Origin: Mycetocola zhadangensis
GTDB taxonomy: Bacteria; Actinomycetota; Actinomycetes; Actinomycetales; Microbacteriaceae
NCBI RefSeq assembly: GCF_003668565.1
Contig: NZ_RCWJ01000004.1
Location: forward strand, 124,001 to 188,000
DNA: 64,000 nucleotides
Direction: 5' to 3'
Below the pieces are notes generated by a model that had not been told where the DNA came from, made no database searches, and was given only the letters and a program-made list of their open reading frames with translations. Shown one piece after another: positions 1-64,000 of the stretch. Made by a program: the position numbers and the translations under genes. Numbering within the stretch: the first letter of the stretch is position 1; the number at the start of each line of letters is the position of its first letter.

Positions 1-40
1 AGGGCGCGAGCCGTGTGGATTCCCCAATATGCTTCGGCCG

Positions 41-56
41 GGATCTCTAGAGATCC
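41..56. other. Perfect 16-bp palindrome in intergenic DNA
   Basis: The sequence GGATCTCTAGAGATCC reads the same on both strands and lies in the first 255 bases, where I see no convincing gene. It contains CTAG, usually rare in actinobacterial genomes. It could be an operator or a small hairpin; nothing flanking it decides this. Confidence 0.35.
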
Positions 57-255
57 GAGCGAATCCGTTTCGGTCCGAGTCTGTCCGGATGAATTCACTC
101 TGAACCTCACTGCGCTTTCTTCGTCGATGATAATTCCGCTCGTGGCGGGCATGGTGTTTCTCACTGTGGCTCCGTTGCCTGTTGTGTCGTGTGCTTGTGG
201 CAGGACACTTCCGACTGTACCCCTTTCATCAGGGCACCAACCGGCCCGGACTCGG

Positions 256-1149
256 TCAGGGCTTGCGCGAGAAAGCTTCGATGCGCTCTTCGGGCGAGAG
301 CGCCTCCATTTCGGCGATGAACTCGGCTGAGAAGGTGTCGGCCGTTGCAAAATCGCCGATGGGCACGACCGAGTGTGTGATTTGTTCGTCATACACATGA
401 ACGAGGTTGAACGACTGGCCGCCATTCATTCCGTTCGTCGCCCGTGGTGAATTCGACAGGTTCATCGTGTAACAGCTGGCCGCTGCAACGGACACGGGTA
501 CATCGGCGAAGGTGGAGTTCAGGGCGTAATGGAGATGCCCCGCGAGGATGGCCCGAACGTCGCGCCCAGCGAGCACCTCGGCAAACGGGCGCTGCTCGCG
601 CAGCTCGAGAAGATCAAACAGCGGCTGAGGAGCCGGGACCGGCGGGTGGTGCATGCCGATCACTGTGCCGTACCGTGACGGGGAGTCGAGGACACTGTCC
701 AGCCAGTCGAGCTGAGCATCGGACAGCTCGCCGTGGTGAAAGCCGGGCACGCTGGTGTCGAGGCCGATGAAGCGCAGCCCGCCGAGGTCCCAGACCGTGT
801 CGATTGGCCCGTCAGTTGGCTCCTGGTCGAGCAGTGCCGAGCGCATCGGCGCCCGTTCGTCGTGGTTACCCATGAGCCAGATGATCTGGGCGCCGAGGCG
901 CTCAGCAACCGGCTCGACGCGCTCGCGAAGGCGAGCGTAAGCATCCGTCTCTCCAAGATCTGTGAGGTCACCGGTGAAGACGAGAGCCGAGGGGCGGATG
1001 CCCATGAGCTCGACCTGTTCGAGCGCGCGTTCGAGGTTCGACTCTGCCGGGAGGTCGCCGTGGAGAGGGGCTCCACCGGCGAGGAAATGGGTGTCGCTGA
1101 GGTGAACGAGCACCTGGCGTGCTGGGGGATATTGACCGAGCTGAACCAT
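256..1149 (-). CDS. Metallophosphoesterase (calcineurin-like; CpdA/Icc type)
   Basis: A 297-residue cytoplasmic protein with the complete calcineurin-like metal site in order: SDTH near residues 18-21, GDLTD, MGNHDE, GMHHPP and AGHLH. The family hydrolyses phosphoesters with a two-metal centre. The spacing of motifs and the length resemble 3',5'-cyclic-nucleotide phosphodiesterases of the CpdA/Icc group, but the natural substrate cannot be read from sequence. The ATG start is supported by TAGGCT, six bases and then the codon, which implies a leaderless mRNA. It lies downstream of a purine permease in the same direction but behind a hairpin, so it is probably transcribed alone. Confidence 0.9.
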   Translation of the reverse strand: MVQLGQYPPARQVLVHLSDTHFLAGGAPLHGDLPAESNLERALEQVELMGIRPSALVFTGDLTDLGETDAYARLRERVEPVAERLGAQIIWLMGNHDERAPMRSALLDQEPTDGPIDTVWDLGGLRFIGLDTSVPGFHHGELSDAQLDWLDSVLDSPSRYGTVIGMHHPPVPAPQPLFDLLELREQRPFAEVLAGRDVRAILAGHLHYALNSTFADVPVSVAAASCYTMNLSNSPRATNGMNGGQSFNLVHVYDEQITHSVVPIGDFATADTFSAEFIAEMEALSPEERIEAFSRKP

Positions 1150-1161
1150 GCGCCCAGCCTA
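1150..1161 (-). promoter_or_regulatory. Leaderless -10 of the metallophosphoesterase
   Basis: TAGGCT ends six bases before the ATG, leaving no room for a ribosome binding site. Confidence 0.6.
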
Positions 1162-1220
1162 GTTCCGGGTACAGACAGAGCGCTGGCTCATGACCGTGCA
1201 TGTCGCGCGTCACAACACAG

Positions 1221-1252
1221 AGCGGGCCACCGGTGTGCACCGGCGGCCCGCT
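1221..1252 (-). terminator. Hairpin after the purine permease
   Basis: AGCGGGCC at 1221-1228 pairs perfectly with GGCCCGCT at 1245-1252, just past the stop of the minus-strand permease. There is no long T tract, as is common for terminators in high-GC actinobacteria. Confidence 0.6.
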
Positions 1253-1270
1253 TTGGTCAGGATGTCAAGG

Positions 1271-2707
1271 TTAGGCGAAAAGCATTTCGATAGGTCCGCG
1301 TGCGAAGTAGACGAGGAAGCCGAGCGCAACAACCCACAGCAGCGGGCTGATTTCGCGAGCCTTGCCGCTGAACGCTCGGAGAATAACCCAGGCGATGAAG
1401 CCTGCGCCGATGCCGTTTGCGATCGAGAAGGTGAACGGCATGACAGCGATGGTGATGAAGACAGGGAAGCTGACCGAGAAGTCGGTCCAGACGATGTCCT
1501 TGATCTGGGCCATCATCATTGCGCCGACGAGGACGAGGGCAGCGGATGCCACTTCGCTCGGCACGATGCTCGTCAGCGGGGTCAGGAACATGGCCAGGAG
1601 GAAGAGCACACCGGTGACGATGTTGGCGAGCCCAGTTCGAGCGCCCTCGCCGATTCCGGCGCCGGACTCGACGAAGACCGTGTTGGATGAGGCAGACGCA
1701 GCGCCACCGGCGACAGCCCCGACACCCTCGACGATGAGCGCCGACTTGATCCGTGGGAAGTTCCCCTTCTCATCGGCGACGTCGGCTTCCTTGCTCAGCC
1801 CGGTCATCGTTCCCATGGCGTCGAAGAAGTTCGTGAAGACCAGAGTGAAGACGAGCATGAGTGCCGCGAGGACACCGATGCGCTCGAACGCACCGAAGTT
1901 GAACGCACCGAGAAGGCCCAGGTCGGGAACGCTGAAGATCTGTGTCGGAAGCGCGGGAACCGAGAGGCTCCAGCCGCCGGGGTTCTCGCCTCCGTTGGAA
2001 GCGCCGACCTTCCAGATGAGTTCGGCGATCACGGCGAGCACAGTGCCAGAGAGGATGGCGATAAGCAGCGCACCCTTAACTCTGCGGGCGACAAGAACAC
2101 CGCCGAGCAGCACGGTGATCACGAAGATCACGGTCGGCAGCGTGGCGACTGAGCCGTCGAGCCCGAGCCCGATCGGAGGCGACGGCTGTTTCGTCGTCGT
2201 GACGAAACCTGCGTTCACGAGTCCGATGAAGGCGATGAAAAGGCCGATACCGACGGTGATGCCGATTTTCAGCTGGATCGGAACCGCTTCGAAGATGAGT
2301 CGTCGCAGGCCTGTCGCGGCGAGGAGCACGATGAACAGACCGTTGATGACAACGAGCCCCATCGCCTCGGCCCAGGTGACCTGGCCGACGACGCTGAATG
2401 CGAGGAACGAGTTGATTCCGAGGCCTGCCGCGAAAGCGAATGGCAGTCGTGCCACCAGCCCGAACAGGATCGTCATCACTCCGGCGGTCAGCGCAGTGAC
2501 AGCGGACAGTTGGGCGAAGCCAAGCGACTCACCGTCGACGTCCACGCCGCCAGACAGGATGATCGGGTTGAGGACGACGATGTACGCCATCGCCACGAAC
2601 GTGACGAGTCCTCCTCGGAGCTCACCGCCGAACGTGGATCCTCGCTTCGTGATTTCGAAGAATCCGTCGATGCGATCTTTGATGGTTGGCGCAGATGTGG
2701 ATGCCAC
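1271..2707 (-). CDS. NCS2-family purine permease (AzgA/PbuG-like)
   Basis: A 478-residue polytopic membrane protein of the AzgA-like branch of the NCS2 family, whose members import adenine, guanine or hypoxanthine with protons. The N-terminus has the conserved stretch around FVAMAYIVVLNP, followed by many hydrophobic segments; the family has about 12 to 14. The central part carries FFDAMGTMTGLSKEA, typical of this branch and absent from uracil permeases. Length is normal. The GTG start is preceded by GGAAAGG seven bases upstream, an acceptable ribosome binding site. It is divergent from the uracil-type permease at 2901. Exact substrate is inferred from family only. Confidence 0.92.
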   Translation of the reverse strand: MASTSAPTIKDRIDGFFEITKRGSTFGGELRGGLVTFVAMAYIVVLNPIILSGGVDVDGESLGFAQLSAVTALTAGVMTILFGLVARLPFAFAAGLGINSFLAFSVVGQVTWAEAMGLVVINGLFIVLLAATGLRRLIFEAVPIQLKIGITVGIGLFIAFIGLVNAGFVTTTKQPSPPIGLGLDGSVATLPTVIFVITVLLGGVLVARRVKGALLIAILSGTVLAVIAELIWKVGASNGGENPGGWSLSVPALPTQIFSVPDLGLLGAFNFGAFERIGVLAALMLVFTLVFTNFFDAMGTMTGLSKEADVADEKGNFPRIKSALIVEGVGAVAGGAASASSNTVFVESGAGIGEGARTGLANIVTGVLFLLAMFLTPLTSIVPSEVASAALVLVGAMMMAQIKDIVWTDFSVSFPVFITIAVMPFTFSIANGIGAGFIAWVILRAFSGKAREISPLLWVVALGFLVYFARGPIEMLFA

Positions 2708-2900
2708 TCAGGGGCCTTTCCGAAAAAGGAGATGGGATTGTTCCGGCCAGCGAGACGGGAACACGCACCGTGTGTGACGGCGGCTCCACGCGCTGCGCGC
2801 AGACTTCCAGTTTATTGCCAGCTCGATGCTCCTTCGCGCACCCGGTCGGTTTGCCGGTACGGTAACGGAGGACCACGCCCCCTGAACGAGAAGAGACCGA

Positions 2901-4178
2901 ATGGCGCTGCCCTGGAAACTGCATGGCGACGGAAAGAACGTTGGAGCCCTTGAGGTCGTTGGACCTGCCGAACGACTGACATGGCCTCGCATGATCGGAC
3001 TCGGGGCGCAACACGTCGTCGCCATGTTCGGAGCGACGTTCCTCGTCCCCATCCTCACGGGCTTCCCGCCCTCAACAACGCTGCTGTTCTCGGGACTCGG
3101 GACGCTGCTATTCCTGCTGATCACGAAGAACCGGCTCCCCAGCTACCTGGGCTCGTCGTTCGCCTTCATCGCTCCCATTACCGTCGCGACAACCGCTGAA
3201 GGAATGGGTAGCGCCCTGTTCGGCATCGTCATCGTCGGAATCCTCCTCGCCCTCGTCGGGCTGCTCGTTCAGCTCACCGGAATCGGCTGGATCAACGCGC
3301 TCATGCCTCCCGTTGTAGCGGGCGCCATCGTTGCGTTGATCGGCTTCAACCTGGGCCCTGCGGCGTGGAACAACTTCCAGCAGGCACCGCTCACTGCGAC
3401 CATCACCCTGTCGGCCGTGGTTCTGGCTTCTGTGCTGTTCAAGGGCATCCTCGGACGGATGTCGATCCTCGTCGGTGTTGTCGTCGGTTACATCGCCGCG
3501 GTCCTGCTCGGTGAGGTGAACTTCGACAGCGTCGGAAAGGCGGCGTGGATCGGCCTGCCGGAGTTCAACAGTCCGGCTAACCCGTTCACCAACCCTGAGT
3601 TGTGGGCAATTCTGCCCGCGTTCCTGCCCGTTGTGCTTGTGCTCATCGCCGAGAACGTCGGCCACATCCGTGGCGTCGCGCAGATGGTTGATGACCAGTC
3701 GATCAACAAGCTCACGGGGCGCGGGCTCTTCGCCGATGGCTTCGCCACCATCATCGCCGGTATGGGCGGCGGGTCGGCAACCACGACATATGGCGAGAAC
3801 ATCGGCGTCATGGCGGCCACCCGTGTCTACTCGACTGCGGCGTACTGGGTCGCGGGGATCGTCGCCATCCTGCTCGGCCTGTCGCCGAAGGTTGGCGCGG
3901 TCATCAACACGATTCCCGCCGGCGTACTCGGCGGGGTGACCACGGCGTTGTACGGACTCATCGGCATCATCGGTGTGAAGATCTGGCTGGACAACAAGGT
4001 CGATTTCTCGAAGCCGAAGAACCAGTTCACTGCTGCGACCGCACTCATCATCGGCATTGCCAACTACACCTGGCAGTTCGGCGACGTGATCTTCAACGGC
4101 ATCGCGCTCGGCACCATAGCGGCGATCGTGATCTACCACGTCATGAATACGCTTGGGCGGCTGCGCGGCACCGACTGA
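2901..4178 (+). CDS. uraA: Uracil/xanthine permease (UraA type)
   Basis: A 425-residue NCS2 transporter of the uracil branch. It has the two conserved acidic segments that bind nucleobase in UraA: AENVGHI in the middle and GENIGVMAATRVYS further on, plus the paired-helix hydrophobic pattern of the fold. It imports uracil, or possibly xanthine, by proton symport. Only a weak purine-rich stretch (AGAAGAG) precedes the ATG. It is the divergent neighbour of a purine permease, so this locus handles nucleobase salvage for both ring types. A strong bidirectional hairpin follows the gene. No pyrimidine-synthesis gene or recognisable riboswitch is adjacent. Confidence 0.9.
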   Translation: MALPWKLHGDGKNVGALEVVGPAERLTWPRMIGLGAQHVVAMFGATFLVPILTGFPPSTTLLFSGLGTLLFLLITKNRLPSYLGSSFAFIAPITVATTAEGMGSALFGIVIVGILLALVGLLVQLTGIGWINALMPPVVAGAIVALIGFNLGPAAWNNFQQAPLTATITLSAVVLASVLFKGILGRMSILVGVVVGYIAAVLLGEVNFDSVGKAAWIGLPEFNSPANPFTNPELWAILPAFLPVVLVLIAENVGHIRGVAQMVDDQSINKLTGRGLFADGFATIIAGMGGGSATTTYGENIGVMAATRVYSTAAYWVAGIVAILLGLSPKVGAVINTIPAGVLGGVTTALYGLIGIIGVKIWLDNKVDFSKPKNQFTAATALIIGIANYTWQFGDVIFNGIALGTIAAIVIYHVMNTLGRLRGTD

Positions 4179-4199
4179 CCCAGGGATCCCCGGCACAAC

Positions 4200-4230
4200 A
4201 AAGGCCGCACTGCTTTGCAGTGCGGCCTTT
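4200..4230. terminator. Bidirectional terminator
   Basis: AAAGGCCGCACTGC and GCAGTGCGGCCTTT form a perfect 14-bp stem with a TTT loop. A-rich and T-rich ends on both sides fit termination of the convergent uraA (+) and pit operon (-). Confidence 0.88.
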
Positions 4231-4268
4231 GTGCGTTGATGAAAAGCCCTCCCTGAGAGCTGTCCCGA

Positions 4269-4601
4269 TCAGCCGTGAAGGGCGGGGACGATCAGGTAGA
4301 TTCCGAACAGGACGGCCGCTCCGCACAGTGTGAAGCAGGCATACGCGGCGAACTGCGCGATCTTCTTCTGCAGCGGAGACAGTGGGTTCTTCCGTGCTGC
4401 CTTCGCGGCCTTCTTCGCGGCTGACTTGATTTCTGCCGGCGTCAGGACGGTGATGGCGTCTGTGAACTCGGCCGGGCTGACCACCGGCACCCGACCGGCA
4501 CGCACGAGCATCTTCAGGCCGAGGGAGTAGAAGCCAACGACCGCGACCGTGCCGGCGAGGGCCGCCGCGAGAACAATGACGAATGCCATCCAGTCGATCA
4601 C
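4269..4601 (-). CDS. Small two-helix membrane protein, partner of pit
   Basis: A 110-residue protein that I cannot assign to a named family. It starts with a hydrophobic helix (about residues 4-27), has a lysine/alanine-rich middle (AAKKAAKAARKN) that should be cytosolic, and ends with a second hydrophobic helix. Its ATG overlaps the stop of the phosphate transporter by four bases (ATGA), so the two are translationally coupled and probably work together, for example as an accessory subunit. That role is inference from position only. Confidence 0.75.
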   Translation of the reverse strand: MIDWMAFVIVLAAALAGTVAVVGFYSLGLKMLVRAGRVPVVSPAEFTDAITVLTPAEIKSAAKKAAKAARKNPLSPLQKKIAQFAAYACFTLCGAAVLFGIYLIVPALHG

Positions 4602-5779
4602 TTTGCAACCTTCTTCGACTCGGGCTCTGGAGCGATGACGACGGCCTCGCCTGAGGCTGCCACGTCACTGACGACGTTGTGGTGTCCGACCTGGTCCCGC
4701 CGCGATCGCAGGAAGATGAAGAGAATGGTTCCGACGCCGACAACGGCGTCGAAGATGACGCCCCAGGTGCCGAGGTGCGCGATGACCGCGGCGATCGCTC
4801 CGACGATTCCCGCGGCAGGCAATGTCAGGAGCCAGCCGATGCCGATCCGTCCCGCGGTTTTCCAGCGCACTGTCGAGCCCCGGCGTCCGAGCCCCGATCC
4901 GATCACGGACCCTGAGGCGACCTGCGTCGTCGACAAGGCGAAGCCTAGGTGGCTTGACGCCAGGATGGTTGCAGCAGTGCTAGTTTCGGCCGCGAAACCC
5001 TGCGCGGGCTTGACGTCGGTGAGACCCGTGCCGAGGGTCTTGATGATGCGCCAGCCACCAACGTAGGTGCCGAGCGCGATAGCGAACGCGCAGACGACAA
5101 CAACCCAGGTCTGCACACCTTCCGACGGCGACTGCAGGTTCACGGAGATGAGGGCGAGGGTGATGACACCCATCGTCTTCTGCGCATCGTTGGTTCCGTG
5201 CGCGAGAGCGACGAGCGAGGAAGAGAAGACCTGTCCGTAGCGGAAGCCCGAACGTCCGTCAGGCTTTCCGTCGTAGCGACGCGTGACACCGTAGGCCAGC
5301 TTGGTTGCGATGAACGCGATCAGCCCGGCTGTGAGCGGGGCGAGGATCGCCGGAAGGAGAACCTTGGAGGTGAGCACCCCGAAGTCGATGGCGCCGATCC
5401 CCGCACCAACGAGGGCCGCTCCGATGAGTCCACCGAACAGAGCGTGCGATGAGCTCGACGGCAGCCCAAGCAGCCAGGTCAGCATGTTCCACACGATGGC
5501 ACCGATCAAACCGGCAAAGATCAGCTCGGGCGTGATCATCACACCGCCCTCACCCTCCTTGATGATTCCACCGGAGATGGTCTTGGCGACTTCAGTCGAC
5601 AGGAATGCGCCAATGAGGTTCAGGATCGCCGCGAGCGTGACCGCCGTCTTGGGCTTGAGCGCACCGGTCGCGATCGGCGTTGCCATCGCATTCGCCGTGT
5701 CGTGGAATCCGTTGGTGAAGTCGAAGAAAAGGGCTAGTGCTATGACAAGCACGATGATGAGGGAGATGTCCAACGGCAT
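4598..5779 (-). CDS. pit: Low-affinity inorganic phosphate transporter (PiT)
   Basis: A 393-residue membrane transporter of the PiT family, which moves metal-phosphate complexes with protons. Both family signatures are present: FFDFTNGFHDTANAMATPIATG near the N-terminus (shown by its core FTNGFHDTANA) and ALAHGTNDAQKTMGVITL in the second half. Hydrophobic segments repeat in two halves, as in the family. The C-terminal 30 residues are charged and cytosolic. It is the first gene of a two-gene operon with the overlapping small membrane protein. The intergenic region upstream shows no PHO-box-like direct repeat that I can support. Confidence 0.93.
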   Translation of the reverse strand: MPLDISLIIVLVIALALFFDFTNGFHDTANAMATPIATGALKPKTAVTLAAILNLIGAFLSTEVAKTISGGIIKEGEGGVMITPELIFAGLIGAIVWNMLTWLLGLPSSSSHALFGGLIGAALVGAGIGAIDFGVLTSKVLLPAILAPLTAGLIAFIATKLAYGVTRRYDGKPDGRSGFRYGQVFSSSLVALAHGTNDAQKTMGVITLALISVNLQSPSEGVQTWVVVVCAFAIALGTYVGGWRIIKTLGTGLTDVKPAQGFAAETSTAATILASSHLGFALSTTQVASGSVIGSGLGRRGSTVRWKTAGRIGIGWLLTLPAAGIVGAIAAVIAHLGTWGVIFDAVVGVGTILFIFLRSRRDQVGHHNVVSDVAASGEAVVIAPEPESKKVAK

Positions 5780-5895
5780 AATTCTCTGAGTAGGGACTCC
5801 CCCGGACGCACGTGTTCCCGGATAAGAATTTGCCGGGAGTTTGTGTAAGCGAGGTTGCCAGTTGAAGGGCCGTAAACGATGATTACACCCCTCGG

Positions 5896-5920
5896 TGCGG
5901 GCGTCAACTTGACACCCGCA
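5896..5920 (-). terminator. Possible terminator after the DUF2207 gene
   Basis: TGCGGG and CCCGCA enclose GTCAA/TTGAC, giving an 11-bp stem with one C-A mismatch, 34 bases past the DUF2207 stop. No T tract follows. Confidence 0.4.
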
Positions 5921-5953
5921 TTTAGGCGAATGCTCAGCGATCGCGGCGCGGCC

Positions 5954-7861
5954 TCAACGCCCTCCTCCGCCGCCCCCGCCTCCGCCGCCTCCAGAGAACC
6001 CACCGCCGCCGGACCCGCCCGAACTGCTGGACGTTGCACTGGCAGACCACGGCGTCGATGACCCCGATGATGTGGAGAAAGCGCCGACCCCCGCCGAGAA
6101 TGCGACCGGATTGAAGCCGGACCGGCTTGAGTACCAGTCCGGGTCGCTCGCAGACTGCTGGTAGTACCTGGCCAGCTCCGTGGCCCACTGTTCGTCGACG
6201 CCCCACAGCACAGCAAACGGCAACAGTTTCTCGTAGAACTTCACCATGGTCACGCTGTCGCCTGGATCGACCGGGTTCTCGACGTTCACTCTCTGGGCGC
6301 CGGTCGGACTCTGCAGCATCGCGATCCGGTCCGCTTCGGCGAGCGCGAGATAGTCTCGCAGCCCGAGAAGATACTCACGCACCTCTGCACCGCTCGGGGT
6401 CAAAGCGTTTCTGGACGTCACGACCACGAAGGTACAAATGGACGCGATCATCACGACGACCAGGGCGATCGTCACCCAGGCATTGATGCCGTACAACACA
6501 GCGGCGGCGATCAGAAGCCCGATCATGGCTACAGCCACCGCGGCGGCCACGGCAACCAACGGTCCTCGACCGCTCACAATCTTTTTCACGCGGAATCCCG
6601 CTTTCACCGACGCCTGTGGCGCGGCAGCGACAAGCGCCTGCACTTCCTTGGCCAGGGCGGTGTCCGTCGCGCTCAGGTCCTTGATCGCGCCCGGCTGCCG
6701 CCTCGCACCGAAGAGCGCCTCAAGCACCTCCAGGTCCGCGGCGGAGGCACCGGCATCCGAGAGGTACTGCAGCCGGTACTCACGCTTGGAGCTGAGGAAC
6801 GACGTCGACTCACCGTCGTCGACGATGCGCAGGTTGTGCCTCACGGCGAGGCTGATCAGGAGCGCAGGCATCGCCTGTGTTGTTCGGCCGATCAGGTCGG
6901 CAGCCACAAAGATGTCGAGTCCCCGAGGCACCGTGTACTGCGGCACGATGATTCCGCGACCGGGAGCGTCCGCTGTGCTCCGCCTGCGCAGCAGAAGCGC
7001 CGCTGCGAGAGTTCCGACGCTGAGCACGGCAATGCCGGCTGGCACCACGGTGAATATCGGCCAGGTCGACGGAATCTCCGGCGTGACAAAGGTGCCTTTC
7101 TCGAAGGCAATCGCCATCGAGTAATTCTCCCTCGGGCCGAGTTCTGAGTTCGGGGAGCTGAGAACCGTCGCACCGTCCTCCCGCGACGTCGCAACGTCGC
7201 ACTGGTCGTCCGAGCCCTGCTGCCCCACGTAACATGCTGACTCCCCCGTAAGCGCGTCAGCCAGGTCGGCGGGCACAACCACCCGCATCTGCGCCTCATC
7301 GAACGGCTGGTCCCAGCCCGTGCCTGGCGCATCCCAGTGGAACTCATCGACGTTGGTGTCGGCGAACGCACGAACAGCGTCCTTCTGCGTGTACTCGATC
7401 ACGTACGTCTGCGTGCCACGGACGTAATCGTCGGTGCCGAGCGCAAGCAGAATGAAGCCGTCTTCGGTGTCGCCGTCGTCGTACGCGACCGGGTTACCGT
7501 TCCCGTCCGTCACAGACACGATCTCGGTTCGCAGGTTCACACCCTGGTAGCCCTCTGGGATCGCCCTGACGATGCCCTTGTTCTGGTCGAACTCCGGAAA
7601 CTCGGCAACGAACGTCTCGACGACTCGCAGCGTGGAATTGCCGTCGGCGTCCCTTCCCAGGGTGTATTCGCCCTCGAAGGAGCTGAATGTGAAGTCCGAA
7701 ACATCCGAACGGATGCCTGTGCGCAGCTCCCCAGCGATGGCCGGCGCCGCCTGCATCCCACCAAACATCAGCGCTACGCCGAGAACGGCGACAAATGCAG
7801 CTGCTCGAGCCAACAGGGGGCGGACAAACTCTCGGGAAACGGTTTCCGGCTGCTGCGTCAT
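5954..7861 (-). CDS. DUF2207 membrane protein with poly-glycine tail
   Basis: A 635-residue secreted or membrane-anchored protein of the DUF2207 family, whose function is unknown. A signal peptide covers about residues 15-43 (cleavage near PAIAGE). The large extracytoplasmic N-terminal domain is followed by one membrane helix near the middle (after PSTWPIF), a cytosolic segment, two close helices around WVTIALVVVM, and a soluble end. The last 40 residues are almost only Gly and Ser, ending in an 11-glycine run; such tails are common in this family. The ATG lies six bases after TAGGCT. It is probably transcribed alone. Confidence 0.85.
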   Translation of the reverse strand: MTQQPETVSREFVRPLLARAAAFVAVLGVALMFGGMQAAPAIAGELRTGIRSDVSDFTFSSFEGEYTLGRDADGNSTLRVVETFVAEFPEFDQNKGIVRAIPEGYQGVNLRTEIVSVTDGNGNPVAYDDGDTEDGFILLALGTDDYVRGTQTYVIEYTQKDAVRAFADTNVDEFHWDAPGTGWDQPFDEAQMRVVVPADLADALTGESACYVGQQGSDDQCDVATSREDGATVLSSPNSELGPRENYSMAIAFEKGTFVTPEIPSTWPIFTVVPAGIAVLSVGTLAAALLLRRRSTADAPGRGIIVPQYTVPRGLDIFVAADLIGRTTQAMPALLISLAVRHNLRIVDDGESTSFLSSKREYRLQYLSDAGASAADLEVLEALFGARRQPGAIKDLSATDTALAKEVQALVAAAPQASVKAGFRVKKIVSGRGPLVAVAAAVAVAMIGLLIAAAVLYGINAWVTIALVVVMIASICTFVVVTSRNALTPSGAEVREYLLGLRDYLALAEADRIAMLQSPTGAQRVNVENPVDPGDSVTMVKFYEKLLPFAVLWGVDEQWATELARYYQQSASDPDWYSSRSGFNPVAFSAGVGAFSTSSGSSTPWSASATSSSSGGSGGGGFSGGGGGGGGGGGR

Positions 7862-7873
7862 GACACCAGCCTA
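7862..7873 (-). promoter_or_regulatory. Leaderless -10 of the DUF2207 gene
   Basis: TAGGCT, then GGTGTC, then ATG. Confidence 0.6.
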
Positions 7874-7879
7874 GGAGAC

Positions 7880-8719
7880 CTACATTTCTTCGTGTGTGTT
7901 CGGGTCGCCGCCGAACAGGCGCCCGTTCTCGCGACCGAGCGCTGTGATCGCCGACAGTTCCTCGGCAGACAGTTCGCCGCCGGGCAGCGAGAAGTTCGCC
8001 AGTTGGCGTTCCGGGTTGCCTGACTTCGGCAGCGGAACGATTCCCCGTTGCAGGTGCCAGCGCAACACGACCTGGGTTGGTGTGACCCCGTGTGCCTTGG
8101 CGATGTCGCCGATCACCTGCTCCTGATACGGAGCGGCCCTCTTGCCGAGCGGACTCCACGCCTCGGTCACGATGCCCTGCTCACGGTGGTACTCGACGAG
8201 CGCCTCCTGCGGGAAGTACGGGTGCACCTCGACCTGATTCACGGCCGGAAGCACTCCGGTCTCGGCGCCGAGCCGCTCGAGGAACGCCTGGGTGAAGTTC
8301 GACACACCAATCGAGCGAACCCTGTGGTCTTTCTGCAGCTGCACCATGGCCTTCCAGCTCTCCGGGAACTTGCCAACCGACGGGTTCGGCCAGTGGATGA
8401 GATAGAGATCGATGGTGTCCACTCCGAGCGCGGCAGCGGAGGCGTCGAATGAGCGAAGCGTCTCGTCATAGCCGTGGTCCCGGCCGGGAAGCTTCGTGGT
8501 CACAACGATCTCGGAGCGCGGAACCTCACTCTGGGCGATGGCGCGACCGACAGCATCCTCATTGCCGTAATTCACGGCGGTATCGATCAACCGGTAGCCG
8601 ATCTCGAGAGCCGAGAGAACGGCGTCCGTCCCCTCCTGGTCCCGCAGCGGGTACGTTCCGAACCCGATCGCCGGGAGCTGGGTGCCATCGTTGAGCGTGT
8701 GCGTTCCGAGGGAGGTCAT
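7880..8719 (-). CDS. Aldo/keto reductase
   Basis: A 279-residue NADPH-dependent reductase with an (alpha/beta)8 barrel. The catalytic Asp and Tyr are in YRLIDTAVNYGNE, the Lys in VVTTKLPG, and the His in YLIHWPNP, so the tetrad is complete. Its length and motifs resemble the 2,5-diketo-D-gluconate reductase/morphine dehydrogenase branch, but family members are promiscuous, so the substrate is unknown. It is transcribed away from the oligopeptidase B gene, with both promoters packed into 31 bases. Confidence 0.92.
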   Translation of the reverse strand: MTSLGTHTLNDGTQLPAIGFGTYPLRDQEGTDAVLSALEIGYRLIDTAVNYGNEDAVGRAIAQSEVPRSEIVVTTKLPGRDHGYDETLRSFDASAAALGVDTIDLYLIHWPNPSVGKFPESWKAMVQLQKDHRVRSIGVSNFTQAFLERLGAETGVLPAVNQVEVHPYFPQEALVEYHREQGIVTEAWSPLGKRAAPYQEQVIGDIAKAHGVTPTQVVLRWHLQRGIVPLPKSGNPERQLANFSLPGGELSAEELSAITALGRENGRLFGGDPNTHEEM

Positions 8720-8731
8720 GCTTCGACCCTA
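8720..8731 (-). promoter_or_regulatory. Leaderless -10 of the aldo/keto reductase
   Basis: TAGGGT, six bases, ATG. The opposing promoter of the oligopeptidase gene starts eight bases away, so the two polymerases compete for the same DNA. Confidence 0.6.
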
Positions 8732-8738
8732 GTCCCGG

Positions 8739-8750
8739 TAGCGTGAAGTC
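8739..8750 (+). promoter_or_regulatory. Leaderless -10 of oligopeptidase B
   Basis: TAGCGT, GAAGTC, ATG. The plus-strand half of a divergent leaderless promoter pair. Confidence 0.6.
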
Positions 8751-10868
8751 ATGCCTGAATTTTCCGTACCGATTGCCCAGAAGCGCCCGACCGAGCGGAC
8801 CCACCACGGCGACACCGTCGTCGACAATTACGAGTGGTTGCGCTCCAAGGACAACCCGGAGGTGATCGAGCACCTCGAAGCGGAAAACGCGTACACCGAG
8901 GCGAGCAACGCGGCGCTCGCACCGCTGCGCCAGACGATCTTTGAGGAGATCAAGGGCAGGACACTCGAGACGGACCTCAGCGTGCCGGTGCGCGAGGGCA
9001 ACTGGTGGTACTACTCACGCAGCGTCGAGGGCAGCGAGTATGCGCTGCACTGCCGCGCCCCGATCTCCGACGCGAACGACTGGGCTCCGCCGGCGCTTGA
9101 ACCGGGTGTCGATGTGGTCGGCGAGCAGATTCTCCTCGACGGCAACGTCGAAGCCGACGGCCACGACTTCTTCTCGCTCGGCTCGTTCGACGTGTCGCTC
9201 GACGGCGAACTGCTGGCCTGGGCGGTCGACACCGACGGTGATGAACGATTCACCCTCCGTGTGCGCAACCTGGTGACGGGCGAAGACCTGCCTGACGAGA
9301 TCCCGAACACCGCACACGGAGCGACGTTCTCACCGGACGGCAGGTACATCTTTTACACGACCGTCGATGAGTCGTGGCGGCCGGACACCCTGTGGCGGCA
9401 CGAGGTCGGAACACCGGCTCGGGCCGATGTTGTTGTGCTCACAGAACCCGACGAACGATTCTGGGTCGGCGTCGGTGTCACCCGAAGCGCGAAGTACATA
9501 GTGGTTGTCGTCTCATCGAGTGTCACGAGCGAGTGGCTGGTTCTCGACGGCCACGACGCGACCGCCGAGCCGCGACTGGTCTGGCCCCGCCGCGACAACG
9601 TCGAGTATTCGGTCGAGCACGCGGTGATCGGCGGTGAGGACTGGTTCCTCGTGCTGCACAACGATCAGGCGCCGAACTTCGAGCTTGTTGCTCTTCGACC
9701 GGATGCTCCTGGCACAGGCCCGCAGGACGCTCTCGTCGTTCGCGCACACAGTGGCGACGTTCGACTGGAGGATGTTGAGGCCTTCGCCGACCACCTCGTT
9801 CTGAGTTACCGCAGGGCCGGGCTCAGCCAGCTGGGAATCGCGAACCTTCAGGGGGTGGACTCCCCCGGCGCGTTCGACGTCACCGAGGTGGAGTTCGGCG
9901 AACCGCTGTACACGGTGGGTTCGAGCAGCAATCCGGAGTGGACGCAGCCAACGGTCCGCCTCGCATACGGCTCGCTCGTCACACCGGCGACGGTGTTCGA
10001 CCTCGACGTTGCGACGCGCACGCTGACCCAGCTCAAGCAGCAACCCGTCCTCGGTGGGTATAAACCGGAGGAGTACGAGCAAAAGCGGGAGTGGGCTGTC
10101 GCCGACGACGGCACCCGCGTGCCCATCTCACTGGTCTGGAAAAAAGGCGCCGCTCGGCCGGGACCGCTCGAGCTGTACGGTTACGGCTCGTACGAGGCCA
10201 GCATGGATCCGGCATTCTCGGTCGCCCGGTTGAGCCTTCTCGACCGAGGAGTCACCTTCGCCATCGCGCACGTTCGCGGCGGTGGTGAGCTCGGCCGGTC
10301 GTGGTACGAAAACGGCAAGACGCTCACCAAGAAGAACACGTTCACCGACTTTGTGGCGTGCGCCCGTCACCTGGTCGCCGAGGGTTACACGACACCCGAG
10401 CGGATGGTCGCAGAGGGCGGAAGCGCTGGAGGCCTGCTCATGGGCGCCGTAGCCAACCTCGCGCCCGAGCTCTTCGCGGGGATCCTCGCCGCTGTTCCGT
10501 TTGTCGACCCGCTCACCAGCATCCTCGATCCGAACCTGCCCCTCACCGTCATCGAGTGGGACGAGTGGGGAAACCCATTGGAGAACGCCGAGGTCTACGC
10601 ATACATGAAGTCGTACTCACCGTATGAGAACGTGCGAAAGGACGTGGACTACCCGTCGATCCTCGCGGTGACGAGCCTCAACGACACCCGGGTGCTCTAC
10701 GTTGAGCCATCGAAGTGGGTTGCGCGGCTCCGTGAGGTCGGCGCCCCTGCGCAACTCAAGATCGAGATGAGCGCCGGGCACGGCGGAGTCAGCGGCAGGT
10801 ACAACGCCTGGCACGAGCGCGCCTACGAACTCGCCTGGCTGCTGAAGGTGCTCGGGCTGGCCGACTAG
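8751..10868 (+). CDS. ptrB: Oligopeptidase B (S9A serine peptidase)
   Basis: A 705-residue cytoplasmic serine peptidase. The N-terminal two thirds form the beta-propeller; the C-terminal third is an alpha/beta hydrolase domain with Ser558 in GGSAGG, Asp645 in LNDTRV and His677 in SAGHGG. Oligopeptidase B cuts small peptides after Arg or Lys. No signal peptide is visible. Length is normal for the family. A second S9 enzyme lies at 49184-51235 and is only distantly similar. A very strong terminator follows. Confidence 0.93.
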   Translation: MPEFSVPIAQKRPTERTHHGDTVVDNYEWLRSKDNPEVIEHLEAENAYTEASNAALAPLRQTIFEEIKGRTLETDLSVPVREGNWWYYSRSVEGSEYALHCRAPISDANDWAPPALEPGVDVVGEQILLDGNVEADGHDFFSLGSFDVSLDGELLAWAVDTDGDERFTLRVRNLVTGEDLPDEIPNTAHGATFSPDGRYIFYTTVDESWRPDTLWRHEVGTPARADVVVLTEPDERFWVGVGVTRSAKYIVVVVSSSVTSEWLVLDGHDATAEPRLVWPRRDNVEYSVEHAVIGGEDWFLVLHNDQAPNFELVALRPDAPGTGPQDALVVRAHSGDVRLEDVEAFADHLVLSYRRAGLSQLGIANLQGVDSPGAFDVTEVEFGEPLYTVGSSSNPEWTQPTVRLAYGSLVTPATVFDLDVATRTLTQLKQQPVLGGYKPEEYEQKREWAVADDGTRVPISLVWKKGAARPGPLELYGYGSYEASMDPAFSVARLSLLDRGVTFAIAHVRGGGELGRSWYENGKTLTKKNTFTDFVACARHLVAEGYTTPERMVAEGGSAGGLLMGAVANLAPELFAGILAAVPFVDPLTSILDPNLPLTVIEWDEWGNPLENAEVYAYMKSYSPYENVRKDVDYPSILAVTSLNDTRVLYVEPSKWVARLREVGAPAQLKIEMSAGHGGVSGRYNAWHERAYELAWLLKVLGLAD

Positions 10869-10881
10869 GAGTTCAACAACA

Positions 10882-10914
10882 AATCCCCAGCCATCATGAG
10901 AATGGCTGGGGATT
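10882..10914. terminator. Bidirectional terminator between ptrB and pfkA
   Basis: AATCCCCAGCCAT and ATGGCTGGGGATT form a perfect 13-bp stem around a seven-base loop, placed between two convergent genes. Confidence 0.88.
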
Positions 10915-10925
10915 CGTGTCGTGTT

Positions 10926-11954
10926 CTAACCGAAGAGGATCGAGGCCTCGTCGTATCGCTCCTGCGTCACAGTCTTGAGACCACCGAGCGCGTCGGCGAA
11001 TGGCACGTTGACGATGTCGGTTCCACGAAGGGCAACCATGGTGCCCCACTCCTTGTTCATCACGGAGTCGATGGCCGCCATACCGAGCCGGGTCGCGAGC
11101 ACCCTGTCGAACGCGCTTGGGACTCCTCCGCGCTGCAGGTGCCCGAGCACGGTTGCCCGCGACTCGATGCCCGTGCGCTCCTCGATGATCGGGGCGAGCA
11201 CATCGGCGATACCGCCAAGCCGAGGACGGTTGAACGCGTCGAGTCCCTTCTCGGAGTGTGCGCTTTCCATTGTGTCGAGGGTGAACCCCTCTGACACGAC
11301 GATGACAGGCGCACGACCGCGGTCGCCGACGCTCTTCGCCCACTCACAGATCTGGTCGATCGACTGCGGCTGTTCAGGAATGAGGATGGCGTGCGCGCCC
11401 GCTGCCATACCCGAGTGCAGGGCGATCCAGCCGACGTGGCGGCCCATCACCTCGACAACCATGCAGCGGCGGTGCGATTCTCCTGTGGTGCGGAGACGGT
11501 CGATGGCCTCGGTGGCGATCTCAACCGCCGTGTCGAAGCCGAACGAGTAGTCGGTGGCGTCGAGGTCGTTGTCGATGGTCTTGGGCACACCGACGATGTT
11601 GAGTCCGGCGTCGGTCAGCCGCTTTGCTGCGGCGAGCGTGCCCTCTCCACCGATCGCGATGAGCGCGTCGACGCCGAGCCGGTCGAGCGTCGCCTGCACA
11701 TTCTCCGGGCCGCCGTGCGGCCCGTCGAACGGGTTGGTGCGGCTGGTACCGAGGATGGTTCCCCCCTGCTTGCCGAGACCACGAACACTGTGCCGGTCGA
11801 GCGGCATGGTCAGTCCCTCGACCACACCCCTCCAGCCGTCGCGAATTCCGACGAACTCCTGGTTGTGGATCTTGGTGCCCTTGAGCACGGCTCCTCGAAT
11901 GACAGCGTTGAGTCCGGGGCAGTCGCCGCCGCTGGTGAGCACACCAATTCTCAT
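10926..11954 (-). CDS. pfkA: 6-phosphofructokinase
   Basis: A 342-residue phosphofructokinase that makes fructose 1,6-bisphosphate in glycolysis. The N-terminus has TSGGDCPGLNAVIRG, then GGEGT (102-106) and PKTIDNDLD (124-132), with the catalytic Asp in TIDND. The glycine at 105 is the residue of ATP-using enzymes, while Lys125 replaces the Gly of classical ATP enzymes and is found in pyrophosphate-using ones. This Gly/Lys combination is known from actinobacterial enzymes, where either donor has been reported, so the donor is uncertain. It is a single-gene unit, ending at a terminator shared with ptrB. Confidence 0.94.
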   Translation of the reverse strand: MRIGVLTSGGDCPGLNAVIRGAVLKGTKIHNQEFVGIRDGWRGVVEGLTMPLDRHSVRGLGKQGGTILGTSRTNPFDGPHGGPENVQATLDRLGVDALIAIGGEGTLAAAKRLTDAGLNIVGVPKTIDNDLDATDYSFGFDTAVEIATEAIDRLRTTGESHRRCMVVEVMGRHVGWIALHSGMAAGAHAILIPEQPQSIDQICEWAKSVGDRGRAPVIVVSEGFTLDTMESAHSEKGLDAFNRPRLGGIADVLAPIIEERTGIESRATVLGHLQRGGVPSAFDRVLATRLGMAAIDSVMNKEWGTMVALRGTDIVNVPFADALGGLKTVTQERYDEASILFG

Positions 11955-12116
11955 AGGGATACGTTCCTCATACAGTGTGGGAATGAAACAGTGGGGAATG
12001 AAAAGAGCAGCGTCGTTGCTGCATCGAGAATAGCGTGAAGCGTGGGCGACCCTCTAACCAGCGGGGGTCCAGCCCGCTAAGCCTGCAGAAATCCCACAAC
12101 AGGAAGAGTAAAATCG

Positions 12117-12386
12117 ATGAGCACAGAACCAAGCTACGTCCCCGAAAACGGCACAATCACAATGTTCTCGACGGAATGGTGCGGCTACTGCTCGCGGCTC
12201 AAGGGCCAGCTCGACAAGGCCGGAATCGGCTACACCGAGGTCAACATTGAAGAGGTCGCAGGCACGGCCGAGCTGGTCGCCAGCCTCAACGGCGGCAACC
12301 AGACAGTTCCGACGGTGATCTACCCCGATGGTACGAGCGCAACCAACCCGTCGCTGATGGCCGTCAAGGCCGCACTCGGCGTGTAG
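12117..12386 (+). CDS. Mycoredoxin-like glutaredoxin
   Basis: An 89-residue glutaredoxin-fold protein with a WCGYC active site (Cys22, Cys25) and the TVPTVIYPDG cis-proline loop, followed by NPS. In actinobacteria proteins of this size and motif are mycoredoxins, which reduce mycothiol mixed disulfides. Upstream AGGAAG lies somewhat far from the ATG, so translation initiation may be weak. A strong terminator closes the unit. Mycothiol dependence is inference from taxonomy and motif. Confidence 0.88.
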   Translation: MSTEPSYVPENGTITMFSTEWCGYCSRLKGQLDKAGIGYTEVNIEEVAGTAELVASLNGGNQTVPTVIYPDGTSATNPSLMAVKAALGV

Positions 12387-12428
12387 TTCCCCCTGGCCCC
12401 GGTTTCTTCGATCCCGAGATTTACAAGA

Positions 12429-12475
12429 ACGGATGCTGTCGCGCACGTCGTGCGTGACAGCATCCGTTTTTCTTA
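12429..12475 (+). terminator. Strong intrinsic terminator after the mycoredoxin gene
   Basis: ACGGATGCTGTC (12429-12440) pairs with GACAGCATCCGT (12456-12467), and CGCAC/GTGCG extends the stem inside. A TTTTTCTT tract follows on the plus strand: a textbook intrinsic terminator. Confidence 0.9.
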
Positions 12476-12521
12476 TCCATCGGAAAAGTGCAAGGGGTAG
12501 CCCGTTTTATCGGGCCGGACG

Positions 12522-12533
12522 TAGCCTCGACCC
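12522..12533 (+). promoter_or_regulatory. Leaderless -10 of the disordered acidic protein
   Basis: TAGCCT, CGACCC, ATG. This is the main sequence argument that the low-complexity gene at 12534 is real. Confidence 0.5.
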
Positions 12534-12881
12534 ATGACCGATGCGCAGAACACCCCAGAAACCGGCCCGAACACCGAGGGCACCGAGAACACCGCGACGT
12601 CGAACGATCCGCTGACCGATTTTTCAGTGCCACAGGACGCCGACATCGTCGCAGACGATGCAGCTGGCGACCCTGAGTCGCACGAATCGGGTTCGGGTTC
12701 GACCGAAAACAATGCCGCGGGCAACGATGCTGCGGAAGACAACACTCCCGGCAGCGGCACGACGTCGGACAACACGGCAAGCGACAATCCGAGCGGACAG
12801 TCCGACCGGGTCGCCGAGAACCCGGCCGTTGACGCGGCAACGCCAGCCGAAGCGGAAGAACTCGCACCCGACCCGGGCTAA
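12534..12881 (+). CDS. Disordered acidic protein, unknown function
   Basis: A 115-residue protein made almost only of Asn, Thr, Ser, Asp, Glu, Gly, Pro and Ala, with no Cys or Trp and no hydrophobic core; it should be intrinsically disordered and strongly acidic. I recognise no family. An antisense reading frame overlaps it, but this strand has a TAGCCT-six bases-ATG start like many confirmed genes here. It follows a strong terminator, so it has its own promoter, and it is convergent with the membrane protein at 12918. It could instead be a chance open frame in repetitive DNA. Confidence 0.5.
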   Translation: MTDAQNTPETGPNTEGTENTATSNDPLTDFSVPQDADIVADDAAGDPESHESGSGSTENNAAGNDAAEDNTPGSGTTSDNTASDNPSGQSDRVAENPAVDAATPAEAEELAPDPG

Positions 12882-12903
12882 GCCCTGCTGTCAAGCGGCC
12901 CAG

Positions 12904-12935
12904 GACCGCCGTCGGCGTCAGCGCCGGTGGCGGTC
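12904..12935 (-). terminator. Terminator hairpin spanning a stop codon
   Basis: GACCGCC (12904-12910) pairs with GGCGGTC (12929-12935), with an inner stem containing two mismatches. The stop codon of the minus-strand gene (12918-12920) sits at the loop, so one arm is coding. Confidence 0.55.
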
Positions 12936-13271
12936 TTCTGGTTCGACGGGAACCCTGATCATAACTCCAGCTGCGACGAACGGGATGGCCGCGATCAGCT
13001 GGGCCGCGAACCAGCCGTCTCCCGCGAGCGGGAGCGGCAAAACGGGGTTCCACAGCACGATGATCGGTATCAGCGCAACCAGCCACCAGTACTGTTTTGC
13101 CTGAATTGCGAACCATCCGATGATCACAGCGAGGATCGTCACGACGAAGTGCACCGCGATGAACCACGAGTTGTCCATAAACCCGACGCCGGCCATCAGG
13201 ACGATGGCTGCGAGGATGCCAGGCGCGAGTGCCGGCCTGCTGAAGGTCGGTTCGGCCTGTCGTTTGGCCAC
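12918..13271 (-). CDS. Small multi-helix membrane protein
   Basis: A 117-residue protein with four hydrophobic segments and an aromatic-rich centre (AKQYWWLVALIP). It resembles small membrane proteins annotated as DUF6804, an assignment I make with low certainty. The GTG at 13271 is chosen because it lies two bases after the stop of the SNF2 helicase gene; the frame stays open further upstream but that part would be arginine-rich antisense to the helicase end. It is therefore the second gene of a helicase operon. A functional link to the helicase is not apparent. Confidence 0.7.
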   Translation of the reverse strand: MAKRQAEPTFSRPALAPGILAAIVLMAGVGFMDNSWFIAVHFVVTILAVIIGWFAIQAKQYWWLVALIPIIVLWNPVLPLPLAGDGWFAAQLIAAIPFVAAGVMIRVPVEPEDRHRR

Positions 13272-13273
13272 GA

Positions 13274-15472
13274 CTATGCCACCAGGGCGTCGCGGAGCAG
13301 TGCGATCAGAGCGTTGAGCTGCACCGAGTCGCTCGTGGTGATCTCCTGGTCGCTTCCGTCGAGCGCTCGGGCCGCGAGGCCCTGCTTGCTGTCGATGAGT
13401 TCGGCGATCTTCGCGTCGATGGTGTGTGCAGCGATGATCCGCCACGCAGTGACGGGTTCGTCCTGGCCGATGCGGTGCACCCGGTCGATGGCTTGCGTCT
13501 GCTCGGCAGCGGTCCAGCTCAGTTCAGCAAGTACAACGTTGGACGCGGCCTGCAGGTTGAGGCCGACACCCGCAGCGGTGAGCGAACACACGGCGACGGC
13601 GACATCCGGGTCATTGTTGAACGCGTCGATCGCGGCCTGGCGTGCCGGTGTTGACTGGTCACCACGGATCGAGACCGTGCGGATGCCACGGCCAGCGAAC
13701 ACCTGTTCGGCGGTGTCCATGACGTCGATGTGTTTGGCGAAGAAGACGACCTTGCCAACCGAGTGAGCCAGTTGCGCCGTGTAGTCGGCGGCGAGCACCG
13801 ACTTGGCCTGACCGATCTTGCGCACCATGGTGAAGACGTTCTCGGCTCCACCTGAGGCCTTGGACTCGTCGAGCTCACCCTGCGCAACGAGGCGCATGAT
13901 GTCGGTGTCCGGTTCGCCCTTGAACGACGCACGTTCTCCGCGAGCCTCGAGAATGCGACGGTACTTCGCGAGCAGACGCTGACCGAGCTCACGTTCGGCG
14001 TCGCGGATCGAACGACCGAGGTCGTCGTCGAGCTCGACCGGGAGGTCGGCGATCATCTTCGACGGCAGGTCCTTGGCGACGTCGATCTTGCGGCGGCGCA
14101 CAATTCCCATGTCGATGACGGCGCTGCGTGCTTCGGGGTAAAAGTCGCGGTCGGCCGGCGTCAGGCCGGTTTCCTCGAGCTTCGCCATCAGCTCTGGTGC
14201 CGGTTTGTCGCCCTGCACCCAACCGAGGAACTGCCAGATGGCGTTGAAGTCTTCGACGTCGTTGATCAGAGGCGTTCCGGTCAGGGCCAACAGGAGCGGG
14301 TCGCCGCCTGGCGTGAGCTTACGGATGCGTGAAGCGAGGCTCAGCACGTGCTGTGACCGCTGCGAGTGCAGGTTCTTGATGAAGTGTGCTTCGTCGACGA
14401 CCATGCCCTTAAAGCCGAGGGTGCCAAGCCAGGCCAGGTGGCGGTCGAGCACCTCGTAGTTGACGATGACAACGTCGGCGAAAGCGTCGAGGTCGCGGCC
14501 ATCACCGTGAATGACCGTTGCGCGGCGGTTCGGTGCCCAGCGCTCGACCTCGCGAGCCCAGTTCATCTTGACGACGTTGGGGACGACGGCGAGAAGCGGC
14601 CAGGCGTCTGCGACGCTCGCGGCCAGGATCGACTGGGCGGTCTTGCCTAGCCCGGGCTCGTCTGCGAGCAGGAAGGTGCGGTGGCCCTCACGGACAGACT
14701 CGACGAATCGCGCCTGGTGGCGCATGATCTCGCGACCTTTGGGCGAGAGTCTGTCGATCCGTGGCGCTTCTGGAAGTTCCATGCTGGCTGCGCGGCCGCC
14801 AGAACCCTGCTCGAACGCCTTGTACAGCGGGTTCATCAGTTCCCAGTTAGAGAGCCGGCCGCGGACGGGCGGCTTCGCTTCTGGCTGGTCAAGAACCGGC
14901 GCCAGGAAAGGGTTCGCAAGCAGGCGGGACTTGACCGACTGCGGAATGACCTGTTTCTCGGCAAGCTCAGCAGGCACGACGGGCTCGAGCACAGGTTTTG
15001 AGGACGTGGTGATGATGAGTTCGTCTGGGCTCAATTCGGCACCGGACTCCAGCAGCCAGTCGCGACGCAACTTTTGTGCAACCGGTGTGGTGGCGGCATC
15101 CGCTTCAAGAAGGGTGATGAGAGATGTGTCGCGCGCCGCGGTCTTCGCCAGGATGGTTGCGACGCCGTCGAGTCGCTTGAGCAGCTCGGCGCGGGTGCTG
15201 TCACTCAGCGTGGTGTCTGCCTTGACCTTGGCGCGCTCTTCGCGAACCAGGAAGGCGATTACCTGAAACTTGGTGCGGTTGGTCGGACCAACCTTGCCCT
15301 TCTGGGCCTTCGCTTCGACCTCGCGCACCTTACGGGCGAGGATCGGAATGATTGGTGCGTCCTCGTCGTGGCGCGACGAGCCGCGTGACGATGAGCCGCG
15401 TGACGAACCGCGGGTTGACGTTGCACGGGTGGCCTGTCGGCCAGAACTACGGCGTGTACCGGTGTACGGCAT
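13274..15472 (-). CDS. SNF2-family helicase/ATPase
   Basis: A 732-residue superfamily 2 DNA translocase. The first 35 residues are basic and Ser/Arg-rich (repeats of RGSS). After a helical region, the SNF2 N-terminal ATPase lobe shows Walker A DEPGLGKTAQS, the DEAH box VVDEAHF and LTGTP; the C-terminal lobe has VVFFAKHIDVMD, RGDQS, AAGVGLNLQAAS and the arginine-finger motif QAIDRVHRIGQ. The architecture resembles SMARCAL1/ZRANB3-like annealing helicases rather than the larger RapA. No nuclease domain is present. AGGAGG sits three bases before the ATG. It is co-transcribed with a small membrane protein; no restriction or defence gene is adjacent, so a housekeeping repair role is as likely as any other. 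Confidence 0.88.
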   Translation of the reverse strand: MPYTGTRRSSGRQATRATSTRGSSRGSSSRGSSRHDEDAPIIPILARKVREVEAKAQKGKVGPTNRTKFQVIAFLVREERAKVKADTTLSDSTRAELLKRLDGVATILAKTAARDTSLITLLEADAATTPVAQKLRRDWLLESGAELSPDELIITTSSKPVLEPVVPAELAEKQVIPQSVKSRLLANPFLAPVLDQPEAKPPVRGRLSNWELMNPLYKAFEQGSGGRAASMELPEAPRIDRLSPKGREIMRHQARFVESVREGHRTFLLADEPGLGKTAQSILAASVADAWPLLAVVPNVVKMNWAREVERWAPNRRATVIHGDGRDLDAFADVVIVNYEVLDRHLAWLGTLGFKGMVVDEAHFIKNLHSQRSQHVLSLASRIRKLTPGGDPLLLALTGTPLINDVEDFNAIWQFLGWVQGDKPAPELMAKLEETGLTPADRDFYPEARSAVIDMGIVRRRKIDVAKDLPSKMIADLPVELDDDLGRSIRDAERELGQRLLAKYRRILEARGERASFKGEPDTDIMRLVAQGELDESKASGGAENVFTMVRKIGQAKSVLAADYTAQLAHSVGKVVFFAKHIDVMDTAEQVFAGRGIRTVSIRGDQSTPARQAAIDAFNNDPDVAVAVCSLTAAGVGLNLQAASNVVLAELSWTAAEQTQAIDRVHRIGQDEPVTAWRIIAAHTIDAKIAELIDSKQGLAARALDGSDQEITTSDSVQLNALIALLRDALVA

Positions 15473-15617
15473 GCTCCTCCTGAGCAGTCGAATGGCCAGG
15501 CGGATGCCGGTGGCCGAGACAGCGGGCGCCGTTTACGAGACCGATCAACGCGTTGGATTTCTTGCGGATCGATACAGCCCAGACGGCGGGCGCACGCTCA
15601 TTCTACGCTATTGGAGC

Positions 15618-17885
15618 TCAGCGTGGTGTGAATGAGCGCAGGCGGAGGCTGTTGAGCACCACGAAGACGCTGGAGAACGCCATGGCCGCCCCAGCGACCA
15701 TGGGGTTGAGCAATCCGAGTGCTGCGAGCGGGAGAGCGGCGACGTTGTACGCGAATGCCCAGAACAGGTTGCCGCGGATGGTGCCGAGGGTTCGCCCTGA
15801 CAGTTCGACAGCGTCTGCCACTCCGCCCAGCTCGGACCGGACCAGGGTGATGTCGGCCGCCGAAATGGCCGCATCCGTTCCTGACCCCATGGCAATGCCG
15901 AGGTCAGCCGTGGCGAGCGCCGCTGCATCGTTCACACCGTCGCCGACCATCGCCACGCGAGAACCGGCAGCTTGAAGCCGACGAATCTCTTCCACTTTCT
16001 GCTCAGGCAGGACGCCGGCCACCACGCGCTCGATGCCGACCTCGGCCGCGACGGCGTTCGCTGCGCGTGCATTGTCGCCGGTGAGGAGGACGGGGGTCAG
16101 GCCCAACCGGCGGAGCCGATCGATCGCGGCACTCGCACCGGGTTTCACGGAATCGGCAATCGCGAACACCCCACGAACCCGTCCCTCCCAACCCACAACG
16201 ACCGCGGTCGCTCCGGCGGACTCGGCCGCGTTCACGGCGTCGGCGAGGGTCTGGTCGATGGCGCAGCCATGCTCGGCCGCGAAGCGCGGTCGACCGACGA
16301 CGACACGCAGGCCGTCCACGGTCCCGGTGACGCCGAGCCCTGACGTCGAGACGAACTCGGTCACCGGCGACAGCGGGGAGTCGTCAGCACCGGCGACAGC
16401 GCCAGCGACAGCGCCAGCGACAATGGCGCGGGCGATCGGATGCTCCGACGCGGCTTCGAGGGACGCCGCGATGTGCAGCGCGGCCTGATCGGTCGTGGTG
16501 ACCGTGCCGAGCGTCATCGTGCCCGTTGTGACGGTGCCCGTCTTGTCCAGCACAACGACGTCGATGCCGTGCGCGTGTTCGAGCGCCTCGGGGCCCGTGA
16601 TGAGGATGCCGAACTGTGCGCCCCTGCTCGTTCCGACGAGGAGGGCGACGGGTGTGGCCAGGCCGAGCGCGCACGGGCACGCAATGATCAGCACGGCGAC
16701 CGCCGCTGTGAACCCAGAGGAGAGCGGGTTGCCTGTGAGCACCCACGCGACGAGCACGATCACAGCCAGGACGATGACGAGGGGGACGAATACCGCGGAG
16801 ATTTGATCGGCCAGGCGCTGGGCACGCCCTTTGCCGAGCTGCGCCGACTCGACCAGCCGGGCCATCTGGGCCAGCTTGGTGTCGGTGCCGACCCGGGTGG
16901 CGCGCACGACGAGGCGCCCGCCGCCCGCGATTGTTGCACCGGTGACGCTGTCGCCTTCGCGGACGTCGACCGGCACGGATTCACCGGTCAGCATGCTGAC
17001 GTCAACCGATGCGGAGCCGGATTCGACGATGCCGTCCGTGGCGATCGTTCCTCCCGGGCGAACCAGGAACCGGTCCCCCACCGCGAGCTCGTCGATCGGA
17101 ATGGTGACCTGCACCGCATCAGCGCCCTTCCCTTCGCGGAGCACCGTGACGTCTTTCGCGCCGAGCTCGAGCAGCGCGCGGAGCGCCCGCCCCGCTGACC
17201 GCTTGGAACGCTGCTCGATGTACCGACCGAGCAGAAGGAATACGGTCACTCCGGCGGCGACCTCGAGGTAAATGGCACCGGTTGGGTCAGCGTTGGGAGT
17301 GAACAGGCTGAACTCGTGTGTGAGGCCTGGCATCCCGGCCATGCCAAAGAACAGCGCCCACAGTGACCACAGGAAGGCGGCACCGGTTCCCATAGTGATG
17401 AGTGTGTCCATGGTGAGCGAACCGTGGCGGAGGTTCAGCCAGGTTGCGCGGTGGAACGGGTACCCGCCCCACACAACAACGGGAGCAGCGAGAGTCAGTG
17501 AGAGCCACTGCCAGTTGGCAAACTGCCAGGCCGGAACCATGGCGAGCACAACGACGGGGATGGCCAGAAGCGTGCTGACAATCAGGCGGAATACCAGTGG
17601 GGTGGAACCGGCGGAGTCATCATGGTCGTGCATCGTCGACTCGGGAACCGGGATTCGGCGCTCCGGGACTACCGCGGCCGAATACCCGGCCGATTCGACA
17701 GCGGCGATGAGCTGGTCGGGGCTGACGGCATCCGGATAGCTCACCCGTGCCCGCTCGGTGGCGAGATTCACTTCGGCCGTCACACCGTCCAGGCGCTGGA
17801 GCCTTTTCTCAACACGAGCAACACAACTGGCGCAGGTCATTCCCGCGATGTCGAGTGTCGCTGTGTTCTCTGATGCGTCTGCCAC
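15618..17885 (-). CDS. copA: Copper-translocating P-type ATPase
   Basis: A 755-residue P1B-type ATPase. One N-terminal heavy-metal domain has GMTCASC (Cys18, Cys21). The membrane part contains the CPC metal site in [13 protein letters not shown], the phosphorylation site DKTGTVTTG, and the hinge [10 protein letters not shown]. These features fit Cu(I) export. I place the start at the GTG at 17885: the frame is open to an ATG at 17915, but that segment is the operator itself, and a TATCAT -10 ends seven bases before the GTG. Expression is expected to be induced by copper through a CsoR repressor encoded outside this window. No copper chaperone gene is adjacent. Confidence 0.93.
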
Positions 17886-17898
17886 CCGATCGATGATA
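17886..17898 (-). promoter_or_regulatory. Leaderless -10 of copA
   Basis: TATCAT, seven bases, GTG. The hexamer is formed by one end of the operator palindrome. Confidence 0.6.
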
Positions 17899-17915
17899 CC
17901 CCCAGGGGGTATCAT
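17893..17915. promoter_or_regulatory. CsoR-type copper operator
   Basis: A perfect inverted repeat: ATGATACCCCC and GGGGGTATCAT with a single central base. The G/C-tract core flanked by TA matches the known operator form of CsoR-family copper repressors. It lies between the stop of the phosphodiesterase gene and the start of copA and covers the copA -10. Confidence 0.82.
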
Positions 17916-17926
17916 TTGGCAAGCGA

Positions 17927-18814
17927 TCAGGTGCCAGGTGCGGTCTCAGCGAGCCATTGATCAAGATGTGACGGCCTGTCCGTGATGATGCCGTCTACAC
18001 CGAGGGCGCGGGCCTCAGCCCAGGTCTCGACAGAGTTGAGCGTGTAGACCATGACACCAAGACCTGCGGTGTGCATATCGTCCACGAGTTCGGGCCGATC
18101 CCGCAGCAGTCGGGACTCGGTGACGACACCGATCACACCGAACGATCGAGCAAACCCAATGACATCCTCCGGCAGCGTTCGGAGGATCGCCACCCGGGGT
18201 ATCCCCGGCGCAAGAGCCGCCGCGCTTGAGAGTGATCCCAGGTTGAAGCTCATAAAGATCACCCGGTCAGCGACGCCAGCCTTCTCGATCAGTTCGGTGA
18301 CGATGGCGAGATCTTCCGGCGTCCAATACCCCTTGAGCTCAAGAAGTGCCTTTTTCTCGCTCGGTGCGAAAATCGCGAGGAACTCTTCCAGTGTGGGGAT
18401 GCGCTCCCCCGTGAACTCGGAGGAGTACCACGAACCGGCATCGAGGGTCTTGAGCTCAGCCAGCGTCCGAGCGGCCAGGGGTCCGACGCCGTTCGTCGTA
18501 CGCTTCAGTGTTCGGTCGTGGAACAGGACGGGCACACCATCGCTCGACCGGGCGATGTCTGTTTCGACGAATTCGAGCGGTGACTCGATCGCACGCTGGA
18601 GCGCGGGCAGCGTATTTTCCGGAGCGCCCGAGCGGTCCCCTCGGTGTCCGGCCACAAACGAAGCGTCGCCTGGTTGTCGCAGGTCGCCGAACACGTCAGT
18701 TGCGTACACAGGAGTGGTGCCCGGGTTGAGAACAAGAAGCAGAATGATGGCGACGGCCGCACAGAAGCTGGCTCCAAGCGAATACGCACCCTTGTGCGTG
18801 TGTGCAGTCGTCAT
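17927..18814 (-). CDS. Glycerophosphodiester phosphodiesterase (GDPD)
   Basis: A 295-residue protein with an N-terminal signal anchor (about residues 12-38), so the enzyme faces the outside or periplasm-like space. The GDPD barrel begins with the catalytic [13 protein letters not shown] and continues with [25 protein letters not shown], which holds the acidic metal ligands and second His; VDGIITDRP closes the barrel. It releases glycerol 3-phosphate from glycerophosphodiesters. AGGTGG lies close upstream of the ATG. It ends 12 bases before the copA operator, so read-through could give copA some copper-independent expression. Confidence 0.92.
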
Positions 18815-18871
18815 TGACCACCTGTTTCCTGTTCGGGCAGAAGTACGGTGGCTACACTCTAGGGGCTGTTG

Positions 18872-19903
18872 TTACCGTTTCGTTATATCGTCGGCACCCG
18901 ATCCGCGCCCCACTCCGGGGGGATCCGAACGTTCGCTTCCTCCTGACGCCGCTCGCAGCATCCGTCTCGACGTCTCTTCCAGATAGTCCACAAACCCCGG
19001 GTTTCCCTCGATCCGGTAGTTGACTCCCGGCTCGATCCAGGCGAGCGACGCGATCAGGGCCTCGAAGGACTCACCGCCGATTGGCCAGCGAGTGTGGGTC
19101 TCGTCGACAGCTTCGGCTCCTGCGGCCCATGGGCCGAACCACGCGCGCATGGCCGTGAGCGGCTGATCCAGAATGACGTCGGCGTGCTGGCGCACAGCAG
19201 CCAGTTGCGAGACAGCGACCGTAATGAATTCGGCGGCGTCCTCGGCGGGGAGCTCTCGCGGCGAAAACCGGACCCGAGTGTTGAAGTAGCGGCTGATCCG
19301 ATCGATGCGAAATGTGCGCCAGTCGGCTCGGGTGACATCCCAGGCCACAAGGAACCAGTGCCGGGAAGAGGAGACGATTGAGTGCGGTTCCACCAGACGC
19401 TCTGAGGCCGTTCCATCGCGAGATTCATAGTGGAATCGGATGCGATCCCGATCGCGGCAGACGAGTGCGAGGTGTCCGAGAAGCTCAGCGGACACTTGCG
19501 GGGAGTCCCGGCGCATTGGCTGGACGTGGGCAGAGAGGGCATTGACCTGCCTGCGGAGTTCAGAAGGAAGCAAGTGCTCCAACTTGGCGAGGGCGGTGAG
19601 TGCCGTGACTTCTCCCCCGGCGATGCCCTCCGTCGCGTATGCACGAAGCCCGATGGCCATCGCAACCGCTTCCTCGTCGTCGAGCAACAGCGGGGGCAGC
19701 TCAGATCCGGCCTCCAGTTGATAGCCACCGATGGAGCCTCGCGTCGCCGTCACCCGGTACCCAAGGGAGCGAAGGCGGTCGACGTCACGCCGAAGTGTCC
19801 GGGCGGTGACATCGAGCCGCGAGGCCAGCTCGCGGCTCGGCCAGTGCCGATGGGTCTGAAGCAACGCGAGGAGCTCAAGAGTGCGCGACGTGGTTTCTGA
19901 CAT
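18872..19903 (-). CDS. HTH/WYL-domain transcriptional regulator
   Basis: A 343-residue YafY-type regulator. The N-terminal winged helix is LELLALLQTHRHWPSRELASRLDVT-like (residues about 6-55, core RTLRRDVDRLRSLGY), followed by a WYL domain that usually binds a ligand, with the conserved HWFLVAWD. The start at 19903 avoids an upstream extension into the divergent promoter and follows a TAAAAA hexamer. It is divergent from a two-gene ABC exporter, so it most likely controls that exporter and itself through the 61-base region between them. The inducing ligand is unknown. Confidence 0.88.
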   Translation of the reverse strand: MSETTSRTLELLALLQTHRHWPSRELASRLDVTARTLRRDVDRLRSLGYRVTATRGSIGGYQLEAGSELPPLLLDDEEAVAMAIGLRAYATEGIAGGEVTALTALAKLEHLLPSELRRQVNALSAHVQPMRRDSPQVSAELLGHLALVCRDRDRIRFHYESRDGTASERLVEPHSIVSSSRHWFLVAWDVTRADWRTFRIDRISRYFNTRVRFSPRELPAEDAAEFITVAVSQLAAVRQHADVILDQPLTAMRAWFGPWAAGAEAVDETHTRWPIGGESFEALIASLAWIEPGVNYRIEGNPGFVDYLEETSRRMLRAASGGSERSDPPGVGRGSGADDITKR

Positions 19904-19922
19904 GAACTCATTTTTACGCGTT

Positions 19923-19945
19923 ATGAGGACAGAAAGTGACCTCAT
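19923..19945. promoter_or_regulatory. Candidate WYL-regulator operator
   Basis: ATGAGG (19923-19928) and CCTCAT (19940-19945) form an inverted repeat with an 11-base spacer between the divergent regulator and ABC genes. The repeat sits just upstream of the exporter -10. Confidence 0.45.
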
Positions 19946-19952
19946 TCGTTTT

Positions 19953-19964
19953 TACCCTCGAACC
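19953..19964 (+). promoter_or_regulatory. Leaderless -10 of the ABC exporter operon
   Basis: TACCCT, CGAACC, ATG; this fixes the ATP-binding subunit start at 19965. Confidence 0.6.
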
Positions 19965-20996
19965 ATGACGAACAACCACATGATTAGCGCGCGGGGACTC
20001 AGTAAAGAGTTCACGGTGAAACGAAAGGTCACCCACGCTGTGACCGACTTGAACATCGACGTCGAACGCGGAGAACTCGTGGCGTTTCTCGGGCCGAATG
20101 GCGCGGGAAAATCAACGAGCCTACGGATGCTCACAACACTTCTGCCACCAACAAGCGGACAGGCGACTGTCGCCGGCTATGACATTGCCACCGGGAGTGC
20201 GGCTGTGCGGTCGCGTATTGGATATATCGGCCAGGGGAACAGTGCGGGTCACAACCACCGCGTTCGCGATGAACTCCTCAGTCAGGGCGCGTTTTATGGG
20301 ATGAGCCGCACTGCCACGGCACAACGCGCGGACGAACTCATCGAGTCGCTTGGCCTCGGCGGCCTGGAGAAGAGGCCAGTGCTCGGCCTTTCCGGTGGGC
20401 AGAAGCGACGCCTGGACATCGCACTCGGACTTGTACACTCCCCCGAACTGCTCTTTCTTGACGAGCCATCGACGGGACTCGACCCGCAGAGCCGAGCGAA
20501 CCTGTGGCAGCACATTCTCACCCTCCGGCGCCAGCACGGGACGACGATATTCGTCACTACCCACTACCTCGAGGAGGCCGACCAGTTCGCTGAGCGAGTG
20601 ATGGTGATGGACTCGGGACGGATGATCGCCGACGACACCGCCCCGGCGCTCAAGACCCGCCTGGCGGGCGACGTGATCAGCATCGGACTTGGCTCGATGT
20701 CTGAGGCATCGCGAGCAGCCGAGCTGGTTGCAACCGCACTTCCCTCCTGCCGCGTGAACCGGTCAGCGCACGACGAGACGGTGTTGGAGATCACTCTTGA
20801 ACGCGGGAACACCGAGCTCCCACGGCTGCTCCGACACCTTGATGCTGCTGGCGTGCCGGTGCGTACCGCGGCCCTTCGGCAGCCGACCCTCGACGATGTC
20901 TTTTTGGCACTGACCGGTCGGAGCCTGCGGGACGACAGCGCAGCCGAACCGAATTCGTCCTCAGCTGAAATCGAAAACACAGGAGTTCGATCATGA
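19965..20996 (+). CDS. ABC exporter, ATP-binding subunit (DrrA-like)
   Basis: A 343-residue ATPase with Walker A GPNGAGKST, signature LSGGQKRR, Walker B LLFLDEPSTGLD and the switch His in FVTTHYLEEAD. The C-terminal extension ends with TLDDVFLALTGRSL, the hallmark of the DrrA/antibiotic-resistance branch (DUF4162-like). It powers export of a hydrophobic compound, or membrane-lipid handling, with the permease encoded next. The frame is open upstream, but the start at 19965 has the leaderless promoter geometry. Its stop overlaps the permease ATG by four bases. Confidence 0.92.
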   Translation: MTNNHMISARGLSKEFTVKRKVTHAVTDLNIDVERGELVAFLGPNGAGKSTSLRMLTTLLPPTSGQATVAGYDIATGSAAVRSRIGYIGQGNSAGHNHRVRDELLSQGAFYGMSRTATAQRADELIESLGLGGLEKRPVLGLSGGQKRRLDIALGLVHSPELLFLDEPSTGLDPQSRANLWQHILTLRRQHGTTIFVTTHYLEEADQFAERVMVMDSGRMIADDTAPALKTRLAGDVISIGLGSMSEASRAAELVATALPSCRVNRSAHDETVLEITLERGNTELPRLLRHLDAAGVPVRTAALRQPTLDDVFLALTGRSLRDDSAAEPNSSSAEIENTGVRS

Positions 20997-21787
20997 CCGC
21001 CCTCACCGCTCCGACCGTCAGTTCCGATCGCGATTCGCATCTGCTTCGCGACACCTGGAATGTGTTCCGCCGTGAACTGCAGCCGTTGCTGCATGATCCT
21101 TTTTCGCTGATCTTCAGCCTGCTGCAGCCAATCGTCTTTCTCGGGTTGTTCGGGCCGTTGCTGATAGGTTCCTCCGGCCAGTCAACGCCAGAGGTCCTGG
21201 CCTGGTTCGTCCCTGGCATCCTCGTCATGATTGCGCTCTTCGGCACGAGCGCGACCGGCTCGAACCTCCTGTACGAGATGCAGACCGGGTCGCATGAACG
21301 CACACTGGTCGCACCGATCGCTCGGTCGTCCCTCCTGGTCGGGCGAGCCCTCAAGGAAATGGTGCCCATCATCGTCCAGGCCGCGGTCATCGCTCTTGTG
21401 ACCATCCCGTTCGGCTTCCGGCCGAACCTGGCTGGCATGGCGGCCTCGCTCGTGCTGCTGGCTATCTTCGGTATGGGGCTTGGCGCACTCAGCTACGCTC
21501 TGGCGCTCGCCAGTCGCAAGAAGGACTGGATGTTCTGGGCGGTCCAGCAGGCGCTGATCTTCCCGCTCATGATCCTGTCTGGGATGCTGCTACCCATCGA
21601 AGACGGACCGGAATGGATGCGCGTCGCCGCGTCGATCAATCCGATCAGCCACGTGGTCGGAGCGACACGGGCACTGTTCGCCGGGGACTTCGGCGCCCCG
21701 GTCGTGCTTGGCGGATTTGTTGCTGCGAGTGCGCTCGCAGCTGTGGGCCTGTGGGTGGGTATCACCGCGATGCGAAAGAGTTCCTGA
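20993..21787 (+). CDS. ABC exporter, permease subunit (DrrB/ABC-2 type)
   Basis: A 264-residue ABC-2 membrane protein with six hydrophobic segments and the conserved loop around GILVMIALFGTSATGSNLLYEMQTG and a late SGMLLPIEDGP motif. It pairs with the DrrA-like ATPase through a translationally coupled ATGA overlap. Substrate is unknown; the divergent WYL regulator suggests an inducible detoxification role. The stop is followed by a GC-rich hairpin facing the aldehyde dehydrogenase operon. Confidence 0.9.
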   Translation: MTALTAPTVSSDRDSHLLRDTWNVFRRELQPLLHDPFSLIFSLLQPIVFLGLFGPLLIGSSGQSTPEVLAWFVPGILVMIALFGTSATGSNLLYEMQTGSHERTLVAPIARSSLLVGRALKEMVPIIVQAAVIALVTIPFGFRPNLAGMAASLVLLAIFGMGLGALSYALALASRKKDWMFWAVQQALIFPLMILSGMLLPIEDGPEWMRVAASINPISHVVGATRALFAGDFGAPVVLGGFVAASALAAVGLWVGITAMRKSS

Positions 21788-21813
21788 TCGCGGACCACCC
21801 ACACGCACTCGGA

Positions 21814-21851
21814 CCGGGCGGATCGCTTCCCGCAGGAATCGACCCGCCCGG
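21814..21851. terminator. Hairpin between convergent operons
   Basis: CCGGGCGG pairs with CCGCCCGG, extended by three positions with one mismatch, in the gap between the exporter and the aldehyde dehydrogenase genes. Confidence 0.55.
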
Positions 21852-21886
21852 CCCGATGTCTCCTCGATGTGCGAGGAACTACCTGT

Positions 21887-22747
21887 TTAGATGAGGCTCT
21901 TGGTGTGCCAGACGGTCTTCGTCTCGGTCAGCGCCGTGATGCGGTCGAGGCTCGGCGCTGCAAGATCGGCACCGCCCCCTGGGCGAAGCACACGCTTGAG
22001 CGTTTCGGCCGCCGCGATTTCCAGGTCGATCCAGTCGAGGTCACCCGCACCGGTCAGGTCGAGCGCGTTGACGTCTGCGTGCGACGCCAGCCACGGCGTG
22101 ATCTCAGCGGGTGAACCGGTGAGAATGTTCACCACTCCGCCTGGTACGTCGCTTGTGGCGAGCACTTCGGAGAGGCTGATCGCCGAAAGCGGGAGAGCCT
22201 CGGACGCAATCACGACGACCGTGTTGCCGGCAACAAGGGCTGGGGCAACCACGCTGACCAGTCCAAGTAGGGACGACTTCTGCGGAGCGACGATCGCCAC
22301 AACTCCGGTCGGCTCGGGAACCGAGAGGTTGAAGTATGGACCGGAAACCGGGTTGGCGTTTCCGGCAACCTGCACGTACTTGTCGGCCCAGCCGGCGTAC
22401 CAGACCCAGCGGTCGATGGCCTCGTCCACCTGCGCGGTTGCCGCCTCGATGGAGATACCTTCGGACTGCTCGATCTCGCTGATGAACTGCACGCGGCGTC
22501 CCTCGAGCAGTTCGGCGATGCGGTAAAGCACCTGACCGCGGTTGTACGGCGTCGCACCGGACCAGCCCGAAACCGCGCTGCGTGCAGCGACGACGGCGTC
22601 TCGAGCATCCTTGCGGGATGCCTTCGCGGCGTTCGCGAGGAACTCACCGGATCGAGTGGTCACCTCATACGTGCGACCGGACTCGGACCGAGGGAACTTG
22701 CCTCCGATGTAGAGCTTGTAGGTCTTGGGAACGGCAAGGCGGCTCAT
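21887..22747 (-). CDS. Half-length aldehyde dehydrogenase homologue lacking the catalytic domain
   Basis: A 286-residue protein homologous to the N-terminal coenzyme-binding half of aldehyde dehydrogenases: the KLYIGGKF start, the GPYFNLSVPEPTGVVAIVAPQ segment and the GGVVNILTG turn are recognisable. It stops before the catalytic cysteine domain, and the region that should give the general-base Glu (usually ELGGK) reads differently. It should not oxidise aldehydes alone. Its ATG overlaps the stop of the full enzyme by four bases, so the two are made together; a structural or regulatory partner role is the simplest inference. The frame is intact and well coded, so it does not look like a decaying pseudogene. 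Confidence 0.85.
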   Translation of the reverse strand: MSRLAVPKTYKLYIGGKFPRSESGRTYEVTTRSGEFLANAAKASRKDARDAVVAARSAVSGWSGATPYNRGQVLYRIAELLEGRRVQFISEIEQSEGISIEAATAQVDEAIDRWVWYAGWADKYVQVAGNANPVSGPYFNLSVPEPTGVVAIVAPQKSSLLGLVSVVAPALVAGNTVVVIASEALPLSAISLSEVLATSDVPGGVVNILTGSPAEITPWLASHADVNALDLTGAGDLDWIDLEIAAAETLKRVLRPGGGADLAAPSLDRITALTETKTVWHTKSLI

Positions 22748-24315
22748 TTGGTCCCCTTCTTCTTCGTCGTGGCCGCTTCGGTTGCGGCTGGTGCGGCAAC
22801 TTCGGTTGCAGCGAGTTCTGCCGGAGCAGCGGATGTGGTGAGGTCAGCGGCGGGAGCGGACGGGACCTGGCGAACCGAGCCGGCCGGCTTCAGGTACGCA
22901 CCAAGTCCGTGTCGACCGCCCTCGCGGCCGTAACCGGACTCCTTGTACCCGCCAAACGGGCTTGCCGGGTCGAACTTGTTGAAGGTGTTCGCCCAGATAA
23001 CTCCGGCGCGGAGTTTGTCGGCAACGGCGAGGATGCGGCTGCCCTTGTCACTCCAAATGCCTGCGGACAGTCCGTACGGCGTGTTGTTCGCCTTGGCGAT
23101 GGCTTCGGCCGGGGTGCGGAAGGTCAGAACGCTCAGCACGGGTCCGAAGATTTCCTCGCGAGCGATCCGGTGGCTCGTCGACACGTTGGTGAAGATGGTG
23201 GGAGCGAACCAGAATCCCTCGGAGGGCAGAACGCAGTCAGGGCTCCATCGTTCAGCGCCCTCAGCCTCGCCGATGTCGCTGAGCGTGCGGATCCGCTCAA
23301 GCTGCGCAGCCGAGTTGACGGCACCGATGTCGGTGTTCTTGTCGAGAGGGTCGCCGAGCCGCAGCGTCGACAGCCGCTGCTTGAGCCGGTCAACAACCTC
23401 ATCGTGGATGTTCTCCTGCACCAGCAGACGCGATCCGGCACAGCAGACGTGGCCCTGGTTGAAGAAGATTCCGTTGACGATTCCTTCGATGGCCTGGTCG
23501 ATCGGCGCGTCATCGAAAACGATGTTCGCGGCCTTTCCACCGAGTTCGAGGGTGACACGCTTGTCGGTCCCCGCGATTGCCCTGGCGATCCCACGGCCGA
23601 CGTTGGTCGACCCGGTGAATGCGATCTTGTTGACGTCACCGTGGTTGACCAGTGCTGAACCGGTCGCGCCTGCACCGGTGAGAATGTTCACCACACCGGC
23701 GGGCAGGTCGGCCTGCTGCAGGATCTCGGCGAACAGCAGGGCAGTGAGCGACGTTGTCTCCGCCGGCTTGAGCACGACAGTGTTTCCGGCGGCGAGAGCC
23801 GGGGCGATCTTCCACGCGAGCATGAGCAGCGGGAAGTTCCACGGGATGATCTGACCGGCCACGCCGAGCGAAGCGGGGTTGGGTCCGACACCGGCGTGAT
23901 CGAGCTTGTCGGCCCAGCCGGCGTAGTAGAAGAACCATGCGGCAACGAGCGGCACGTCGACGTCGCGGCTCTCCTTGATCGGCTTGCCGTTGTCGAGGCT
24001 TTCGGCAACGGCGAGTTCACGAGCGCGTTCCTGAACGAGCCTGGCGATACGGAAGAGGTACTTGCCGCGGTCCGAGCCGGACATGCGGGACCAGACGTTG
24101 TCATATGCGGCGCGCGCCGCTGCGACGGCGCGATCCACGTCCGCTTCGTTCGCCGAAGAGATCATGGCGATCTTCTTCTCGGTCGCTGGCGAAATGGTGG
24201 CGAACGGTGTGCCGTTGCCGTCGACGAATTCGCCGTTGATGAACAGGCCGTATTCGTTCTTCAGCGAGAGGATCGCCGTCGACTCGGGAGCCGGGGCATA
24301 GTCCAGAAAACTCAT
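22744..24315 (-). CDS. Aldehyde dehydrogenase with Ala-rich C-terminal tail
   Basis: A 523-residue NAD(P)-dependent aldehyde dehydrogenase. The catalytic Glu is in LELGGK (about residue 257) and the nucleophile is the first Cys of HVCCAG (about 291). The fold ends near residue 480; the last 45 residues are an extra Ala/Thr/Glu tail ending in TKKKGTK. I prefer the second ATG (24315), which has AAGG at proper distance, over the one at 24321 that abuts it. It follows deoC directly and probably oxidises acetaldehyde released by deoxyribose-phosphate aldolase. That substrate is inference from context. Confidence 0.9.
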   Translation of the reverse strand: MSFLDYAPAPESTAILSLKNEYGLFINGEFVDGNGTPFATISPATEKKIAMISSANEADVDRAVAAARAAYDNVWSRMSGSDRGKYLFRIARLVQERARELAVAESLDNGKPIKESRDVDVPLVAAWFFYYAGWADKLDHAGVGPNPASLGVAGQIIPWNFPLLMLAWKIAPALAAGNTVVLKPAETTSLTALLFAEILQQADLPAGVVNILTGAGATGSALVNHGDVNKIAFTGSTNVGRGIARAIAGTDKRVTLELGGKAANIVFDDAPIDQAIEGIVNGIFFNQGHVCCAGSRLLVQENIHDEVVDRLKQRLSTLRLGDPLDKNTDIGAVNSAAQLERIRTLSDIGEAEGAERWSPDCVLPSEGFWFAPTIFTNVSTSHRIAREEIFGPVLSVLTFRTPAEAIAKANNTPYGLSAGIWSDKGSRILAVADKLRAGVIWANTFNKFDPASPFGGYKESGYGREGGRHGLGAYLKPAGSVRQVPSAPAADLTTSAAPAELAATEVAAPAATEAATTKKKGTK

Positions 24316-24323
24316 TGTCATCC

Positions 24324-25334
24324 TTAATCGATCGTGACGTAGTCGGCGCCGGAGTAGTGCCCCGTTGTCATTTTTTGTCGCTGCAGCAGCACATCGTTGA
24401 GAAGGCTTGACGCACCGAATCTGAACAGGTGCGGTTGCAGCCAGTCCTCACCGACCGTTTCCGCGACGGTGACGAGGTACTTGATGGCGTCTTTTGAGGT
24501 ACGGATGCCTCCTGCCGGCTTCACACCGATTTTCTCGCCTGTGAGCCGGTGCCAGTCTCGAACAACCTCGAGCATCAGAAGCGTTACTGGGAGTGTTGCG
24601 GCTGGTGACACCTTGCCGGTGGAGGTCTTGATGAAGTCGCCTCCGGCCAGGATGGACAGCCACGACGCACGGCGAACGTTGTCGTAGGTGTTGAGCTCGC
24701 CGGTCTCGAGGATCACCTTGAGGTGCGCGTATGTGCCGTCTGCCCGGCGGCAGGCTTCCTTGACGGCGACGATCTCGTCGAAGACCTGGCCGTAGCGCCC
24801 GGCCAGGAAGGCACCGCGGTCGATGACCATGTCGATTTCGTCTGCGCCTGACTGGACGGCATCTGCCGTGTCGCTCAGCTTGACGGCAAGCGAAGCACGA
24901 CCGGAAGGGAATGCTGTGGCGACAGCGGCGACGTTGATGCCTGAGTCCGTTCCCCTGGAGTGGTGCGAGCCGAGCGCCTGGACGGCGTACGGGACCATGT
25001 CGCCGTAGACACAGACGGCGGCGACGCGGGGAGTCGATGGGTCGGAAGCGTCTGGGGTGATCGCCTTGGCGACGAGCGAGCGCACCTTGCCTGGGGTGTC
25101 AGCACCCTCGAGCGTTGTGAGGTCGATGAGCTCGATGATGGTGTCGAGCGCCCATTTTTTTGACGTGGTCTTGATCGATCGAGTGCCGAGCCCTGCTGCG
25201 CGCTGCTCGAGGCCGACGGCGTCGACACCGGGAATTCCTTCGAGGTAGCGACGGAGATTCGCATCGGTCACCGGCCCGTCGAACATCTCGAGGGCGGTTG
25301 CTCGGGGAACAACAGCCTTGGTGGTTTCGGTCAT
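24324..25334 (-). CDS. deoC: Deoxyribose-phosphate aldolase
   Basis: A 336-residue class I aldolase that splits 2-deoxyribose 5-phosphate into glyceraldehyde 3-phosphate and acetaldehyde. The Schiff-base Lys236 lies in DFIKTSTG and the second Lys272 in VKPAGGIRTS. It has about 80 extra N-terminal residues compared with the 220-260 residues of the short bacterial form, as in many actinobacterial versions. A strong AGGAGG lies eight bases before the ATG. It is the first enzyme gene after the SorC-type regulator, so the operon is likely induced by deoxynucleosides or deoxyribose phosphate. Confidence 0.93.
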   Translation of the reverse strand: MTETTKAVVPRATALEMFDGPVTDANLRRYLEGIPGVDAVGLEQRAAGLGTRSIKTTSKKWALDTIIELIDLTTLEGADTPGKVRSLVAKAITPDASDPSTPRVAAVCVYGDMVPYAVQALGSHHSRGTDSGINVAAVATAFPSGRASLAVKLSDTADAVQSGADEIDMVIDRGAFLAGRYGQVFDEIVAVKEACRRADGTYAHLKVILETGELNTYDNVRRASWLSILAGGDFIKTSTGKVSPAATLPVTLLMLEVVRDWHRLTGEKIGVKPAGGIRTSKDAIKYLVTVAETVGEDWLQPHLFRFGASSLLNDVLLQRQKMTTGHYSGADYVTID

Positions 25335-25393
25335 ACGTGGATCCTCCTGCGTGGATGTGTTCAGGTCGGTAGAAAGTGGATGGACTCGGGCGC

Positions 25394-26389
25394 TCAGGCG
25401 TCCGAGTCGAGAAGCGCGAGTGCGGTTGCCTCATCGGTGACGAGCACCGTGCAGAGCCCGCTCGTGACGACGGCACGTGCGACCGCGATCTTTCCGGCCC
25501 CAGCGATGACCGCGATACTCGTGCTGGCTCGGCGCAGCGTGTCGAGGCTGAGGCCGACGGTGCGCTCGTCGAGTGAGGGATCAACGATCATGCCTGCCGC
25601 ATCGATGTATCGACCGACGACATCACCAACCGCACCGCGTCGCACCAGTTCGTCGACATCGTTCGGCGTGAGGTAGCCGCTCTCAACGAGTGCGGAGTCG
25701 TGGCCTGCCACTCCGGCGCTGTAGAGATACGCCGAAGCCTCAGCCGCCATACTGAGCACCCCGCCAACTGTGCGGTCGGCCTCAATGGAGCGCTTGGTTT
25801 CGAGTCGTTCGAGGATGGCCGGGCTCGGCAGCAGTGTCGCCTGTCCCGATGCCTTGCGCGCGATCTCGAACGCGGTTGCGGCCGCTGTGCCTGCGCGCTG
25901 GTTGACGCTCACTCCCCCGTTGATCTGCACGACGTTGACTCCGGTCGCCCAGCCGTCGCTGAGGTGTTCGGCGACATCGTGGAGTGTGCGGCCCCAGCTC
26001 ACGCCGAGGGTGCGCGGAACGGGGCGGAGGCTGGCCAGGTAGTCAGCGGCTGCCTGTGCGGCCCGAGCACGAAGGTCATCCGCGCCGTTTGTGCCCGCGG
26101 CGGGGACAACGATGGCGTCGCGAATGGCGAAGCGTTCGCGGAGGGTTCGCTCGAGTGTCAGCTTCCTGGCGCGCGGGTGCACGATTTCGATGCGAATGAA
26201 GCCTTTCTCCTTCGCTGAGGCGAGGAGCCTCCCGACCTTCCAGCGAGTGAGTTTGAGAATGGCGCCGACCTCATCCTGGGTCTTGTTCTCGTCGTAATAG
26301 AGTTCGGCGGCGCGAATGGAGAGCAATTCGTCGTTGTCGATGGTTTCCAACGCTTCCCCCGGATGTGTTCGGTGGCGCCGCGTGCGCAC
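25394..26389 (-). CDS. deoR: SorC/DeoR-type sugar-binding regulator
   Basis: A 331-residue regulator. The N-terminal HTH (about residues 22-65) contains AAELYYDENKTQDEVG and a KVGRLLASAKEKGFI recognition segment, typical of the SorC family to which Bacillus DeoR belongs. The rest is the sugar-phosphate-binding domain, with the family pattern VSWGRTLHDVAEHL. The GTG start lies eight bases after a TAGGGT hexamer. It heads the operon with deoC and two aldehyde dehydrogenase genes, and the palindrome upstream is its likely autoregulatory operator. The deoR name is inferred from operon context. Confidence 0.85.
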   Translation of the reverse strand: MRTRRHRTHPGEALETIDNDELLSIRAAELYYDENKTQDEVGAILKLTRWKVGRLLASAKEKGFIRIEIVHPRARKLTLERTLRERFAIRDAIVVPAAGTNGADDLRARAAQAAADYLASLRPVPRTLGVSWGRTLHDVAEHLSDGWATGVNVVQINGGVSVNQRAGTAAATAFEIARKASGQATLLPSPAILERLETKRSIEADRTVGGVLSMAAEASAYLYSAGVAGHDSALVESGYLTPNDVDELVRRGAVGDVVGRYIDAAGMIVDPSLDERTVGLSLDTLRRASTSIAVIAGAGKIAVARAVVTSGLCTVLVTDEATALALLDSDA

Positions 26390-26412
26390 ATCTCAACCCT
26401 AGGTCGGGTGCC

Positions 26413-26456
26413 TGCTCATAACAACACTCGTGGCCCTTTCTGCTCATATGAGCAGA
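26413..26456. promoter_or_regulatory. Operator region of the deo operon
   Basis: A perfect 18-bp palindrome, TCTGCTCATATGAGCAGA (26439-26456), and a separate half-site TGCTCATA (26413-26420) lie upstream of the regulator's TAGGGT promoter (26398-26403). The TGCTCA/TGAGCA form fits SorC-family operators. Confidence 0.6.
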
Positions 26457-26488
26457 CGAGCGAAAATTCGCCGTCGAATGTGGGTGCC

Positions 26489-27697
26489 TCAGGCGCCGTC
26501 CTCGATCATGCGATCTCGGGACACAACTGCTCCGGCGAAGACACCGACGAATGCGACACCGATCAAAACGATCAGCGGAACCGTCCACCCTCCTGTCGCG
26601 TCGTGGGTGAGCCCGACAACGAGCGGGCCCATCGCTCCGATCACGTAGCCGACACTCTGCGCGAAGCTCGAGAGTGCGATGGCGCCGACGTGGCTGCGTG
26701 AACGCAGGTTGATCAGTACGAGAGCGAGGGGAAACAGGAGCGTCCCGAGTCCGCTCAGCACCACCCAGAGCACCGGCGCTGAGGTGGGAGCAAGAAGGAG
26801 TCCCGCATAACCGGCAACGAGGCATCCGATCGCCACATAGATCAGAAGCGCGACATTCCTCATCCGCACGGCGAGGATCGGAATCAAGAGCCCCGCGGGG
26901 ATTCCCATGAAGGCGTAAATCGACAGCAGGACACCCGCGGTGGTGTCGCTCACCCCGACCGTGTCCCGGACGAGGCTCGGCAGCCAGGCGAACATCGCGT
27001 ATGCGTTGAGGGAGGAGAGCCCGAACACGACGGCGAGCGAGATCGCCAGTGGAGATCGCCACAGAGTGCCAACCACGTCGGAGTTGGCCGCTTCCAGCGT
27101 GGGAGCCGCGGGGGAACGGCGGTCCCGGGCGAGGAGCGCCAGCCAGGGAATCAGGGCGATCACGCTGAGGCCCGCCCACATGGCCAGTGAGATGCGCCAG
27201 CTCGCCGCGTCGGCAACCGGCACAGCCACGAGCGGAGGTATGAGCGTTGAAACCGAAAGCATCGTCACGTAGATCGTGGTGAGCAAGGCGATGCGGTCGG
27301 GGAAATACTTCTTGACGACCGGGGGCAGGAGCACGTTTCCGAGGCCGAGCCCCGCGAAGGTGATAGCGCTGCCCAGAACGAGCACGAGCACGTCGGCTGC
27401 GAGCCCTCGAAGCAGGTGCCCGGCAAAAATCGCAAGCAGAGCAGCGATCAGCACCACTTCGAGCCTGGAGCGACGAACGAGAGCGGGTGTGAGGATGCCG
27501 AAGAGCGCGAAGCAGACCGGCGGCATCGAGCCGAGCAGACCGACGATGACGGGGCTCAGCGCCAGGTCAGTCGAGATCCGGCCGACGATAGGAGACAGGG
27601 CTCCGACAGCGGTTCGGAGGTTCGCGGCAACGAGGATGATTCCGACGAAAGCGAGCACCCGGCCCGCAAGAACCGGGCGGCGTGCATTCGTTGTCAC
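26489..27697 (-). CDS. MFS transporter (CynX/NimT-like)
   Basis: A 402-residue major facilitator protein with 12 hydrophobic segments. The opening FVGIILVAANLRTAVGALSPIV-like stretch (core NLRTAVGALSP) is characteristic of the CynX/NimT branch, which includes cyanate and 2-nitroimidazole transporters. No substrate is indicated by neighbours. The GTG start is fixed by TACACT, six bases, codon. It is divergent from the MDMPI-fold gene and its end lies close upstream of the deo operon regulator, possibly under the same operator from the other side only by read-through. Confidence 0.88.
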   Translation of the reverse strand: MTTNARRPVLAGRVLAFVGIILVAANLRTAVGALSPIVGRISTDLALSPVIVGLLGSMPPVCFALFGILTPALVRRSRLEVVLIAALLAIFAGHLLRGLAADVLVLVLGSAITFAGLGLGNVLLPPVVKKYFPDRIALLTTIYVTMLSVSTLIPPLVAVPVADAASWRISLAMWAGLSVIALIPWLALLARDRRSPAAPTLEAANSDVVGTLWRSPLAISLAVVFGLSSLNAYAMFAWLPSLVRDTVGVSDTTAGVLLSIYAFMGIPAGLLIPILAVRMRNVALLIYVAIGCLVAGYAGLLLAPTSAPVLWVVLSGLGTLLFPLALVLINLRSRSHVGAIALSSFAQSVGYVIGAMGPLVVGLTHDATGGWTVPLIVLIGVAFVGVFAGAVVSRDRMIEDGA

Positions 27698-27709
27698 TGT
27701 GCAAGTGTA
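27698..27709 (-). promoter_or_regulatory. Leaderless -10 of the MFS gene
   Basis: TACACT, TGCACA, GTG. Confidence 0.6.
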
Positions 27710-27759
27710 TGGCGGGAATGTGAAAGGAAGGCGGCTCGACCGACCGCTGAAACGGCGCG

Positions 27760-27771
27760 TAGTGTGTATTT
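27760..27771 (+). promoter_or_regulatory. Leaderless -10 of the MDMPI-fold gene
   Basis: TAGTGT, GTATTT, ATG. Confidence 0.6.
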
Positions 27772-28449
27772 ATGTTCGCCTCCCGAAAGCGCCAGCCCGC
27801 GTCGTCGCCTGCGCGCGGAACCCAGATCGCCGACGCGCTGAACATCGTCGGGAACGGCCTGGACACCCTCACAGCGGTTCAGTGGGCGAGCCCGAGCCTG
27901 TGCGAGGGCTGGAGTGTGAAGGACACCATCGCCCACCTGGTCTGGCGGATCGGCACTCCGTCTGTTCGTCTCGCGACCGACATTGTTCGGGCCTCCATCG
28001 CCGGCCGTCATGCCAACCCGATGGAGTCGTTCGACGACATCGCCCGCGGAATCGCCGATTCGGGTGGGACAGATGAGCTGCGTCGCGAGCTCCGCGCGAT
28101 TGCGGTCGAGAAGGCCGAAGGGCACGGTCGATCGAACTCAGGCGAACTGGTCGAGGCCGTTGTGCACGGTTATGACGCGCTGCATCCGCTCGGCATCGTG
28201 CTGCCGTTCTCCTCCGAGACGACACACCAGGTTGCGATGACAAGCGCACTGACGGCGTCACGCGAAGTGCGCTCCCTGCTGCGTCACCGCACGCTGGTCG
28301 CCGCGGACGCCGGCTGGCGGATCGGGCACGGATCGGAGATCATGGCCGATGCGGCGAGTGTCATCCTGTTTCTCAACGGCCGGAAGGCCATGCAGCCGCC
28401 GAGCCGTGTGCGGCTTCTTGCTCCCGCTCCGACCCCTGGGCTCGCCTGA
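27772..28449 (+). CDS. MDMPI/DinB-fold protein (maleylpyruvate isomerase N-terminal family)
   Basis: A 225-residue protein with the four-helix MDMPI N-terminal fold. The family pattern SLCEGWSVKDTIAHLVWR holds the first metal-binding His, and ELVEAVVHGYDA the second His/Asp region. In actinobacteria this family includes mycothiol-dependent isomerases and transferases, so a thiol-linked detoxification role is possible but unproven. The gene converges on ribF, and the 54 bases between them are an 18-bp tandem repeat. Confidence 0.85.
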   Translation: MFASRKRQPASSPARGTQIADALNIVGNGLDTLTAVQWASPSLCEGWSVKDTIAHLVWRIGTPSVRLATDIVRASIAGRHANPMESFDDIARGIADSGGTDELRRELRAIAVEKAEGHGRSNSGELVEAVVHGYDALHPLGIVLPFSSETTHQVAMTSALTASREVRSLLRHRTLVAADAGWRIGHGSEIMADAASVILFLNGRKAMQPPSRVRLLAPAPTPGLA

Positions 28450-28450
28450 A

Positions 28451-28511
28451 CAGCTGAGCAGAGCCGATCAACTGAGCAGAGCCGATCAACTGAGCAGAGC
28501 CGATCAGTTGA
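28451..28511. repeat. 18-bp tandem repeat at the ribF stop codon
   Basis: Three copies of CAACTGAGCAGAGCCGAT (the first with CAGCTG) run from 28451 to 28504 and merge with the 3' end of ribF. Read on the ribF strand, each copy brings TGA back in the same frame. TCAACTGA and TCAGTTGA (28486-28511) also form an 8-bp inverted repeat that may serve as a weak terminator. Confidence 0.85.
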
Positions 28512-29433
28512 GGAGTTGGCGTACCCGCTCGACGTCGTCCGCCATCTGCACGATAAGCGGTTCGATCCCCGTGAATGCCACCATTCCGCGAATCCGCTCG
28601 ACGAATTGCACCTCAACCACCTGGTCGTAGAGGTCGATTTCCCGGTCGAGCACAAACGCCTCGACCTGCTTCTGTGGCACTCCGTCGAATGTGGGGTTGT
28701 TGCCGACCGAGATCGCGGCTGGAAGGCGCTCGGAGCCCACCCGAAGCCAGCCGGCGTACACACCGTCCGCAGGGATGAGCCCGTCAGAGTCGGGTGACAG
28801 GTTCGCCGTCGGGTAGCCGAGTTCGCGCCCTCGCTTCGCGCCGTGCACGACGACACCGCGCACGGATGGATCGTGGCCGAGCAGCTGTGATGCTTCGGAA
28901 ACGCGCCCTTCTGCGAGGAGTTCCCGAATCCAGGTCGACGAGACCCGCCTGCCGTCCTGAGGCGTGACATCCGGAATGATCTCGACGTCGAAACCGTGTT
29001 CTACACCCAGAGAGCGCAAGAGCTCGACGTTACCTGCGCCTCGGTGACCGAAGCGGAAGTCAGTACCGACGAGCACAAGCCGCGCGTTGAGCGCGCCCGA
29101 CAGCATCGTCGTGACGAAGTCCTCGGGTGGAAGCTGCGAGAGCTCGCGGTCGAAGGGAATCAGCAGTGCCGCGTCGATTCCGGTCTCGGCGAGCAGGTCG
29201 AGTTTCTGCTCGTTTCCGACGAGCGCCGGCGGACATTTTTCTGGCGCGAGAAGGGCAAGCGGGTTCCGGTCGAACGTCACGACGACGGACTTCAAGCCGC
29301 GTTCTTTCGCAGCGTCCCGGAGTCGCGTGATCACAGCGCGATGCCCTGCGTGGACACCATCGAACTTGCCGATGGTGACAGCGGTGCCCCCGAAGCCCTC
29401 AGGAACGTCTCCGACCCGTCTGAACGTGATCAC
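28504..29433 (-). CDS. ribF: Bifunctional riboflavin kinase/FAD synthetase
   Basis: A 309-residue enzyme that converts riboflavin to FMN and then FAD. The N-terminal nucleotidyltransferase has GKFDGVHAGHRAV (HxGH motif) and VGTDFRFGHRGAGN; ISSTWIRELL-like and GYPTANL mark the switch to the C-terminal riboflavin kinase. The GTG at 29433 is chosen because it overlaps the stop of the upstream membrane-protein gene (GTGA), although the frame is open further up. It ends the truB operon, as is common in bacteria. Confidence 0.93.
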   Translation of the reverse strand: MITFRRVGDVPEGFGGTAVTIGKFDGVHAGHRAVITRLRDAAKERGLKSVVVTFDRNPLALLAPEKCPPALVGNEQKLDLLAETGIDAALLIPFDRELSQLPPEDFVTTMLSGALNARLVLVGTDFRFGHRGAGNVELLRSLGVEHGFDVEIIPDVTPQDGRRVSSTWIRELLAEGRVSEASQLLGHDPSVRGVVVHGAKRGRELGYPTANLSPDSDGLIPADGVYAGWLRVGSERLPAAISVGNNPTFDGVPQKQVEAFVLDREIDLYDQVVEVQFVERIRGMVAFTGIEPLIVQMADDVERVRQLLN

Positions 29434-29909
29434 GCTGTCGTGCCTGTGAGGTCGCGGGTCGGGCGGTGCCGTGCAAGCCACCACATCCCGAGGGGCGGGA
29501 GAACAAGCGGAATGAAGAGGTATCCGGCGCCGAAGTATGACCACACGGTTGCCTCGGGGAACAGCTGTGGCTCGAGAATGCTGAGCGTGCCGATGGTAAG
29601 CACACCCAGAAGCTCGAACGAGATGGTGGCCCAGGCGATGCGGTACCAGCCGGATCCGCTTCGAACCAGTGCGAGAGTCGCGACGATATAGACGACGGCT
29701 GCGAGCGCTGACAGCGAGTACGCCAACGGCGCCTCGTCGAACCGCTCGGCGATTTGAACAAACGATCGGCCGGTCGCGCCGAGTGCGAGGATGCCGTAGA
29801 CAACAACAAGCACCCTGCCGATGCCAGAGATACTCCGTCGAGGTGCGGCGGTCGCCGGTGAAGCGGTCGACGGTGCCGTTTCCTCGAGGCGTTCGCGATG
29901 TGATGTCAT
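29430..29909 (-). CDS. Four-helix membrane protein in the truB-ribF operon
   Basis: A 159-residue protein with about 30 Pro/Thr/Ala-rich cytosolic residues, then four hydrophobic helices, and a short basic C-terminus (ARHRPTRD). I do not recognise a family. Its stop overlaps the ribF start, so it is translationally coupled to FAD synthesis; whether it helps riboflavin uptake or is only a passenger is open. A TACACT hexamer ten bases before the ATG may be an internal promoter. Confidence 0.8.
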   Translation of the reverse strand: MTSHRERLEETAPSTASPATAAPRRSISGIGRVLVVVYGILALGATGRSFVQIAERFDEAPLAYSLSALAAVVYIVATLALVRSGSGWYRIAWATISFELLGVLTIGTLSILEPQLFPEATVWSYFGAGYLFIPLVLPPLGMWWLARHRPTRDLTGTTA

Positions 29910-29952
29910 GACGAATTCCAGTGTATTCGCGTTTGTCGGGGCCCTTCGCCTG

Positions 29953-30321
29953 TTACAGGGGCAGGGTCGTCCAGATCTGTTGCATCCGGTACACCATCAC
30001 CGCGATGGCCAGACCGACAACACCAAGGATGACTGTGCTCCATTTGCTGCGATCGACGAGCGCCCAGAACGCTGCGGCCACCGGAAGCAGGATCGCCGAG
30101 ACGAGGTAGGTGTAAAACTCGAGAACACTGCCGACAGCTGTGTTGCCTGTGAACGGGGCGACGATCGCGATCACGAGCTGAACGACAAGGAGCACCTCCA
30201 CGAGGGCGAGGGACCCGAGAGTGAGGTCACTCGGCTTTTTGCCGAGGAAACCGAGGGTCACGCAGAGAAGTCCGGCAACAACGGCGACAGCCACCTGGAG
30301 CCAGGTGAACCACTCGATCAT
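29953..30321 (-). CDS. Four-helix membrane protein overlapping truB
   Basis: A 122-residue protein with four hydrophobic segments and little else; an FLGKKPSDLTLG loop joins the first two. No family is recognised. Its ATG overlaps the truB stop by four bases (ATGA), so it is translated with truB, and it precedes another small membrane gene by 43 bases. The pair of membrane genes between truB and ribF is a clade-level arrangement whose purpose I cannot infer. Confidence 0.8.
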   Translation of the reverse strand: MIEWFTWLQVAVAVVAGLLCVTLGFLGKKPSDLTLGSLALVEVLLVVQLVIAIVAPFTGNTAVGSVLEFYTYLVSAILLPVAAAFWALVDRSKWSTVILGVVGLAIAVMVYRMQQIWTTLPL

Positions 30322-31232
30322 GCGTCAGCCGCATCGGCCGGGAAGTTGACGGCGCTCTTGGCGACGTCTCCGCTGATCTTCACCAGACCGATGAGACGGC
30401 CGTTCGGAGCGATACCTGCGGCCAGTTCAGCCGCGCCGAGCGGACCGGAAAGGTCGAGTTCGACCGCGGCGACCTTCTTGCCGTGTCCGAGGTCGATGGC
30501 CTGCTGTTCGGTGAGGGAGATTCGGGGAAAGAGAACCGATGCGGCGTCTGCCGGTCCGATGAGGCTCTCCCCCACATTGAGGTTCTCGAGGGTCGGAGCG
30601 GAATCGACGGTGAACGGACCGATCCGTGTCCGTCGGAGACGGGTCAGGTGCCCGCCGACGCCGAGCGCGGATCCGAGGTCGCGGGCGAGCGCCCGGATGT
30701 AGGTTCCCGATGAGCACTCCACGCGCACATCGAGGTCGACGAAACCGTCCAGCTCGCGGCGTTCGATCACGTCGAAGCGCGAAACCGTGACCGGGCGCGA
30801 TTTCAGTTCGACGGTCTCCCCAGCACGAACGAGCGCGTACGCGCGTTTCCCGTCGACCTTGATCGCACTGACGCTGGAGGGAACCTGTGAAATGTTGCCG
30901 GTGAGGTTCGCAATGGCTGAGGCGATTGCGCCGTCGGAAACTCGCGAGATGGCATCCGCTGATGCGTGTTCAACCGCCTCACCTTCGGCGTCGTCAGTTG
31001 TCGTAGTGAGGCCGAGTCGGATGGTGGCCAGGTATTCCTTGTCTTGGCCGACCAGGTAGGTGAGCAGGCGAGTGGACGAGTTGACGCCGAGGATTAACAA
31101 TCCGGTCGCCATCGGATCGAGGGTGCCCGCGTGGCCCACCCTGCGGGTGCCGGCGAGCTTCCGAGTGCGCGCGACGACGTCGTGGCTTGTGATGGACTGA
31201 GGCTTGTCGACGAGGAGGATGCCGGAGTGCAC
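30318..31232 (-). CDS. truB: tRNA pseudouridine(55) synthase
   Basis: A 304-residue enzyme that makes pseudouridine 55 in the T loop of tRNAs. It starts with SGILLVDKPQSITSHD, has the catalytic Asp in RVGHAGTLDPMATG, and the KEYLATIRLG strand, plus a C-terminal PUA-like part. The GTG at 31232 has AAAGGA six to seven bases upstream; the open frame upstream of this point is not truB-like. It leads an operon with two membrane proteins and ribF. Confidence 0.93.
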   Translation of the reverse strand: MHSGILLVDKPQSITSHDVVARTRKLAGTRRVGHAGTLDPMATGLLILGVNSSTRLLTYLVGQDKEYLATIRLGLTTTTDDAEGEAVEHASADAISRVSDGAIASAIANLTGNISQVPSSVSAIKVDGKRAYALVRAGETVELKSRPVTVSRFDVIERRELDGFVDLDVRVECSSGTYIRALARDLGSALGVGGHLTRLRRTRIGPFTVDSAPTLENLNVGESLIGPADAASVLFPRISLTEQQAIDLGHGKKVAAVELDLSGPLGAAELAAGIAPNGRLIGLVKISGDVAKSAVNFPADAADA

Positions 31233-31287
31233 AGATGATCCTTTCGTGCCGAACTGGCGACGAACCATTCTCCCACATGCCGCGCCG

Positions 31288-31299
31288 TAGGCTGGGGGC
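31288..31299 (+). promoter_or_regulatory. Leaderless -10 of the panE-like gene
   Basis: TAGGCT, GGGGGC, ATG. Confidence 0.6.
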
Positions 31300-32313
31300 A
31301 TGCGTGTTGCGGTCATCGGAGCTGGAGCCCTCGGTTCGACTTTCGCGGCACTTCTCGACCGGGCTGGGCACGAGGTGACCCTTGTCGCCCGGGGCGAGCA
31401 GCTGAAGGCTGTGCGTGAACACGGCATTCGGCTCGGCGGTGGCTTCGGCGACTGGCGAACGACGCGACTGGTCGCTGTGCCGCGTCTTGAGGCTGGCAGC
31501 CGGGTCGATCTGGTGCTGTTCGCTGTGAAGGCGCAGGACACCGCTGCGGCCCTGGACGAGCACGGAGACACGATCGGCGGAGCGCCGGTCCTTGTCATCC
31601 AGAACGGGCTCGAGGGTGTGGACACGGTCTCCTCGGCGTTGCCGGACTCCTCGTGTATCGGAGCGTTGTCGATCGTCGCCGCGTCATACCTCGAGCCGGG
31701 CTCTGTCACAGTGACCACACCGGCGACGACATACATTGGAAGGGGCACAGGGTCGCCAGACGCCGAAGTGCGAAAGCTCGAGGCGGAACTCGGTGAGGCG
31801 CTGAAGCTGTCAGCGATCGGCAACTTCGTCGGCGCCCAGTGGACGAAGCTTCTCGTCAATCAGCTCAACGCGCTGCCTGCGATAACAGGGGAAAGTGTTC
31901 AGGCGGTGATTGCCGACCGGCCTCTGCGAAGAATCATGGCGAGGAGCATGCGCGAGACCGTCCGTACGGGAATTGCCGCAGGCATCCGTTTTGGATCGCT
32001 GCAGGGTCTCGGCAACCTGCGACTTCGGTTCTTTGCCCTGCTGCCAGTCACGCTTGGGCAGGCGCTTCCTCTGCTCTTCGCCCTGCGCATGGGATCGGTA
32101 CCCAACCCGGGGTCGACGCTGCAGTCGCTCAAGCGGGGCCAGCGTACGGAGATCGATTTTCTCAACGGTGCTGTTGTGCGCCAGGCTCGGTCGCTCGGAC
32201 GGACGGCGCCTGTGAACGAAACGCTGACTGAGCTGGTGCACAAAGTGGAGGAGTCGGGGGTGTTTCTCACCCCGGGGGATGTTGGCCACGCGGTGGAAAC
32301 CGCTCGGCACTGA
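31300..32313 (+). CDS. Ketopantoate reductase family protein
   Basis: A 337-residue NADPH-dependent reductase of the ApbA/PanE family. The Rossmann motif GAGALGSTFA is at residues 7-16; KAQDT and the conserved catalytic Lys in GAQWTKLLVNQLNALPAI (core TKLLVN) are present. True PanE makes pantoate for coenzyme A, but many paralogues exist and no pantothenate gene is adjacent, so I leave the symbol open. It converges on the uridine kinase-like gene with only three bases between stops. Confidence 0.88.
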   Translation: MRVAVIGAGALGSTFAALLDRAGHEVTLVARGEQLKAVREHGIRLGGGFGDWRTTRLVAVPRLEAGSRVDLVLFAVKAQDTAAALDEHGDTIGGAPVLVIQNGLEGVDTVSSALPDSSCIGALSIVAASYLEPGSVTVTTPATTYIGRGTGSPDAEVRKLEAELGEALKLSAIGNFVGAQWTKLLVNQLNALPAITGESVQAVIADRPLRRIMARSMRETVRTGIAAGIRFGSLQGLGNLRLRFFALLPVTLGQALPLLFALRMGSVPNPGSTLQSLKRGQRTEIDFLNGAVVRQARSLGRTAPVNETLTELVHKVEESGVFLTPGDVGHAVETARH

Positions 32314-32316
32314 CCG

Positions 32317-32991
32317 TCAGCAGCTGTCGAGGAACACCCGCAGAGGGTGCGCTTCGTCCTCGTTGGTGATCACAGCGGATGCTCGAGTGCGAGGACCCGA
32401 TTCGCGCTGGTAGAGCTCCTGGCCACCGACGTATCTGGCGTTCGATGGCGCGAACGGGTCGGCGTCGACACCGAGCGACGAGCTCAATCGTGAGTATGCC
32501 TCCGCGGCGGTGACGTCGAGCCACAGGGAGTAGTGCCAGAGTCCGCGAAGCTCCGGGCGATGCAGGAAGACACCGTCGACGATGAGGGTGGCGTCCTTGG
32601 GCCCTGTGACCCAACGCAGCTCTTCGCCGGTGTCGCGTTTTTCGTCGAAGCCGACGAGCTGGAAGCCTGTGCTCCCCGCCATTCGGAACGGCTCAATGAG
32701 TGCCCGACGAAACAGTGAATAGTCGAACGAGTCTGAGTAGTATCCCTCTGGCGAGTTTCTCCCGCGCGCGTAGCGCTCCTCGCGTGGTCGGTGGAAGTCG
32801 TCGATCGACGCCCGGAACACGGCTCGGTCGTCTTCGGCGAACACCTCGGCGAGGCCGTCCGCGAAGGCTGCTGTCCCAGATCCGCTGATACCGTCGACAG
32901 CGACGATCGTTCGGCCGACGCCGTAGTTGTGGGTGATTTCGCTTCTCACTTCACGCAACAATTCCACCCGTGGAGTAGTGACAAGTCTCAT
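32317..32991 (-). CDS. Uridine kinase-like P-loop protein with altered Walker A
   Basis: A 224-residue protein of the uridine kinase/phosphoribulokinase-like group. It keeps the family order: P-loop region near residue 36, then SIDDFHRPREERYARG with the substrate Asp, SFDY, and GVFLHRPELRGLWHYSLWLDV. However the P-loop reads GISGSGTAAF: the Lys expected in GxxxxGK[ST] is Thr. It may be inactive as a kinase, use another residue, or be a different activity. The start is fixed by TAGTCT, six bases, ATG, divergent from mutY. Confidence 0.82.
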   Translation of the reverse strand: MRLVTTPRVELLREVRSEITHNYGVGRTIVAVDGISGSGTAAFADGLAEVFAEDDRAVFRASIDDFHRPREERYARGRNSPEGYYSDSFDYSLFRRALIEPFRMAGSTGFQLVGFDEKRDTGEELRWVTGPKDATLIVDGVFLHRPELRGLWHYSLWLDVTAAEAYSRLSSSLGVDADPFAPSNARYVGGQELYQRESGPRTRASAVITNEDEAHPLRVFLDSC

Positions 32992-33003
32992 GTGTGAAGA
33001 CTA
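32992..33003 (-). promoter_or_regulatory. Leaderless -10 of the uridine kinase-like gene
   Basis: TAGTCT, TCACAC, ATG. Confidence 0.6.
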
Positions 33004-33019
33004 CCCGCGCCAGAGCGCA

Positions 33020-33034
33020 TACGCTGGGAAACGT
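33020..33034 (+). promoter_or_regulatory. Probable -10 of mutY
   Basis: TACGCT ends nine bases before the ATG at 33035, a near-leaderless arrangement; transcription would begin at or very near the start codon. Confidence 0.45.
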
Positions 33035-33910
33035 ATGTCTCACAGCCCTGACCTTTCCACGCGGATCATCAACTGGTTCGCGGAGAACCGCCGCGACCTG
33101 CCCTGGCGTGAACCCGGCTTTCCGGCATGGGGCACGCTCGTTTCTGAGTTCATGCTGCAGCAGACACCGGTCGCTCGGGTGATCCCGCGGCTGGCTGAGT
33201 GGCTCGAGCGCTGGCCGACTCCCGCAGCGCTCGCGAGTGTTCCGTCCGGTGAGGCCGTGCGGGCCTGGGCAAACCTGGGTTATCCGAGGCGTGCGCTCTG
33301 GTTGCATGCCGCGGCGGTGCAGATCACCGAACGCCACGGTGGTGTCGTTCCGCACGATGTCGATGACCTCCTCGCCCTCACAGGGGTCGGCGACTACACA
33401 GCACGGGCGGTTGCTGCTTTCGCCTATGGCCACAGGCATCCGGTCGTCGATACAAACACTCGGCGGGTGATCGCGCGTGCCGTGAACGGCAACGCAGAGC
33501 CTGCTCCCCCGTCGAATGCCCGCGACCTGGCAGCGATGGAGAGCCTCCTCCCGACCGGCTCAGACGACGCACACACGTTCAACGCCGGAATGATGGAGCT
33601 CGGCGCGATCGTTTGCACGGCTAGGTCACCGCGGTGCGATGCCTGCCCGATCGCCGACCTGTGCGCGTGGCGGCTCTCCGGTTATCCCGAGTACCTGGGC
33701 AAGCGCAAAGCGGTGCAAAAAAAGTACGAGGGCAGCGATCGGCACGTTCGTGGGCTGATCATGGCCGAGTTGCGTGCGGCGCACGTTCCGGTGACCACTG
33801 TCGAGATTGAAACCCTATGGTCGGATGCCACGCAGCGCGACCGCGCTTTGGCAGGCCTGGTATCCGATGGCTTGGCCGTCTACGAAGAAACGGGCTATGT
33901 ACTGCCCTGA
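33035..33910 (+). CDS. mutY: A/G-specific adenine DNA glycosylase
   Basis: A 291-residue repair enzyme that removes adenine mispaired with 8-oxoguanine. The HhH-GPD fold shows EFMLQQTPVARV with the catalytic Glu, GVGDYTARAV and the catalytic Asp in VDTNTRR; the iron-sulfur ligands follow as C-x6-C-x2-C-x5-C in VCTARSPRCDACPIADLC. The C-terminal NUDIX-like domain that recognises 8-oxoguanine is absent, only about 80 residues remaining, as in other short actinobacterial forms. I use the ATG before SHSPDLS rather than an earlier one in the divergent promoter. Confidence 0.9.
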   Translation: MSHSPDLSTRIINWFAENRRDLPWREPGFPAWGTLVSEFMLQQTPVARVIPRLAEWLERWPTPAALASVPSGEAVRAWANLGYPRRALWLHAAAVQITERHGGVVPHDVDDLLALTGVGDYTARAVAAFAYGHRHPVVDTNTRRVIARAVNGNAEPAPPSNARDLAAMESLLPTGSDDAHTFNAGMMELGAIVCTARSPRCDACPIADLCAWRLSGYPEYLGKRKAVQKKYEGSDRHVRGLIMAELRAAHVPVTTVEIETLWSDATQRDRALAGLVSDGLAVYEETGYVLP

Positions 33911-33932
33911 GGCGGCACACAGCCCGTTTCTT
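33885..33932. terminator. Long hairpin overlapping the end of mutY
   Basis: AAGAAACGGGCT (33885-33896, inside mutY) pairs perfectly with AGCCCGTTTCTT (33921-33932). The mutY stop lies in the 24-base loop. The gene converges with rbfA, so this may stop both transcripts. Confidence 0.6.
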
Positions 33933-33945
33933 GCAGAACTGAGAT

Positions 33946-34383
33946 CTACTCGTCGTCGTTGATAACCCGTGGTTTGACGTACGGGTCAGCATCGCCGGCG
34001 TATGTCGCGTTGGACTTGAGCGCTTCGATGGACTCGTCGCGTTCGCGTGCCTGAGCGAGGAGCTCGTCGAGGTGCTTGGCGTTCTCCGGAAGCGCGTCGT
34101 GAATGAACTCGAGGCTCGGTGTGAGCCGGGCTGTGATGTTCTTTCCGACTTCGCTTCGCAGCATTCCCTTTGCGGCCTCAAGCGCGGCTGCAGAGTCTGC
34201 CCGTTCCTCGTCCGAACCGTAGACCGTGTAGAACACGCTGGCGTGCTGCAGGTCTCCGGTGACGCGGACATCGGTGATCGTGACAAAGCCCAACCGGGGG
34301 TCACGCATTCCACGCTCGATGCGTTTGGCGATGACTTCCTGGATGCGGTCGGCCAGTTTACGTGCTCTTGGGTTTTCGCCCAT
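33946..34383 (-). CDS. rbfA: 30S ribosome-binding factor A
   Basis: A 145-residue ribosome assembly factor that binds the pre-30S subunit near helix 1 of 16S rRNA. It has the usual start ([14 protein letters not shown]), the [23 protein letters not shown] core of the KH-like fold (core [10 protein letters not shown]) and PSLEFIHD. The ATG at 34383 has AAGGAG six bases upstream. It follows infB as in most bacteria. Confidence 0.93.
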
Positions 34384-34446
34384 GATCTTCTCCTTCAGCC
34401 AGGGACTCGGTCGAGCCGATGGCAAATTCAGAACAGGGAGCCGGAA

Positions 34447-34473
34447 GCGGCAGCCTCATTGTGAGACTGCCGC
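34447..34473 (-). terminator. Intercistronic hairpin between infB and rbfA
   Basis: GCGGCAG and CTGCCGC pair perfectly, with CTCA/TGAG extending the stem inside and a TTG loop. There is no T tract, so it may be an attenuator or RNA-processing site rather than a full terminator. Confidence 0.5.
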
Positions 34474-34486
34474 AACCGACGAGAGC

Positions 34487-37276
34487 CTAAACGCGCGGCT
34501 TCTCTTTCATCTCTGTGGTCTCGATCTCGTCCCCGATCTGGATGTCGTTGAACTTGCCGAGGCCGATACCAGCCTCGAAGTCCGTCCGAACCTCGGTGAC
34601 GTCGTCCTTGAAACGACGCAGCGACTCGATGGCCAGGTTGTCGCCGAGCACGACACCGTCGCGGATAACGCGAGCCTTCGCGTTCCTCGTGATGGTTCCC
34701 GAGCGCACGATAACACCGGCGATGTTGCCGAACTTGGAGGAGCGGAACACCTCGCGGATCTCGGCCACACCGGACTGGACTTCTTCGTACTCGGGCTTGA
34801 GCATGCCGGTGAGGCTTGCTTCCACATCGTCGATCGCGTTGTAGATGACCGAGTAGAACCGAATGTCGACACCCTCGCGAGCGGCACGTTCCCGAGCCTT
34901 CGGGTCGGGGCGCACGTTGAAGCCGATGATGATCGCGTTGTCGATGGTCGCCAGGTTGACGTCCGACTCGGTGATCGCACCGACACCACGGTGAATGATG
35001 CGCAGCTGGACGCTGTCGTCGATCTCAATCTTGAGCAGCGATTCTTCGAGTGCCTCAACGGCGCCGGAGACGTCACCCTTGATGATGAGGTTGAGCGATT
35101 CGACTTTGCCCTCTTCGAGTGCACGGGTGAAGTCCTCAAGGCTGATGCGCTTGCGGGACTTGGCCAGCTGGGCGTTGCGCTCAGCAGCTTCACGCTTCTC
35201 GGCGATCTGGCGGGCCGTGCGGTCATCGTCTGTGACCAGGAACGTGTCACCGGCGCGAGGCACCGATGAAAGTCCCTGAACCTGGACTGGGCGTGACGGC
35301 GTAGCGAACTCGACGGCGTCGCCGTTCTCGTCTGCCATTGCACGGACACGTCCGTATGCGGTACCGGCGACGATGGGGTCTCCGACCTTGAGCGTTCCCG
35401 ACTGGATGAGCACTGTCGCAACAGCACCGCGACCCTTGTCGAGCTTCGCCTCGATGGCGACACCGCGTGCGTCCTTGTTCGGGTTGGCGCGCATGTCGAG
35501 GCCGGCGTCAGCGGTCAACAGCACAGCGTCAAGGAGTTCCTTGATGTTGATGTTGTTGCGTGCCGACACGTCGACGAACATGACGTCTCCACCGTATTCT
35601 TCGGCGACGAGTCCGTATTCGGTGAGCTGCTGGCGCACCTTCTGCGGGTTGGCGTCTTCCTTGTCGATCTTGTTCACCGCAACGACGATCGGCACGTTTG
35701 CTGCCTGAGCGTGGTTGAGTGCCTCAATCGTCTGGGGCATGATGCCGTCGTCCGCCGCGACCACGAGGATCGCGATGTCGGTGACCTGCGCACCACGGGC
35801 ACGCATGGCGGTGAACGCCTCGTGACCCGGTGTGTCGATGAAGGTGATGGCGCGTTCGACGCCTTCGTGCTCTGCGACGACCTGGTATGCACCGATGTGC
35901 TGGGTGATGCCACCGGCTTCGCCTGCGACGACGTTCGCGTTGCGGATCGCGTCGAGGAGTCGGGTCTTACCGTGGTCGACGTGTCCCATGACCGTGACGA
36001 CGGGCGGGCGGATTTCAAGTTCCTCGTCCGTTTCGTCTGCGAGTTCCTGATCGAGGTCGATCGAGAAGCCTTCGAGAAGCTCACGATCCTCTTCCTCAGG
36101 AGAAACGATGAGGATGCGGTAGCCGAGCTCTTCACCGAGGATGCCGAACGTGGCCTCATCGAGCGACTCGGTTGCTGTCGCCATTTCACCGAGGTGGAAC
36201 AGAACAGTGACCAGGTTTCCCGGGCTGGCGTCGATCTTGTCGGCGAAGTCCGAGATGGATGCTCCACGACGAAGACGCACGATTGTGGTGCCGTCACCGC
36301 GGGGAACACTCACGCCACCAAGCGACGGGGCTTCCCTGAGTTCGAATTCCTGCCTCTTGGCCCGCTTCGACTTACGGGACTTGCTCTTGCCGCCACCGCG
36401 ACCGAATGCACCTGCCGTTCCACCGCCTGGTCCGCGACCACGACCGCCGCCGCCTGCTGGACGGTTCGGGCCGAAGTTCGAGCCGGGAGTTCCAGGAGCG
36501 CCACCGGGGCGCTGGAAGCCGCCACCGGCCGGAGCACCCGGACGCTGGAAGCCGCCACCTGCGGGGCGAGCCCCACCTGGGCGCTGGAATCCGCCAGGAC
36601 GCTGTCCGGCACCAGCCGGACGCGGAGCGCCTGGACGAGGTGAACCCGGACGGGGTGCCTGTGGGCGAGGAATGTTGCTGGGGGTCGGGCGCTGGCCCAT
36701 TCCCTGTGCGCTCGCGAACGGGTTGTTACCCGGGCGAGGCGTTGCAGGTCGCTGACCCATTCCCTGAGCGCTTGCGAATGGGTTGTTACCCGGTCGCGGT
36801 GCACCTGGACGCGGGCCGCCTGGTGATGCTGGCTTCTCGGCTGAAGCGGGAGTTGCTGCCGCTTCAGCTGCCGGAGCCTGAGTTGCAGGTGCTTCTGCTG
36901 CGGGGGCCGGTGTTGCAGCGGGAGCTGCTGGACCGGGTGCCGGAGCAGCAGCTGTCGGCTTCTCAGCTGCCGCAGGAGCGGGAGCAGGAGCCGGAGCTTC
37001 GACCTTCGGCGCGGGGGCCGGAGCCGGTGCTGGTGCCGGAGTCGGGCGTGACCCGGGTTTTGCAGCGCTCTTGGCAGCGGGTGCCTTTGCCGTGTCAGTG
37101 GAGGGCTTGGCGCCATCCGCTTCGAGGGCAGCACGAAGCTTGCGCGCTACGGGGGGTTCAATTGTTGATGAGGGCGATTTTACAAATTCGCCCAGTTCCT
37201 TCAGTTTCGCAAGGGCTACCTTGCTGTCGACACCGAGCTCGGAAGCGATCTCGTGTACGCGTGGTTTTCCAGCCAC
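34487..37276 (-). CDS. infB: Translation initiation factor IF-2
   Basis: A 929-residue GTPase that places initiator tRNA on the ribosome. After the short N-terminal helical domain ([16 protein letters not shown]) comes a long Pro/Ala/Gly-rich linker of roughly 280 residues, including a duplicated block whose core is [14 protein letters not shown]. The GTPase domain has G1 GHVDHGKT, the DTPGHEAF switch and NKIDK; the C-terminal domains follow. The GTG at 37276 gives the standard IF-2 start and has AGGAG four bases upstream. Part of that site is locked in a hairpin (37283-37306). Confidence 0.95.
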
Positions 37277-37280
37277 TATT

Positions 37281-37306
37281 CTCCTGTCTGGGTCCACCCA
37301 GACAGG
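37281..37306 (-). promoter_or_regulatory. Hairpin covering part of the infB ribosome binding site
   Basis: CCTGTCTGGG and CCCAGACAGG form a perfect 10-bp stem with a four-base loop. The last three bases of the 3' arm are the AGG of AGGAG (37281-37285), four bases before the GTG start. Confidence 0.65.
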
Positions 37307-37359
37307 GCGGACCTTTATTTGCGGACGGGTCTCATTTCGAGCCGCTCATTAGTTGTCCA

Positions 37360-37620
37360 TTAGCCGTTCAGCCTGTTCTCTCGTACTGAATTTTCAAGTG
37401 CTGCCGTGTCGAGGGGTCTCGGCTCACGAAGTGCGCGCCCGAAGGCCCGCCGCTTCACTGCGAGTTGGTAACACTGGATTTGCGGATGCAGCCACGCGCC
37501 TCGGCCTGGCAGTGACGTGGTGGTGTCCACCACGAGCTGTGTGTTCCTGGCCACGATCCTCACGAGGGAGGACCTATCGGCACGCACGCGGCATCCGACG
37601 CACGTTCTAACGGGTTCCAT
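37360..37620 (-). CDS. ylxR: YlxR-family RNA-binding protein (DUF448)
   Basis: An 86-residue protein with the YlxR signature near its start (RTCVGCR) and the GRGAWLHP strand, a fold that binds nucleic acid. YlxR proteins sit between nusA and infB in many bacteria and have been linked to transcription control and to RNase P. The ATG at 37620 is preceded by GGAG eight bases upstream. It lies 40 bases after nusA and 83 before infB. Confidence 0.88.
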   Translation of the reverse strand: MEPVRTCVGCRVRADRSSLVRIVARNTQLVVDTTTSLPGRGAWLHPQIQCYQLAVKRRAFGRALREPRPLDTAALENSVRENRLNG

Positions 37621-37660
37621 CCTAGCACTCCCCAATTCGAAGGTCTTCGGGAGCGACCGG

Positions 37661-38647
37661 TCAGTCTTCGAGGATCGAATCCGGCTGAATGTCGATCTTC
37701 GCTCCGGTGAGCTTTGCGGCCAGTCGGGCGTTCTGCCCTTCCTTGCCGATCGCGAGCGACAACTGGTAGTCGGGCACGAGGGCGCGAACAGCCTTCGTAG
37801 CCTCGTCGATCATGAATGTGCTTGTGACCTTTGCAGGCGAGAGCGCATTCGCGACGAACGTTGCAAGGTTCGGTGAGTAGTCAACGATGTCGATCTTCTC
37901 CGAGCCGAGCTCTTCGGTGACGGCGCGCACACGACGTCCGAGTTCACCGATGCACGCACCCTTGGCGTTGACGCTCGGGTCTGTCGCGCGAACGGCGATC
38001 TTGGTACGGTGTCCTGCCTCGCGGGCGAGGGACACGATCTCGACGACACCGGATGCGATTTCGGGCACCTCGAGTGCGAAAAGTTTGCGTACAAGCGAGG
38101 GGTGGGTGCGCGAGACGGTGATCTGCGGGCCCTTCATGCCGCGAGCGACACTGGTTACGTACACACGAACACGGGCGCCGTGCTTGTACTCTTCGCCCGG
38201 AACCTGCTCCTCGGGAGGCATGATCGCCTCGATGGTTCCGAGGTCGACGTGGATCATGCGCGGGTTTGGGCCCTGCTGCACAACACCGGCGACGATGTCA
38301 CCCTCGCGGCCCTTGAACTCGCCGAGGATGGCGTCGTCTGCGAGGTCGCGCAGTCGCTGGTTGATGACCTGCTTTGCAGCAAAGGCGGCGATACGACCGA
38401 AGTCTTCCGGAGTCGACTCTGCCTCACCGATGACATTGCCCTCGTCGTCAGTTTCCGGAACCAGGACGGCAACGTGACCCGTCTTGCGGTTCAGCTCGAC
38501 GCGAACTTCTGGTTCGGCCTCGCCCGGAACGGTCTGGCTCTTCAGGTAAGCGGTGCGGATGGCTTGTTCAATGATGCCGATGAGCTCGTCGAGGGGGATT
38601 TCCTTCTCCCGCTCCATCATCTTCAGCACGTTGAGATCGATGTCCAC
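37661..38647 (-). CDS. nusA: Transcription termination/antitermination factor NusA
   Basis: A 328-residue NusA without the C-terminal acidic repeats of enterobacteria, as is normal for actinobacteria. The N-terminal RNA polymerase-binding domain is followed by S1 (GDIVAGVVQQGPNPRMIHVDLG), then two KH domains (ending SLAIGKEGQNARLAAKLTG). It binds RNA polymerase and nascent RNA. The GTG start has GAGGAG seven bases upstream. It heads the nusA-ylxR-infB operon. RimP, the usual upstream neighbour, is absent; proS lies there instead. Confidence 0.94.
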   Translation of the reverse strand: MDIDLNVLKMMEREKEIPLDELIGIIEQAIRTAYLKSQTVPGEAEPEVRVELNRKTGHVAVLVPETDDEGNVIGEAESTPEDFGRIAAFAAKQVINQRLRDLADDAILGEFKGREGDIVAGVVQQGPNPRMIHVDLGTIEAIMPPEEQVPGEEYKHGARVRVYVTSVARGMKGPQITVSRTHPSLVRKLFALEVPEIASGVVEIVSLAREAGHRTKIAVRATDPSVNAKGACIGELGRRVRAVTEELGSEKIDIVDYSPNLATFVANALSPAKVTSTFMIDEATKAVRALVPDYQLSLAIGKEGQNARLAAKLTGAKIDIQPDSILED

Positions 38648-38791
38648 CGGGGTACTCCTCTATTCAGCTGCCACCGCCACTTCTGCACTGGCGGATCGAT
38701 CTACTAACTTACCCGACCTCACAGACATCCGTCACCACCGGGAGCCCACAGTTCCGAAAGCTGGCGTCATCACAGACGCCTCACACATGAG

Positions 38792-38823
38792 AACCCCGGT
38801 CAGAGTTCCCTCTGACCGGGGTT
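38792..38823 (-). terminator. Strong terminator after proS
   Basis: AACCCCGGTCAGAG and CTCTGACCGGGGTT form a perfect 14-bp stem around TTCC. It separates proS from the nusA promoter. Confidence 0.85.
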
Positions 38824-38840
38824 TCAATCCGAATGTGTTG

Positions 38841-40607
38841 TTATCCCCTGAGCCGGGAGGCGGCATCCGCTATGGCGACCGGGGTTCGTTCGTTGCTCCG
38901 TCGGTCCCAGAGCTCAACGACGCCATCGGCGACGCCGCGCCCGACGATGACGATCTTCGGGATGCCGATGAGTTCGGCGTCACCGAACTTCACTCCGGGT
39001 GACACCTTGGGGCGGTCGTCGAAGAGCACGTCAAAACCGGCAGCCTCAAGGTCGGCGACGACGGTCTCAGCCGCATCGAAGACGGCGGGGTCTTTACCGG
39101 TCGCGACGACGTGAACGTCGAACGGGGCGACCGTCTCCGGCCAGATCAGGCCGTTGTCGTCGTTGTTGAGTTCGGCGATGATCGCGAGGATTCGGGTGAC
39201 ACCGATGCCGTACGAGCCCATGGTGACCGTGACGAGCTTGCCGTTTTCGTCGAGAACCTTGAGTCCGAGCGATTCGGCATACTTACGTCCGAGCTGGAAG
39301 ACGTGACCGATCTCCATACCGCGAGCCAGTTCAACAGGCCCCGAGCCGTCAGGTGCGGGGTCTCCTGCGCGAACGTCAGCAACCTCGGCCACGCCGTCTC
39401 CGACGAAGTCGCGACCGGCGACGAGACCGAAGACGTGCTTGCCATCCACGTTGGCGCCGGTGATCCAACTGGTTCCCGCGACGACGCGAGGATCAAGAAG
39501 ATAACGGATGCCTGTGGCCGATTTCTCGCCAAGCACAGGTCCATTTTCACTCCACGGCCCGATGTATCCCTTGACGAGTCCTGGGTGCTTAGCGAAATCA
39601 GCTTCTGTCGCCGCTTCAATTTCAGCCGGAGCAAAGGCAACCTCTGCGCGTTTGAGGTCAACGTCACGGTCGCCAGGAAGACCGACGATCACCAGTTCGC
39701 GGGTGCCGTCGAGGTGTTTGAGCGCCAGAACGACGTTCTTCAGCGTGTCCGCCGCCGTCCACGCTTCCCCGTTCGAACGCGGGTGCTCAGCGTTGGCAAC
39801 GTCGACGAGCGTCTGGATCGTCGGGGTGTTCGGGGTGTCGAACACTTCGGCGGCGGCGAGACCCTCGATGTCAAGTGTGGGTGGAACGAGAGTGGTCCAC
39901 GCCTCAACGTTCGCTTCGTAACCACCGGCTGAGCGCACGAAGGTGTCTTCACCGACAGGGGTCGGGTGAAGGAACTCTTCGCTTCGCGAGCCACCCATCG
40001 CGCCGGCGTCTGCCTTCACGATCGCGTACTCCAGGCCGAGGCGCGTGAAGATGCGTTCGTAGGCGTCGCGCTGGCTCATGTAGCTGGCGTCGAGACCGGC
40101 GTCCGTGTAGTCGAACGAGTACGCGTCCTTCATAGTGAATTCACGGCCGCGCAGGAGCCCGGCACGGGGCCGAGCCTCGTCGCGGTACTTGTCCTGGATC
40201 TGATAGATCGACAGGGGAAGATCCTTGTACGACGAGTACAGGTCCTTGACGAGCAGGGTGAACACTTCCTCGTGGGTGGGCGCAAGAAGCATGTCGCTGC
40301 CCTTACGGTCCTTCAGACGGAAGAGCCCGTCGCCGTACTCGTCCCAGCGTCCGGTGACCTCGTAGGGCTCACGCGGGAGGAGAGCAGGGAAGTGAACTTC
40401 GTGTGCACCGGCGCGGGTCATTTCCTCGCGGATGATCTGTTCGATCTTGCCCTTGACCTTGAGGCCGAGCGGGAGCCACGCAAAGACGCCTGGCGCCTGG
40501 CGTCGGATGTATCCGGCCCGGACGAGAAGGCGGTGACTGATCACCTCGGCATCTGACGGGTCTTCGCGGAGAGTTTTGAGGAAATAGTTAGTTAGCCGAG
40601 TTACCAC
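38841..40607 (-). CDS. proS: Prolyl-tRNA synthetase
   Basis: A 588-residue class II synthetase of the bacterial type. Motif 2 ([25 protein letters not shown]; core [12 protein letters not shown]) and motif 3 ([10 protein letters not shown]) are present, with an insertion (editing) domain between them, which removes mischarged alanine, and a C-terminal anticodon-binding domain. The GTG start is fixed by TAGCAT, six bases, codon. Confidence 0.95.
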
Positions 40608-40619
40608 CCGTCCATGCTA
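40608..40619 (-). promoter_or_regulatory. Leaderless -10 of proS
   Basis: TAGCAT, GGACGG, GTG. It lies 31 bases past the ispG stop, so proS need not depend on ispG transcription. Confidence 0.6.
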
Positions 40620-40650
40620 GTCCTCGGCCGGGAGCCGCCAGGAACCGGTG

Positions 40651-41805
40651 TTAGCTGACGCTGACCGTGGGTGAGCCGATGCTGGTCTCGCTTGCCGGCA
40701 TTTCGGCCGCAATACGGTTGGCTTCTTCGATCAGTGTTGCGACGATTTCCGACTCTGGGACCGTTTTGATGACCTGTCCCTTGACGAAGATCTGGCCCTT
40801 GCCGTTTCCTGAGGCGACTCCGAGGTCTGCTTCGCGCGCCTCGCCTGGTCCGTTGACGACACAACCCATCACGGCGACGCGGAGCGGGACCGTCATGCCC
40901 TCGAGCCCGTCGGTGACATCGTTGGCCAGTTTGTAGACGTCAACCTGGGCGCGGCCGCAGCTCGGGCAGGAGACGATTTCCAGCTTGCGCTCACGGAGGT
41001 TGAGCGATTGCAGGATCTGGAGTCCGACCTTGATTTCCTCGGCGGGAGGCGCACTCAGCGAGACACGGATCGTGTCGCCGATGCCCTCGGAGAGGAGGAT
41101 GCCGAACGCCGTTGCACTCTTGATCGTTCCCTGGAACGCAGGGCCAGCCTCGGTGACTCCGAGGTGCAGCGGCCAGTCGCCGCGTTCAGCGAGCAGACGG
41201 TACGCCTTCACCATGACCACCGGGTCATTGTGCTTGACCGAGATCTTGAAGTCGTGGAAGTCGTGCTCTTCGAAAAGGCTGGCTTCCCAGACGGCACTCT
41301 CAACGAGGGCTTCGGGGGTCGCCTTGCCGTATTTCTGCAGAAGGCGGGGGTCGAGCGATCCAGCGTTGACACCGATGCGCAGTGAGACGTCTGCAGCTTT
41401 GGCTCGGCGAGCGATCTCACCGATCTGGTCGTCGAACTTGCGGATGTTGCCCGGGTTCACGCGCACGGCAGCGCAGCCGGCGTCGATGGCTGCGTAAACG
41501 TAGTTCGGCTGGAAGTGAATGTCGGCGATGACCGGGATCTGGCTCTTCTTCGCGATGATCGGAAGCGCTTCCGCATCGTCGCGGCTGGGCACTGCAACGC
41601 GCACGATGTCGCAACCGGATGCTGTCAGCTCGGCGATCTGCTGAAGGGTCGCGTTGATATTGGTGGTTGGCGTTGTCGTCATGGACTGAACGCTGACCTG
41701 GGCGTCACCACCGACGAGGACTTTGCCTACCTTGATCTGACGGGACTTGCGTCGCGGAGCGAGGATCTCGGGGACCTTGGGCATTCCCAAATTAACTGCT
41801 GGCAC
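40651..41805 (-). CDS. ispG: 4-hydroxy-3-methylbut-2-enyl diphosphate synthase (IspG/GcpE)
   Basis: A 384-residue iron-sulfur enzyme of the MEP isoprenoid pathway. The barrel begins [20 protein letters not shown]; the cluster ligands are in [12 protein letters not shown] and [14 protein letters not shown]. Dxr, an earlier enzyme of this pathway, is at 59147. In many actinobacteria ispG follows rseP directly; here about 14 kb of other genes separate them. The GTG start follows TAGGAT by six bases. Confidence 0.95.
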
Positions 41806-41817
41806 CGTGCCATCCTA
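41806..41817 (-). promoter_or_regulatory. Leaderless -10 of ispG
   Basis: TAGGAT, GGCACG, GTG. Confidence 0.6.
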
Positions 41818-41873
41818 CGCCGGGCCTGCTGAACGGCAGCCGATTGGCGATCGTCCGAAAGATGGATTCCACG

Positions 41874-42515
41874 TTAATCCCGAATTGCAACGGTCAACGG
41901 CGGTTCGGTTGCTGCGATGACCTCATCGACTGTCACCCCGGGTGCCGTCTCCACGAGGACGAGCCCGTGGTCGGTCACGTCGATGACCGCGAGGTCGGTG
42001 ATGATCCGGTCGACAACACCCCGTCCTGTGAGTGGGAGTGAGCAATCGTTCACGATCTTTGCGCTGCCGTCTCGCGCAACGTGCTCCATGAGGACGATAA
42101 CTCGACCTGCCCCGTGCACCAGGTCCATTGCACCACCCGGACCCTTGACGACCTTGCCAGGGATCATCCAGTTGGCGAGATCTCCACGAGCGGACACTTG
42201 CATGGCACCGAGGATGGCGGCGTCGATTTTGCCGCCGCGGATCATGGCGAAGCTCAGCGCCGAGTCGAAGAAAGCGGTTCCCGGAAGCGTTGTCACCGTT
42301 TCCTTGCCCGCGTTGATCAGGTCTGGGTCGACGGCGTCTTCCGTTGGGTACGGGCCGACACCGAGGATTCCGTTCTCAGACTGGAGCGTCACGGTGATCG
42401 ATTCGGGCACGTAGTTCGGCACGAGGGTAGGAAGGCCAATGCCAAGGTTCACGTAAGCGCCGTCCTCGAGTTCAAGAGCGGCGCGCGCGGCCATCTGGTT
42501 GCGTGTGAGGGCCAT
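41874..42515 (-). CDS. scoB: 3-oxoacid CoA-transferase, subunit B
   Basis: A 213-residue beta subunit of a family I CoA transferase. It has the [11 protein letters not shown] glycine loop and the catalytic Glu in [12 protein letters not shown]. With subunit A it exchanges CoA between succinyl-CoA (or acetyl-CoA) and acetoacetate-type acids. It begins three bases after the subunit A stop. The divergent thiolase at 43569 would complete acetoacetate breakdown to acetyl-CoA. Exact acid preference is not determinable here. Confidence 0.9.
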
Positions 42516-42518
42516 GGC

Positions 42519-43298
42519 TTAGGCACCTTCCGACTGGCGAACGGTGCGTCGTTCGATGCGTTTTTCGATGTTCGTTCCGACTTCAAGCACCCGGTGAACG
42601 AATACGCCGGGCAGGTGGACCGCGTCGGGGTCGATCTCACCTGGCTCGACGAGTTCCTCGACCTGCGCAATGCAGATTTCGCCGGCCATCGCGGCAAGGG
42701 GCGAGAAGTTTCTTGCGGACTTGTCAAAGACAAGATTGCCGTGCCTGTCGCCCTTTTTCGCGTGAACAAGCGAGAAATCGGTGGTGATTGCTTCCTCGAG
42801 GACGAAGGGCTTGTCGTGACCACGCACCGAGAAGGTCTGCACGGTTTTCGGTTGCGAGGCGATGGCCACTCCCCCGCTGCCGTCGTATCGGCGGGGTAGT
42901 CCGCCTTCCGCAACCTGGGTGCCGACTCCGGTCTGGGTGAAGAATGCGGCGATGCCCGATCCTCCTGCGCGGAGCTTTTCGGCAAGGGTGCCTTGCGGCG
43001 TAAGTTCGACCTCGAGTTCCCCTGACAGGAACTGACGCTCAAATTCCTTGTTCTCGCCGACGTAGGACGAGGTCATTTTGCGAATGCGTCGATGAGCCAG
43101 AAGGATGCCGAGCCCCCAGTCGTCGACTCCGCAGTTGTTGCTGACGATTGAGAGGTCGTCGCTCCCGAGCTCGAGCAGAGCTTCAATGAGAATCATCGGG
43201 TTACCGCAGAGTCCGAAGCCGCCAACGGCCAGCGATGATCCGCTTCGAATGTCTGCCACCGCCTCCGCCGCGGTCGACACTGTCTTGTCCATCGTCAT
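42519..43298 (-). CDS. scoA: 3-oxoacid CoA-transferase, subunit A
   Basis: A 259-residue alpha subunit. The glycine-rich GGFGLCGNPMILIEALL region binds CoA and VSNNCGVDDWGLG and GTLAEKLRAGGSGIAAFFT-type segments (core GTLAEKLRAGG) are family hallmarks. The ATG at 43298 is chosen for its GGAGG six bases upstream; an open frame extends 99 bases further but without support. It leads a tight two-gene operon with subunit B. Confidence 0.9.
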   Translation of the reverse strand: MTMDKTVSTAAEAVADIRSGSSLAVGGFGLCGNPMILIEALLELGSDDLSIVSNNCGVDDWGLGILLAHRRIRKMTSSYVGENKEFERQFLSGELEVELTPQGTLAEKLRAGGSGIAAFFTQTGVGTQVAEGGLPRRYDGSGGVAIASQPKTVQTFSVRGHDKPFVLEEAITTDFSLVHAKKGDRHGNLVFDKSARNFSPLAAMAGEICIAQVEELVEPGEIDPDAVHLPGVFVHRVLEVGTNIEKRIERRTVRQSEGA

Positions 43299-43568
43299 CG
43301 TGCACCTCCGTCGCTGCCCGCGCCGCTTCACTGCGGCTGATGTGGCTGGTGGCCCGTGAAGGACGATCAGCCAGTTGTACCAACCTATCGGGTTCACCGA
43401 GCCATCGATCGTGGTCGGCGGCCCGGCGTTGCGGCGCAGTCGTCATGACTCGATCCGCGCATGCATGAGTGCCGCCGAACCGCTCTGAGAGCAAAATCGT
43501 GGCAAGCTGGAAGAGCATCATCACCGCGCGTGCAGTGCCGCGGCCAGCGACAAAGGAGTCGGTAGTAC
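43299..43568. promoter_or_regulatory. Divergent control region of the CoA-transferase and thiolase genes
   Basis: This 270-base stretch has no convincing gene and must hold both promoters. A short inverted repeat GTTGTACCAAC (43374-43384) is a possible operator. I see no regulator gene beside it. Confidence 0.4.
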
Positions 43569-44753
43569 ATGAGCCAGAACGACGTAGTAATTCTTGCGGG
43601 AGCACGGACACCACAGGGCCGCCTTCTGGGTCAGCTTGCGGGGTTCAGTGCTGTTGAGCTCGGCACGATCGCCCTGAAGGCCGCAATTGAGCGCTCGGGG
43701 ATCAATGTCGCCGATGTGGACTCGGTGATCTTCGGCCAGGTGCTCCAGGCGGGCGCAGGCCAGAATCCCGCACGGCAAACGTCTCGGGCGGCGGGTATCG
43801 GCTGGGATGTTCCCGCTGTGACCGTCAACAAGGTGTGCCTGTCTGGGATTCAAGCGGTGATCGACGCGGCTCGTCTTATTCGTTGTGGCGAGGCATCCGT
43901 TGTCGTTGCTGGAGGTCAGGAGTCGATGACAAATGCGCCTCACGTGCTGCCGTCTTCGCGGGGAGGCTACAAGTATGGCGAAGTCACGCTGATCGACACG
44001 GCCGCGTTTGACGGTCTGACCGATGCATTCGACGGTGACTCGATGGGCGTTTCGACCGAGCGCCATAACGGTCCGCTGAAAATCGATCGGGAACAGCAGG
44101 ACAGGGTCGCTCTTGATTCACATACCCGGGCCGCTCAAGCACAGACCAGTGGAATCTTCGACGAGGAAATCACGCCTGTCGAGGTGCCGTCACGGCGGGG
44201 TGCACCCACGATCCTCCGCACCGACGAGGGTGTTCGGGGGGAATCGACACTCGAATCACTTGGCGCGTTGCGCCCAGCGTTCGACAAGGACGGCACGATC
44301 ACCGCTGGCAATTCATCTCCGCTCAGTGATGGTGCGTGTGCGCTTGTGCTTGCCAGTCGTTCGTATGCCGAAGAGCATGAGCTGAGCTGGCTTGCTGTGG
44401 TCGGTGCGTCTGGTTCGGTTGCGGGGCCCGATAACTCGCTGCATTCGCAGCCGTCTCGAGCGATAGCGGATGCTGTCGCGAAAGCCGGTTGGAAGGCATC
44501 AGATCTCGATGTGATTGAGATCAACGAAGCGTTTGCTGCGGTGAGTGTGCAGTCGATGCGTGATCTCGAGCTCGATGCCGAGAAGGTCAACATTCACGGA
44601 GGAGCGATTGCGCTTGGGCATCCCATCGGGGCGTCCGGAGCTCGGCTCATTTTGCATGCGGCGCTGGAGCTGTCGCGTCGAGGTTCCGGCAAGGCAGCAG
44701 CGGCACTGTGCGGTGGCGGCGGTCAGGGCGACGCGCTGCTGCTTTCGCTCTAG
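43569..44753 (+). CDS. Acetyl-CoA C-acetyltransferase (thiolase)
   Basis: A 394-residue thiolase. The acylated Cys90 is in NKVCLSGIQA, and the C-terminal half has the catalytic His in GHPIGASGAR and the second Cys in ALCGGGGQGDA. It splits acetoacetyl-CoA to two acetyl-CoA, or forms it. AAAGGAG lies ten bases upstream of the ATG. Divergence from a CoA-transferase pair suggests use of acetoacetate or related short acids as carbon source. Confidence 0.92.
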   Translation: MSQNDVVILAGARTPQGRLLGQLAGFSAVELGTIALKAAIERSGINVADVDSVIFGQVLQAGAGQNPARQTSRAAGIGWDVPAVTVNKVCLSGIQAVIDAARLIRCGEASVVVAGGQESMTNAPHVLPSSRGGYKYGEVTLIDTAAFDGLTDAFDGDSMGVSTERHNGPLKIDREQQDRVALDSHTRAAQAQTSGIFDEEITPVEVPSRRGAPTILRTDEGVRGESTLESLGALRPAFDKDGTITAGNSSPLSDGACALVLASRSYAEEHELSWLAVVGASGSVAGPDNSLHSQPSRAIADAVAKAGWKASDLDVIEINEAFAAVSVQSMRDLELDAEKVNIHGGAIALGHPIGASGARLILHAALELSRRGSGKAAAALCGGGGQGDALLLSL

Positions 44754-44783
44754 CGTTTACGGACGCTGTCGGACTGGCCGATC

Positions 44784-45359
44784 TCAGAGCGGTTGTGCCA
44801 GGGTGTCGAACAACGGGCCGGCGAGCCATTCCTCGACCTCGCGCTGTGACTGTAGCCGAACCACAATCAGGTGCGGCTGCCTGGCCTCGAGGGTTGGTAC
44901 GAGATGACGGTACTTGTGCCGAGTCTGAAATCCCCAGCGCACGATGTGTTCAGAGTTCGTGAAGAACGTGTTTAGAGGCGGCTCGACGTTGCCGTTCCAC
45001 AGCTCCTCGCGCGCATATCGTCGCCGGATGGTGCGCCGAAGCAATCGTGGAAGTGTGACGCGCGCGAATGGCAGATCCAGCCAAACGAGCAGGTCGGCTC
45101 TTTCGAACAGCAAAGGGCGTGCTGAGCCGTATTGCCACTCGGTCGTCCAGGTGTCGGTTGCGATAAATGAGCGGACGTCAGCGAGGAAGTCTGGTCGAGG
45201 TGTCCAATTCGGTCCATGAAAAAGCGCGTCGAGCTCGACGTGGGTGCTGTTGAGCAGTTCGGCGATTCGCTTTGCGAGAGTGGTCTTGCCGGTTCCCGAT
45301 ACGCCAGCGACCAGAATTCTTCGAGGCGGTCGAGGCAGAGGATCACGGGAGTTGAGCAC
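44784..45359 (-). CDS. P-loop nucleotide kinase-like protein (FlaR/topology-modulation type)
   Basis: A 191-residue protein with Walker A GVSGTGKTT (residues 19-27), a HVELDALFHGPNW segment and a basic LLRRTIRRRYAREELWNGN lid. This layout matches the group often annotated as DNA topology modulation protein FlaR or adenylate-kinase-like ATPases; the biological substrate is unknown. The GTG start follows TAAACT by six bases. It converges on the thiolase gene. Confidence 0.82.
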   Translation of the reverse strand: MLNSRDPLPRPPRRILVAGVSGTGKTTLAKRIAELLNSTHVELDALFHGPNWTPRPDFLADVRSFIATDTWTTEWQYGSARPLLFERADLLVWLDLPFARVTLPRLLRRTIRRRYAREELWNGNVEPPLNTFFTNSEHIVRWGFQTRHKYRHLVPTLEARQPHLIVVRLQSQREVEEWLAGPLFDTLAQPL

Positions 45360-45371
45360 CCACCGAGTTTA
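45360..45371 (-). promoter_or_regulatory. Leaderless -10 of the P-loop kinase gene
   Basis: TAAACT, CGGTGG, GTG. Confidence 0.55.
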
Positions 45372-45465
45372 GGTATTGCACCGTACGCGTGCGCGTTCTT
45401 ACCTCTCGGTGGCGCCATTCCCCTGCCGGCGTTCATCCGGAGGCGCCACACTGATGGAATAAGGA

Positions 45466-45602
45466 CACGATGTGACGGTTGGCGCATTGGCACGATGTGA
45501 CGGTTGGCGCATCGGCACGACGTGGTTGGCGCATTGGCACGACGTGACGGTTGGCGCATTGGCACGATGTGACGGTTGGCGCATTGGCACGATGTGACGG
45601 TT
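45466..45602. repeat. 25-bp minisatellite, about 5.5 copies
   Basis: Unit CACGATGTGACGGTTGGCGCATTGG (given here in two parts: CACGATGTGACGG and TTGGCGCATTGG) repeats head to tail at 45466, 45491, 45516, 45538 and 45563, with a partial copy to 45602. The third copy lacks three bases. There are no spacers, so it is not a CRISPR array. Confidence 0.93.
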
Positions 45603-45633
45603 TGAACAAGGGAAAGATGTGGCATAGCGCTCC

Positions 45634-48267
45634 CTAGAACGGTGGCGTGTTCGGGTCCACGGGGCCTGCCGGGTCAACACCGTCCTGATTGCTGTCGCTG
45701 TCGCCGTCGCCGCGGCCGTTGCTGTGCGTGTCGTTCTTCTTTTTCAGTCGTTCGACGAATTGTTTGTAGATGTCTTGGCGGCGGGCTTCGTCTTCGGCGG
45801 CTTGGGACAGCGGTTTGCCTGTCGTGCTCGATGCGCCGGTCGCGCTCGATGCACCGGTCGTGCTCGATGCACCGGTCGTGCCCGTCTTTCTCGATGCGTC
45901 GGTCGCGCCGGTCGCGCTCGCGTCACCCGTCGGGTCCGGGGTGGTGTCCGGGTCAAAGCCCGTTGGGCGTGCCTTCGCGGGTGGGACGGGCCCTCGGACC
46001 GGATTTTCTGGGTGGGTGAGGTAGCTGCGGCCTTGGGGTGAGGTCCATTCCAGAACCCCGTCACCGAGTTGTTGGACGTGCCAGTCGGTTTCGTGTTTCA
46101 TTTTGTGGTGCTTCGGGCAGAGGCTGGCGAGGTTGTCGAAGTCGGTGCCACCGCCGGTGCTGAACGGGTCGGTGTGATCGATATCGCAGGTCACGGCTTT
46201 GCGGGTGCAGCCGGGGAATCGGCAGTAACCGTCGCGGTAGCGGAGGAACCGTTTCATCGCGTTCGACGGTTTGTACTTTGTTTGCCCTAACGACAGTGCG
46301 ACCCCGTTTTCGGGATGGGTCAGGATTCGGCTGAACTCCGGCGCCTGGGAGGCCAGGTCGCGGGCGGTTGCCGGGTCGATCGGCCCGTACCCGTCCAGGT
46401 TGCCGGGTTCATCACTTCTGCCGAGCAGGGTTAGTACCGGGACGGTGATCATCACGGTTGGCACGATCTTCCTGAAGGCTTCGACCGGGTCCGCGCCGGG
46501 ACCGGTGCACCGGATCCGGTACACACCCGGCACCACGACAGACCCGGTGCGTCGCATCTTCGCCGTCGTCGTGATTCCCGTGATTCCCTTGGTCGCCGTG
46601 TCGATCGGCGCATTCACATCCGTGCCAACGCCACTACCGGTCCAGGTGTCGAGGTCTGTGTTGGTGTCGTGTGGGGGTTCGGTGGTGTAGCGGTAGGTGC
46701 CCAGTCCGGTGCCGAAGATTCGGGTGCCGGTCGGGTCGGCGGTGCCGGTCGGGTCGGGTGTGGAGAACTCGCCGGTGAAGGATTCGAACATCGCCCCGAC
46801 GACCACATCAGCATCCAGTTGGGACAGGGTGCGCGGGTCGACCGGTGACTGTAACCGCATGGACTGTGCTCGGATGGTGGAGAACAACGCTTCGGCGAGG
46901 GGTGCGGTGGTGAACAGGCTGATCCATGCCATCCCGTCCGCCGCCGGCAGAATTTCCACCCGGCGGTCGCGCACCGATTTGATGCACCGGTCGACGGCGG
47001 AGTCCGGGTGTAACCGTTCCCGCAGCATCCGGGTCTTCTGCCGAAATCTCGCCACGGTCATCGTTTTCGCGAACGGTAACGCTGTTTCTTCCAGTTCGGC
47101 GGCGGCGGCGTCGGACAGGGTCGAGCTTTGATCGACAAGTTGCTGGGCGTGCCGGTAACTGATCTCCCCTTCCCGGAGAGCTTGCAGGGTGAGTGGTAGT
47201 CGGTGCATCAACGCGGCGCTGTCTTCGATCAGACCGGTCGCGGTGCGCTCCGACACCCGCAACGTGCAGGCCAGTTCGGAGACGAAGGACCGCAACGCCA
47301 AATCCTGACGCTGCGAGGCGGTGCGGGGGTGCTCGGTCGGGGTGATGCCTTCCTCGTCCGTGAGGGCGAGGGTCCTCGCCCGGTCAATGAACTCGACCTT
47401 CCACGCCGCCTGTTTTGCCTCGAGCTTCTCGACCTCAGCGACCGCGTCGATCAGGGTGCTGCAGACATCCGCGACCCGGGCGTACTCCGTCGGCGGCGCC
47501 GGAGGCGACGGGGGTGGTTCGACAGCCCAATCCTCACCGACGTCGTCAGGGTTCGGATCCGGCGGCACATCGGCCTCCCAACCCGGACCAGGCTCACAGT
47601 CGGGAGTGTCGGGATCGAAAGGGTCGGGCCCGCAATCGTCGAGCTCGCACCCGTCCGACTCGGAATCCTCGAAAGGCACACACTCCCAACGCGGATCTCC
47701 CATGCCTGGCGCCGGTGGAAGATCGATCGCTTCAGGGAACGGATCAACCTGAGCATCATCGTCTGCGCGGAGTGCGGGGTCGGGAACGAAATCACCACCG
47801 AAATCAGGATCAAAATTAACCCGGGGAAACAGCTCGATACCGCGATCAGGATCAGGATAAGCAACGCCAACAGCATAAGCACGAGCAGCAGCGTCAGCCG
47901 CGTCAGCAGCATCGGCAGCGGCAGCGGCGTCGGCAGCAGTAGCGGCAGCGGCATCAGAGGCGACAGTGGCATTGGCTACTGCAGCCGCGGCGTCAGCAGC
48001 GGCAACGGCAACGGCGACGGAAGCGGCGGCTGCGGTAACCGCGTCGTCGTCGGCTGATGCAGGTGCGGGTGAAGATGCATCGTCAGGGGCAGGTGCGGGC
48101 GAAGTCGCATCGACAGTTGGAGGTGCCGGCGCAGATGGATGTTCGTGTAGTGGCTTCGCAGACGCATCTCCACCGCCATCAATCGCAGCGCCCGGGCGGA
48201 CGATGTCAGCCTCAGGTGGATCGTGGTTCTCGTCGCCGGAGGGCCCGACTTCCCTGTCGTTTTCCAT
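45634..48267 (-). CDS. DUF222/HNH endonuclease protein with large low-complexity N-terminus
   Basis: An 877-residue protein. The first 265 residues are low-complexity: an Ala/Asp block at about 60-150 coded by GCAGCG-like DNA, then an Asp/Pro/Glu region. The DUF222 domain covers about 270-560, and a HNH nuclease motif follows at about 680-735 (CRFPGCTRKAVTC, DIDHTDPFSTGG, CPKHHKMKHETDW). The tail contains six-residue repeats of the TGASST kind. DUF222/HNH proteins are the 13E12 family of actinobacteria, often multicopy and suspected of mobility; their role is unknown. Family members are usually near 400-550 residues, so this one is greatly expanded. Confidence 0.88.
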   Translation of the reverse strand: MENDREVGPSGDENHDPPEADIVRPGAAIDGGGDASAKPLHEHPSAPAPPTVDATSPAPAPDDASSPAPASADDDAVTAAAASVAVAVAAADAAAAVANATVASDAAAATAADAAAAADAADAADAAARAYAVGVAYPDPDRGIELFPRVNFDPDFGGDFVPDPALRADDDAQVDPFPEAIDLPPAPGMGDPRWECVPFEDSESDGCELDDCGPDPFDPDTPDCEPGPGWEADVPPDPNPDDVGEDWAVEPPPSPPAPPTEYARVADVCSTLIDAVAEVEKLEAKQAAWKVEFIDRARTLALTDEEGITPTEHPRTASQRQDLALRSFVSELACTLRVSERTATGLIEDSAALMHRLPLTLQALREGEISYRHAQQLVDQSSTLSDAAAAELEETALPFAKTMTVARFRQKTRMLRERLHPDSAVDRCIKSVRDRRVEILPAADGMAWISLFTTAPLAEALFSTIRAQSMRLQSPVDPRTLSQLDADVVVGAMFESFTGEFSTPDPTGTADPTGTRIFGTGLGTYRYTTEPPHDTNTDLDTWTGSGVGTDVNAPIDTATKGITGITTTAKMRRTGSVVVPGVYRIRCTGPGADPVEAFRKIVPTVMITVPVLTLLGRSDEPGNLDGYGPIDPATARDLASQAPEFSRILTHPENGVALSLGQTKYKPSNAMKRFLRYRDGYCRFPGCTRKAVTCDIDHTDPFSTGGGTDFDNLASLCPKHHKMKHETDWHVQQLGDGVLEWTSPQGRSYLTHPENPVRGPVPPAKARPTGFDPDTTPDPTGDASATGATDASRKTGTTGASSTTGASSATGASSTTGKPLSQAAEDEARRQDIYKQFVERLKKKNDTHSNGRGDGDSDSNQDGVDPAGPVDPNTPPF
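45824..45895. repeat. 18-bp in-frame tandem repeat in the DUF222/HNH gene
   Basis: Four copies of GTGCTCGATGCACCGGTC with one or two changes each. On the coding strand they give repeats of six residues (TGASS plus Thr or Ala) in the C-terminal tail. Confidence 0.85.
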
Positions 48268-48363
48268 ACCTCAATTCAACACCCCACCACCGACACTCAT
48301 TCTAATCTGACGAGAAGATGTGGAAAGAAAAACCGAATCTGTGTCCGATGAGTGAACAGGGCT

Positions 48364-48951
48364 TCAGCGAATGTCGATCTCCACAGGACCCGCTTCCATA
48401 GGACCGCCACACTGCGCACTCCCACCGACGCGCTTCCAATCGAGCGTCAGCGAGGTCTCGCCCGCCACCATTCCATCGACGCGATAGGCCGTTACGACTA
48501 CATCGTCTGGAACACCAAACGGCATCTCAACCGACCAGGAGTTGTCATTCACCTTCGTCGCGAAATAGAGCACCTCCACACGCGTCGGCATCGGTGACGG
48601 CTCCACCTGCTGCTCCGTGCGTGGGTCTACCTGCTGCTCCGCGGGCGACTTCGCCTGCTGCTCCGCGAGTTGCTCCGCGAGCTGATCAGGCTCAATCACT
48701 TCGAGAGGGGCTTCTTCGACCGGCGTCAGATCCAGTCTCGGTGCAGAACAGGTGCCATCGTCATCACACAACCGCACCTCGACAACATCGTCAGCGTTCC
48801 CACCCAGCTCGATTTTCACCGAACTGATGTAGCCGACCGCCGGACACGCAAAACCAAAACCGCCGAAGCCCCCACCGCCACCACAGCCGGTCAGGGCAAG
48901 ACAGAGCACAGCAGCCGAGATCAGCCGTCTCGCCCGTGCCTGTCCACTCAT
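48364..48951 (-). CDS. Putative lipoprotein, unknown function
   Basis: A 195-residue protein with a lipoprotein signal: basic start (GQARARR), hydrophobic core and lipobox LTGC, followed by a glycine stretch. The middle has a Gln/Glu-rich repeat (AEQLAEQQAKSPAEQQ) that should be extended. No family is recognised. I chose the ATG at 48951 because it gives a proper signal peptide; 26 further residues are open upstream but would place charged residues before the signal. Confidence 0.7.
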   Translation of the reverse strand: MSGQARARRLISAAVLCLALTGCGGGGGFGGFGFACPAVGYISSVKIELGGNADDVVEVRLCDDDGTCSAPRLDLTPVEEAPLEVIEPDQLAEQLAEQQAKSPAEQQVDPRTEQQVEPSPMPTRVEVLYFATKVNDNSWSVEMPFGVPDDVVVTAYRVDGMVAGETSLTLDWKRVGGSAQCGGPMEAGPVEIDIR

Positions 48952-49067
48952 GATTCGACCGTGCCACAGCAGCGCCCATGGCCGCACCACCCGCCACTGA
49001 TCTGTTGCCGATTGGTTATCTGAGGCCACAAGCCAGGGCAGCGTCCTGAGCCGACCGCTTGCGCATT

Positions 49068-49202
49068 ACCCAAACCCAACCGCTCAGCTCGGGTCCATCG
49101 CAGCGCCCTGACCCAACAGCTCAGCCTGGATCCAGAGCCAGCGCCCTAACCCAACCGCTCAGCCTGGGTCCAGAGCGAGTGCCCTAACCCAACCGCTCAG
49201 CC
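49068..49202. repeat. 38-bp tandem repeat including the stop of the S9 peptidase gene
   Basis: Full copies start at 49068, 49106 and 49144; a partial copy at 49182-49202 is the 3' end of the peptidase gene. The shared core is CCAACCGCTCAGCC, which codes for the last residues AERLG and the stop on the minus strand. A degenerate copy may precede at 49030. Confidence 0.85.
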
Positions 49203-51235
49203 AGGAAGCGGTACGCCAACGCCGACATGTGCGCCGCCTGAGCGTTCGTCGCCGCTCCCCCGTGCCCACCCTCAATGTTCTCGAAGTAGGTCACATCCTT
49301 GCCCGCGTCGATCATCCGCGCCGCGAGCTTGCGAGCATGACCGGGATGTACCCGATCGTCACGCGTCGATGTGGTGAACAGCACAGGCGGATACTCCCGC
49401 TTCGGATCGAACAGGTGATACGGCGAAAAGGTTCGCAAAAACTCCCAGTCGGCCGGATCGTCCGGATCGCCATACTCCGCAATCCACGACGCACCAGCAA
49501 GCAGATACGAATACCGCTTCATATCGAGCAACGGCACCTGAATGATCACAGCACCAAACAGCTCCGGATACTGCGCGAGCATGTTTCCGGTGAGCAGACC
49601 GCCGTTCGATCCACCCTGAATTCCCAAATGCGAAGCGGATGTCACGCCACGCGTAACGAGATCGCGAGCGACTGCAGCGAAATCCTCAAATGCCCGATGC
49701 CGATTCTCCCTGAGCGCCGCCTGGTGCCAGATCGGCCCATACTCTCCACCACCGCGGATATTGGCAACAACATAGACACCACCCTGCTTCAGCCACGCCA
49801 AACCGAGCGAACCCGAATAACCGGGCGTAAGCGAGACCTCAAACCCGCCATAGCCATACAGGAGTGTGCGCGCTGTGCCGTCGAACGGCAGGTCCTCCCT
49901 GCGCACAACGAAGTACGGAACACGAGTGCCGTCATCCGACCGGGCAAAGTACTGCTCGATGGTGAGACCAGCCGCATCAAAAAACGCCGGCTGGCTCTTG
50001 AGCTCCTCGGGTTGCCCGGCCGCCGCGCCGACCGCTGCTCCGACCACCGCTAGGGACAGGGTGGTCGGCGTGAGATAGTCGGTCGCGATCAGCCAGACCA
50101 GGTCACTCTCGTCGGTGTCGACCGCAGCGACCTGAACCGTACCAAATTCGGGAGCGCCAGCGAATTCGTTTCGCTGCCACGTGGCATCCGCTCGCTCTAA
50201 GACGTGGATACGACTCTTCACGTCCTCAAGAACTGTGATCACCAGGTGGTTGCGCGTCCACGTCGCACCGGCAAGGGAGGTCGTCGGCGTCGGCTCGAAC
50301 ACCACCTCGACCCTCCGGTCACCGGCAACAAAGGCATCAAAATTGGCCGAGAGGAGCGATCCGGCCGCATATGTTGCGCCGTTCAGTTCCCAGTCGTTCC
50401 GCAGCTCGATGAGGAGCCATTCGCGAGAGAACCCGATTTCAGCGGATGCCGGCACATCGATTTTCGTCAGCGTCCCGTCGACGTCGACCCACGTGTCAGA
50501 CGTGTAGAAGGTGGTCGCCCGATGGACGAAGTCACGGAGATACCCCGGTGTGTGACTGCGGAACGCACCGACCGAAACGTCAGTCGTCTTCCCCTCGAAA
50601 ACCACCTCGGCAGAGTCGATCGGTGTGCCCCTCCTCCACCGCTTCGCGATACGAGGGTAACCGGAGGAGGTCGCTGACCCCTCACCCTGAGCAGAGCACA
50701 GGTAGACGGTGTCGTCATCGATCCAGCCGAGGCTCCCCTTCGACTCGGGCCGGAAGAACCCGCCGTCCTCCGGTTCGACAAAGCTCAAGGTCTCCAGGTC
50801 AAACTCACGTGTCACATCGGCATCTGACCCACCGTGTGAGAGGTCAATGAGTGCTTTGCGGTATCCCGGTCGCAACACAGAGGCACCGTGCCACACCCAG
50901 TTTTCTCCCTCGGCAGCGTTGAGCGCATCGAGATCGAGCACCGTCTGCCACTCGGGGTCGACCGCGCGGTATTGCTCAAGCGTCGTCCGCCGCCACAGTC
51001 CACGCTCGTGCTCGGCGTCTCGCCAGAAGTTGTAGTAGAACTCGCCGATCTTCTGCACCATGGGAATCTTCGCGTCAGAGTCGAGGACCGAAAGCACCGC
51101 CGCCTCGGTTTGAGCGAACTCAGGCGTTGCCGCAAGGGTGGCTTCGGTGACCGCATTTCGAGCGCGTACCCAGTCGAGAGCGGCTCCCCCGTCCACATTC
51201 TCGAGCCAGGAATACGGATCGGGGGCTTCAGTCAC
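49184..51235 (-). CDS. Prolyl oligopeptidase family protein (S9)
   Basis: A 683-residue serine peptidase: an N-terminal beta-propeller and a C-terminal hydrolase domain with the nucleophile in GGSNGGLL, the Asp in TSTRDDRVHPGH and the His in IEGGHGGAA. The family cuts short proline-containing peptides. The frame is open to a GTG at 51292, but the GTG at 51235, seven bases after TAGGCT, gives the usual N-terminus (EAPDPYSWLENV). Its last codons are inside a tandem repeat. Confidence 0.9.
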   Translation of the reverse strand: MTEAPDPYSWLENVDGGAALDWVRARNAVTEATLAATPEFAQTEAAVLSVLDSDAKIPMVQKIGEFYYNFWRDAEHERGLWRRTTLEQYRAVDPEWQTVLDLDALNAAEGENWVWHGASVLRPGYRKALIDLSHGGSDADVTREFDLETLSFVEPEDGGFFRPESKGSLGWIDDDTVYLCSAQGEGSATSSGYPRIAKRWRRGTPIDSAEVVFEGKTTDVSVGAFRSHTPGYLRDFVHRATTFYTSDTWVDVDGTLTKIDVPASAEIGFSREWLLIELRNDWELNGATYAAGSLLSANFDAFVAGDRRVEVVFEPTPTTSLAGATWTRNHLVITVLEDVKSRIHVLERADATWQRNEFAGAPEFGTVQVAAVDTDESDLVWLIATDYLTPTTLSLAVVGAAVGAAAGQPEELKSQPAFFDAAGLTIEQYFARSDDGTRVPYFVVRREDLPFDGTARTLLYGYGGFEVSLTPGYSGSLGLAWLKQGGVYVVANIRGGGEYGPIWHQAALRENRHRAFEDFAAVARDLVTRGVTSASHLGIQGGSNGGLLTGNMLAQYPELFGAVIIQVPLLDMKRYSYLLAGASWIAEYGDPDDPADWEFLRTFSPYHLFDPKREYPPVLFTTSTRDDRVHPGHARKLAARMIDAGKDVTYFENIEGGHGGAATNAQAAHMSALAYRFLAERLG

Positions 51236-51248
51236 GGATCCCAGCCTA
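51236..51248 (-). promoter_or_regulatory. Leaderless -10 of the S9 peptidase gene
   Basis: TAGGCT, seven bases, GTG; the reason for choosing the shorter start. Confidence 0.5.
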
Positions 51249-51302
51249 AACGGACCTGGACCACCGTCGATGGAGGGCTGTTGCTCTCCCACGTGACGGG
51301 TC

Positions 51303-51314
51303 TACCCTCGGAGC
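51303..51314 (+). promoter_or_regulatory. Leaderless -10 of the PLP decarboxylase gene
   Basis: TACCCT, CGGAGC, GTG. Confidence 0.6.
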
Positions 51315-52703
51315 GTGGCAGCGAATCCGGACGCCTATCGCGAACCGCTCGACCGTGCACTGATGCACACACGTGAGTGGCTCGACTCTATGCCGACGCG
51401 CCAGGTCCGGCCACGCCAGAGTGCCGACGAGGTTGCCGAGCACTTCTCGGTTCCGCTGCCAGACGGGCCGACCGATCCGGCCGACGTGGTTGACGAACTG
51501 GCAACATTTGCCGAACCAGGCCTCATGGCCATGCCATCCGGCCGCTTCTTCGGTTGGGTGATCGGCGGCACCCTGCCAGCGGCACTGGCATCGGACTGGC
51601 TCGTCAGCGCCTGGGACCAAAACAGCGCCCTGCGCTACGCCTCACCGTCAACCGCTGCCATCGAACAGGCAGCAGGCGACTGGCTGCTCGACCTGCTCGG
51701 TCTCCCAACCGGCTGCGACGTCGGCTTCACCACAGGCGCGACCATGGCGAACTTCGTCGGCCTCGCCGCCGGCCGCACGGCGGTCCTCGATGCGGCCGGG
51801 TGGAACCTAGACGCCGACGGGCTCTCCGGATCCCCGCGCATCACAGTTCTCGTCGGTGAGGAGCGTCACGCGTCCCTCGACCTCGCTCTTCGTTATCTGG
51901 GACTCGGAACCCCGACAGCGGTGGCTGCGGACAGTCAGGGCCGTCTCTCCGAATCGGCGCTGACGGATGCCCTCGGTCAGGTTGACGGTCCGACAATCGT
52001 CTGCCTGCAGGCAGGCAACCTGCACTCGGGTGCATTCGACCCGCTGCGGGAAACTATTCGGCGAGCGCACGAACACGGCGCCTGGGTGCACGTCGACGGC
52101 GCATTCGGGCTGTGGGCCGCCGCGAGCCCCAGGTACAGGGATCGGCTCGACGGCATCGAGACAGCCGATTCCTGGGCAACCGACGCCCATAAGACGCTCA
52201 ACGTGCCATACGACTGTGGAATCGCCATCATTGCCCGCCCCGAGGTGTCCAGACCAACCTTCGGAGTACACACCGACTACCTCATCCACGACAGCACAGG
52301 ACCTGGCGATCCGTGGGAGAAGGTGCCTGAGTTGTCGCGTCGGGCTCGCGGCGTTCCGGTCTGGGCCGCCCTGCGGTCCCTTGGCCGTTCAGGCACCATC
52401 GACCTGGTCGAACGGCTCGTCGACACCGCACAACAACTCGCAACCGGCCTCGCGCCCATACCGGGTGTTGAGGTTGTGAACGATGTCGTCTTCACCCAGG
52501 TCTGTCTTGCCTTCGGTTCGGACGAGCTCACCCGCAAGGTGACTCAGCAACTCATCTCGGACGGCACCGTCTGGATGTCCGGTTCACACTGGCAGGGCCG
52601 TGACATCCTGCGCATCTCGGTGAGCAACTGGTCGACGGACGCAGCCGACATCCGCACCTCGATCGAGGCCGTCCGGCACGCACTCGAGGTCGCGATGTCC
52701 TAG
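51315..52703 (+). CDS. PLP-dependent decarboxylase (group II family)
   Basis: A 462-residue pyridoxal-phosphate enzyme of the group II decarboxylase fold. The cofactor Lys293 is in DAHKTLNVPYDCG; Asp261 (HVDGAFG) holds the pyridine nitrogen; TTGATMANF binds phosphate. Relatives decarboxylate glutamate, aromatic amino acids or diaminobutyrate, and some act as lyases; I cannot choose among them. The next gene, a NUDIX hydrolase, begins nine bases later but carries its own -10. Confidence 0.88.
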   Translation: MAANPDAYREPLDRALMHTREWLDSMPTRQVRPRQSADEVAEHFSVPLPDGPTDPADVVDELATFAEPGLMAMPSGRFFGWVIGGTLPAALASDWLVSAWDQNSALRYASPSTAAIEQAAGDWLLDLLGLPTGCDVGFTTGATMANFVGLAAGRTAVLDAAGWNLDADGLSGSPRITVLVGEERHASLDLALRYLGLGTPTAVAADSQGRLSESALTDALGQVDGPTIVCLQAGNLHSGAFDPLRETIRRAHEHGAWVHVDGAFGLWAAASPRYRDRLDGIETADSWATDAHKTLNVPYDCGIAIIARPEVSRPTFGVHTDYLIHDSTGPGDPWEKVPELSRRARGVPVWAALRSLGRSGTIDLVERLVDTAQQLATGLAPIPGVEVVNDVVFTQVCLAFGSDELTRKVTQQLISDGTVWMSGSHWQGRDILRISVSNWSTDAADIRTSIEAVRHALEVAMS

Positions 52704-52712
52704 AGTTCCCTC
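52701..52712 (+). promoter_or_regulatory. Leaderless -10 of the NUDIX gene
   Basis: TAGAGT, TCCCTC, ATG; the TAG is also the stop codon of the preceding decarboxylase gene. Confidence 0.55.
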
Positions 52713-53180
52713 ATGCCAACGCCCGATTTTGTCCTTGCCCTCCGCGAAAAGATCGGAACAGCCCCACTGTGGTTGTCCGGAGTGACAGCGGTCGTTGTCA
52801 AAGGCAACCACATTCTCCTCGTCCGCCGCACCGACACCGGCGAGTGGACACCGGTGACGGGCATCATCGACCCAGGTGAGCAACCGGCAACAGCTGCATT
52901 GCGTGAGGTCGAAGAAGAAGCGGATGTCATTGCCACCGTCGAGCGCCTCGTCCGGGTGAGCGTCACGAACCCTGTGATCTACCCGAACGGTGACGAGAGC
53001 CAGTACCTCGACCTCGTCTTCCGGCTGCGTTATGAGTCAGGCATCCCCTCACCAGCCGACGGTGAGAACACCCACGCCGAATGGTTCGCGATCGAGAACC
53101 TGCCCGCCATGTCGGACGACATGCGCGAACGGGTCCGAGCCGCCCTCGACAACAAGCCCGAGGCTGAATTTTTGGTTTGA
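52713..53180 (+). CDS. NUDIX hydrolase
   Basis: A 155-residue NUDIX-fold protein that should cleave a nucleoside diphosphate-linked compound. The NUDIX box runs from Gly50 (GIIDPGEQPATAALREVEEEA), with the metal-binding REVEEE at 64-69; the Gly that normally follows EE in the box is Ala here, a tolerated change. Substrate is unknown. It sits directly after the decarboxylase gene, with its promoter overlapping that gene's stop. Confidence 0.88.
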   Translation: MPTPDFVLALREKIGTAPLWLSGVTAVVVKGNHILLVRRTDTGEWTPVTGIIDPGEQPATAALREVEEEADVIATVERLVRVSVTNPVIYPNGDESQYLDLVFRLRYESGIPSPADGENTHAEWFAIENLPAMSDDMRERVRAALDNKPEAEFLV

Positions 53181-53283
53181 GCGGGTCACTAACCCTCGCC
53201 TTTTGACCCGCACAGGTCGATAATCTCAGGCAACACAACCAACCGGGTGGGCACGGGCTGCCCGAATCTGAATGAGGTTTCCC

Positions 53284-53556
53284 ATGTGCAGGAACATTCA
53301 CCAGCTCCACAACTTTGAACCGGAAGCGACAGAAGACGAGGTGCACGCCGCTGCCCTGCAGTTTGTGCGGAAGGTGAGCGGGTCGACCAAGCCGTCCAAG
53401 GCGAACGCCGAGGTCTTCGATCGCGCCGTTCTCGAGATCGCCCACGCTACAAGGCACCTCCTCGAAGACCTCGTGACGACAGCACCCCCGAAAGACCGTG
53501 ACATCGAGGCGGCAAAGGCCAGGGAGCGGTCGGCCAAACGATTCGCAACGGCCTGA
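53284..53556 (+). CDS. DUF2277 family protein
   Basis: A 90-residue protein that matches the DUF2277 family along its length: the MCRNIHQLHNFEP start, AALQFVRKVSG, SKANAEVFDRAV and a helical end. Function is unknown; the conserved Cys/Arg/Asn/His start suggests a metal or cofactor role. The ATG before CRN has GAGG six bases upstream, so I do not use the in-frame ATG four codons earlier. Confidence 0.85.
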   Translation: MCRNIHQLHNFEPEATEDEVHAAALQFVRKVSGSTKPSKANAEVFDRAVLEIAHATRHLLEDLVTTAPPKDRDIEAAKARERSAKRFATA

Positions 53557-53570
53557 CCTCGCCGCTTTCT

Positions 53571-53690
53571 GCGTTCAGCACGTCCCGGTTCAGTGCATCC
53601 CAGTTCAGTGCGCCCCGGTTCAGTGCATCCCGGTTCAGTGCTGCCCGGTTCAGTGCATCCCGGTTCAGTGCTGCCCGGTTCAGTGCTGCC
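53571..53690. repeat. 15-bp tandem repeat, eight copies, at the SHOCT gene stop
   Basis: Eight consecutive units of CGGTTCAGTGCATCC and variants (CTGCC, CGCCC endings). The seventh and eighth units contain the end of the minus-strand SHOCT gene. Each unit, read on the minus strand, carries CACTGA in the same frame, so a stop codon recurs every five codons. Confidence 0.93.
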
Positions 53691-53991
53691 GCGGATCCGG
53701 ATTGTTCGTTCGGATCACCTCGAGCCGCGCACGGTACTCGGTCTCGTCGATGTCACCGTGAGCGAACCGCTGCGCGAGGGTGGCTTCAGCGCTTCGGCCT
53801 GCGGACTGCGCCATCACCCACGGCGGTGATGACCGCCGCCAGCGGCGCCCGAGAACGACGAACAGCAGCACGAAGACCGTGATCCAGAACAGCGGAATCA
53901 GAACGAACAACCAGCCGAAGCCAGGACCCCCGCCCCAGCCAGGGTGCAACTGGAGCGCGGTGCTTGCGGTCGAGGTGAGTGTGGAAAGCAT
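53680..53991 (-). CDS. Membrane-anchored SHOCT-domain protein
   Basis: A 103-residue protein with one strong membrane helix (about residues 25-48, GFGWLFVLIPLFWITVFVLLF core) after a short Thr/Ser-rich start, then a basic stop-transfer (GRRWRRS), and a C-terminal SHOCT motif (LAQRFAHGDIDETEYRARLEVI). SHOCT is a small helical-hairpin domain, often with oligomerising roles. I chose the ATG at 53991; a TTG 48 bases upstream is also open. The stop codon lies inside a 15-bp repeat array. Confidence 0.8.
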   Translation of the reverse strand: MLSTLTSTASTALQLHPGWGGGPGFGWLFVLIPLFWITVFVLLFVVLGRRWRRSSPPWVMAQSAGRSAEATLAQRFAHGDIDETEYRARLEVIRTNNPDPRQH

Positions 53992-54120
53992 AAGTGCGTC
54001 TCTTTCGTTTGGCGGTTCCGGCTGAACCGGGTACACCAACTCTCCCGGAGCGCATCGTCGGGCGAATCTGCCAGCACGACGAATCCGCCGTACTTCCCGC
54101 GGACGACAACGCCGCCCCCG

Positions 54121-54789
54121 TTAGGCCGTAAAGCCCGGTGTCACCAGCCCGCTCTCGTACGCAAGCACAACCAATTGCACCCGATCACGCGCGCCCAGCT
54201 TGGTGAGGATCCGGGACACGTGCGTCTTTGCGGTCAACGGACTAAGAAACAGCCGCGCCCCGATCTCATCGTTACTGAGCCCGGCCGCAACAAGAACCAT
54301 CACCTCGCGTTCCCGATCGGTGAGTTCGACGAGCCCGGCGACCGGTTGCGGCGCCACCAGCCCGTTGGAGATGCGCTCAAGCAGCCGCCGCGTCACACTC
54401 GGAGACAGCAACGCGTCGCCAGCAGCAGCCACCCGCACCGACCGAATCAGCTCAACCGGCTCGGTGTCCTTCACCAGGAAACCGCTCGCCCCAGCGGCGA
54501 TCGCCTGCGCCACGTACTCGTCCAGCTCGAACGTCGTCACCACAACGATGTGGGTCTCCGCAAGTTCGGGTGCCGCGGTGATCTGCTCGGTCGCCCAGAG
54601 CCCGTCCCCTCCTGGCATTCGAATGTCCATCAACACGACATCGGGACGTTCCTCGCGAACTGAGGCGACAGCATCCGCCCCCGTCGCAGCCTCACCGACA
54701 ACCCCGATGTCAGCTTCAGCCTCGAGGAGTGCCCGGAATCCCGCTCGAATCAGCTGCTGGTCATCGGCAAGGACGACCCGGATCGTCAC
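54121..54789 (-). CDS. LuxR/NarL-family response regulator
   Basis: A 222-residue response regulator. The receiver has the acidic pair near residue 9 (LADDQQ), the phosphorylated Asp55 in LMDIRMPGGDG, a Thr switch and Lys in FLVKD. The C-terminal LuxR HTH is LTDREREVMVLVAAGLSNDEIG with the recognition segment AKTHVSRILTKL. Its ATG overlaps the stop of the histidine kinase gene by four bases, so they form a two-component pair. Target genes are unknown. Confidence 0.93.
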   Translation of the reverse strand: MTIRVVLADDQQLIRAGFRALLEAEADIGVVGEAATGADAVASVREERPDVVLMDIRMPGGDGLWATEQITAAPELAETHIVVVTTFELDEYVAQAIAAGASGFLVKDTEPVELIRSVRVAAAGDALLSPSVTRRLLERISNGLVAPQPVAGLVELTDREREVMVLVAAGLSNDEIGARLFLSPLTAKTHVSRILTKLGARDRVQLVVLAYESGLVTPGFTA

Positions 54790-56042
54790 GGCTGTTCCCT
54801 CGGCACAACGACGGTGACCGCAAAACCGCCTGTCGGAGAGTCGCCGAGCTCAAATGTGCCGCCGAGCAGCGTCGCGCGCTCAGCCATTCCGAGCAGACCG
54901 CTGCCGTTCACCTGTGCGTGAGCGGTGGATTGCATGCCCGTCCCGTTGTCTGTCACACGCAAACGGATGCTGTCGCTCACGTCCTCGAGGACAACTGCCG
55001 CTTTCGAGGCATTCGCGTGACGCAAAACGTTCGTCAGGCTCTCCTGGACGATCCGATAGAGCGCGAGCTGCACCCGCGCCGAGGGAAGCTCGGACACCGA
55101 ACTGTCGAACGCAACGTCGATGCCCTGTGCACGGAACGAATCGAGAAGTTTCGGCAGCGCAGACAGGTCAGGCTCGGGTACGCGGCTCGCCGCGTCGGTG
55201 TCCAACCGGAGAAACGCCAGAACGCCCCGCACCTCATCCAACGCGGTCTTGCTCGAGGTTTTGATATTCGCGAGCGACTCGCGGGTTTTCTCCGGCTGGG
55301 TGTCCATCAGGTGGAGGCCCATTCCGGCCTGCACGTAGATCTGCGAGAGCGAGTGAGCGAGCACGTCGTGCAATTCGCGAGCGATGCGCATGCGCTCGGC
55401 CTGCTCAACCGTTGCCCGGTGCTGCAGTGAACGCTGCCTGGCCTCCTGCAGGTGTTGGCGGCGAGAACGAGCACCTTCGGCGAGCGCCAGCAGGAAAGCG
55501 AGCCCGGCAGTGACGAACGCGATCCGCACCGGATGCCAGTCCATACCGAGCATCGACCCCGCAAAGACGGCGACGAGCCATCCGCTCACAACAGAGGCAT
55601 ATACCCAGATCCGCGCTCCACGGAAGATGCCTGAGAGGATCGCGAAACCGAGCGCGATGGTCGGTGGGCCGAAATACGGCACCAGGAGCAGATCGGCCAG
55701 GGCGACAACTGTGACGCACGCGACAACGGGCCCGGGGAACCGGCGTGCGCCGATGAGAAGGAGCGGAGTCGCGACAGCGAGAGCCGCCGCGACGAGGATT
55801 TCGACTGGGTTGTACGGGCCCGTGCGAAACAGGATGAACAGTGTCGGTGGAACCTGAACGAGGAACGACAGGATCACCGGGAACCACAGGCGGACGCCCG
55901 GAGGCAGTCCGCGAAACCCGGCGGCCGGCCCATAACCGTGATCAGGTCCGGACTCCCTATCCGTTCCACGACCGCTGCTGACTCGACCGCCAGCCGTACT
56001 GTCGCTGCCCGCGTGGACAGGGTCCGTTCGCGTGATGTCCAT
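54786..56042 (-). CDS. Sensor histidine kinase (HisKA_3)
   Basis: A 418-residue kinase. A Gly/Ser-rich cytosolic start of about 55 residues is followed by about five or six hydrophobic helices, with no large extracellular sensor, so the signal is probably in the membrane. The HisKA_3 domain has the phosphorylated His in ARELHDVLAHSL, and the HATPase has VTDNGTGM and GSGLLGMAERA. The ATG at 56042 has TACGCT six bases upstream; a start 12 codons earlier lacks such support. It is translated with the LuxR regulator. Confidence 0.92.
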   Translation of the reverse strand: MDITRTDPVHAGSDSTAGGRVSSGRGTDRESGPDHGYGPAAGFRGLPPGVRLWFPVILSFLVQVPPTLFILFRTGPYNPVEILVAAALAVATPLLLIGARRFPGPVVACVTVVALADLLLVPYFGPPTIALGFAILSGIFRGARIWVYASVVSGWLVAVFAGSMLGMDWHPVRIAFVTAGLAFLLALAEGARSRRQHLQEARQRSLQHRATVEQAERMRIARELHDVLAHSLSQIYVQAGMGLHLMDTQPEKTRESLANIKTSSKTALDEVRGVLAFLRLDTDAASRVPEPDLSALPKLLDSFRAQGIDVAFDSSVSELPSARVQLALYRIVQESLTNVLRHANASKAAVVLEDVSDSIRLRVTDNGTGMQSTAHAQVNGSGLLGMAERATLLGGTFELGDSPTGGFAVTVVVPREQP

Positions 56043-56054
56043 CGTTCGAGCGTA
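56043..56054 (-). promoter_or_regulatory. Leaderless -10 of the two-component operon
   Basis: TACGCT, CGAACG, ATG. Confidence 0.6.
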
Positions 56055-56153
56055 ATGCCGAACGGGAGGGGAGGTCATCGTCCGAGCGGTCGCTCCCGAC
56101 TACTCCGCACGGAGTATGGTCTGCATCGACGCGAGGTCCGCCGCGTGCTCGGG

Positions 56154-57482
56154 TCAGCCGAACAGGTTCACGGGCTTGACTATGTCGGCGAAGATCAGCA
56201 ACGCACTCATGCCACCGAGAAGAATCACGACAACGAAGGTGAGGGGCATGAGTTTCGCGGCATCGACCGGCCCCGGATCCTTGCGAGCGAACAGCTTCGC
56301 GAATCCGCGGCGGATCGCTTCCCACAGCGCGGCAGCGACGTGACCACCGTCGAGGGGCAGAAGTGGCACGAGGTTGAAGACGAACAGGGCAATGTTCAGT
56401 GAAGCGAGCAGCCCGATCATGGTCTGCACCTTGGCCGACACCGGAACCTCGTCGAGGCTGACCAGTTCACCGGCGATGCGGCCAACTCCGACAACACTGA
56501 TCGGACCGTTGGGGTCCCGCTCCCCCGGACCGAACGCGGCGTTGGCGATTCCGACGAGGCGGTCAGGCAGGTTGAGGATCATCTGCGCAACCTGGGCGAC
56601 ATTCTCACCAACGGCCGGAAGAACCGCGGTCACCGGCTGTGGCACGAGTTCGGATTGGGAGCCGATTCCTACAAAACCGACTTCCTCGGTGACCGGCGTG
56701 CCCGAGGCATCCGTCACTGGGTTGTTTGTCTCATCGAGTACGTAACGTTCGGTGAGGAGCGGAGTGAGCGTCACCGACAGGGACTCTCCCCCACGCACGA
56801 GGACGACGTCGAGGTCCTTGCCAGGCGAGGCGCGGATGATCTCGGTGGCTTCGGTCCAGCTCTCGACCTTCTGCCCTGACACCGAGATGAGTTCATCGCC
56901 AGGTTTCAGGCCGGCTGCCGCACCAGGCGACAGGGGGTCGTCGGCCGCGCAGCGTGTTTTCTCAGTGCCAGCGGGCAAAACGCACTCATTGACTGTCGCG
57001 ATGGTCGTCGACAGTTGCGGTGCTCCGAACCCGACCAGAACGATGGCGAACAACACGATGGCGAGGAGGAGGTTCATGGTCGGCCCGCCGAGCATGATGA
57101 TGATGCGCTTCCACACTGGCAGGCGATAGAACGTGCGATCCTCTTCGCCGTCCCCGACCGTTTCGGCGCTCGCGCTGCGCGCGTCCTGCACGAGGGTCTG
57201 GAAGAAACCGGTCGACGCTGTACGAGACTTGCCGTCCCGGGCTGGCGGATACATTCCGATCATCGAGATGTAGCCGCCGAGCGGAATGGCTTTGACGCCG
57301 TATTCGGTGTCGCCCTTCTTTTTCGACCAGATCGTCTTGCCGAACCCGATCATGTATTGCGTGACCTTGACGCCAAACAGCTTGGCCGGAACAAGGTGGC
57401 CGATTTCGTGCAGGCCGATCGACACGGCGACGCCAACCAGAATGATCAGGATGCCGAGGATATAGAGAAGGACAGATTCCAC
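56154..57482 (-). CDS. rseP: Site-2 protease (M50, RseP/Rip1 family)
   Basis: A 442-residue intramembrane zinc protease. The active-site HEIGH is at residues 25-29 in the first helix, and the second metal site is near the C-terminus in NLVPLLPLDGGH. A PDZ domain lies between (LKPGDELISVSGQKV). The family cuts membrane anchors such as anti-sigma factors. The GTG start follows TAATGT by six bases. In actinobacteria it commonly lies between dxr and ispG; here a MurE-like gene separates it from dxr. Confidence 0.94.
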   Translation of the reverse strand: MESVLLYILGILIILVGVAVSIGLHEIGHLVPAKLFGVKVTQYMIGFGKTIWSKKKGDTEYGVKAIPLGGYISMIGMYPPARDGKSRTASTGFFQTLVQDARSASAETVGDGEEDRTFYRLPVWKRIIIMLGGPTMNLLLAIVLFAIVLVGFGAPQLSTTIATVNECVLPAGTEKTRCAADDPLSPGAAAGLKPGDELISVSGQKVESWTEATEIIRASPGKDLDVVLVRGGESLSVTLTPLLTERYVLDETNNPVTDASGTPVTEEVGFVGIGSQSELVPQPVTAVLPAVGENVAQVAQMILNLPDRLVGIANAAFGPGERDPNGPISVVGVGRIAGELVSLDEVPVSAKVQTMIGLLASLNIALFVFNLVPLLPLDGGHVAAALWEAIRRGFAKLFARKDPGPVDAAKLMPLTFVVVILLGGMSALLIFADIVKPVNLFG

Positions 57483-57494
57483 GCCAGAACATTA
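57483..57494 (-). promoter_or_regulatory. Leaderless -10 of rseP
   Basis: TAATGT, TCTGGC, GTG. Confidence 0.6.
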
Positions 57495-57587
57495 CAGCCC
57501 CGCACTGTGCGCCCGCTGTCGGCGGCCTGTGAGAAGAGGCCGGATCGTCGCCGAGGGCTCCCGCAGGGGGCTGTGAGAACATGGGCT

Positions 57588-59114
57588 GTGCGTCCTTCTT
57601 CCCCTTCCCCCACCCGCCTGATCGATCTGGCCGAGCACTTCAACCTGGCGCTGCACAGCGAAACACCGAACGTGCTCCTCACCGGAATCACCATGAACTC
57701 GAGGGACGTCGAGCCGGGTGACCTCTACCTGGGGCTGCCCGGAGCACGCTTCCACGGCGCGACGTTCTCGAAAGACGCTGTCGCGCGCGGCGCTGTCGCC
57801 ATATTGACGGATGCCAGTGGTGCTGTGGACGCGACGGCCGCCGGTGTTCCGGTTCTCCTGACCCCGAACTCACCCCGGGATATCGCCGGACACCTCGCCG
57901 CGTGGATTTATGGCACTGTCACGGGCGGCCCGCTTACCCTCGGCGTGACTGGTACAAACGGAAAAACGTCGACTGTGCATTTCCTCGACGCGCTCCTCAC
58001 ACAGCTCGGCAGGAAGACCGGCCTGAGCTCGACCGCACAGCGGCGCATCGGAGCCGAGGTCGTCGTGAGTTCGCTCACCACCCCCGAGGCCCCCGAGTTG
58101 CACGGCCTGCTCGCGCGAATGCACGAGGCCGGCGTGGACGCCGCTCTTCTCGAGGTCAGCGCTCACGCGCTCACGAGGCACCGCGTCGACGGTGTTATGT
58201 TCCACGTCGCTGCCTTCACGAACCTCAGCCACGACCACCTCGACGATTACGCCGACATGGACGAGTACTTCGAGGCGAAGCTTCAACTCTTCACACCTGA
58301 ACACTCGCGGAAGGCGGTCGTCAGCCTCGACACGCCCGCAGGTTTCGCTGTCGTGGACCGAGCCGGAGTCGATGTCGTGACGATCTCGTCAACGCCAGGC
58401 GTGGCATCCGACTGGGTGGTCACCGTCGCAGACGAACAGCCAGACTCCACGGCGTTCACCCTGAGTTCAGCTCACGGCACCGTGTCGACGCGGGTGCCGG
58501 TCATCGGCAGGCACATGGCAGCGAACGGCGGACTGGCCATCGCCATGCTGGTCGAGGCCGGAATCGACTTCGGCGAGATCCGCGCTGTGCTCGACCGTGA
58601 CGGCGCCATCACCGCCTCCCTTCCCGGACGTGCTGTGCACGTTCCCGTGACAGACGGCCCGAACGTCTACGTCGACTCAGGTCACAGCCCTGACGCGTTC
58701 GCGAAGACTCTCGAGTCGGTGCGCTCGCTCACCCGCGGACGGGTCATCATGATTGCCGGGGCAAACGGCGACCGTGATGCGCTCAAGCGACCCGAGATGG
58801 GGAGGGAAGCGGCGCTCGGCAGCGATGTGCTCATCATCACCGACCACCAGCCGCGCTCGGAGGACCCGGCGCTCATCCGCGAGGCGGTGCTCGCCGGTGC
58901 ACGGAAGGCGAAGCCCGAGGGAGACATCCGCGAGATCGCGGCGCCGGAGGCGGCCATTCGCGCTGCGGTTGCTGAGGCGACTCCGACAGACACCATCCTC
59001 TGGGCAGGCCTCGCTGAGAAGGAATACCGCGAAGTGGCCGGTGTCAAGATTCCGTTCTCTGTGCTCGGTGAGACCCGGGCGGCCCTCGCGGAGGCCGGCT
59101 GGGTATCCGCCTGA
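57588..59114 (+). CDS. MurE-like Mur ligase (UDP-MurNAc-tripeptide synthetase type)
   Basis: A 508-residue Mur ligase. It has the MurE N-terminal domain (TGITMNSRDVEPGDLYLGLPG), P-loop GVTGTNGKTST at about 119-129, the EVSAHALTRHRVDG metal region, and a C-terminal ligase domain. Where MurE enzymes adding meso-diaminopimelate have DNPR, this one reads DHQPR (419-423), so the amino acid added may differ; Microbacteriaceae often have ornithine, lysine or diaminobutyrate in cell walls. It is outside any dcw cluster, alone between rseP and dxr on the opposite strand. The GTG at 57588 is chosen over far-upstream starts that run antisense to rseP. Confidence 0.88.
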   Translation: MRPSSPSPTRLIDLAEHFNLALHSETPNVLLTGITMNSRDVEPGDLYLGLPGARFHGATFSKDAVARGAVAILTDASGAVDATAAGVPVLLTPNSPRDIAGHLAAWIYGTVTGGPLTLGVTGTNGKTSTVHFLDALLTQLGRKTGLSSTAQRRIGAEVVVSSLTTPEAPELHGLLARMHEAGVDAALLEVSAHALTRHRVDGVMFHVAAFTNLSHDHLDDYADMDEYFEAKLQLFTPEHSRKAVVSLDTPAGFAVVDRAGVDVVTISSTPGVASDWVVTVADEQPDSTAFTLSSAHGTVSTRVPVIGRHMAANGGLAIAMLVEAGIDFGEIRAVLDRDGAITASLPGRAVHVPVTDGPNVYVDSGHSPDAFAKTLESVRSLTRGRVIMIAGANGDRDALKRPEMGREAALGSDVLIITDHQPRSEDPALIREAVLAGARKAKPEGDIREIAAPEAAIRAAVAEATPTDTILWAGLAEKEYREVAGVKIPFSVLGETRAALAEAGWVSA

Positions 59115-59146
59115 CGACGTCGCTCGCGCGTTATCGCCCGGTGGGC

Positions 59147-60232
59147 TCAGCCGAGGTCGGCGATGACTCGATCTGCTCGCTCCCGTGCCCAGGTCTCAGC
59201 GGCGTCGAGCGATTCGAGGGTGAGTTCGTCCTCGGGACGGTGAGCGTCGACAACTCGCGAGATGATGTCGACGATGTCCAGGAATCCGATGGCGCCGGCG
59301 TGGAATGCCGCAACGGCCTGCTCGTTGGAGGCGTTGAAGACGGCCGGGTAGGTTCCACCCGCGCGACCGACGGTTTTCGCCAGTTCGACAGCGGGGAACG
59401 CCGCAGAGTCCAGCGGTTCGAAGTTCCAGGTGGATGCCGTCGTCCAGTCGAGCGGACGGCCAACGCCCGACACACGATTCGGCCAGTCGAGCCCCAGCGA
59501 GATCGGCAGCCGCATGTCGGGCGGTGACGCCTGAGCGATGGTCGAACCGTCGATGAACTCGACCATGGAGTGCACGATCGACTGCGGGTGAACGACGACA
59601 GCGATGCGCTCGTACGGCACATCGAAGAGCAGGTGCGCCTCGATCACCTCGAGGCCCTTGTTGACCAGGGTGGAGGAGTTTGTGGTGACAACGAGCCCCA
59701 TGTCCCAGGTCGGGTGGGCAAGCGCCTCGGCCGGCGTCACCTTTCCGAGCGACGCCCGCGTACGACCGCGGAATGGCCCGCCTGACGCGGTCAGCACAAG
59801 GCGGCGTACTTCGGCGTCTGTTCCCGAGCGGAGGGCCTGTGCAATGGCGGAGTGCTCTGAGTCGACCGGAACGATCTGGCCGGGTTTCGCCAGCCGTTTC
59901 ACCAGGTCGCCACCGACGATGAGTGATTCCTTGTTGGCGAGCGCGAGCGTGCGTCCGGTCTCGAGCGCCGCGAGGGTGGGACCGAGCCCGACCGAACCGG
60001 TGATTCCGTTGAGAACCACGTCGCAGTCCACGGAACGCACGAGTTGCTCGGCGTCACGAGCACCGAACGCAACGTCGTCGACCGAGAACTCCTCAGCCTG
60101 GGCGTGCACCTCGTCGCGATTGCTGTTCGCTGTGAGACCAACCACCTCGAACCTGGTTGGGTTGGCCCGGATGACGTCGAGAGCCTGGGTACCGATCGAT
60201 CCGGTCGAACCGAGAATAAGAACGCGTCGCAT
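59147..60232 (-). CDS. dxr: 1-deoxy-D-xylulose 5-phosphate reductoisomerase
   Basis: A 361-residue enzyme making 2-C-methyl-D-erythritol 4-phosphate in the MEP pathway. [14 protein letters not shown] binds [17 protein letters not shown] and [13 protein letters not shown] hold metal and substrate; HPTWDMG and [11 protein letters not shown] complete the site. The ATG at 60232 lies six bases after TAGGCT; a GTG two codons earlier would sit in that spacer. Confidence 0.95.
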
Positions 60233-60244
60233 GGTCACAGCCTA
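60233..60244 (-). promoter_or_regulatory. Leaderless -10 of dxr
   Basis: TAGGCT, GTGACC, ATG; the six-base rule decides for ATG over the GTG inside the spacer. Confidence 0.6.
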
Positions 60245-60279
60245 GCCAGCGGTACCACCCGGCGCCGCTGGCGTGACCG

Positions 60280-61248
60280 CTACCTCGTTGTGGCGAGGAT
60301 GTCGACGACGAAGACGAGGGTGTCAGTTCCTTCGATTCCGGCGCTGGGTTGGCCGGCTTCGCCGTAACCCTCCGCGGGTGGAAGAACGGCGAGCACCTGG
60401 GAACCGACTGTTGCACCTTCGAGAGCTGCGGCGAAGCCGGGAACCACTCCGGTGGTGGCGAAGCTGGCTGGACCGTTGCCCCAGCTCTGATCGAAGACTT
60501 CACCTGTACGCCAGTTCACGCCCTGGTAGTGGACTGTGACTGTGTCGCCCTGCTGCACAACCTCACCGTCACCGAGCTTCAGCGGGGCGATCTGCAGTTC
60601 GGCGGAGGGGTCACCCTCAGGAATTTCAACAGTCGGCTGGCCGTCCTTCGCGAGAGTGACGGTCGGCATACCATCAACTGGGGCCTGGTCAGCGCCGGTG
60701 GCCTTGTCGGGAGTGATGCTCAGGACATCGGCGACCAGCAGAAGCGAGTCGGTCGCCGCGACGCTGCCGTCCGAGGCGCCGACGTCACCAAAACCATCGT
60801 CAGGGCTGATCACCGAGGCGACGCGGGATCCGGCCGGAACACACTCGATGGTGCGAACAATTCCTGGGAGGATGCCTGTCTCGTCGCTGACGACGATCTG
60901 CTGGGTGCCCAGGTTGTCGTAGCGTGTCTGGGCGAGGGTGTCCCCGCTTGTCGCGTTGTAGAGCGTCAACTCGACAGCCACCCGATCGCCGATCGCCGTC
61001 TCGGCACCGTCTCCGGCGATGAGAACCTCGCGCTCGGTCTTCTTCACGCTCAGCGGACCCTCGAAGTCGACCGTCGGAACCGCGCCGAATTCGCCTGAAA
61101 CGTCGATCGACTTGACGGCGTTTCCCGACTTTGTGTCCTGGCAGCTCTCTGACGCCTGTGTCGCCTTCGGCGATGCTTCGCCGCCGGCGCAACCGGTGAG
61201 GACGAGGGCAGATGCCGCTGCTGCGGCAAGAAGAACGGGAATTCGCAC
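60280..61248 (-). CDS. FKBP-type peptidyl-prolyl isomerase lipoprotein
   Basis: A 322-residue surface lipoprotein. The lipobox LTGC follows a hydrophobic start. Two FKBP-like domains follow: the first (about 60-190) is degenerate, the second (about 215-322) keeps VTVHYQGVNWRTGEVFDQSW, GVVPGFAAALEGATVG and LPPAEGYGEAG of an active isomerase. It should assist folding of exported proteins. It lies just upstream of dxr on the same strand but dxr has its own -10. Confidence 0.9.
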   Translation of the reverse strand: MRIPVLLAAAAASALVLTGCAGGEASPKATQASESCQDTKSGNAVKSIDVSGEFGAVPTVDFEGPLSVKKTEREVLIAGDGAETAIGDRVAVELTLYNATSGDTLAQTRYDNLGTQQIVVSDETGILPGIVRTIECVPAGSRVASVISPDDGFGDVGASDGSVAATDSLLLVADVLSITPDKATGADQAPVDGMPTVTLAKDGQPTVEIPEGDPSAELQIAPLKLGDGEVVQQGDTVTVHYQGVNWRTGEVFDQSWGNGPASFATTGVVPGFAAALEGATVGSQVLAVLPPAEGYGEAGQPSAGIEGTDTLVFVVDILATTR

Positions 61249-61418
61249 GGGAAACGTCGCTTTCTGAACGGAGGGTGATTCGTTCAGTCTGCCGTAATCG
61301 ATTCGGAATTAGCTGCGAACCCACCCCAAGCGCGATCGTGCACGCCGAACTGCCGCCATTGTCCTTCGAGGAGCCGCATACGTTTGGAAGAATACGACAA
61401 CGGGTACGCTCCTTGCTT

Positions 61419-62180
61419 GTGTCAGACGAACAGGCCGTATCCCCAGACTCGGAACCCGCAGCACCTGGGATGGTCTACCTGCTCGGGCGCGCCGTGTTGA
61501 TGCCGATCGTGCGGCTCATCTACCGACCCAAAATCATCGGCAGGAAGAACGTTCCTCAATCAGGTCGAGTGATCTTGGCGAGCAACCACCTTTCCTTCAT
61601 CGACAGCATCGCCATTCCTGTCGTCGCTCCGCGTCGTGTGCAGTTCCTCGCCAAGTCGTCGTACTTCGACGGAACCGGCTTCAAGGGCTGGGCGTCACGC
61701 ACCTTCTTCACATCGATCGGCGCTGTGGGCGTGCGGCGAGGGGCGGGGCAGGCAGCGCAGGAAGCGCTCGATGCCGGGAAGCGGATCCTGGAGACCGAGA
61801 GCGCATTCGCCATCTACCCTGAGGGCACACGCTCGCTCGACGGTCGACTCTACAAGGGCAGGACTGGCGTTGCCTGGCTCGCACTCTCAACCGGTGCTCC
61901 GGTTGTTCCTGTCGGCCTGATCGGCACTGACAAGCTCATGCCCGTTGGCAGCAAGGTCCCCCGACTGCGTAAGGTCACGGTAATTTTCGGCGAACCGATC
62001 GATGTCACGGTGCACGGTCCGGCGACGAGCGGGAAGGCTCGGCGCCAGGCCACCGATGACATCATGGCAGCGATCCATACGTTGACCGGGCAGGAACTGG
62101 CTCACGCCTACAACGAGTCTCCTCCGGCTGACACGATCGAGAAGTTCAAGCGCGCCGTTCTTCGCCGCGAGCGACTCTAA
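61419..62180 (+). CDS. plsC: 1-acyl-sn-glycerol-3-phosphate acyltransferase
   Basis: A 253-residue membrane-associated acyltransferase. The catalytic NHLSFID box (HX4D) follows a hydrophobic anchor (VYLLGRAVLMPIVRLIY), and the substrate-binding YPEGTRSLDG and VPVGLIGTDKL blocks are in place. It makes phosphatidate in phospholipid synthesis, though paralogues with other acceptors exist. The GTG at 61419 follows TACGCT by eight bases; the open frame upstream runs antisense to the FKBP promoter region. Confidence 0.87.
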   Translation: MSDEQAVSPDSEPAAPGMVYLLGRAVLMPIVRLIYRPKIIGRKNVPQSGRVILASNHLSFIDSIAIPVVAPRRVQFLAKSSYFDGTGFKGWASRTFFTSIGAVGVRRGAGQAAQEALDAGKRILETESAFAIYPEGTRSLDGRLYKGRTGVAWLALSTGAPVVPVGLIGTDKLMPVGSKVPRLRKVTVIFGEPIDVTVHGPATSGKARRQATDDIMAAIHTLTGQELAHAYNESPPADTIEKFKRAVLRRERL

Positions 62181-62198
62181 GCTGCCAAACCGGTATCG

Positions 62199-62669
62199 TC
62201 AGGCGACGATGATCTCGGGTTCGTGCAGCACGGGAAAGTTCACGCTGCGCGCGATAAAGCACAGTTCGTTTGCCTTCCTGTGTGCGCGCATCGCGGCATC
62301 CGTCATCGAAGAATCCGCGACGGTGACGCGCGGTCGAAGGAGAACCTGGGTGAACGCTCCCCCACCTTTTCCGTCTTCGACCATCGTGCCGGTCGCTGAA
62401 TCGGAGTAGTCAGTGACCACGACGCCCTCCGTGACCGCGACATAGAGGTAGGACAGCAGGTGACACTGGGCGAGGGCGGCGAGGAGGAGCTCCTCCGGGT
62501 TCCAGCGCGAGAGGTCACCTCGGAACGGTTTGTCTGCTGAGCCCTCGATCGGATGTTTGCCAGCGGCTGACACGGTGAGTTCACGACTGTACTCCCGGTA
62601 TCCGCTCGTGCCCGAGCCCAAATTGCCCTGCCAGACTATGCCGATGTGATAGCTGTGTTCACTCCCCAT
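62199..62669 (-). CDS. OsmC family peroxiredoxin-like protein
   Basis: A 156-residue OsmC-fold protein with the two family cysteines, Cys69 in ALAQCHLLSYL and Cys137 in ANELCFIA, and the RWNPEELLLAALAQCH helix (core NPEELLLAAL). Such proteins reduce organic hydroperoxides. The promoter is slightly off the common form: CAGACT, six bases, ATG. It converges on plsC and is divergent from the asparaginase gene. Confidence 0.9.
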   Translation of the reverse strand: MGSEHSYHIGIVWQGNLGSGTSGYREYSRELTVSAAGKHPIEGSADKPFRGDLSRWNPEELLLAALAQCHLLSYLYVAVTEGVVVTDYSDSATGTMVEDGKGGGAFTQVLLRPRVTVADSSMTDAAMRAHRKANELCFIARSVNFPVLHEPEIIVA

Positions 62670-62694
62670 GGCTTCAGTCTGTCATCATCCCGGC

Positions 62695-62706
62695 TAACCT
62701 TGACCG
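62695..62706 (+). promoter_or_regulatory. Leaderless -10 of the asparaginase gene
   Basis: TAACCT, TGACCG, GTG. Confidence 0.6.
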
Positions 62707-63720
62707 GTGACCAGTACAGCGAATCCTGCCGAAACTTTCTCAACGACGAGCGCGGTGGAACTGGCCGTTGTCGAACGAAGCGGGTTCATTGAGTCTCGTC
62801 ATTCGGGATCGGCGATTGTGATCGACCAGCACGCGGATGTTTTACGTTCGCTCGGGGACCCCGCAGCGCCTGTATTCCTCAGGTCGACCATGAAACCGTT
62901 CCAGGCTATTGCCGTGATGAACGCCGGAGTTGGCCTGCGCGGCGCAGCGGCGGTTCTCGCGACGGCGAGTCACTCAGGAACCCAGCGTCACGTTTCTGTC
63001 GTGCGCAGCATCCTGGCCCAGGCCGGACTCACCGAGACCGCGCTGCAGTGCCCGGCGGACTGGCCGGCAGATGGCGCCGCACGCGATGAGCTGCTGAAGG
63101 ATAACGGCGACAAGTCGCCGATCTACATGAACTGCTCGGGCAAGCACGCCGCGATGCTGCTGGCCTGCGTCACAAACAACTGGCCGATCGAGAGCTACCT
63201 GGATCCGGAACACCCGCTTCAGCAGGCCGTTTTAGACGTCGTCGAACGGTTCACCGGTGAACGCCCCGTCGCCTCAGGAATCGACGGCTGCGGTGCGCCG
63301 GTTCACGCGCTCTCCCTCTCCGGACTGGCGCGAGGCATCAGCCGCATACGCACGTCGAGCCCCTCCTCCCCCTTCGCTATCTACCGCAACGCGGGCATCC
63401 TTTGCCAGGCGGTCCTCGAGGATGGGTGGGCTCTCGACGGCCCCGGCCGCGCAAACACCATCGTGATCGACAAACTCGGCGTCTTCGCGAAGCTCGGCGC
63501 AGAAGGAGTCATGGTTATGGCTGCGCCGGACGGAACGACTGTCGCGCTGAAGATGCTCGACGGGAGCCTCCGCGCCGCCACGCTCGTTGGCCTCTCACTC
63601 CTTGCCGACGCCGGGGCGCTCAGCCGCGACGCCGTCGACGAGGTCCTGCCCGAACTTCACCTCGACGTTCTGGGCGGCTCCTCCGTCGTTGGACAGATTC
63701 GGCTCTCACCGACCCTCTGA
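62707..63720 (+). CDS. Asparaginase (AnsA/L-asparaginase II family)
   Basis: A 337-residue protein of the rhizobial-type L-asparaginase II family, which hydrolyses asparagine to aspartate and ammonia and is unrelated to E. coli asparaginases. Conserved family blocks are RSTMKPFQAI, ASHSGTQRHV, NCSGKHAAML and GIDGCGAPVHALSL. The GTG start fits the leaderless rule. It precedes alanine dehydrogenase by 128 bases, so both may serve amino-acid nitrogen use. Confidence 0.9.
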   Translation: MTSTANPAETFSTTSAVELAVVERSGFIESRHSGSAIVIDQHADVLRSLGDPAAPVFLRSTMKPFQAIAVMNAGVGLRGAAAVLATASHSGTQRHVSVVRSILAQAGLTETALQCPADWPADGAARDELLKDNGDKSPIYMNCSGKHAAMLLACVTNNWPIESYLDPEHPLQQAVLDVVERFTGERPVASGIDGCGAPVHALSLSGLARGISRIRTSSPSSPFAIYRNAGILCQAVLEDGWALDGPGRANTIVIDKLGVFAKLGAEGVMVMAAPDGTTVALKMLDGSLRAATLVGLSLLADAGALSRDAVDEVLPELHLDVLGGSSVVGQIRLSPTL

Positions 63721-63848
63721 CACCCGCGTCCTCGATAGGCTGTGGTCACGGCCGGACCTGGCCGATACCGACAGCGACGTCGGACTCAACACTGAGTGCG
63801 ACGTCCTGCGATGCCGAACCCCACCTGGGTCGGCAGCCAAGGAGCACA

Positions 63849-64000
63849 ATGAGAGTCGCCGTTCCCCGAGAGCTCAAGAACAACGAGTTCCGTGTCGCCA
63901 TCACACCAGCCGGAGTTCACGAACTCGTCCTTTCGGGCCATGAGGTCTATATCGAGACCGGCGCCGGCGTAGGGTCGTCCATTTCCGATGCGGCGTTCGA
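63849..64000 (+). CDS. ald: Alanine dehydrogenase, 5' part
   Basis: The first 50 residues of a protein cut by the window end. MRVAVPRELKNNEFRVAITP and HEVYIETGAGVGSSISD are typical for alanine dehydrogenase, which interconverts alanine and pyruvate with NAD. AAGGAG lies four bases before the ATG, one of the clear ribosome binding sites in the window. The rest of the gene is not visible; NAD(P) transhydrogenase alpha subunits start in a similar way but usually less closely. Confidence 0.85.
   Translation, partial: MRVAVPRELKNNEFRVAITPAGVHELVLSGHEVYIETGAGVGSSISDAAF

Follow-up and report, generated by a model that had tools for sequence, protein, structure and literature searches.

The question raised by this locus is why the stop codon of a SHOCT-like gene recurs, in frame, throughout the gap to its convergent neighbour, a DUF2277 gene. 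A first reading made from sequence alone (the sequence-only reading) had offered neutral slippage, a safeguard at the 3′ end and a convergent-transcription buffer as explanations. The locus was analysed within a stretch of 64 kb (the window; Table 1). The gap between the two genes measured 123 bp, 105 bp of which was a 15-bp tandem array.

Table 1. Coordinates of the array, its neighbours and other repeats. Positions refer to the window, except those prefixed with a contig label (C2, C3, C5), which refer to the same genome.
Feature	Position	Strand	Remark
NUDIX domain protein	52713–53180	+	upstream of DUF2277
DUF2277 protein, 90 aa	53284–53556	+	Pfam E 2.7e-38; convergent neighbour of SHOCT
Seven 15-bp repeat units	53575–53679	−	past the SHOCT stop; consensus ACCGGGNNGCACTGA, in-frame TGA in each
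SHOCT last five codons, CCG CGG CAG CAC TGA	53680–53694	−	likely seed unit
SHOCT-like protein, 119 aa	53680–54039	−	weak C-terminal SHOCT match
Response-regulator-like ORF	54121–54789	−	upstream of SHOCT; name based on the translated sequence
Two ORFs running through the array	53498–53761, 53593–53829	+	from the ORF list
Perfect array, 18 bp × 2.9	28454–28506		second stop-repeating example; most of a 54-bp convergent gap
MDMPI_N-domain gene	27772–28449	+	flanks the 18-bp array
Riboflavin kinase/FAD synthetase gene	28504–29295	−	flanks the 18-bp array
Noncoding array, 25 bp × 5.6	45466–45602		inside an 880-bp gap called convergent
Noncoding array, 38 bp × 3.7	49069–49206		over the 3′ end of the gene starting at 49184 (−)
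Dispersed element of ~30 bp, example sites	C2:310275–310353, C3:311762–311840, C5:54318–54426, C3:103493–103582		own genome

TRF confirmed that the SHOCT gene ends in a 15-bp array, with scores of 159 (53583–53686, period 15, 6.9 copies) and 179 (53573–53686, period 30, 3.8 copies). The 30-bp period was the top-scoring one, and it went together with an alternation of CAG- and ATG-bearing versions in the first four units. When the window was simulated 60 times with a first-order Markov model, TRF scores reached 72 at most. The array had the beyond-chance, head-to-tail units (roughly 10–100 bp) that characterise a minisatellite or VNTR. It lay within the span given by the sequence-only reading (53571–53690), which reached a few bases too far towards DUF2277. 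As had been proposed, a ribosome reading through would meet a new in-frame stop every five codons: the SHOCT frame held eight TGAs, the gene's own and seven beyond it. The accompanying claim that each unit restores CAC TGA was accurate for TGA in all eight cases and for CAC in seven, the outermost unit having TGC TGA. Among the seven units compared, 10 of the 15 columns were invariant, TGA included. The chance of all three TGA columns being among the invariant ones was 0.26, and TGA was conserved no more strongly than the remainder of the unit.

The flanking genes had been named correctly. The DUF2277 assignment was strong (Table 1), whereas the SHOCT match (Pfam E 1.8e-4, 21.6 bits) was weak, falling below the curated (gathering) cut-off of 27. 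The translation of the SHOCT-like protein contains a putative hydrophobic stretch. Neither protein had a match in NCBIfam. A distant plasmid search matched 19 records, and among the matches listed (10 of the 19) only the DUF2277 part was covered.

The distribution of the array was compared among relatives, with one genome per species. The genus comprised six genomes, the one carrying the array (G000) and five congeners (G001–G005), and all six matched the query region. The convergent DUF2277–SHOCT pair was kept in G004, G002 and G001, with gaps of 62, 60 and 26 bp, respectively. In G003 and G005 the match was limited to the DUF2277 part, and no SHOCT ORF followed DUF2277. The array of G000 was absent from all five congeners; it thus varied between related genomes, the orthologous gaps of G001, G002 and G004 lacking it. 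The sequence-only reading had looked to related strains for an array at this gene, and the three congeners with the pair gave a divided answer: the same array was absent, and an unrelated one was present in G002. This was an unrelated-looking 15-bp × 2.6 repeat, starting 2 bp past the SHOCT stop and containing no in-frame stop. A common origin with the G000 array was rejected by eye, as the units are unlike each other. At a TRF threshold of 60, the SHOCT stop carried an array in none of 54 named relatives, and in two of them different arrays began 128 and 174 bp downstream of it. A scan of 398 genomes of the family, drawn from a larger group, for the repeat pattern at up to 2 mismatches found any match in six genomes, seven in G000 and one each, with 2 mismatches, in five others (reversed control, one). 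The pattern was never present as an array in the 397 other genomes.

The end of the SHOCT gene was at an equal position in G000 (PDPRQH) and G002 (PDPRQN); the stop position therefore looks old and the array new. Within the last five codons, CCGCGGCAG was common to G000 and the G002 orthologue. These codons equalled the next repeat unit in 12 of 15 bases (CCGCGGCAGCACTGA compared with ACCGGGCAGCACTGA), which makes the end of the gene the likely seed. The stops of the array look like hitchhikers of a unit that resembles the last SHOCT codons plus the stop.

We consider it probable, at roughly 0.8, that the array is a young minisatellite formed by slippage, that its in-frame stops are a by-product and that it persists neutrally between convergent 3′ ends. 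A 15-bp segment spanning the last SHOCT codons and the stop codon would have been tandemly duplicated through replication slippage, and the array would then have expanded further, in part by 30-bp steps. Each copy would restore an in-frame TGA, since the stop was part of the copied segment and a length of 15 bp preserves the reading frame; the repeated TGA would be a one-in-three accident of unit length and no selected safeguard. The array would survive because the 3′ ends of convergent genes hold no promoter or ribosome-binding site that it could harm. Three elements of this account are inferred: that slippage was at work, that it proceeded from the gene end, and that the array is neutral. 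The direct mark of slippage would be a copy number varying among strains. Like bacterial minisatellites or VNTRs, the array consists of head-to-tail 15-bp units in an intergenic position and is missing from related species, and its few substitutions and alternating variants are those that slippage and unequal exchange predict. Unlike them, its unit takes in the last codons and the stop of a neighbouring gene and multiplies that stop in frame. Most tandem repeats of Burkholderia pseudomallei lie between genes, and those within coding sequence mostly have multiple-of-three units, according to the accessible part of the report (PMC1853098). The locus most likely represents an ordinary, apparently young, single-locus minisatellite seeded from the gene's own 3′ end, and of the three explanations first offered neutral slippage was the best supported. 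The array itself matters little; it shows that a repeated stop codon can arise without selection for stops.

The position of arrays with respect to gene orientation was non-random. We sampled 864 kb of G000, 1.2 Mb of four congeners (G001, G002, G004 and G005) and, from two further genera of the family, 0.8 Mb (G010 and G011). Arrays were detected with TRF (score at least 60, period at least 6), and genes were called with our own small interpolated Markov caller, which recovered SHOCT and DUF2277. The G001, G004 and G005 samples were one contig each, and the contigs or stretches of the four congeners, like the window, had been chosen to include the orthologous locus. Across the five genomes of the genus, convergent gaps held 26 of the 48 noncoding arrays but 18.7% of the gap bases (P = 4e-8). 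An array was present in 26 of 302 convergent gaps compared with 18 of 1530 other gaps (P = 1e-10), or in 25 of 302 when the DUF2277–SHOCT array was left out (P = 4e-10). The convergent share was 12/20 in G000 (P = 0.00015), 6/10 in G002 (P = 0.004), 4/9 in G004 (P = 0.07), 3/7 in G005 (P = 0.13) and 1/2 in G001 (P = 0.16). Outside the genus, the trend was shared by G011 (10/25, P = 0.004) and not by G010 (0/6). At a TRF cut-off of 90 the genus trend remained (G000, 9/15, P = 0.001; G002, 4/6, P = 0.012; G005, 2/2, P = 0.036; G001, 1/1, P = 0.085); it was weaker in G004 (2/6, P = 0.31) and G011 (4/11, P = 0.087), and G010 had 0/2. Pooled over the seven genomes, the convergent excess was present in every length class examined, with arrays in 8/124 convergent compared with 3/552 other gaps of 30–100 bp, 6/52 compared with 8/453 at 100–200 bp, 12/41 compared with 11/244 at 200–400 bp and 8/36 compared with 15/104 at 400–2000 bp. 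The loci of the 54 named relatives showed the same direction weakly (3/41 convergent and 5/238 other gaps, P = 0.10).

The density of noncoding arrays decreased from convergent (36 in 53.1 kb) over codirectional (35 in 158.4 kb) to divergent gaps (8 in 87.8 kb), and 22 of the 35 arrays in codirectional gaps lay nearer the 3′ end of a gene. Both the order of densities and the lean towards 3′ ends are as expected if promoters exclude arrays. The convergent placement thus most likely reflects neutral slippage tolerated where no promoter exists. One contrast speaks against this reading: in gaps of 200–400 bp, arrays were present in 12/41 convergent compared with 8/134 codirectional cases, more than is predicted by a model in which half of a codirectional gap is promoter-free. 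The random position of similar arrays, which the sequence-only reading had named as part of the outcome that would speak against it, was not what we found, as noncoding arrays favoured convergent gaps. The general placement of arrays is more useful, and deserves more attention, than the array itself. Where noncoding minisatellites build up in these actinobacteria is strongly dependent on how the genes are oriented, and this opens to testing whether repeats are generated, tolerated or used by convergent transcription. In a limited literature search we found nothing, among the matches listed, on tandem arrays in convergent bacterial gaps; REP elements came nearest.

Two proposals would assign a role to this placement. 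In the first, unrelated minisatellites recur at convergent meeting points in the genus and in at least one related genus, often starting on a stop, and replace hairpin terminators as polymerase-collision zones, whether acting or generated. We regard this as doubtful; if true, the unit sequence would be free and the array position constrained. In the second, which we consider unlikely, the array at this locus is a bidirectional terminator or collision buffer at which converging RNA polymerases pause, terminate or shed supercoiling, with arrays replacing hairpin terminators in the genus. The concentration of arrays in convergent gaps favours such a role, and so does a comparison of hairpins in convergent gaps of 40–420 bp. 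The median minimum hairpin z was −1.27 in 20 gaps with an array and −3.67 in 124 array-free gaps (P = 0.0014), and z was below −3 in 5/20 and 67/124 of them, respectively (P = 0.03). These weaker hairpins could hint at a substituted role. However, the contrast was not significant at z below −2 (9/20 compared with 75/124, P = 0.23) or −1.5 (P = 0.08), and it was significant in one of three length classes (80–150 bp, 3 compared with 40 gaps). Within the first 70 nt past the stop, z was below −2 at 5/52 ends of array gaps and at 111/286 ends of other gaps, a contrast that includes the array itself, which fills much of these 70 nt, so that the whole-gap test is preferred.

At the DUF2277–SHOCT locus, a moderate hairpin was present in G001 (z −2.1 and −1.8), and G000 and G002 had repeats and no hairpin, as a substitution would predict, but G004 had neither array nor hairpin. 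The fold of the G000 array was at most slightly better than that of shuffled sequences (it was equalled or bettered by 16 of 200 shuffles on one strand and by 9 on the other), and its local-window fold z was +0.3 and +1.2. A terminator scan detected no site in the gap, that is, no GC-rich hairpin followed by a T-run; the two terminator-like sites that it did detect lay at 53911–53932, inside SHOCT. The shuffled folds, the local z and the terminator scan led us to reject a terminator hairpin in the array. A Rho-type bias of C over G was not seen in array gaps, which did not differ in this skew (P = 0.94). Of the convergent-transcription buffer suggested by the sequence-only reading, the concentration of arrays in convergent gaps stands, but location bias by itself is no demonstration of function.

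The neutral slippage reading treats the repeated stops as incidental, whereas they could also have been selected as a fail-safe translation terminator that halts ribosomes running past a leaky first TGA. Besides the eight TGAs in one frame, there is the 18-bp array of the window, where the riboflavin kinase/FAD synthetase gene has its TGA restored at codons +6 and +12 of its frame. Of the 79 noncoding arrays in the seven genomes, 42 had a period divisible by three, above one third (P = 0.0002). This excess may stem from peaks at 15 and 30 bp and from coding arrays missed by the caller; the period was a multiple of three in 131 of 137 coding arrays. By individual period, 15 bp accounted for 9 of the 79 noncoding arrays, 30–31 bp for 16 and 21 bp for one. 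Four tests lent the fail-safe explanation no support, and we judge it very unlikely. In none of the relatives examined did we find the 15-bp stop array. Within 40 codons past the SHOCT stop, 34 of the 54 named relatives had no in-frame stop, 17 had one and three had two. Noncoding arrays overlapping a stop in the seven sampled genomes had a period divisible by three in 5 of 13 cases (P = 0.45 compared with one third); in four of these five, namely the 15-bp array, the 18-bp array of the window, one in G002 and one in G011, the stop recurred in frame at the array period. In a third test, the TGA columns were no better conserved than others. A selected stop array would show extra conservation of its stops or a preference for frame-preserving periods; neither was observed, and the 3′-end safeguard of the sequence-only reading was not supported.

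The array resembles additional (tandem) 3′ stop codons in giving extra in-frame stops past the primary stop. Unlike it, such stops, as studied within a few codons of the primary stop, are not described as repeat arrays. In yeasts, extra stops have reportedly been studied at the third codon past the stop. A single extra stop would presumably be enough, seven adding almost nothing. The fourth of the tests was a published survey: in 644 eubacterial genomes, additional in-frame stops at codons +1 to +6 were avoided and not enriched, with Z > 0 in 13 of the 644, according to its accessible text (PMC6764699).

It is also highly improbable that the array belongs to a dispersed mobile or REP-like family inserted at the gene end. 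The genome does carry a dispersed ~30-bp element, arranged both tandemly and as inverted pairs, but its core had no match in the window. At up to 3 mismatches, the two-unit pattern had six matches in the own genome, every one inside the array and none at the further loci expected of a MIRU-like dispersed repeat, and the unit is similar to the 3′ end of the preceding gene. MIRUs are repeats at gene edges in an actinobacterium, a setting that the array shares. In their accessible description (PMC12548453), MIRUs are apparently mobile and insert at start codons, where an ORF is coupled to the gene. For the array unit, by contrast, a single locus was detected, and it lies at a convergent 3′ end. 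REP elements are frequent between convergent genes, for which reasoning similar to promoter exclusion has been given (PMC1525189, accessible part). REPs and BIMEs are dispersed palindromes with a stable hairpin, however, and the two-unit pattern of the array is neither dispersed nor forms such a hairpin. An assembly artefact with a wrong copy number has next to no likelihood, for although tandem repeats are a known cause of assembly errors (PMC6868369, accessible part), the array is short (about 105–120 bp), and substitutions set its units apart, which should help assembly.

The ~30-bp dispersed element of G000 is REP-like, with the core CCCTTTGGGCCGACTCGAT, and example sites are given in Table 1. 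At up to 3 mismatches the core had 27 matches in the own genome, compared with none for the reversed control, and the members of inverted pairs started 41–101 bp apart. Judged by eye, the array units of G001 and G005 had cores like CCCTTTGGGCCGACTCGAT.
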